Source of the DNA: a virus
DNA length: 22,242 nt
Direction: 5' to 3' (one strand)
IMG/VR virus record: IMGVR_UViG_3300030060_001379
Location: 1-22,242 of that record
The notes under the pieces: generated by a model
Database searches by the model: none
Told to the model about the DNA's origin: nothing
What the model saw: the letters and a program-made list of their open reading frames with translations, nothing else
Shown here: positions 1 to 22,242 of the stretch, in pieces
Numbering within the stretch: the first letter of the stretch is position 1
How the letters are laid out: the number at the start of each line of letters is the position of its first letter
Made by a program: the position numbers and the translations under genes

Positions 1-644
1 CTGAAGAAGCGATCGAGGATAACTTGTATGACAGACTTGCGTCTAGATATACAAAAGCATTAGCTAGATCCATGGCAAACACAAAACAAACAAAAGCGGT
101 AGATCCACTATTAAACGGTTTACCAGGTGTAGGAACATTTACATCAGGTGACGGAGTGAGTTTATTTAATACAGCTCACCCAACAATAGCTGGAACTGTG
201 TCTAACACATTAGCTACACAGGCTGATCTAAACGAAACATCTTTGGAGCAATCTCTAATTGATATTGCAGCATTCACAGATGAGAGAGGCCTAAAAATTG
301 CAGCAAGAGGAGTGAAAATGATCGTTCCTTCTGAGCTACAATTTACAGCTGAGAGATTGATGAAATCTCAAGGTAGAACATCTACTGCTGATAACGATAT
401 CAACGCAATCGTTTCTATGGGAATGGTTCCTCAAGGATACAGAGTGAACAATTTCTTAACTGACACAGATGCGTTTTATCTTATCACTGATGTACCAAAT
501 GGTATGAAGTATTTCGAAAGAACACCTATCAGAACAGCGATGGAAGGTGACTTCGATACTGGAAACGTCAGATACAAAGCTAGAGAGAGATACAGATTTG
601 GTGTCTCTGACTACAGAGGTATCTTTGGTGTTGAAGGTTCATAA
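1..644 (+). CDS. Major capsid protein, HK97 fold (C-terminal part, 5' truncated)
   Basis: This is the shell-forming subunit of the phage head; about 214 residues of its C-terminal part are in the window. The frame is open back to the left edge (first full codon at position 3, reading EEAIEDNLYDRLA), so the TTG at 24 is internal and the true start lies upstream. Family-typical features are the alpha-helical stretch DRLASRYTKALARSMA, the LFNTAHPT segment, a MIVPSELQFTAERL segment in the position of the usual 'LIVPxxLxxxA' strand and helix, and the C-terminal run of 'gdFdtgn.ryk.RyrfGv.dyrGifG' type. A strong hairpin follows the stop codon, as expected for a very highly expressed gene. Portal and protease genes would be expected to the left, outside the window. 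The fold assignment is from motif recognition; the exact subfamily is not determined. Confidence 0.88.
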   Translation, partial: EEAIEDNLYDRLASRYTKALARSMANTKQTKAVDPLLNGLPGVGTFTSGDGVSLFNTAHPTIAGTVSNTLATQADLNETSLEQSLIDIAAFTDERGLKIAARGVKMIVPSELQFTAERLMKSQGRTSTADNDINAIVSMGMVPQGYRVNNFLTDTDAFYLITDVPNGMKYFERTPIRTAMEGDFDTGNVRYKARERYRFGVSDYRGIFGVEGS

Positions 645-656
645 TACCTAATAAAT

Positions 657-683
657 TTAAGGCGGGACACAATCCCGCCTTAA
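657..683 (+). terminator. Intrinsic terminator after the capsid gene
   Basis: An 11-bp perfect stem (657-667 with 673-683, core AAGGCGGGA / TCCCGCCTT) closes a 5-nt loop, 13 nt after the capsid stop codon. It is followed by TTATT. The stem is GC-rich in an otherwise AT-rich region. The T-tract is short, so it may be a partial terminator or an mRNA 3'-end stabiliser that lets the capsid message outnumber its downstream neighbours. Confidence 0.8.
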
Positions 684-703
684 TTATTCCATAGAAAGAA
701 AAA

Positions 704-991
704 ATGCGTCCCCAACAATTCAGAGTACAAATTTATGCATATCAATACAAAGCAGACTTTGTTATAAGCTCTGTTGATGGCCCATTAGATATCGAAAATG
801 CCATAGTTGACAAACTAGGAAAGGGTGATATAAAATGGGAGTATCTTGGAGAAATGATGGACCCCAAGGTAAAAAGAATAACCTATGAGGAGGTTATTAA
901 TGGAGGCGATAATGCAACACCTAGACAGCCTATACTCTCAGAAGAGAGTGTTGGACCTTCAATGGGAGCAGGAGCATCTGAAAGAGGGTAG
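704..991 (+). CDS. Small conserved phage protein of unknown function
   Basis: A 95-residue protein whose function I do not recognise. The first 65 residues look like a compact alpha/beta domain (QFRVQIYAYQYKADFVIS, then a helix DIENAIVDKLG). The last 30 residues are Gly/Ser/Pro-rich and overlap the next gene in another frame. The start at 704 follows AGAAAGAAAAA, a weak purine-rich ribosome site, and lies 20 nt after the capsid terminator. It sits between the capsid and decoration-like genes, so a role in virion assembly is possible, but this rests on position alone. The gene is probably real because the N-terminal domain has normal protein composition and no competing frame is open there. 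Confidence 0.65.
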   Translation: MRPQQFRVQIYAYQYKADFVISSVDGPLDIENAIVDKLGKGDIKWEYLGEMMDPKVKRITYEEVINGGDNATPRQPILSEESVGPSMGAGASERG

Positions 992-1127
992 ATATACTCT
1001 CAACATGGTTAAGATCGACAAAAAAGTCAAACAAGTTCTTACCGACATAAGAGCATCTGAAGCAGAAAAAGCTCATATGAAAAATAGAATAGAAGATGCA
1101 GCTCCTCAAGTTTCTGTAGCTACTTAA
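900..1127 (+). CDS. Small charged helical protein, start nested in the upstream gene
   Basis: A 75-residue, charged, probably alpha-helical protein without recognised function; residues 10-60 are rich in Lys, Glu, Gln and Leu and could form a coiled coil. The open frame extends back to an ATG at 885, but AGGAGG at 888-893 lies just downstream of that ATG and 6 nt before the ATG at 900, so 900 is the better start. A second GGAGG at 902-906 could serve an ATG at 912. The gene overlaps the 3' end of the upstream gene by 92 nt in a different frame. Its neighbours are virion genes, so a small assembly or scaffold-like role is possible, but nothing in the sequence proves it. Confidence 0.6.
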   Translation: MEAIMQHLDSLYSQKRVLDLQWEQEHLKEGRYTLNMVKIDKKVKQVLTDIRASEAEKAHMKNRIEDAAPQVSVAT

Positions 1128-1196
1128 TAAAAAGCTACATCGTTGGAAAAACCAATCCACATTACAGGCCCTCTTGCGCTCTATTTAAATCTAGTA

Positions 1197-1265
1197 TATA
1201 TATTAAACACTATACAATTATTTAGAACATAGACCCGTATAGTGGACGGCCTAGAGACTATGTTC
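1197..1265 (+). promoter_or_regulatory. Leader region with -10-like motifs and a long-range hairpin
   Basis: The 161-nt gap at 1128-1288 holds no gene. A perfect 8-bp inverted repeat, GAACATAG (1225-1232) and CTATGTTC (1258-1265), encloses a 4-bp inner stem CCGT/ACGG (1235-1238 with 1246-1249). A -10-like TACAAT at 1213-1218 would place a transcript start near 1225, so the RNA would begin with the hairpin and leave AGGAGG (1275-1280) free. No good -35 hexamer is present. This could be a late promoter with a stabilising 5' hairpin. The hairpin is seen in the sequence; the promoter reading is inference. Confidence 0.4.
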
Positions 1266-1288
1266 AAAAAAACTAGGAGGATAATAAT

Positions 1289-1834
1289 ATGGCAAATACT
1301 ACATTTGATGGTCCGGTACGATCACGTTCTGGATTTCAATCAATAGGACCGGGAGCAGTCCCTGCACTAACTTTAGCTACAGATTTAACTGTTAAAGATC
1401 ACGCAGGAAGACTTCTAACTATGGATCCTACTGGAACGCCTACTGCAATCACAATCCCTGCGATTAATGCATCGACTGATTCAGCAAGTGCAGGACCAGG
1501 ACAAGATCCTAACAACCCAAGCACAATTGGTACAACTTTTGAAATTCTTTTTATTGATGATTTCACTGGAACTATCAAAACTGCTAATACTGCTGACAAA
1601 TTTGTTGGTATGATTACACTTGGAATTGATGCTTCAACTGCTGGAAAACAATTTGTTCCAGCTACAGCAAACAATGAAGTTAACCTAAATGGTGAAGCAG
1701 GTGCTTCTGTTGCAACAACAGGTGGTTTAAAAGGTTCTTACATTAAGTTTACTGCGATAGCAGCAAACCTTTACTATGTAGAAGGATTACTTAATGGTAC
1801 AGGATCAATTGCAACACCTTTTGATTCACAGTAA
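1289..1834 (+). CDS. Probable capsid decoration / virion surface protein
   Basis: A 181-residue Thr/Ala/Gly-rich protein, predicted mostly beta, with no signal peptide or membrane segment. The N-terminus (MANTTFDGPVRSRSGF) is of a type I recognise from small structural proteins encoded next to the capsid gene in marine phages. AGGAGG lies 8 nt before the ATG, and the gene is bracketed by a structured leader and a strong terminator. It is therefore likely a separate, highly expressed transcript, in keeping with a protein made in many copies per virion. Its base composition is less AT-rich than the enzyme genes further right. The call as decoration protein rests on position, size and composition, not on a named domain. 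Confidence 0.6.
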   Translation: MANTTFDGPVRSRSGFQSIGPGAVPALTLATDLTVKDHAGRLLTMDPTGTPTAITIPAINASTDSASAGPGQDPNNPSTIGTTFEILFIDDFTGTIKTANTADKFVGMITLGIDASTAGKQFVPATANNEVNLNGEAGASVATTGGLKGSYIKFTAIAANLYYVEGLLNGTGSIATPFDSQ

Positions 1835-1845
1835 TAAATAATTAG

Positions 1846-1875
1846 ATGTGGGCCTTCGGGCCCACATAAAATTTT
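1846..1875 (+). terminator. Intrinsic terminator with TTCG tetraloop
   Basis: A 9-bp perfect stem (ATGTGGGCC, 1846-1854, with GGCCCACAT, 1859-1867) closes the extra-stable loop sequence TTCG, followed by AAAATTTT (1868-1875). It lies 11 nt after the stop of the decoration-like gene and just before the next Shine-Dalgarno sequence (AAGGAG, 1876-1881). This is the strongest terminator-like structure in the window. Confidence 0.85.
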
Positions 1876-1887
1876 AAGGAGAAAAAT

Positions 1888-2193
1888 ATGGCAACATTCG
1901 GATCATCACAAGATTGTTTTAATGCGAACGTCACAACAGAAAATAAAATTGTAAAAAGTGGAAGAACAAGAGCTTTAGGACTTGTATTAAATACAACTGC
2001 TTCTTCAGGGGATTTTCATTTAAAAGATGGTGGAGCTTCTGGGACAGTAAAATTTAAATACAAAACAAGTGGAGTTACATCTGGAGGTAACCCAATTGTA
2101 ATTAATTTTCCTGCACCTATTTTATTTACAACAGACTTATGTGTAGCGTTTACTACAGAACATGTAACGGTTTGCTCTGTATTTTTTAACTAG
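1888..2193 (+). CDS. Small virion-associated protein, unknown function
   Basis: A 101-residue protein, Thr/Ser/Gly-rich and probably all-beta, with alternating hydrophobic strands (TRALGLVLNTT, GTVKFKYKTSG, ITFP-like NFPAP). AAGGAG lies 6 nt before the ATG. The stop codon TAG is embedded in the TAGGAGG ribosome site of the next gene, so translation of the connector gene is probably coupled to this one. The position between a decoration-like gene and the head-tail connector genes suggests a head or neck structural component. I do not recognise a named family, and the role is inferred from context. Confidence 0.6.
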   Translation: MATFGSSQDCFNANVTTENKIVKSGRTRALGLVLNTTASSGDFHLKDGGASGTVKFKYKTSGVTSGGNPIVINFPAPILFTTDLCVAFTTEHVTVCSVFFN

Positions 2194-2201
2194 GAGGCAA
2201 A

Positions 2202-3137
2202 GTGGCTTTTTCAGGCACAAGCACATTCGAAAAATTTCTTTCGATCGATGATATTATAACTGAGTCTTATGAAAGATTAGGATTCTTTGATTATTCTGGT
2301 AATGATTTAAGATCAGCTAGACGTTCTTTAAATATAATGTTTCAAGAATGGGATAACAGAGGTCTACATTTTTGGGAAGTTGCAAGAACTGCAATTACAT
2401 TAACTTCTGGTCAAAATGAATATACATTATTTAGATCACCGTCTGACGGAAAAGGTAACGGAATAACTACAACTTTAACTAGCACTATTTTATCTACAGA
2501 TACAACCATCCCTGTTGCATCTACAAAAAATATGAATCCTACAGGTAAAATTAGAATTAATGATGAAGTAATTATTTATACCTCTATTTCTGATAATAAT
2601 ATAATTTGTCAAGCTTCTGGTCGAGGAGCAGACGGAACTACGGCCTTTGGTCATTTAAGTGGAAATGCGGTTACAAATTTTGTTGATATGGTTTCAGATG
2701 TTCTTGAAGCTAGTTTTAGAAATGAAAATGATGTAGACACACCATTATCAAAAATTAATAGATCACAATATCAAGCTTTTTCAAATAAAGTTGCTACGGG
2801 GCAGCCTTCACAATATTTTGTTCAAAGATTTATAGATAAGGTTACAATAACTTTATATCTAACACCAGGTGATACGCAGGCTGGTAAATTTATTTATTTT
2901 TATTATGTAAAAAGAATTCAAGATGCAGGTAAATATACTAATGAAGCAGACGTTGTTAACAGATTTGTGCCGTGTATGTGTGCAGGTTTAACTTATTACA
3001 TTTCTATGAAAAAAGCTCCACAAAGAACTCAAGAAATGAAACTATATTATGAAGACGAATTACAAAGAGCGTTACAAGAAGATGGATCACCTGCGAGTGT
3101 TTACATTTCACCTAAAACCTATTATCCGGAGATATAA
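2202..3137 (+). CDS. Head-tail connector / gp4-like tail accessory factor with inserted beta domain
   Basis: A 311-residue protein expected to sit under the portal and join head to tail. The start is GTG, chosen because AGGAGG (2192-2197) lies 4 nt upstream and no ATG fits. Residues 14-60 (SIDDIITESYERLGF, then SARRSLNIMFQEW and LHFWEV) match the N-terminal helical part of P22 gp4-like accessory factors in marine phages. Residues 86-160 form an inserted domain with the pattern TTIPVAS, GKIRINDEVIIYT, then RG..GT.A..H..G..V, recurrent in phage tail proteins. The gp4-like fold resumes at VDMVSDVLEA, continuing with LSKINRSQYQAF and GQPSQYFV. The gene ends in TAATG, overlapping the next start by one base. 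The connector role is likely; the exact ring position is inferred. Confidence 0.75.
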   Translation: MAFSGTSTFEKFLSIDDIITESYERLGFFDYSGNDLRSARRSLNIMFQEWDNRGLHFWEVARTAITLTSGQNEYTLFRSPSDGKGNGITTTLTSTILSTDTTIPVASTKNMNPTGKIRINDEVIIYTSISDNNIICQASGRGADGTTAFGHLSGNAVTNFVDMVSDVLEASFRNENDVDTPLSKINRSQYQAFSNKVATGQPSQYFVQRFIDKVTITLYLTPGDTQAGKFIYFYYVKRIQDAGKYTNEADVVNRFVPCMCAGLTYYISMKKAPQRTQEMKLYYEDELQRALQEDGSPASVYISPKTYYPEI

Positions 3138-3505
3138 TGTCTAAATTTGCAAAAGGTAAATATGCGCTAGCAATATCTGATAGAAGTGGTCAAGCATTTC
3201 CTTGGAGAGAAATGGTGACTGAATGGAATGGTGCTTTTGTTCATTTATCAGAATACGAAAGAAAGCAGCCACAATTAGAACCAAAACCTTTTGTAGCTGA
3301 TCCACAAGGATTAGAACAAGCAAGACCTCAACGTTTTCCATCTGATCAAATAGGTGGTGGAAATATGGTGGCTAACTTAACATTACCTGGAGATTTTGCT
3401 TTTCAAGACACTAGCAATAATAGTATGGTGCCTGAAAATCCATCATCTATAAATAGAAAAAGAGAGGCTACGGCAACTCTTGGAAATGTGACGGTAACAA
3501 CATAA
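3137..3505 (+). CDS. Small neck/structural protein with a cysteine-less zinc-ribbon signature
   Basis: A 122-residue protein located between two connector genes and joined to both by one-base TAATG overlaps. Its N-terminal 46 residues (GKYALAISDRSG, then TEWNGAFVHLSEYERKQPQ) align by eye with a small phage protein family whose members often carry CDRCG and VCxxCYExKHPQ, that is a zinc ribbon. Here the four ligand positions read Ser14, Ser17, His36 and Glu39, so normal zinc binding is unlikely. The rest is Pro/Gln/Asn-rich and probably disordered. The virion neck is suggested by the neighbours; the biochemical role is unknown. The family resemblance is from memory of motifs. Confidence 0.6.
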   Translation: MSKFAKGKYALAISDRSGQAFPWREMVTEWNGAFVHLSEYERKQPQLEPKPFVADPQGLEQARPQRFPSDQIGGGNMVANLTLPGDFAFQDTSNNSMVPENPSSINRKREATATLGNVTVTT

Positions 3506-4155
3506 TGACATACGCAGAATTAGTACAAAAAATTAGAGACTACACAGAGGTAGCAAGTAATGTATTAACAGATACTATTGTAAATGGATTCATAGAAAAC
3601 GCAGAATTTAGAATTTTAAGAGATGTAGATTCGGATAATAATAGAAGGTATGTAACTGCTAATTTAGTGGCTTCAACTAGATTTATAGATACACCTACAA
3701 ATTTACTAGTTATTAGATCTGCTCAAATAGTAGATTCTGATGGGACAGCAAACCCTGATAATAGAGATTTCTTACAATATAGAGATACTAGTTTTATGTC
3801 AGAATTTAATCCTACAAATGATACAGGAGTGCCAAAATATTATAGTAACTGGGATGAAAATACAATTGTGGTGGCTCCCACACCTGATCAAACTTACACA
3901 ATTCAATTAAATTATATCTTGAAACCAACAGGTTTATCGAGTACAAATACAACTACATATTTAAGTCTGCAGTTTCCCAACGGACTTTTGTATGCGTGTC
4001 TAGTCGAGGCATATGGTTTTCTAAAAGGGCCACAAGACCTATTGCAATTATACGAACAAAAGTATAAACAAACAGTAGAAGGCTTCTCAATAGAACAAAT
4101 GGGAAGAAGAAGACGAGATGAATATCAAAGTGGTGTTCCTCGTATAGGTAAATAA
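3505..4155 (+). CDS. SU10-type phage adaptor protein (head-tail connector)
   Basis: A 216-residue protein of the adaptor kind described for podoviruses such as SU10; it should form a ring between portal and nozzle. The N-terminus is helical (YAELVQKIRDYTE), followed by FIENAEFRILRDVDSDNNRRY, then beta strands around TRFIDTPTNLLVIRSAQIV. After these come the conserved WDENTIVVAPTPDQTYTIQLNY stretch and a C-terminal helix ending in a basic Arg/Lys tail. It overlaps the preceding gene by one base (TAATG) and is followed 11 nt later by the next gene behind AAGGAG. A connector with the same job as gp4-type proteins is the main alternative, since both families occur side by side here. Confidence 0.78.
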   Translation: MTYAELVQKIRDYTEVASNVLTDTIVNGFIENAEFRILRDVDSDNNRRYVTANLVASTRFIDTPTNLLVIRSAQIVDSDGTANPDNRDFLQYRDTSFMSEFNPTNDTGVPKYYSNWDENTIVVAPTPDQTYTIQLNYILKPTGLSSTNTTTYLSLQFPNGLLYACLVEAYGFLKGPQDLLQLYEQKYKQTVEGFSIEQMGRRRRDEYQSGVPRIGK

Positions 4156-4166
4156 GGAGAATAAAC

Positions 4167-4607
4167 ATGGCTATAACACAAGCAATTGCAAACTCGTTTA
4201 AGAAACTTTTGTTGGAAGGCGATCAAAACTTTTCAGCATCAAGTGGTGATAAGTTTAAAATAGCTCTTTATACTTCTTCAGCGACTCTAAACTCAGCAAC
4301 AACTTCATTTACAACTACTAACCAAGTAGCAAACTCAGGGCAGTATACTTCTGGTGGTGGTGCATTAGTGAATGGAACAGTATCTATGACTGCAGGTGTA
4401 GCAAGAGCAGACTTTGCAGACAGATCATTTACTGGAGTTACTATTACAGCTAGAGGCGCATTAATCTATAACACTTCATCGACTACAACAAATGCAGCGG
4501 TGTGCGTTCTAGATTTTGGAGCAGATAAAACAGCTACATCTGGAACGTTTACAATTCAGTTTCCAGCACCAACTTCAACAGCAGCGATTCTAAGGATTTC
4601 TGGTTAA
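4167..4607 (+). CDS. Conserved small tail/structural protein
   Basis: A 146-residue, beta-rich protein of a type common in marine and other tailed phages. Recognisable elements are an N-terminal helix (SFKKLLLEG, residues 10-18), FKIALYTSSATL (30-41), a Gly-rich turn SGGGALVNG (62-70), a VARADFADRSF strand and the conserved RGALIYN (96-102). It ends with FTIQFP and ILRISG strands. The ATG has AAGGAG upstream. Proteins with this pattern are usually annotated as unknown structural proteins next to tail genes. The C-terminus runs directly into the hairpin that covers the next ribosome site. Virion location is likely; function is unknown. Confidence 0.65.
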   Translation: MAITQAIANSFKKLLLEGDQNFSASSGDKFKIALYTSSATLNSATTSFTTTNQVANSGQYTSGGGALVNGTVSMTAGVARADFADRSFTGVTITARGALIYNTSSTTTNAAVCVLDFGADKTATSGTFTIQFPAPTSTAAILRISG

Positions 4608-4608
4608 T

Positions 4609-4629
4609 CATAGGAGGTAAAATCCTATG
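4609..4629 (+). promoter_or_regulatory. Hairpin covering ribosome site and start codon
   Basis: CATAGGA (4609-4615) and TCCTATG (4623-4629) are a perfect 7-bp inverted repeat around a 7-nt loop. The left arm contains most of the Shine-Dalgarno sequence AGGAGG (4612-4617), and the right arm ends in the ATG of the next gene (4627-4629). Folded RNA would block initiation unless ribosomes finishing the upstream gene (stop at 4607) open it, which would couple the two genes. The pairing is seen directly; its effect is inferred. Confidence 0.6.
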
Positions 4630-5586
4630 AGTGGATCAGGAACTTGGAGTGCCGGCTTTTGGGGTCAAAACCAATGGAATGATTTAGCAGACCCAACCTT
4701 TACAGTAACGGGTGTTGCGGCTACCGCAACTCTTGGAACGACTACAGAAATTTCAGGTGAAATAAATAACGGTTGGGGTAGAGCAAACTGGGGAGATTTT
4801 GCTTGGGGCATAGCTGCTAATTTAATTGCAACTGGTAACGCTGCTACTATGAATCTTGGCAGCTCCACTGCCTCGATAGACGTAACTCCAACAATTGGAA
4901 ATTTTAACATAACAGGGACTTTAGGAAGTGTAACTACAACATCTATTGTAGAAGTATTTCCTACAGGTTTTGCATTAACTTCAACTTTAGCAAATGTAGA
5001 TGCTGGTCCAGATGCTATGGCAACTGGTAATGCAGCTACCATGGCTCTTGGTACGATAGATGCGTTTAATCAAACAGGTTGGGGTAGACAAGGTTGGAAT
5101 GTAAATGCTTGGGGTGTAGAAGGCCAATTTGCAACAGCTTTAGTTTCAGGGAATAATATCACCGCAGCTGCAGGTACTCTTGCAATGACAGGTGATTCTT
5201 TATTAACAGCAAACACTTTAAATGTAGCTCAAATTACTTTAGGAAATGTAGACCCTGCTCCTGATGCTTTTATAACGGGTAACGCTGCACTATTGACACT
5301 AGGAACTATAGGGTTTCAAGGAGATGTTAGCCCTTCAGTAACTGGCATAGCCATGACAGCTGTTTTGGGTAACGAAACGGTTGATTTAAATCAACAGGTT
5401 GATGTTTCAGGGCAATTTCAAAGAGTTAGATTATCGTCAGTAACCGCATTTGCTGATGTTACGGCTACATTTAATGGATTTGAGTTGACTATGGCTCAAG
5501 GAAATGGTAGTGCTTTGATCTGGAACGAAGTTAATACAGGTTCAGCACCTATAACACCTCCAGGATGGCGAGAGGTGGCTGCATAA
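4627..5586 (+). CDS. Trp/Gly repeat virion protein
   Basis: A 319-residue protein built from short beta-type repeats. At least five copies of a G-[NV]-A-A-x-x-x-L-G-[TS] or closely related unit occur (GVAATATLGT 29-38, GNAATMNLGS 70-79, GNAATMALGT 134-143, GNAALLTLGT 218-227, GIAMTAVLGN 240-249). Two longer units begin with NVDxxPDAxxTGNAA. Three Trp clusters (residues 5-17, 49-61 and 151-163, for example GWGRANWGDFAWG) are interspersed. There is no signal peptide or membrane segment. A tail or fibre-associated structural role is likely from its place between tail genes and from a similar Trp motif in the nozzle protein. Its start codon lies in a hairpin. The function is otherwise unknown. 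Confidence 0.65.
   Translation: MSGSGTWSAGFWGQNQWNDLADPTFTVTGVAATATLGTTTEISGEINNGWGRANWGDFAWGIAANLIATGNAATMNLGSSTASIDVTPTIGNFNITGTLGSVTTTSIVEVFPTGFALTSTLANVDAGPDAMATGNAATMALGTIDAFNQTGWGRQGWNVNAWGVEGQFATALVSGNNITAAAGTLAMTGDSLLTANTLNVAQITLGNVDPAPDAFITGNAALLTLGTIGFQGDVSPSVTGIAMTAVLGNETVDLNQQVDVSGQFQRVRLSSVTAFADVTATFNGFELTMAQGNGSALIWNEVNTGSAPITPPGWREVAA
4711..5505 (+). repeat. Degenerate coding repeats, GNAAxxxLGT units
   Basis: Within the Trp/Gly repeat protein the unit recurs at DNA level, most clearly near 4831 and 5022 (ACTGGTAA, GC-rich codons, then ATG and CTTGG in the same frame). Copies differ mainly at third codon positions, so they are old duplications held by selection on the protein. 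Spacing is irregular (41, 64, 84 and 22 residues between successive clear copies). Confidence 0.55.
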
Positions 5587-5591
5587 TGAGT

Positions 5592-5620
5592 TTGACACAA
5601 ACTACTATTTTTAATAAAAT
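5592..5620 (+). promoter_or_regulatory. Near-consensus sigma70 promoter before the fibre/collar genes
   Basis: TTGACA (5592-5597, perfect -35) is separated by 17 nt from TAAAAT (5615-5620, five of six matches to -10) in the 55-nt gap between two structural genes. Transcription would begin near 5627, leaving a short leader that carries AAGGA (5629-5633) before the ATG at 5642. This suggests the fibre-like, collar and following genes can be transcribed independently by the host polymerase. Confidence 0.65.
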
Positions 5621-5641
5621 GAATATATAAGGAATTAAAAA

Positions 5642-6343
5642 ATGGCGAATTCAACATCTGCTAATCTAAAACTTACCGTCCAAGCAACTGGTGAAAACTC
5701 AGGAACTTGGGGACAAATTACAAATACTAACCTATTAATATTAGAACAAGCAATTGGTGGCTTTACAACTTTTAACGTAACTAATGCTAGTAGAGCATTA
5801 ACTTTTAGTAATGGTGCTTTATCAAATGGTAAAAATGATGTTATTAGGTTGACCGGAACACTAGCTGGAAATTTAAACGTAACAATACCAAATTCAATTG
5901 AAAAAACTTATGTTGTGCAAAATGATTGTGACCATGCAGGAAACACACTAACTTTTAAAACTACATCTGGTACAGGTGTATTATTATGTGAAGGTAATTG
6001 TTATATATTATATTCTGATGGAACAAATATAGTAAAAGCAAATGAATATAGAAAATGGAGAGCTGTATCAGCAGCTGAAACAGTTCAGGCAGGTGCAAAA
6101 CTTTTAGTAAATACAAATGGTGGAGCAGTTACAATTACGCTTCCAGCGTCACCAGCTACAGGTGATGAAGTCCATTTTGTAGATCAAGGTTATGATTTTA
6201 ATAGCAACGCATTGACTGTAGGGAGAAACTCTTCTAATATAGCCAATGCCGCGTCCGATCTTGTTGTTAATACACAAGGTGCAGCTTTTGGATTAGTATT
6301 CTCAGGCGACGCTACAACTGGATGGACTTACACGGAGAAATAA
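5642..6343 (+). CDS. Fibre-like virion structural protein
   Basis: A 233-residue beta-rich protein. Residues 1-30 (NLKLTVQATGENS, GTWGQITN) form an N-terminal motif that I recognise from fibre or structural proteins of marine phages and that probably attaches to the particle. Residues 60-130 form a first beta domain (NVTIPNSIEKTYVVQN, LTFKTTSGTGV, YILYSDGTN). Residues 145-230 form a second one with the recurrent fibre signature VTITLPASPATGDEVHFVDQG. It is followed after one base by the Tail Collar gene and has its own candidate promoter. A short side-fibre or appendage role is the likeliest reading; no receptor-binding site can be identified. Confidence 0.68.
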   Translation: MANSTSANLKLTVQATGENSGTWGQITNTNLLILEQAIGGFTTFNVTNASRALTFSNGALSNGKNDVIRLTGTLAGNLNVTIPNSIEKTYVVQNDCDHAGNTLTFKTTSGTGVLLCEGNCYILYSDGTNIVKANEYRKWRAVSAAETVQAGAKLLVNTNGGAVTITLPASPATGDEVHFVDQGYDFNSNALTVGRNSSNIANAASDLVVNTQGAAFGLVFSGDATTGWTYTEK

Positions 6344-6344
6344 T

Positions 6345-6911
6345 ATGTCAAATTACGAAGCAACAAAATACGATTTTTCTGGAGCAAACCTTACAGGTAT
6401 CGAAGGCATACCAACAGCAACTATTGTGCCGTGGACATCTTCGTCTGTGCCATCTGGTTTTTTAGAGTGTAACGGAGCAGCAGTTTCAAGAACTACTTAC
6501 TCTGCATTATTTGCTGTTGTGGGTACGACTTATGGAGCTGGTGATGGTGCATCTACTTTTAATGTGCCTAATCTTGCGGACAATGTAGCTGTCTCTAAAT
6601 CACCTAATAAAGCATTAGGATCAACAGGTGGAGCTAATACAGTTCAAGCAACGGGTAATATAGGAGGAGCAACAGCTAACCATACTTTAAGCACACCCGA
6701 ACTAGCATCACACTCTCACCCTGGTGGTGGTAGTGGTAGTTCTCCAGCACCGGTAGGTACTCCTACAGGATTCCAAGCGTCTGGTACAGGTAATACAGGA
6801 AGTGCTGGGGGCGGTGGCGGTCACTCACATAATTTGAGTGCAAACTTTACAGGAGATTCAACATCTGTTTTACAACCTTATTTAACTGTAGTATATATTA
6901 TAAAAACGTAG
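6345..6911 (+). CDS. Phage Tail Collar domain protein (short-fibre tip)
   Basis: A 188-residue protein with a clear Tail Collar domain at residues 23-79: PTATIVPWTSSSVPSGFLEC, then TTYSALFAVVGTTYG and TFNVPNLAD. The central part is Gly/Ser-rich and carries two His-x-His motifs (HSH at 123-125 and 160-162), the arrangement that in T4 gp12-like fibres lines an iron-binding trimer needle. The end, LQPYLTVVYIIK, is the usual C-terminal strand of the family. It is probably a trimeric fibre tip that touches the host surface, directly downstream of the fibre-like gene. Metal binding is inferred from the motif. The start at 6345 has GGAG upstream, overlapping the end of the preceding gene. Confidence 0.87.
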   Translation: MSNYEATKYDFSGANLTGIEGIPTATIVPWTSSSVPSGFLECNGAAVSRTTYSALFAVVGTTYGAGDGASTFNVPNLADNVAVSKSPNKALGSTGGANTVQATGNIGGATANHTLSTPELASHSHPGGGSGSSPAPVGTPTGFQASGTGNTGSAGGGGGHSHNLSANFTGDSTSVLQPYLTVVYIIKT

Positions 6912-6918
6912 GAGATTT

Positions 6919-7320
6919 ATGGCAACAAATGCAACATGGACAGTAGTGATGGATGATAAAATGATTATCAATCAAACTGTAAAAAATGAAAATGGTTATG
7001 GAACTGCTTACATTATAAACGATGATAGTTTCTGGAGCCAAAGTAAATTTGCAGATGTTTGGGCTATTCAGTATGTTGCAGATAATTTAGACCACAACGA
7101 TACTGTTGAATATAGAGACGGTAAACCTCACGCTACTTGGAATAATGCAAACTTAGGTTCTTTTTCAGATTTTATAACAAAGTGGGATGCAGCTCACTTA
7201 GCTCAACTTCAATTAAACTGGGACAATGATAATGTTACAGACGAAGATGGTAATATTACAGAGACAGCAGAGCAAAAAATAAATAGACTTGGTGCTAGAC
7301 CAACGTCATACGTTTCTTAA
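6919..7320 (+). CDS. Small conserved protein downstream of the collar gene
   Basis: A 133-residue acidic protein, rich in Asp, Asn and Trp (for example SKFADVWAIQYVADNLDHNDTVEY, residues 42 onward, in part). The start uses a ribosome site that includes the previous stop codon (TAGGAG). There is no signal peptide, membrane segment or named domain that I can recognise. Its place right after a fibre-tip gene is where fibre chaperones or assembly factors are often encoded, so that role is possible but not shown. Its last 15 nt overlap the end of the opposite-strand oxygenase gene, which marks the junction of two convergent transcription units. Confidence 0.6.
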   Translation: MATNATWTVVMDDKMIINQTVKNENGYGTAYIINDDSFWSQSKFADVWAIQYVADNLDHNDTVEYRDGKPHATWNNANLGSFSDFITKWDAAHLAQLQLNWDNDNVTDEDGNITETAEQKINRLGARPTSYVS

Positions 7321-7905
7321 ATTCATCCAAGAAGTTAATATATATTTTTCACCTGATAGAGGTGGATTGCCTCTATGAACATATGGAAAAGCTGCGGGCC
7401 ATATTACTATTCTACCCATTTTAGGTTTAACTCTTTTTGAAAAGTGCAAAAACTCTGTTTCCCCACCTTCTTCGACATCGTTTAAATATATTGAATAAGC
7501 AAACGCTCTAGGCTCTCCTTTTGCACCACGCATATGCTCTATATGCCACTGATGATAACCTTCTTTTGGTAAAGTCTTTTGTATTTTTAATTGAGTGTAA
7601 TGAAACTCCCCGTGATCATACGCAGCGTCTCCACCTGTTTCTTGCAAATAATGATTAAAAGCTAGATTATAATTAACCATTAATGATTTTAGATCGTCCC
7701 ACCAAATATTTAAATTTGCAGGAGCTGCAAAGAATTGTGTGTCTTTCTTTTGAAGATTATTAGAGTTTTCAAATTGTCTTCTATTTAAAGTTCTTCTAAA
7801 CTTGTTTTCTTGTTCAAATAATTTTATAGCTTTATTACATTCTTGTTCAGTTATGTAATTATCAAATATCCCTATAAAATTTTCTATTGTAACTTTGTGG
7901 TTCAT
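7306..7905 (-). CDS. 2-oxoglutarate/Fe(II)-dependent oxygenase, prolyl-hydroxylase type
   Basis: A 199-residue enzyme expected to use Fe(II), O2 and 2-oxoglutarate to hydroxylate a substrate. The double-stranded beta-helix signature is present: H121-x-E123 in YHQWHIEH (first two iron ligands, Glu instead of the commoner Asp), the conserved EEGGETEF (145-152), distal His177 in FPYVHRGNPPLSG, and Lys187 in GEKYILTSW for the 2-oxoglutarate carboxylate. The length is normal for a single-domain phage member. Its ATG overlaps the carbamoyltransferase stop by ATGA, so the two are translationally coupled. It lies on the strand opposite to all virion genes. The substrate is unknown; protein, amino acid, sugar or nucleobase are all possible. 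Confidence 0.87.
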   Translation of the reverse strand: MNHKVTIENFIGIFDNYITEQECNKAIKLFEQENKFRRTLNRRQFENSNNLQKKDTQFFAAPANLNIWWDDLKSLMVNYNLAFNHYLQETGGDAAYDHGEFHYTQLKIQKTLPKEGYHQWHIEHMRGAKGEPRAFAYSIYLNDVEEGGETEFLHFSKRVKPKMGRIVIWPAAFPYVHRGNPPLSGEKYILTSWMNLRNV

Positions 7906-9323
7906 TCTTTTATTATTAATTGATTAATATCAGGCAACCATGCATATTTTAAAGGTGACATATCTAACATGTATTTTAGATCTAGAATATTTTCAACTAA
8001 AACCTGACCTGGAAAATTTAAACTTGTATTTAATAACATATCCTCACTAGCTTTTAATAGTTCATAAAAGGCAGAATTTTGTTGTTTATTTACAGTTTGA
8101 ACTCTACTGCTACCATCATAAGCAGACACATTTTTTAAATATTGTTTAGTTTTAAAAGCATACAACATATAAGGGGATGTAATGTCTTGCATGTCAAAAT
8201 AGTCTTCAGCTTTTTCTTCAACAACACTAGGAGAAAAAGGTCTATACCATTCTCTTTTTTTTATAACATTTATCTTTGCCATGGCTTCTTTGTGATGGCA
8301 ATTCATTAGTAAAGACCTATTACCAAGTCCTCTTTGACCTTGTTCAGATCTTCCTTGAAACAAAGCAACAGGTTCATCTTTTAATATTTTAGCGACATCT
8401 TCTACTTCCGTTGGAACAATTTTATATTTATTAAATATACTTAAATAATCATAATTTGGCTCTGGCCCTAAATACATAGAGTTTACTTTATGTAAATCAC
8501 CTTTTAAAAAATAATTAAGTAAACCTAAAGATATACCTGAATCAATACATATTGGATCTATTTTAAAATTTTTATAATTTATAAAATTACTATTAGCTAA
8601 AATATTTTGAGCTACACCACCAGAATAGTTTACATTTTCTTTTGGCATTATATCTAACAAATCTTTTTCTGTCTTTTTTTGTAGAGAATATAGAAAATTT
8701 TGACACTCAATATTATTCATATCTTCATTTAAATTACTAGCAGATTCTATTATTTTACTTCCATATTGAGATAGAGCCATAGTTTTTCCGCAATAATGAA
8801 ATCCATATTTATATGTAGTATTAAATAATTCACTTGTTATATTTCCATATCTTAATCCAATTCTTTTTTGATAACGTGACATCAAATTAAAATTTTTATC
8901 GTAAATAGATTCTCTTTCACACTCTCCTGTTTCATCTATAATACCACCACCATCTGCAATGAAATAATTTTGATTGTCACCAAGTGTAACTTTACTACAG
9001 TAAGCATGTAGTAAATGATGTTTTCTATTTTTCTTGTTTGAAAAGTTTATGATTGTAGTGTTTTTATTAATAAGTTTGAAATTACTAAATATAGTTTTGT
9101 AATAAATTTCGTCTACGCTATTATCTTCCTGTTCAAGGTCTATTAAAAGGACAACATCGAATACGATGTTTAAAGATTGTAAGTAAATTAATAATGAACC
9201 AGATATTTCACAACTATGTTTAATTCTATTAAATCTGTCTAATTGACAATGAATTAATAAATTATTATCTTTGGCTATCGAAAATGCACCATCGTGGCCA
9301 AAATAAATGGAAAGTATGTACAT
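7902..9323 (-). CDS. NodU/TobZ-family O-carbamoyltransferase
   Basis: A 473-residue enzyme of the family that moves a carbamoyl group from carbamoyl phosphate, via an adenylated intermediate, to a hydroxyl on a sugar or other small molecule. Visible family marks are YFGHDGA (7-13), the metal-binding HHLLHA (102-107), ADGGG (123-127) and YSGGVAQN (233-240). The C-terminal YrdC-like domain has GRSEQGQRGLGNRS (324-337), RPFSP (361-365) and NTSLN (432-436). It is shorter than the roughly 550-600 residues usual for NodU proteins, mainly in the first half. It is very AT-rich; two sampled 60-nt lines (8401, 8641) each have 13 G or C. No Shine-Dalgarno precedes the ATG. The coupled oxygenase suggests a two-step modification; the acceptor is unknown. 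Confidence 0.9.
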   Translation of the reverse strand: MYILSIYFGHDGAFSIAKDNNLLIHCQLDRFNRIKHSCEISGSLLIYLQSLNIVFDVVLLIDLEQEDNSVDEIYYKTIFSNFKLINKNTTIINFSNKKNRKHHLLHAYCSKVTLGDNQNYFIADGGGIIDETGECERESIYDKNFNLMSRYQKRIGLRYGNITSELFNTTYKYGFHYCGKTMALSQYGSKIIESASNLNEDMNNIECQNFLYSLQKKTEKDLLDIMPKENVNYSGGVAQNILANSNFINYKNFKIDPICIDSGISLGLLNYFLKGDLHKVNSMYLGPEPNYDYLSIFNKYKIVPTEVEDVAKILKDEPVALFQGRSEQGQRGLGNRSLLMNCHHKEAMAKINVIKKREWYRPFSPSVVEEKAEDYFDMQDITSPYMLYAFKTKQYLKNVSAYDGSSRVQTVNKQQNSAFYELLKASEDMLLNTSLNFPGQVLVENILDLKYMLDMSPLKYAWLPDINQLIIKE

Positions 9324-9336
9324 TTAAGTATATAAT
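9308..9336 (+). promoter_or_regulatory. Promoter for the nozzle gene
   Basis: A perfect -10 hexamer TATAAT (9331-9336) lies 17 nt downstream of TGGAAA (9308-9313, four of six matches to TTGACA). The start would be near 9343, giving a leader of about 37 nt with AAGGA (9371-9375) before the ATG at 9380. A promoter is needed here because the opposite-strand cassette interrupts the rightward operon. An 8-bp palindrome, TTACGTAA (9354-9361), lies just downstream and could be an operator. Confidence 0.55.
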
Positions 9337-9337
9337 A
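9327..9337 (-). promoter_or_regulatory. Possible leaderless promoter of the carbamoyltransferase
   Basis: On the minus strand TATTAT (9337-9332) and TATACT (9332-9327) are both -10-like. The first would start transcription within a few bases of the ATG at 9323. Because no Shine-Dalgarno lies upstream of that ATG, a leaderless or near-leaderless mRNA would fit. No convincing -35 is present, so this is tentative. Confidence 0.35.
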
Positions 9338-9379
9338 TTGTGTCTTTCATAATTTACGTAAGTAATATATAAGGATATT

Positions 9380-11344
9380 ATGCTACAAAAATTAAATTTC
9401 AAGTCAGGATTTAACAAGCAAGATACCGAATCTGGAGCCGAAGGACAATGGGTAGATGGTGATTTTGTCAGATTTAGATATGGATTACCTGAAAAAATAG
9501 GTGGTTGGAATCAATTAACGACTAATTCTTTAACATTACCCGGAGCAGCCAGACAACAAGTTGCTTTTACCAGTTTTGCTGGGGAAAAATATGCAGCCAT
9601 CGGAACTTCACAAGGTTTATTTTTATACTATGGAGATGATTTTTTTGACATCAGCCCACTAGATACTGCTATAACAGGAGCTACCTTAACCACAACAAAT
9701 GGATCCAATATTATAACTGTAAACAAAGGTTCTCATGGATTATTAGTAGGTAGATATGTAACTTTATCATCAGTAACTGTAACAGGTGCATCTGCTTTTA
9801 CAGCCTCTGACTTAGAAAAAACTTATGAAATATTGACAGTTCCCGATGTAGATAAATTTACAATTCAAGCTGCATCAAATGAAACAGGATCAGGTATGTC
9901 AGCAGCTGGAGCAGCTACAATTAATCCATATGTAATAGTAGGACCTACAATTCAAACAGGTGGTTATGGATGGAGCACATCAACTTGGGGTGCATCTACA
10001 TGGAACACGCCAAGGGCAACAACTAGTGTTGTTCTAGATCCAGGGAACTGGAGTTTAGATAACTTTGGCCAGGTTTTAGTTGCAACAATATTTAATGGAG
10101 AAACTTTTACATGGAATGCAGGTGCTACAAATGCAAGAACGATTAGAGCTTCCAAAACTACAACCAACTTTCAAACTACAAATAACCCTACCACCACTAG
10201 AATATCGGTGGTTTCCGATAGAGACAGACATTTATTTCACATGGGAACAGAAACTACGATAGGAACCCCTGCCACTCAGGACCCGATGTTTGTGAGATTT
10301 TCTAACCAAGAAGATTTAAATACCTATACACCCACTGCAACTAATACTGCAGGTACATTTAGATTAGATACAGGTAATGAAATAAGAGCGGCCATACAAG
10401 GTAAAGATTATATTTTTGTTTTAACAGATCTTGCAGCTTATGTAATACAGTTTGTTGGACCACCTTTTACTTTTTCAGTAAGACAAGTGGGCACCAACTG
10501 TGGATGCATTGCACAAAATGCTGTATCATATGCAAATGGAGCAATATGGTGGATGGGTGCAGAGGGTGGATTTTTTGTATTCGACGGAACCGTTAAATCT
10601 TTACCATCACTTGTAGAAGATTTTGTGTTTACAACGGATGGTGATAATTTAGGATTAAACTTTGATGCAAGAGATGTAATATTTTCATCACCAAATAATC
10701 TATACACAGAAATAAATTGGTTCTATCCAAAAGCCGGATCGGAACAAATAGATAGATGTGTCACTTACAATTATTCAGAAAGAGTTTGGACAACTTCTTC
10801 ATTAGATAGAACAAGTTATCAAGACCAAGGTGTATTTAACAAGCCTTACGCAACAGATTATAATAATACTGCAACACCTGTATTTCCAGAAATATTAGGT
10901 ATAACTAATAAATATGGAGCTTCTATTTACTATGTTCAAGAAGTTGGAACTGATCAAGTTAATAGCACTGGCACAACAGCCATACCAGCATTTATAAGAT
11001 CTGGAGATTATGATATTACATCTAGACGTAGTGCCTTGGGTCAGATGACCGGGGTAGCAGATTTTAGAGGAGATGGAGAGTTTTTTATGTCTGTAAAGAG
11101 ATTTATACCTGATTTTAAATACCAAACAGGAGATGCCAAAATAACTCTATTTGTTAGTTCTTTTCCAGATGATGTCGCTGTTAGTTCTCCATTAGGACCC
11201 TTTACAGTTACAACAACAACTGATAAGGTTGACACTCGGGCAAGAGGTAGATTAGTGTCCCTTAAAATAGAAAACGATTCTACAGGTGAAACCTGGAGAT
11301 ATGGAACGTTGAGACTAGACGCTCAACCGGATGGTAGAAGATAA
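9380..11344 (+). CDS. Tail nozzle / gp10-like DNA-stabilisation protein
   Basis: A 654-residue tail-tube protein that would close the connector and retain packaged DNA, as P22 gp10-type hub or nozzle proteins do. The N-terminus (LNFKSGFNKQDTESGAEGQW, then DGDFVRFRYGLPEKIGGW) is the family signature. Residues about 95-190 contain an inserted beta module (GSNIITVNKGSHGLLVGRYV, then EKTYEILTVPD). A Trp motif (GYGWSTSTWGASTWN) follows at 195-209. The C-terminal two-thirds carry repeated beta-propeller-like strands (for example GAIWWMGAEGGFFVFDG, KSLPSLVEDFVF). The gene begins just right of the enzyme cassette with its own candidate promoter and ends in TAATG, overlapping the next start. The gp10-like call is by motif recognition. 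Confidence 0.75.
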   Translation: MLQKLNFKSGFNKQDTESGAEGQWVDGDFVRFRYGLPEKIGGWNQLTTNSLTLPGAARQQVAFTSFAGEKYAAIGTSQGLFLYYGDDFFDISPLDTAITGATLTTTNGSNIITVNKGSHGLLVGRYVTLSSVTVTGASAFTASDLEKTYEILTVPDVDKFTIQAASNETGSGMSAAGAATINPYVIVGPTIQTGGYGWSTSTWGASTWNTPRATTSVVLDPGNWSLDNFGQVLVATIFNGETFTWNAGATNARTIRASKTTTNFQTTNNPTTTRISVVSDRDRHLFHMGTETTIGTPATQDPMFVRFSNQEDLNTYTPTATNTAGTFRLDTGNEIRAAIQGKDYIFVLTDLAAYVIQFVGPPFTFSVRQVGTNCGCIAQNAVSYANGAIWWMGAEGGFFVFDGTVKSLPSLVEDFVFTTDGDNLGLNFDARDVIFSSPNNLYTEINWFYPKAGSEQIDRCVTYNYSERVWTTSSLDRTSYQDQGVFNKPYATDYNNTATPVFPEILGITNKYGASIYYVQEVGTDQVNSTGTTAIPAFIRSGDYDITSRRSALGQMTGVADFRGDGEFFMSVKRFIPDFKYQTGDAKITLFVSSFPDDVAVSSPLGPFTVTTTTDKVDTRARGRLVSLKIENDSTGETWRYGTLRLDAQPDGRR

Positions 11345-12501
11345 TGGATTTTAGTACTTTAGATAAAGATACGTTAGAAACCTTTGCTGCTGATGGAATA
11401 CCAGGAGCTGCAGAGGAGCTTGCAAAAAGACAAGGATCAATAGGTTCTGGAGCTGAGGTAACAGAAGCAGTTGACGTTGATCTTACTGATCCCAATATTA
11501 AAAGGGGCATAGACACATTAAAAATATTTTTAGAAGATATTGCAACACCAACAGAGGTATTAGACCCTGACCTCAGACCTAGTCAATTAAAAAATCTTTC
11601 TCAAGATCAAATGAAAGAAATATTAAAAAGTATAGGAAAGCCAATTGGTGATCAGTCCTCTTTAAGAGGATTGGAAAATTTATACGCTTCTTTACCCGGT
11701 AGAACTATGACCGATGCAACTCTTGCTGCGGGAGCGGAGGCTGCTAAAAATCTTGGATTAGAGGGATTACTTCAAGGCCCAAATTTAAGTGGTGTTGAAT
11801 TTAATCAGCTAGGTATACCCACAACAAATAACGCAGATTTAAATCAAGATGGTGTAGTTGATGAAGTAGATGAGCAGATTTCAATATCTTCATTACCATT
11901 TCAACCTTTTGCTCCCGGAGTGTCTTCTAAACCTATGAAAAGAAAAGGTCCCGCAGGTTTAGCAGGTTTAGGGGAGGCTGTTAGATTTGCTTTAAACCCT
12001 ATAGGTTTTCTTTTAAGTAAATTACCAGGTAAACAATATGATATGACAGCGCCATTAACCGCAGGATTGACATCAGATAGAATATTAGTAGGACCAGGAG
12101 CCGCTGTTAGTGGTGGTATTTATAGTGCACGTAATATAGGTGGTGGACAAACTAATACTCCTCTTTCAATGGCAGCAGACTTTTATGACCCTGAAACTGG
12201 TAAAACTAGATTTGATAGAGCCTTTGATAGATTCTTAAAAACTGGTAGAAGAAGAGATTTAATAGGAGCATCTAGATCAGGGGCCGGAGCTAGAAGATTA
12301 TTAAGACAAGCTCGATCTGGAATTATTCAAGATGCTTCTGGTAGAAATGTAATTATACCTGGTAGATCAACAGGTGTTGGTGGACAAAGCCCAGGTCCTA
12401 GACCAGGTCAAAGAGGACGTACTCCAGGTGACAGTAGAGGCGGAGGATTTGGTGGTGCTGATTTTGGTAATCGTAGTGATGATAAATTTGGAGCACTGTA
12501 G
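11344..12501 (+). CDS. Gly/Arg-rich virion protein with EF-hand/dockerin-type loop
   Basis: A 385-residue protein without a named family that I recognise. The first 150 residues are helical (for example LETFAADGIPGAAEELAKRQ). Residues 165-176, DLNQDGVVDEVD, match the 12-residue EF-hand/dockerin calcium loop, with acidic or Asn ligands at 1, 3, 5, 9 and 12 and Gly at 6. A Gly/Leu/Pro-rich middle (GPAGLAGLGEAVRFALNP) could touch membrane. The last 90 residues are rich in Arg and Gly and may bind nucleic acid or be disordered. It begins within TAATG of the nozzle gene and ends in TAGTG with the next one. An internal virion or tail-tip role is inferred from its position. Confidence 0.6.
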   Translation: MDFSTLDKDTLETFAADGIPGAAEELAKRQGSIGSGAEVTEAVDVDLTDPNIKRGIDTLKIFLEDIATPTEVLDPDLRPSQLKNLSQDQMKEILKSIGKPIGDQSSLRGLENLYASLPGRTMTDATLAAGAEAAKNLGLEGLLQGPNLSGVEFNQLGIPTTNNADLNQDGVVDEVDEQISISSLPFQPFAPGVSSKPMKRKGPAGLAGLGEAVRFALNPIGFLLSKLPGKQYDMTAPLTAGLTSDRILVGPGAAVSGGIYSARNIGGGQTNTPLSMAADFYDPETGKTRFDRAFDRFLKTGRRRDLIGASRSGAGARRLLRQARSGIIQDASGRNVIIPGRSTGVGGQSPGPRPGQRGRTPGDSRGGGFGGADFGNRSDDKFGAL

Positions 12502-12665
12502 TGGCCAAGATAACTAATTATATACCAGAGCCAAAAGAAGAATATGAAGTAGATAATCAAAGACAAATTTTAGAGTCTTTGAATACTATGAAACAACAAC
12601 TTAATTTTTCTTTTCAACAAGATTTAAAAAACGAACAAGACGCTTTTAATTATTTTATGTCATGA
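12501..12665 (+). CDS. Small GTG-start phage protein
   Basis: A 54-residue protein that begins with GTG, sharing one base with the preceding stop (TAGTG), and ends in TGA, overlapping the next ATG by four bases (ATGA). The reading begins MAKITNYIPEPKEEYEVD and continues with a Gln/Asn/Lys-rich helix (LNTMKQQLNFSFQQDLKN). It exactly fills what would otherwise be a 160-nt gap, and both junctions suit translational coupling, which is the main reason to accept it. It is acidic and probably helical, with no recognised family. The composition resembles small accessory proteins of marine phage tails. Confidence 0.65.
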   Translation: MAKITNYIPEPKEEYEVDNQRQILESLNTMKQQLNFSFQQDLKNEQDAFNYFMS

Positions 12666-13003
12666 GTATACAGTATAAAAATGCAATTAAATCTTTAGGA
12701 GATACTAATTTAAACACTGTATTAACAATTGCTACGTCTGCAGTGGCTATACTTAAAAGTGTTTATTTTACTAACTCTAGTACGGGCACAATTTTATGTA
12801 ATGCATCACTAAGAGATAGTTCAGCTAGCACAGATATTGAGTTTTTTAGAAAGTCTATGGGTGCATCTAGTCAAGAAAATGCAACCCCACAGGGCTTGAA
12901 TTTAGAAGCGGGTGATGCTATAAAAGCTCAAGCAGCTACAGCATCAAAAGTTACAGTTGTTGTAAGTTATGCTTTAATAAATAGAGAGAATGAAAACGGA
13001 TAA
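12662..13003 (+). CDS. Small beta-rich virion protein
   Basis: A 113-residue protein that is probably all-beta: LNTVLTIATSAVAILKSVYF, then SSTGTILCNASLRD, a GLNLEAGDAIKAQ turn, and a final KVTVVVSYALI strand. The pattern of a short jelly-roll-like unit with LEAGDAI is common in small tail or head accessory proteins. It starts inside the previous gene (ATGA) and overlaps the next by 14 nt. No signal peptide or catalytic motif is visible. A structural role is likely from composition and context, but the family is not identified. Confidence 0.62.
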   Translation: MSIQYKNAIKSLGDTNLNTVLTIATSAVAILKSVYFTNSSTGTILCNASLRDSSASTDIEFFRKSMGASSQENATPQGLNLEAGDAIKAQAATASKVTVVVSYALINRENENG

Positions 13004-13184
13004 TGTAATTAATATAGAGTGCACTACGGTAACTACGTGGCGTAATACTAAAACCGGTGAAATTTATAAAGAAAAGAAAGAAGGGCCTGACATAGCTCAA
13101 GACGTAACTGTGCAAGTGTCACCGAAAGGATTAGATGTTCTTCAGAAAGTAATGCAAAGTCAAAATGATAAACCTAAACCCTAA
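12990..13184 (+). CDS. Very small conserved-type phage protein
   Basis: A 64-residue protein with a beta-rich first half (VINIECTTVTTWRNTKTGEI) and a Lys-rich tail, function unknown. It overlaps the upstream gene by 14 nt and the glycosyltransferase gene by 20 nt, which is typical of tightly packed phage operons. The purine-rich ATAGAGAGA precedes the ATG at 12990. The TGEIYKEKKEG segment is a plausible hairpin with charged turn. The evidence for reality is the tiling of both junctions and normal composition. Confidence 0.55.
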   Translation: MKTDNVINIECTTVTTWRNTKTGEIYKEKKEGPDIAQDVTVQVSPKGLDVLQKVMQSQNDKPKP

Positions 13185-14142
13185 AGGTGGGACAGAGTTA
13201 CAACACGATTATCTAACAGATCATGTAGATAAATCTATTTTAGACCAAGTACAAATTACAACATCTGTGCCTGAAAAAATACCCTTACATCCTACAAAGA
13301 TGAATATTCTATGGCAAAAAAATTCTTACGATCAACCGAATCTAGCACCCTGGTTTAAAGATAAAAACAATCATAAAAAATATGATTGGTATGTTTTTAA
13401 CTCACACTGGACTTATGAAAAATTTAGATATTATTTTGATGTTCCTACAGAAAGATCTGTAGTTATTAAAAATGGTATAGACAGAATACAAAAATCAGCC
13501 CCTTATAAAAAAGATGAGCCAATAAAGATAATACACCAAAACACACCTTGGAGAGGGTTATCTGTATTATTAGGTGCTATGCAACTTGTAAAAAATCCTT
13601 TAATAACTTTAGATGTTTATTCTTCTACAGAGGTATATGGTAAAAGTTTTTATGATCAAAATGATAAACATTATAAAGCTTTATACGAACAAGCAGATGG
13701 TTTACCAAACGTAAATTATATTGGTTACAAAAGAAACCAATATATTAAAGATCATTTACAAAATTATCAAATGTATGCCTATCCTAGTATCTTTGAAGAA
13801 ACCTTTTGTATATCTTTGTTAGAGTGTATGGCAGCTGGTTTATATTGTATAACTACAGATCTTGGAGCTTTATATGAAACAGGTGCAGAGTTTCCAATGT
13901 ATGTACCATACGATAAAGATTTTAGATCATTAGCAGAGAAGTTTGCATTTGGTATAGAAGCTGCAGCTAAAACAATACATGAAACACAAATACACAATCA
14001 TCTAGAAGTACAATCACATTATGCGAATGCATATTATAACTGGAATAAAATAGGATACCAGTGGGAAACATTTTTGAAAGGAGCACTCGATGCAAGATCC
14101 CAATCAGCCGATATGGTTTACGAGCCACGAAAAGAAAGGTAA
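13165..14142 (+). CDS. GT-B glycosyltransferase (GT4-like)
   Basis: A 325-residue glycosyltransferase likely to transfer a sugar from a nucleotide-sugar donor. Visible marks are the glycine loop NPKGGTELQ at residues 5-13, the WYVFNSHWT segment (75-83), and VIKNGID (100-106). The C-terminal half opens with IIHQNTPWRGLSVLLGAM and contains YAYPSIFEETFCISLLE (204-220), with the donor-binding E-x7-E pair E212/E220, followed by CMAAGLYCITTD. The only possible start is the ATG at 13165, because a stop lies at 13150 in frame. The gene is AT-rich and overlaps the next glycosyltransferase by 53 nt, so the two are probably made together. The acceptor is unknown. Confidence 0.87.
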   Translation: MINLNPKGGTELQHDYLTDHVDKSILDQVQITTSVPEKIPLHPTKMNILWQKNSYDQPNLAPWFKDKNNHKKYDWYVFNSHWTYEKFRYYFDVPTERSVVIKNGIDRIQKSAPYKKDEPIKIIHQNTPWRGLSVLLGAMQLVKNPLITLDVYSSTEVYGKSFYDQNDKHYKALYEQADGLPNVNYIGYKRNQYIKDHLQNYQMYAYPSIFEETFCISLLECMAAGLYCITTDLGALYETGAEFPMYVPYDKDFRSLAEKFAFGIEAAAKTIHETQIHNHLEVQSHYANAYYNWNKIGYQWETFLKGALDARSQSADMVYEPRKER

Positions 14143-14971
14143 CGTAAGAGAAGTACATCTTGGAACGTCACCACACCGTATTATGGTGTGTACACCTGTG
14201 CACAGTGATGTATCTATGCATTATTGCCAAGCTGTCTTAAAGTTTCAACAAGAGTGTCTTAATCGTAACATGTTAGTTAGTTTTACTTTAATGAAGTCTT
14301 CTTTAGTAACACAGGGTAGAAACTTATGTGTTGCTGAAATGTTAAATCATACAGATAAATATACTCATTTATTATTTATAGATGCAGATATTGATTTTGA
14401 ATTTAGTACAATAGAGAAAATGTTAAATAGTGATAAAGATATAATATCTTGTCCTTACCCTATGAAAACTTTTGATTGGGATAAAACATGGAGAAGATTA
14501 ACTACAAAACAAGACGCTATAACAAAAGCAAGCGATTTACCGAAGTCGGGTCTTACTTTTCCTCTCAAATTAACTGATCCAACTAACATACAGGCTTCCG
14601 GAGGAGTTGTTGAGGTTACTCATGCTCCTACCGGTTGTATGTTAATTAAAAGATCTGTATTAGAGAAGATGATAAAAGAATATCCACAACTAGAAATATA
14701 CCAACCCACTAATATAAATGGTAAAGAGGTTAGTAAACAAAACTTTTATAACCTATTTGACACGATTCATGAACCAAGCACCAAGCGTTGTTTCGGTGAA
14801 GATTTTGGTTTTTGTCAAAGATGGACCGATATAGGTGGTAAAGTTCATGTATATATCATGGATTATATTACTCATGTAGGTGAGTTTCAGTATTGTGGTC
14901 GTTTCTTTGATGATTTAAAACAAGGTACAAGCCCTCGTAAACCTATTGACGATAAAGAAAAAATCAAATAA
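14090..14971 (+). CDS. GT-A glycosyltransferase
   Basis: A 293-residue enzyme with a GT-A type (GT2-like) fold. The domain starts near residue 30 with IMVCTPVHSDVSMHYCQAVL, then QGRNLCVAEML (75-85) and the metal and donor motif LLFIDADIDF, with Asp98-x-Asp100. Residues 236-245 (GEDFGFCQRW) supply the likely catalytic Glu/Asp pair, and His262 in ITHVG is in the position of the metal-binding His of related enzymes. GAAAGGAG lies upstream of the ATG at 14090, so the first 29 residues, encoded within the preceding glycosyltransferase gene, are probably real. Acting with the GT-B enzyme, it could build a short glycan on a virion protein, host envelope or DNA. Confidence 0.82.
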   Translation: MQDPNQPIWFTSHEKKGNVREVHLGTSPHRIMVCTPVHSDVSMHYCQAVLKFQQECLNRNMLVSFTLMKSSLVTQGRNLCVAEMLNHTDKYTHLLFIDADIDFEFSTIEKMLNSDKDIISCPYPMKTFDWDKTWRRLTTKQDAITKASDLPKSGLTFPLKLTDPTNIQASGGVVEVTHAPTGCMLIKRSVLEKMIKEYPQLEIYQPTNINGKEVSKQNFYNLFDTIHEPSTKRCFGEDFGFCQRWTDIGGKVHVYIMDYITHVGEFQYCGRFFDDLKQGTSPRKPIDDKEKIK

Positions 14972-15028
14972 AGTGTGATATTTTCAGGATATCTATGCCT
15001 GCTACACTAATACAATTTAGGCAAAATT
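14972..15028 (+). promoter_or_regulatory. Intergenic region with -10-like motif and competing hairpins
   Basis: This 57-nt gap holds no gene. ACACTAATACAATT (15004-15017) nearly repeats the sequence before the decoration-like gene (ACACTATACAATT, 1207-1219), so TACAAT (15011-15016) may be a shared late-promoter -10. GATAT/ATATC (14977-14981 with 14989-14993) and CAGG/CCTG (14985-14988 with 14998-15001) could form alternative stems. There is no clear -35. Confidence 0.35.
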
Positions 15029-15964
15029 ATGACAATATCAAGAATGCAACAACCAAGACAATTATATGGACTAGGAAGTTTAGTTAAAAAGATAACTAAG
15101 CCTATTAAGAAAATAATTAAATCACCTCTTGGTAAAGCTGCTTTATTAGGAGCTGCTGCATTTGGTATACCTGGAACAAGCGTTGGTGGTTTATTTGGTA
15201 GAGCTTCATTTATGACTCCAGGTGGATTAGGGGTTCAAGGTTTGTTAGGTAAGACGGGAATACAAGCTGCTCTTCCAAGTTTATTTGGTGTTGCTGAAGG
15301 ATCTCCAGGCACAGGAAAACCAGGTTTATTTGGTAAAATATTTGATAAGATAGGCACAGGGGGTAAAATAGGTTTAGGTGGAGCGTTTGCTTCTTATCTT
15401 TTTTCAGAGGGTAAATCAGAGGAAGAAATAGAAGCTATCACACAAAACAAAGATGTGTTAAGAGGATATTTGAGAGACTATTATACAAAATTAAACCCTG
15501 ACGCTGGAAATGAAGAAGTAGAGGAATTTATAGAAGTTAATACTCGTGAATATGATGCAACAGGTGGTAGAGTTGGTTTTAATTCAGGTGGTCCAGGTAT
15601 TCCTAAAAATATGACTGTTGAAGACGCTATAAAAACTTTTAAATTAAGTAATGATCGTGATCCTAAAAACATGCAAGAAGTAATAGATTTTTTTAAAAAT
15701 AGAACTTTATCTGCAAAAGGCGGTATGCCTACAGGTATCATGAGAACTAATCCAGCAGGTATTATGGAGAGAGATTATAGAGATGAAGGCGGTTTTGTAC
15801 CTGTAGGAATAAAAGAAAAAGCTGACGATGTACCAGCCATGTTGAGTAAAAATGAATTTGTAATGACGGCTGATGCCGTAAGAGGTGCCGGTGATGGTAG
15901 CATTGAAAAAGGTGCACAAAGAATGTATGATCAAATGAAAAAATTGGAGAATAAGGTAGCATAA
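15029..15964 (+). CDS. Probable internal/ejection virion protein 1
   Basis: A 311-residue protein. Residues 18-31 form a basic helix (LVKKITKPIKKIIK), followed by an Ala/Gly hydrophobic stretch (AALLGAAAFGIPG, 37-49) that could insert in membrane. Residues 50-130 are Gly/Leu/Phe-rich with repeated GLFGK- and LLGK-like units. After ATGGRVGFNSGG there is a helical segment, and the C-terminus carries KADDVPAMLSKNEFVM (264-279) and ADAVRGAGDG, a module I recognise from marine phage virion proteins. No enzyme motif is visible. It opens a run of four helix-rich genes that resemble podoviral ejection-core clusters. The ejection role is inferred. Confidence 0.65.
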   Translation: MTISRMQQPRQLYGLGSLVKKITKPIKKIIKSPLGKAALLGAAAFGIPGTSVGGLFGRASFMTPGGLGVQGLLGKTGIQAALPSLFGVAEGSPGTGKPGLFGKIFDKIGTGGKIGLGGAFASYLFSEGKSEEEIEAITQNKDVLRGYLRDYYTKLNPDAGNEEVEEFIEVNTREYDATGGRVGFNSGGPGIPKNMTVEDAIKTFKLSNDRDPKNMQEVIDFFKNRTLSAKGGMPTGIMRTNPAGIMERDYRDEGGFVPVGIKEKADDVPAMLSKNEFVMTADAVRGAGDGSIEKGAQRMYDQMKKLENKVA

Positions 15965-16809
15965 TGGCAGTATCAGAACAACGTATATTACCACCAGAGT
16001 TTATAGAGGCAGCAGGCAAAACATTTTTAAGTGATCTTGCTTCAGCGACTGGTAAATTTAAAACAGCGGATCTTTCTAAAGTTTTTGGTCAACAGTTTGT
16101 AGCTGGTCAAGATCCTTTACAAGCTCAAGCTCAAAAATTAGCACAAGCGGGTATAGGAGCTTTTCAACCATTTCTACAATCTGCAGCTGCAAGAGAAGCA
16201 ACAGCAGCAGGATTAACTGGCCCTACAGCATTTAGACAATTTATGTCTCCGTATCAACAAGATGTTATTGATACAACATTAAAAGAATTTGATGTGCAAG
16301 CAGCTAAAGGTTTACCAGCGCTAGCGGCACAAGCCGTTGGAGCAGGTGCTTTTGGTGGTGGTAGAGAAGGAGTTCAGAGAGCTGAGTATCAAACTACAAG
16401 TGATAGAAACAGATCAGCATTACAAGCACAATTATTGCAACAGGGTTTTGGTCAAGCACAAAATCTAGCTCAACAAGCATTTCAAAATCAACAACAATTA
16501 GCAGCTAATCAATTAAGATTAGGTGGAGCTCAACAAACTTTCTTAGGTCAGGATATCGGAGCCTTATCAACTTTTGGTGCACAGAACCAAGCACTAAGAC
16601 AAGCACAATTAGGAGCACAACAACAATTAGCTCAACAACAATTACAACAACCTTTAACTGCATCTCAGGCTTATGGAACTGGTGTAACACAATTAATAGC
16701 TGGATATCCAGGTCAAACAACTCAGTTAACACAGCCTAGTGCTAATCCAATTGCAACAGCTTTAGGAACAGGAGCAACATTAGCAGGTATATACAGGGCA
16801 TTTAGTTAA
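15964..16809 (+). CDS. Probable internal/ejection virion protein 2 (Gln/Ala-rich)
   Basis: A 281-residue, Gln/Ala-rich, almost entirely helical protein. It has a conserved-looking PTAFRQFMSPYQQDVIDTTL segment in the first half, a Gly-rich hinge (GAGAFGGGREG) near residue 130, and long Q-rich helices between about 145 and 230. This composition matches small pilot or internal core proteins ejected with the DNA in podoviruses. It overlaps the preceding gene by one base (TAATG) and is followed by the next gene after one spacer base. There is no catalytic motif. The assignment is from composition, gene order and the SPYQQDVID-like motif remembered from other marine phages. Confidence 0.65.
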   Translation: MAVSEQRILPPEFIEAAGKTFLSDLASATGKFKTADLSKVFGQQFVAGQDPLQAQAQKLAQAGIGAFQPFLQSAAAREATAAGLTGPTAFRQFMSPYQQDVIDTTLKEFDVQAAKGLPALAAQAVGAGAFGGGREGVQRAEYQTTSDRNRSALQAQLLQQGFGQAQNLAQQAFQNQQQLAANQLRLGGAQQTFLGQDIGALSTFGAQNQALRQAQLGAQQQLAQQQLQQPLTASQAYGTGVTQLIAGYPGQTTQLTQPSANPIATALGTGATLAGIYRAFS

Positions 16810-16810
16810 T

Positions 16811-18034
16811 ATGAAAACTTTTAAAAGACCAATGTTTAGAAAAGGCGGTAACGTCGGTGTCGGTATTATGTCGGGTATTACAGACAGAGTGCAGGCTCAA
16901 GATGGTTTTGCAGGTGAAGAATTTACAAGGCCTTCATATTCAAGACAACTAACGGAACTTCAAGCTAACACACCTATACCAAAAGTAAGTGCATTTACTC
17001 CTATGGAATATGAAAATATAAACATAGATGAAATGGTGGGCACACCTAAAACTCAAGAAGAATATATTGCACAATTACAAAAAGGTGTTGGAGAATTTGG
17101 AGGAGCGGATCCTTTAACTACGTTTCTTTTAACAGGAGGTCCACAAATAGCTACAGCAACATCTTTCTCAGATGCTATTTCTAAATTAGGACCCGCTAAT
17201 GCAGCTTTATTAAAAAGATTAAATGACGAAGCTAAATTTAAAAGAGATATAAGATTAGCTGGAACTAAACTAGGTATAGGTGCAGAGGAAAGAGCAGATC
17301 AAAAAACATTTGATCTAAAAAAATTAGACTTAAGCCAAGAAAACCAAGTTAAGTATTTAAACGATCAAAGAAAGTATGACCAATTGAAAGATCAGGATAA
17401 AAGAGATCTTGATGAAGTAATAAGAATTAGAACTAGAGCTTATCAAAAATTAGATGATCAAGAGAGAAAAGCATACGAACAAAAATTAATTGATGAAGGT
17501 AGAGCTTTTGAACTTCAACTAATTAAAAGAAAAGAAAAGCTTCAAAAAGATTTATTAGATATAGAGAAAAAAGCAGCAGAGTCTTTTTCAACAAAAGATT
17601 ATATAAAAGAGTATGAAGGCAACAGTGTTCAGGCTGGTAACAGAGCTAAATACGAAAATGAAAAAATTCAAACTACGATGACTGAAAAATTTGGTTCTCA
17701 AAATGCAGGGCTAGCAGGTGGTATACATGGTGATCTTGAGAAGAAAAAGAAAAAAGGTAATATAGGAAAAGTTTATTACGATGTTAACGATGGTAAATTT
17801 AAAAGATTAAGAAGAGATACAGAGGGTGAATTTAGCTATGAGATAATAGATATTGATACCTTTGAAAAACCAAAACCATCTGACAAAGAGGCTGATGCAA
17901 CAAAGACAAAATTGCAAAAAGAAAAAGATGCGGCAGACATTAAAAAAAGATATCAAGGACTATATCTTCCGGATGTAGTGGATGAGTTACAGGAGAAAAG
18001 TAAAGAAATACCTTTTGGTGGCACTGGCGCGTAG
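16811..18034 (+). CDS. Probable internal/ejection virion protein 3 (coiled coil)
   Basis: A 407-residue protein that begins with KRPMFRKGGNVGVGIMSGI (residues 5-23), a short module I have seen at the N-termini of marine phage virion proteins. Residues 160-257 are rich in Lys, Glu, Asp, Gln and Leu, with heptad-like spacing expected of a long coiled coil. The C-terminal 150 residues are Lys-rich with a small beta segment (KVYYDVNDGKFKRLRRDTEG). There is no transmembrane segment. The gene starts one base after the previous stop and is followed after 8 nt by the giant protein behind AGGGGG. A structural core or DNA-contact role is inferred. Confidence 0.65.
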   Translation: MKTFKRPMFRKGGNVGVGIMSGITDRVQAQDGFAGEEFTRPSYSRQLTELQANTPIPKVSAFTPMEYENINIDEMVGTPKTQEEYIAQLQKGVGEFGGADPLTTFLLTGGPQIATATSFSDAISKLGPANAALLKRLNDEAKFKRDIRLAGTKLGIGAEERADQKTFDLKKLDLSQENQVKYLNDQRKYDQLKDQDKRDLDEVIRIRTRAYQKLDDQERKAYEQKLIDEGRAFELQLIKRKEKLQKDLLDIEKKAAESFSTKDYIKEYEGNSVQAGNRAKYENEKIQTTMTEKFGSQNAGLAGGIHGDLEKKKKKGNIGKVYYDVNDGKFKRLRRDTEGEFSYEIIDIDTFEKPKPSDKEADATKTKLQKEKDAADIKKRYQGLYLPDVVDELQEKSKEIPFGGTGA

Positions 18035-18042
18035 GGGGATAA

Positions 18043-21000
18043 ATGGCAGAGTTTCTACCTCTTAACACCGCAGAAGAAAATAATGATACAGCATGGTATA
18101 CAGCAGCTGCTGCTGGAATAGCATCTGGTCTTTTAAAAATACCTGAAGGAGTCGTTTCTTTAGGTGCAGAGTTAATTGATTTAGGAGCAGGCACTGAAAC
18201 TGCAGCTAGTATAGAACAATTTTTCGATAAATTAAATCCATTTGAAGAAGTAGCGGAAGAAAGAGCTATCGGTAAACTAACTGAAGCTCTAGTTCAAATA
18301 GGAGTCCCTGGCACTATTGGTTTTAAAGTGGCTAATAAAATGGCTAGAAATCTTACTGCAAAAGCCATTAGAGCAAAGAGAACAAATGCATATGCTAATT
18401 TAAGAGGAGCTCCTTTAATGACAGCATTAAATAAAGCTAAAGATTTAAACACAAAATCTAGAGTTCCAAGATTTGCAGCCGGAGTTTTTGGAGGAGCTGC
18501 GGGAGAGGCTTTTGTTGCAGATGTAGAGGATATTGGAACCTTTGGAGATATGCTAGGTGGTGGACCAACTAAACTAGACAGAGAAGAAGGATTTGGAAGA
18601 GAAGATGCTGCTAAAAAATTAATGAACAGAATAAAGTTTGGCTCTGAGTCTTTATTAGTAACGCCTTTTGTATATGGTGCAGGTAAATCAGCTAAGTTAT
18701 TAGCTAATAGGGGAAAAGATTTAGCTTACAGTAATTCTAAATTTGCACGATGGTTAGATAAATATGTAAGAGCTCCCTTTAGTCCAAGAGGTAATTTAAC
18801 ACAAGAATTATTTGAGGCTGAAGTTAAAAAAGGGGCTATGAGATCTATAGATAGTAATAGAGCAAAAGAACTCGTAGATAATATTACAAGAGAAGTTGAT
18901 AATATATTTCCTGAAACACAATCTATGTTTAATAAATCTGTAAGAACTGAAAAAGAAAAGTTTTTAAAAGGATTAAATGAAATTTTATTTGGAGGAAACT
19001 TAAGAGAAGGTGTTGATGCACAAAAACTAGATCAACTTTTAAATCTTATGAAAAAAACTAACGTGTCTACAGAATCTAGACAAGTTATTGTCGGTGGTTT
19101 GAATAATGCTAGAGAAGAATTTGTAAAATTAATTGGTATATTAGATAATAATGCTGCTGGTTCTAAATTAACTAAAGGTCAAAAAGAATTACAGGCTCTT
19201 ATGAGTAATAGAATAACAAGTTGGATAGGCGGAACATATAGAATTTTTGAAGATCAAGGTAAAGGTATGTTTAAATTTTTTCAAAGATATAAACCTACGG
19301 ATGAAGCTTATGAAAATGCAGTTAATTTTTTTAGAAACGAAATAGCTAAAGAACAAGGTGACGTAGGATTTAAAATAACTGGCGGCAAATATTTACAAGA
19401 AGCTAAAGTTCAAGTGGACGGATTAATAAGAGCAGCTACTCAAGGTCGTAAACCTAAACCATTAGGATTTAATGAGTTTGTTAATAAAACTATGGAAGGT
19501 AGACCCGGTTCTCAATTTGTAAAAGAAATAATTGATGGAACTAACTTACCTCCTAAAGAAATTAGAGAATTATTTGGTGAGATATCTGATCCAAGATATT
19601 CTATTTTTAACGGCATAACTAATTTATCTGCAGTAGCTAGAAATGCAGGTTATCTTGCAAACGTAGCTGCTAAAAATGACGAAGTACAAGCGGCTGGTGG
19701 TAGAGGATTTTTTTGGAACAGTGCAAAAGCTGGAGAAGATGCACTAAATTCTAGAGCAACAGGTATAGAATTAGTTCCCTTAGATCCAATAGTAGCTAAA
19801 TTACCAGGTGGTGGATCAATTACAAATCCTTTAGCAGGTAAATTTACAACTGCAGAAATAGCAGAAGGAATAAAGAATGCTAATAATATAGCAGGTGGTC
19901 TACAAGGTTTTGTAAGAGGTGAAGGCAAAGAAGGAGCCGAGGCTGTAGCCAGTTGGATGTATAGAAATTTATTATTATTTCCAAAAGGGGTATCTCAGTT
20001 AGCTAAAACTGTTCTTTCAATCCCTACCCACATACGTAATTTTATAAGTGCATTTGGTTTTGCTGGGGCCAATGGTAACTTATTTGAACCAAGCTTTTAT
20101 ACAGGTGCATTTAAAGAAGGTATAGAAAAATCTGGATTATTAAAATTAGGTGCTCCAGATGCTAAACAATTAGAGGCATACAGAGAACTAATAGACTTAG
20201 GTGTAGTAAACTCACAAGTGCAAATAGGAGATTTAAAAGCATTATTGCGAGATATTAGATTTGGTGAACAAGCAGCTAATGTAGACACCATCTTAAGTCC
20301 TATGATGTCTAAGTTAAAAAAAATTGGACAGTTTGCTCAAGGCAAATATGTAGCTGAAGATGATGCTTTTAAAATTACAAATTTTATTGTGGAAAGACAA
20401 AAACTAGCAAGAGCTTATGCAAAACAAGCAGGAGAACAAGGATTAAAAAAAGGTGATACGCTTACAAACATATTTACGGGGCAAAAAGTTGCATACGATC
20501 CAGCAACATATGAAAGATTTTTAAAAGAACAAGCGGCTGATATTGTAAAAAATACAGTGCCTAACTATTCTTTTGTTGGATCCGCTGTTAGAACGGCTAG
20601 ATTATTTCCCGTAGGTAATTTTATGTCTTTTCCATCTGAGATGATTAGAACTACAACTAATATTGCAGAACTTGGTTTAAAACAAATGAGACACATACCT
20701 GAAGCAGGTGTAACTGTTAGAGGTTCAAATTTAAGCCCTATTATCGTAGAAGTATTAGAAGATGGAACTACCAGAACAGTTAAAAATAATAATCCATTTT
20801 ATGGAGATGGTTTTAAAAGATTACTAGGAATGGCTACGTTTACAACAGGTGTGCCAGTTGCTTTAACTGAAGGAGCTAAAGCTATGTATGATATATCTCA
20901 AGATGAATTAGATGCTCTTAGAAGATTTGTCCCTGAGTGGTCTAAAAACTCCACACTAATTCCATTAAAAGATGACGATGGTGAATTAAGATACATAGAT

Positions 21001-22086
21001 TTTAGTCATAGTAATGCTTATGACGTTATAGCAAGACCTTTAAGAACAGTTTTAAATAACATTCAAGATGGTCAAATGAATGATCAACAAATATTAAGTA
21101 GTTTTGTAAATGGTGTTAATGAAGCTGGCGCAGAAATAATGAATCCATTTATTTCTGAATCTATTTGGACAGAAGCAGTCGGAGATTTAACTGTTAGAGG
21201 TGGTATAACTAAAGATGGAAGAAGACTATATACTGAACAAACACCTGCAGGAGATAAAGCTGCAATTAGATTTTTACATTTAGGAAATGCATTAGCTCCT
21301 TCATATAAACAATTTGTAAGATTGGCTCAAGCTGCAACAGAATCACCAACGAGAACAGGCCAAGTATTAGATGTTGGATCTGAGATAGCGGGTTTTATGG
21401 GGTTAAGACCTATTAAAATAGATCCTTTAAGATCTATGAATTTTAAAATAGCTGAGTATCAAAGAGGTATTAGAAATGCTAGAAGAGAATTTACAGGGGG
21501 TTACTTTGGTTTATTAAGAGGAGGACCTATTGATCCTAATGATGTTATTAAAAGATATGTTTTATCTAATAAAGCTAAGTTTGATGTTCAACAAAATATG
21601 TTTAATGACATAAATGCAGCAGAAACTTTAGGAGTAGAAAATAGTGATTTAAGAAGATCTTTTGGTGATAGACAAATTAGTAGTGAAACATTTAACAGTT
21701 TACAGAGAGGTAGGTTTGATCCTTTTTTTCCTTCTGATGAAATACGAAAAAGATTTAGAGAAATTGCTAATGAGTTGGGAGAAGCAGATGCTTTTATAGA
21801 ATCACTTCCAGCTTTAACTGAAATAAGAAATGAATTAAGACAATTAAATTTAAATGAACCTTTTCAAATTGATATAAACGAATATTTAATAGAAGAAATA
21901 CAAACACCCCCATTACCGGTATCTGTTACTTCAGCTATGCCTAATGATCAAACGATTACTCAAGGTCAAAACATCTTGCAACAGGCACAATTAACTGAGA
22001 ATGGATTAACTAGAACTGAAAATGCTTTTTTACGTGAAGAAGATAAAGAACTTATTAGAAGAAACAGAGGAATTACAAATGCCTAG
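18043..22086 (+). CDS. Large internal/ejectosome-like virion protein (1347 residues)
   Basis: A 1347-residue, mainly helical protein, in size and position like the biggest ejection protein of podoviruses (T7 gp16 is about 1318 residues), but I cannot show homology. Residues 18-47 form a hydrophobic helix (YTAAAAGIASGLLKIPEGVV). The 160-220 region (GAAGEAFVADVEDIGTFGDM, then GREDAAKKLMNRIKFGSESL) follows a pattern common in marine phage virion proteins. Other hydrophobic stretches occur near residue 660. No transglycosylase, peptidase or polymerase motif is evident. The start has AGGGGG 5 nt upstream, and a small gene starts inside its last 8 nt. It probably builds the DNA-ejection channel, with side activities unknown. 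Confidence 0.7.
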   Translation: MAEFLPLNTAEENNDTAWYTAAAAGIASGLLKIPEGVVSLGAELIDLGAGTETAASIEQFFDKLNPFEEVAEERAIGKLTEALVQIGVPGTIGFKVANKMARNLTAKAIRAKRTNAYANLRGAPLMTALNKAKDLNTKSRVPRFAAGVFGGAAGEAFVADVEDIGTFGDMLGGGPTKLDREEGFGREDAAKKLMNRIKFGSESLLVTPFVYGAGKSAKLLANRGKDLAYSNSKFARWLDKYVRAPFSPRGNLTQELFEAEVKKGAMRSIDSNRAKELVDNITREVDNIFPETQSMFNKSVRTEKEKFLKGLNEILFGGNLREGVDAQKLDQLLNLMKKTNVSTESRQVIVGGLNNAREEFVKLIGILDNNAAGSKLTKGQKELQALMSNRITSWIGGTYRIFEDQGKGMFKFFQRYKPTDEAYENAVNFFRNEIAKEQGDVGFKITGGKYLQEAKVQVDGLIRAATQGRKPKPLGFNEFVNKTMEGRPGSQFVKEIIDGTNLPPKEIRELFGEISDPRYSIFNGITNLSAVARNAGYLANVAAKNDEVQAAGGRGFFWNSAKAGEDALNSRATGIELVPLDPIVAKLPGGGSITNPLAGKFTTAEIAEGIKNANNIAGGLQGFVRGEGKEGAEAVASWMYRNLLLFPKGVSQLAKTVLSIPTHIRNFISAFGFAGANGNLFEPSFYTGAFKEGIEKSGLLKLGAPDAKQLEAYRELIDLGVVNSQVQIGDLKALLRDIRFGEQAANVDTILSPMMSKLKKIGQFAQGKYVAEDDAFKITNFIVERQKLARAYAKQAGEQGLKKGDTLTNIFTGQKVAYDPATYERFLKEQAADIVKNTVPNYSFVGSAVRTARLFPVGNFMSFPSEMIRTTTNIAELGLKQMRHIPEAGVTVRGSNLSPIIVEVLEDGTTRTVKNNNPFYGDGFKRLLGMATFTTGVPVALTEGAKAMYDISQDELDALRRFVPEWSKNSTLIPLKDDDGELRYIDFSHSNAYDVIARPLRTVLNNIQDGQMNDQQILSSFVNGVNEAGAEIMNPFISESIWTEAVGDLTVRGGITKDGRRLYTEQTPAGDKAAIRFLHLGNALAPSYKQFVRLAQAATESPTRTGQVLDVGSEIAGFMGLRPIKIDPLRSMNFKIAEYQRGIRNARREFTGGYFGLLRGGPIDPNDVIKRYVLSNKAKFDVQQNMFNDINAAETLGVENSDLRRSFGDRQISSETFNSLQRGRFDPFFPSDEIRKRFREIANELGEADAFIESLPALTEIRNELRQLNLNEPFQIDINEYLIEEIQTPPLPVSVTSAMPNDQTITQGQNILQQAQLTENGLTRTENAFLREEDKELIRRNRGITNA

Positions 22087-22242
22087 CGGAGACAAACTAA
22101 AACCCAAAACTACAAGAGAACATTTACTTTCTATATATGGATATATAACAGGAATAAAAAAAGACATGAAACATATGCATGATGGAATTCACGATTTGGG
22201 TGGTAAGATAGACAAAATCTATTGGGTGTTATTAGGCACGGT
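22079..22242 (+). CDS. Small gene running off the right edge (possible membrane/lysis accessory protein)
   Basis: A partial frame of 54 residues that starts with ATG inside the last 8 nt of the giant protein gene, with AGAGGAA upstream, and remains open at the edge. It begins with a basic stretch (GDKLKPKTTREHLLSIYGYI), then a His/Lys-rich helix (KKDMKHMHDGIHDLGGKIDK), and ends with YWVLLGT, the probable start of a transmembrane helix. A charged helix followed by one membrane span is the layout of XhlA-like and some holin-like proteins, so a lysis role is possible. The rest of the gene is needed to decide. Confidence 0.55.
   Translation, partial: MPSGDKLKPKTTREHLLSIYGYITGIKKDMKHMHDGIHDLGGKIDKIYWVLLGT

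Follow-up and report, generated by a model that had tools for sequence, protein, structure and literature searches.

The two minus-strand enzyme genes found within the virion operon of this phage, encoding an O-carbamoyltransferase (CT) and a 2-oxoglutarate (2OG)-Fe(II) oxygenase (OX), probably constitute one filling of a variable, opposite-strand oxygenase island, to which each enzyme belongs as a separate member of a toolkit. The hosts of pelagiphages, the SAR11 bacteria, are among the most abundant in the ocean, and no function is known for most pelagiphage genes. One fixed slot occupied by diverged 2OG oxygenases would turn scattered 'auxiliary metabolic gene' annotations into a single testable system, and the slot described here is inverted, with its own strand, an occasional carbamoyltransferase and a probable promoter for restarting the virion operon. 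The enzyme families, their conserved active sites, the fixed slot, its variable content and the conserved promoter-like element were all read from sequence.

Gene neighbourhood

The window (the whole stretch of DNA analysed, 22.2 kb or 22,242 nucleotides, from a virus record) carries a virion structural gene (STAB, phrog_3287; positions 9380–11344, plus strand) that is 81% identical to HTVC027P gp75, with HTVC023P the runner-up at 53%. The order of the genes in the window is also that of HTVC027P, and these two features together identify the window, by sequence, as a genome fragment from an HTVC027P-like pelagiphage.

The virion gene forms one border of the island and is separated from it by a divergent gap of 56 nt (9324–9379). 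The other border, kept in the relatives, is a gene encoding a 133-aa protein of no known family (6919–7320, plus strand), which adjoins a tail-collar gene, is convergent with the OX gene and overlaps it by 15 nt. An earlier note on this DNA had described two complete minus-strand enzyme genes flanked on both sides by plus-strand genes, and this is indeed the case: OX (7306–7905, minus strand, 199 aa) and CT (7902–9323, minus strand, 473 aa) are both intact. They share an ATGA at 7902–7905, on the minus strand, in which the CT stop codon overlaps the OX start codon; translation of the two is likely to be coupled through this overlap. Two or three tandem tail-collar genes, not one, lie beside the island in L034, L054, L060–L063, L066, L072, L073, L078 and L030. 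Elsewhere in the virion operon of the window, at 13165–14971, the gene for a GT4-like glycosyltransferase overlaps that for a phrog_1574 protein; HTVC027P and HTVC023P have retained both genes.

The two enzymes

Class III O-carbamoyltransferases use carbamoyl phosphate and ATP to make carbamoyl-adenylate, the carbamoyl group of which is then moved to a hydroxyl. CT is a compact form of these enzymes. It matches PF16861 (6.6e-38, 130.4 bits, for a cut-off of 27) and, barely over the cut-off, PF02543 (24.6 versus 24 bits) in Pfam, belongs to phrog_1601 in PHROGs and has sequence matches to VtdB, NovN, GdmN and TobZ. It has the Kae1-like N-terminal and YrdC-like C-terminal domains of the class, together with the general-base histidine and four iron ligands (His, His, Asp, Asp). 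Residues H10, H102, H106, D124 and D261 are invariant in an alignment of nine homologues with identities down to 30%; by motif and spacing, H10 has been assigned as the counterpart of the GdmN general base, H27, and the other four as the counterparts of the GdmN iron ligands H133, H137, D156 and D333 (PMC9633730). Pfam, PHROGs and the invariant active-site residues agree with the recognition of NodU/TobZ motifs in the earlier note, and the structure prediction proposed there as a check, run for CT, yielded a model (pTM 0.84) with TobZ as the top PDB match (TMq about 0.8). Cellular relatives of CT are distant, often partial matches in mixed gene contexts, which do not fix the substrate. In one relative (L033:2912-4346), the carbamoyltransferase is present as two overlapping ORFs, one Kae1-like and the other YrdC-like, corresponding to a natural split enzyme or a frameshift; the same two clusters are found in L070, with the C-terminal part at L070:3214-3774.

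The 2OG-Fe(II) oxygenases hydroxylate their substrates using O2, Fe(II) and 2-oxoglutarate. OX matches PF13640 in Pfam (8.9e-13, 49.5 bits, for a cut-off of 27), belongs to phrog_61 and matches bacterial prolyl 4-hydroxylases (1.5e-8), although this likeness would not fix its substrate. The HxD/E...H iron triad and the basic residue for 2-oxoglutarate expected of P4H-like PF13640 proteins are both present. In an alignment of the OX family, comprising 199 island proteins, H121 and an E or D at position 123 are found in all 199, H177 in 197/199 and a K or R at position 187 in 198/199. The iron and 2OG ligands of OX, whose presence had been claimed beforehand, are likely to be H121, E123, H177 and K187, with an HxE rather than an HxD motif.

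A fixed slot with variable content

The region extending from the 133-aa/collar genes to the downstream virion gene was catalogued in IMG/VR for 80 relatives of OX and the best 80 relatives of the downstream virion gene. Slots were anchored on the virion gene, with the 133-aa or collar genes as their other border; the count covered genes encoding at least 120 aa, and families entered the strict 2OG list on Pfam, profile-comparison or fold evidence. An inverted island occupies this slot in nearly all the close relatives. With the slot figures taken as estimates, because they come from fragment contigs, single-linkage clusters and the 80 best matches, the 32 slots anchored on the virion gene contain 113 genes, 111 of which are on the minus strand and 90 (about 80%) in strictly defined 2OG families; an OX orthologue is present in 30 of the 32 slots, OX stands alone in five, and CT is present in one. 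A second lineage has the slot on the plus strand, and its 25 slots include no OX orthologue and two CT genes. The same slot in HTVC027P is occupied by gp72–gp74, on the minus strand, all three of which match 2OG-oxygenase families, with no CT among them. The features of an HTVC023P-type variable 2OG island (a fixed slot, several non-orthologous 2OG genes and changing content) are, thus, all found here, and what had been taken for a dedicated two-gene cassette is, instead, one filling of a variable inverted island.

Other island genes were encountered in the same catalogue. The plus-strand islands of L117 and L156 (cluster c29) contain a gene of the tryptophan-halogenase family (PF04820, 6.2e-89). 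In L015, L027 and L044 (cluster c14), DUF6817 is fused to a 2OG-Fe(II) oxygenase domain in one of the island proteins.

Pairing of the two genes

Recurrence of the ordered pair in related phages had been proposed as a test by the earlier note, and the pair does recur. The order CT–OX, with the two genes joined through an identical ATGA overlap, is found in the window and the near-identical L006, in L007 and L009, in L008 and in L010, over a range of CT identities of 65–86%; in L179 (CT 71% identical), the two genes are separated by a gap of 14 nt. This recurrence speaks for a two-step pathway in which the hydroxyl made by OX is capped with a carbamoyl group by CT on the same target, as do the purifying selection acting on both genes (dN well below dS relative to homologues) and the failure of the OX data to reject the CT branching order among the pairs (p = 0.136). 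This pathway nevertheless seems unlikely, given that OX is nearly universal without CT. The L011 contig, a close relative by its OX, which is 84% identical to that of the window, lacks a CT in the stretch from OX to the virion gene; in L016 and L180, other genes lie between CT and OX; and in the plus-strand lineages CT adjoins other families. Moreover, because 2OG genes account for about 80% of island genes, the adjacency of CT to one of them would be expected by chance.

The history of the two genes was also followed in trees. The OX genes accompanied by CT do not form one clade (AU p = 0.0006), and the presence of CT on the OX tree amounts to five or six changes. For the adjacent pairs, the CT data reject the OX topology (p = 7e-5) and the OX data accept the CT topology, so no conflict between the two trees is claimed. 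The CT homologues near the same virion gene vary in partner, order and strand, and in L188, CT is located beyond the virion gene, 231 nt ahead of a glycosyltransferase gene. Since most slots have OX without CT, and CT can have other neighbours (it has no adjacent OX in L016, L180 and L188), OX does not need CT. These sequences are best read as those of an island centred on oxygenases, in which CT is an exchangeable partner. They do not prove an obligate 'hydroxylate, then carbamoylate' pathway, and a local pathway is possible in the ATGA-coupled sub-lineage, where the persistence of the pair over 65–86% CT identity would fit it.

Base composition

The cassette had also been described as markedly AT-rich, which is true of CT, with a GC content of 26.6% versus 31.2% in the lowest stretch of equal length elsewhere in the window, but not of OX, the GC content of which (31.8%) is inside the range of the window. 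The AT excess of CT is confined to codon positions 1 and 2, and its GC3 (0.152) resembles that of virion genes. Because of this resemblance, and because OX lies within range, composition is poor evidence of recent acquisition; AT content as a sign of separate acquisition is weak, and foreign origin as an explanation for AT-richness was rejected on the GC3 value. Whatever its composition says, CT does come and go between relatives, judging from their gene content.

The 'ferrochelatase' partner family

Co-located 2OG oxygenases and 'ferrochelatases' have already been published for these phages, in a text that makes no mention of a carbamoyltransferase (PMC9599517). The 'ferrochelatase' family (cluster c1, phrog_2954; L072:5450-6007 and relatives) has an invariant HxD, H, R pattern, and the best PDB matches to its AlphaFold model (mean pLDDT 96.9) are Fe(II)/2-oxoglutarate-dependent enzymes. 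The conserved residues, the model and its matches together indicate that this family is very probably another 2OG oxygenase, and the published ferrochelatase partnership, in cyanophages and pelagiphages, is probably a misannotation.

Ideas about iron metabolism in these phages have leaned on this annotation, which is now in question. The oxygenases might, without decorating any surface, alter the way in which the host metabolises 2-oxoglutarate, nitrogen or iron; a role involving 2OG and nitrogen signalling has been proposed for cyanophages (PMC3037559), and iron transport is upregulated alongside gp73 during infection with HTVC027P (PMC12753301). Such a metabolic role is, however, distinctly improbable: many diverged oxygenases turning over at one site beside tail-tip genes are unlike a fixed role, and the predicted fold does not support the 'ferrochelatase' side of the iron idea.

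A promoter-like element beyond the island

A promoter-like element, CTTTC-N17-TATATA (9344–9371, plus strand), lies inside the 56-nt divergent gap, is directed at the virion gene at 9380 and ends 8 nt before its start. The element is found upstream of the virion gene in 78 of 88 inverted-island slots versus 1 of 27 plus-strand slots and 0.8% of shuffled upstream sequences. Its spacer is 17 nt long in 79 of 87 cases, and the box mostly ends 7–11 nt short of the start of the gene. Some slots have additional genes, oriented like the virion gene, that separate it from the island; in these, the element sits at the shifted point of divergence (L019) or precedes both genes (L137). From its position and conservation, we infer that the element is a promoter from which transcription of the virion operon resumes beyond the island, probably as a nearly leaderless transcript. 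A generic sigma-70 scan of the region gave no excess over shuffled sequences (22 found versus a mean of 18.0), and no promoter was identified for the minus-strand island genes.

Possible targets and function

The mechanism that we propose is that a fixed slot in the virion operon of HTVC027P-like phages holds a variable accessory island on the opposite strand, the core of which would be formed by 2OG-Fe(II) oxygenases, with other group-transfer enzymes sometimes taken up. In the window, the extra enzyme would be the O-carbamoyltransferase, transferring carbamoyl to a hydroxyl, and the virion operon would be restarted past the island by the promoter-like element. During infection, CT and OX may modify an exposed molecule of the virion or the host surface, most probably a glycan or a receptor-binding part, and would do so as separate members of the toolkit rather than as an obligate two-step pathway.

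By analogy with other phages, the target is most likely to be a glycan or a surface. The relatives of CT in HTVC008M and S-SCSM2R are among sugar-nucleotide genes, that of S-CAM3 adjoins heptose genes and a tail-fibre-like gene, and that of P-RSM4 is beside 2OG genes near a fibre gene; other phage CT genes are in unrelated regions, beside DNA metabolism or photosynthesis genes, for example. No report of phage 2OG oxygenases acting on tail proteins was found in the literature. Phage DNA is an extremely improbable target. CT might carbamoylate a hydroxymethylated base in the manner of the 5hmC carbamoyltransferase: 5-carbamoyloxymethylcytosine is the product of a known phage-type carbamoyltransferase (PMC8670742), and some clades of the same phage group have DNA hypermodification genes (PMC9599517). 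The published enzyme is, however, paired with a dCMP hydroxymethylase (PMC8670742), for which there was no match among the window proteins scanned (part of the ORFs of a genome fragment), the hypermodification genes of the phage group have been described near the DNA polymerase and not in the island slot (PMC9599517), and OX is closest to prolyl hydroxylases.

The island could be a combinatorial tailoring locus: hydroxylases, joined at times by enzymes transferring carbamoyl, methyl or halogen, would be reshuffled next to the tail-tip genes, and each phage lineage would mark receptor-binding parts, or the surface of its host, with a chemical pattern of its own that alters host recognition or blocks rival phages; this suggestion is speculative, and we consider it rather doubtful.

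Comparison with known systems

CT shares both domains, the active-site residues and the fold of TobZ, NodU and GdmN, but is shorter than TobZ (473 aa versus chains of 566–571 aa), with about 20% identity in the fold match. The 5hmC carbamoyltransferase (PMC8670742) is another phage member of the CT superfamily; it differs in having DNA as its target and a dCMP hydroxymethylase as its partner, whereas the partner in the window is a prolyl-hydroxylase-like oxygenase. Similar kinds of enzyme are grouped in the cluster of the cyanophage P-RSM4 (CT, 2OG oxygenase, 'ferrochelatase' and PhyH-domain genes), in which CT is also on the opposite strand to its neighbours. P-RSM4 is, however, a T4-like myovirus of a cyanobacterium, its CT has an identity of about 32% in the C-terminal two thirds, and the order and strand of the genes are different.

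The HTVC023P-type clusters (PMC9599517) are from the same phage group and have several non-orthologous 2OG oxygenases and the same 'ferrochelatase' family as a partner, but no carbamoyltransferase appears in the text describing them, and the partner family is, by fold, a 2OG oxygenase here. CT has not previously been mentioned as a partner enzyme in this slot. The closest counterpart, gp72–gp74 of HTVC027P (MN698241), has the same slot, strand and flanking genes, and gp73 is the orthologue of OX (67% identity); it consists of three 2OG oxygenases and no carbamoyltransferase, whereas the window has CT and OX. The restart element and the layout of the fixed inverted slot are newly described here.
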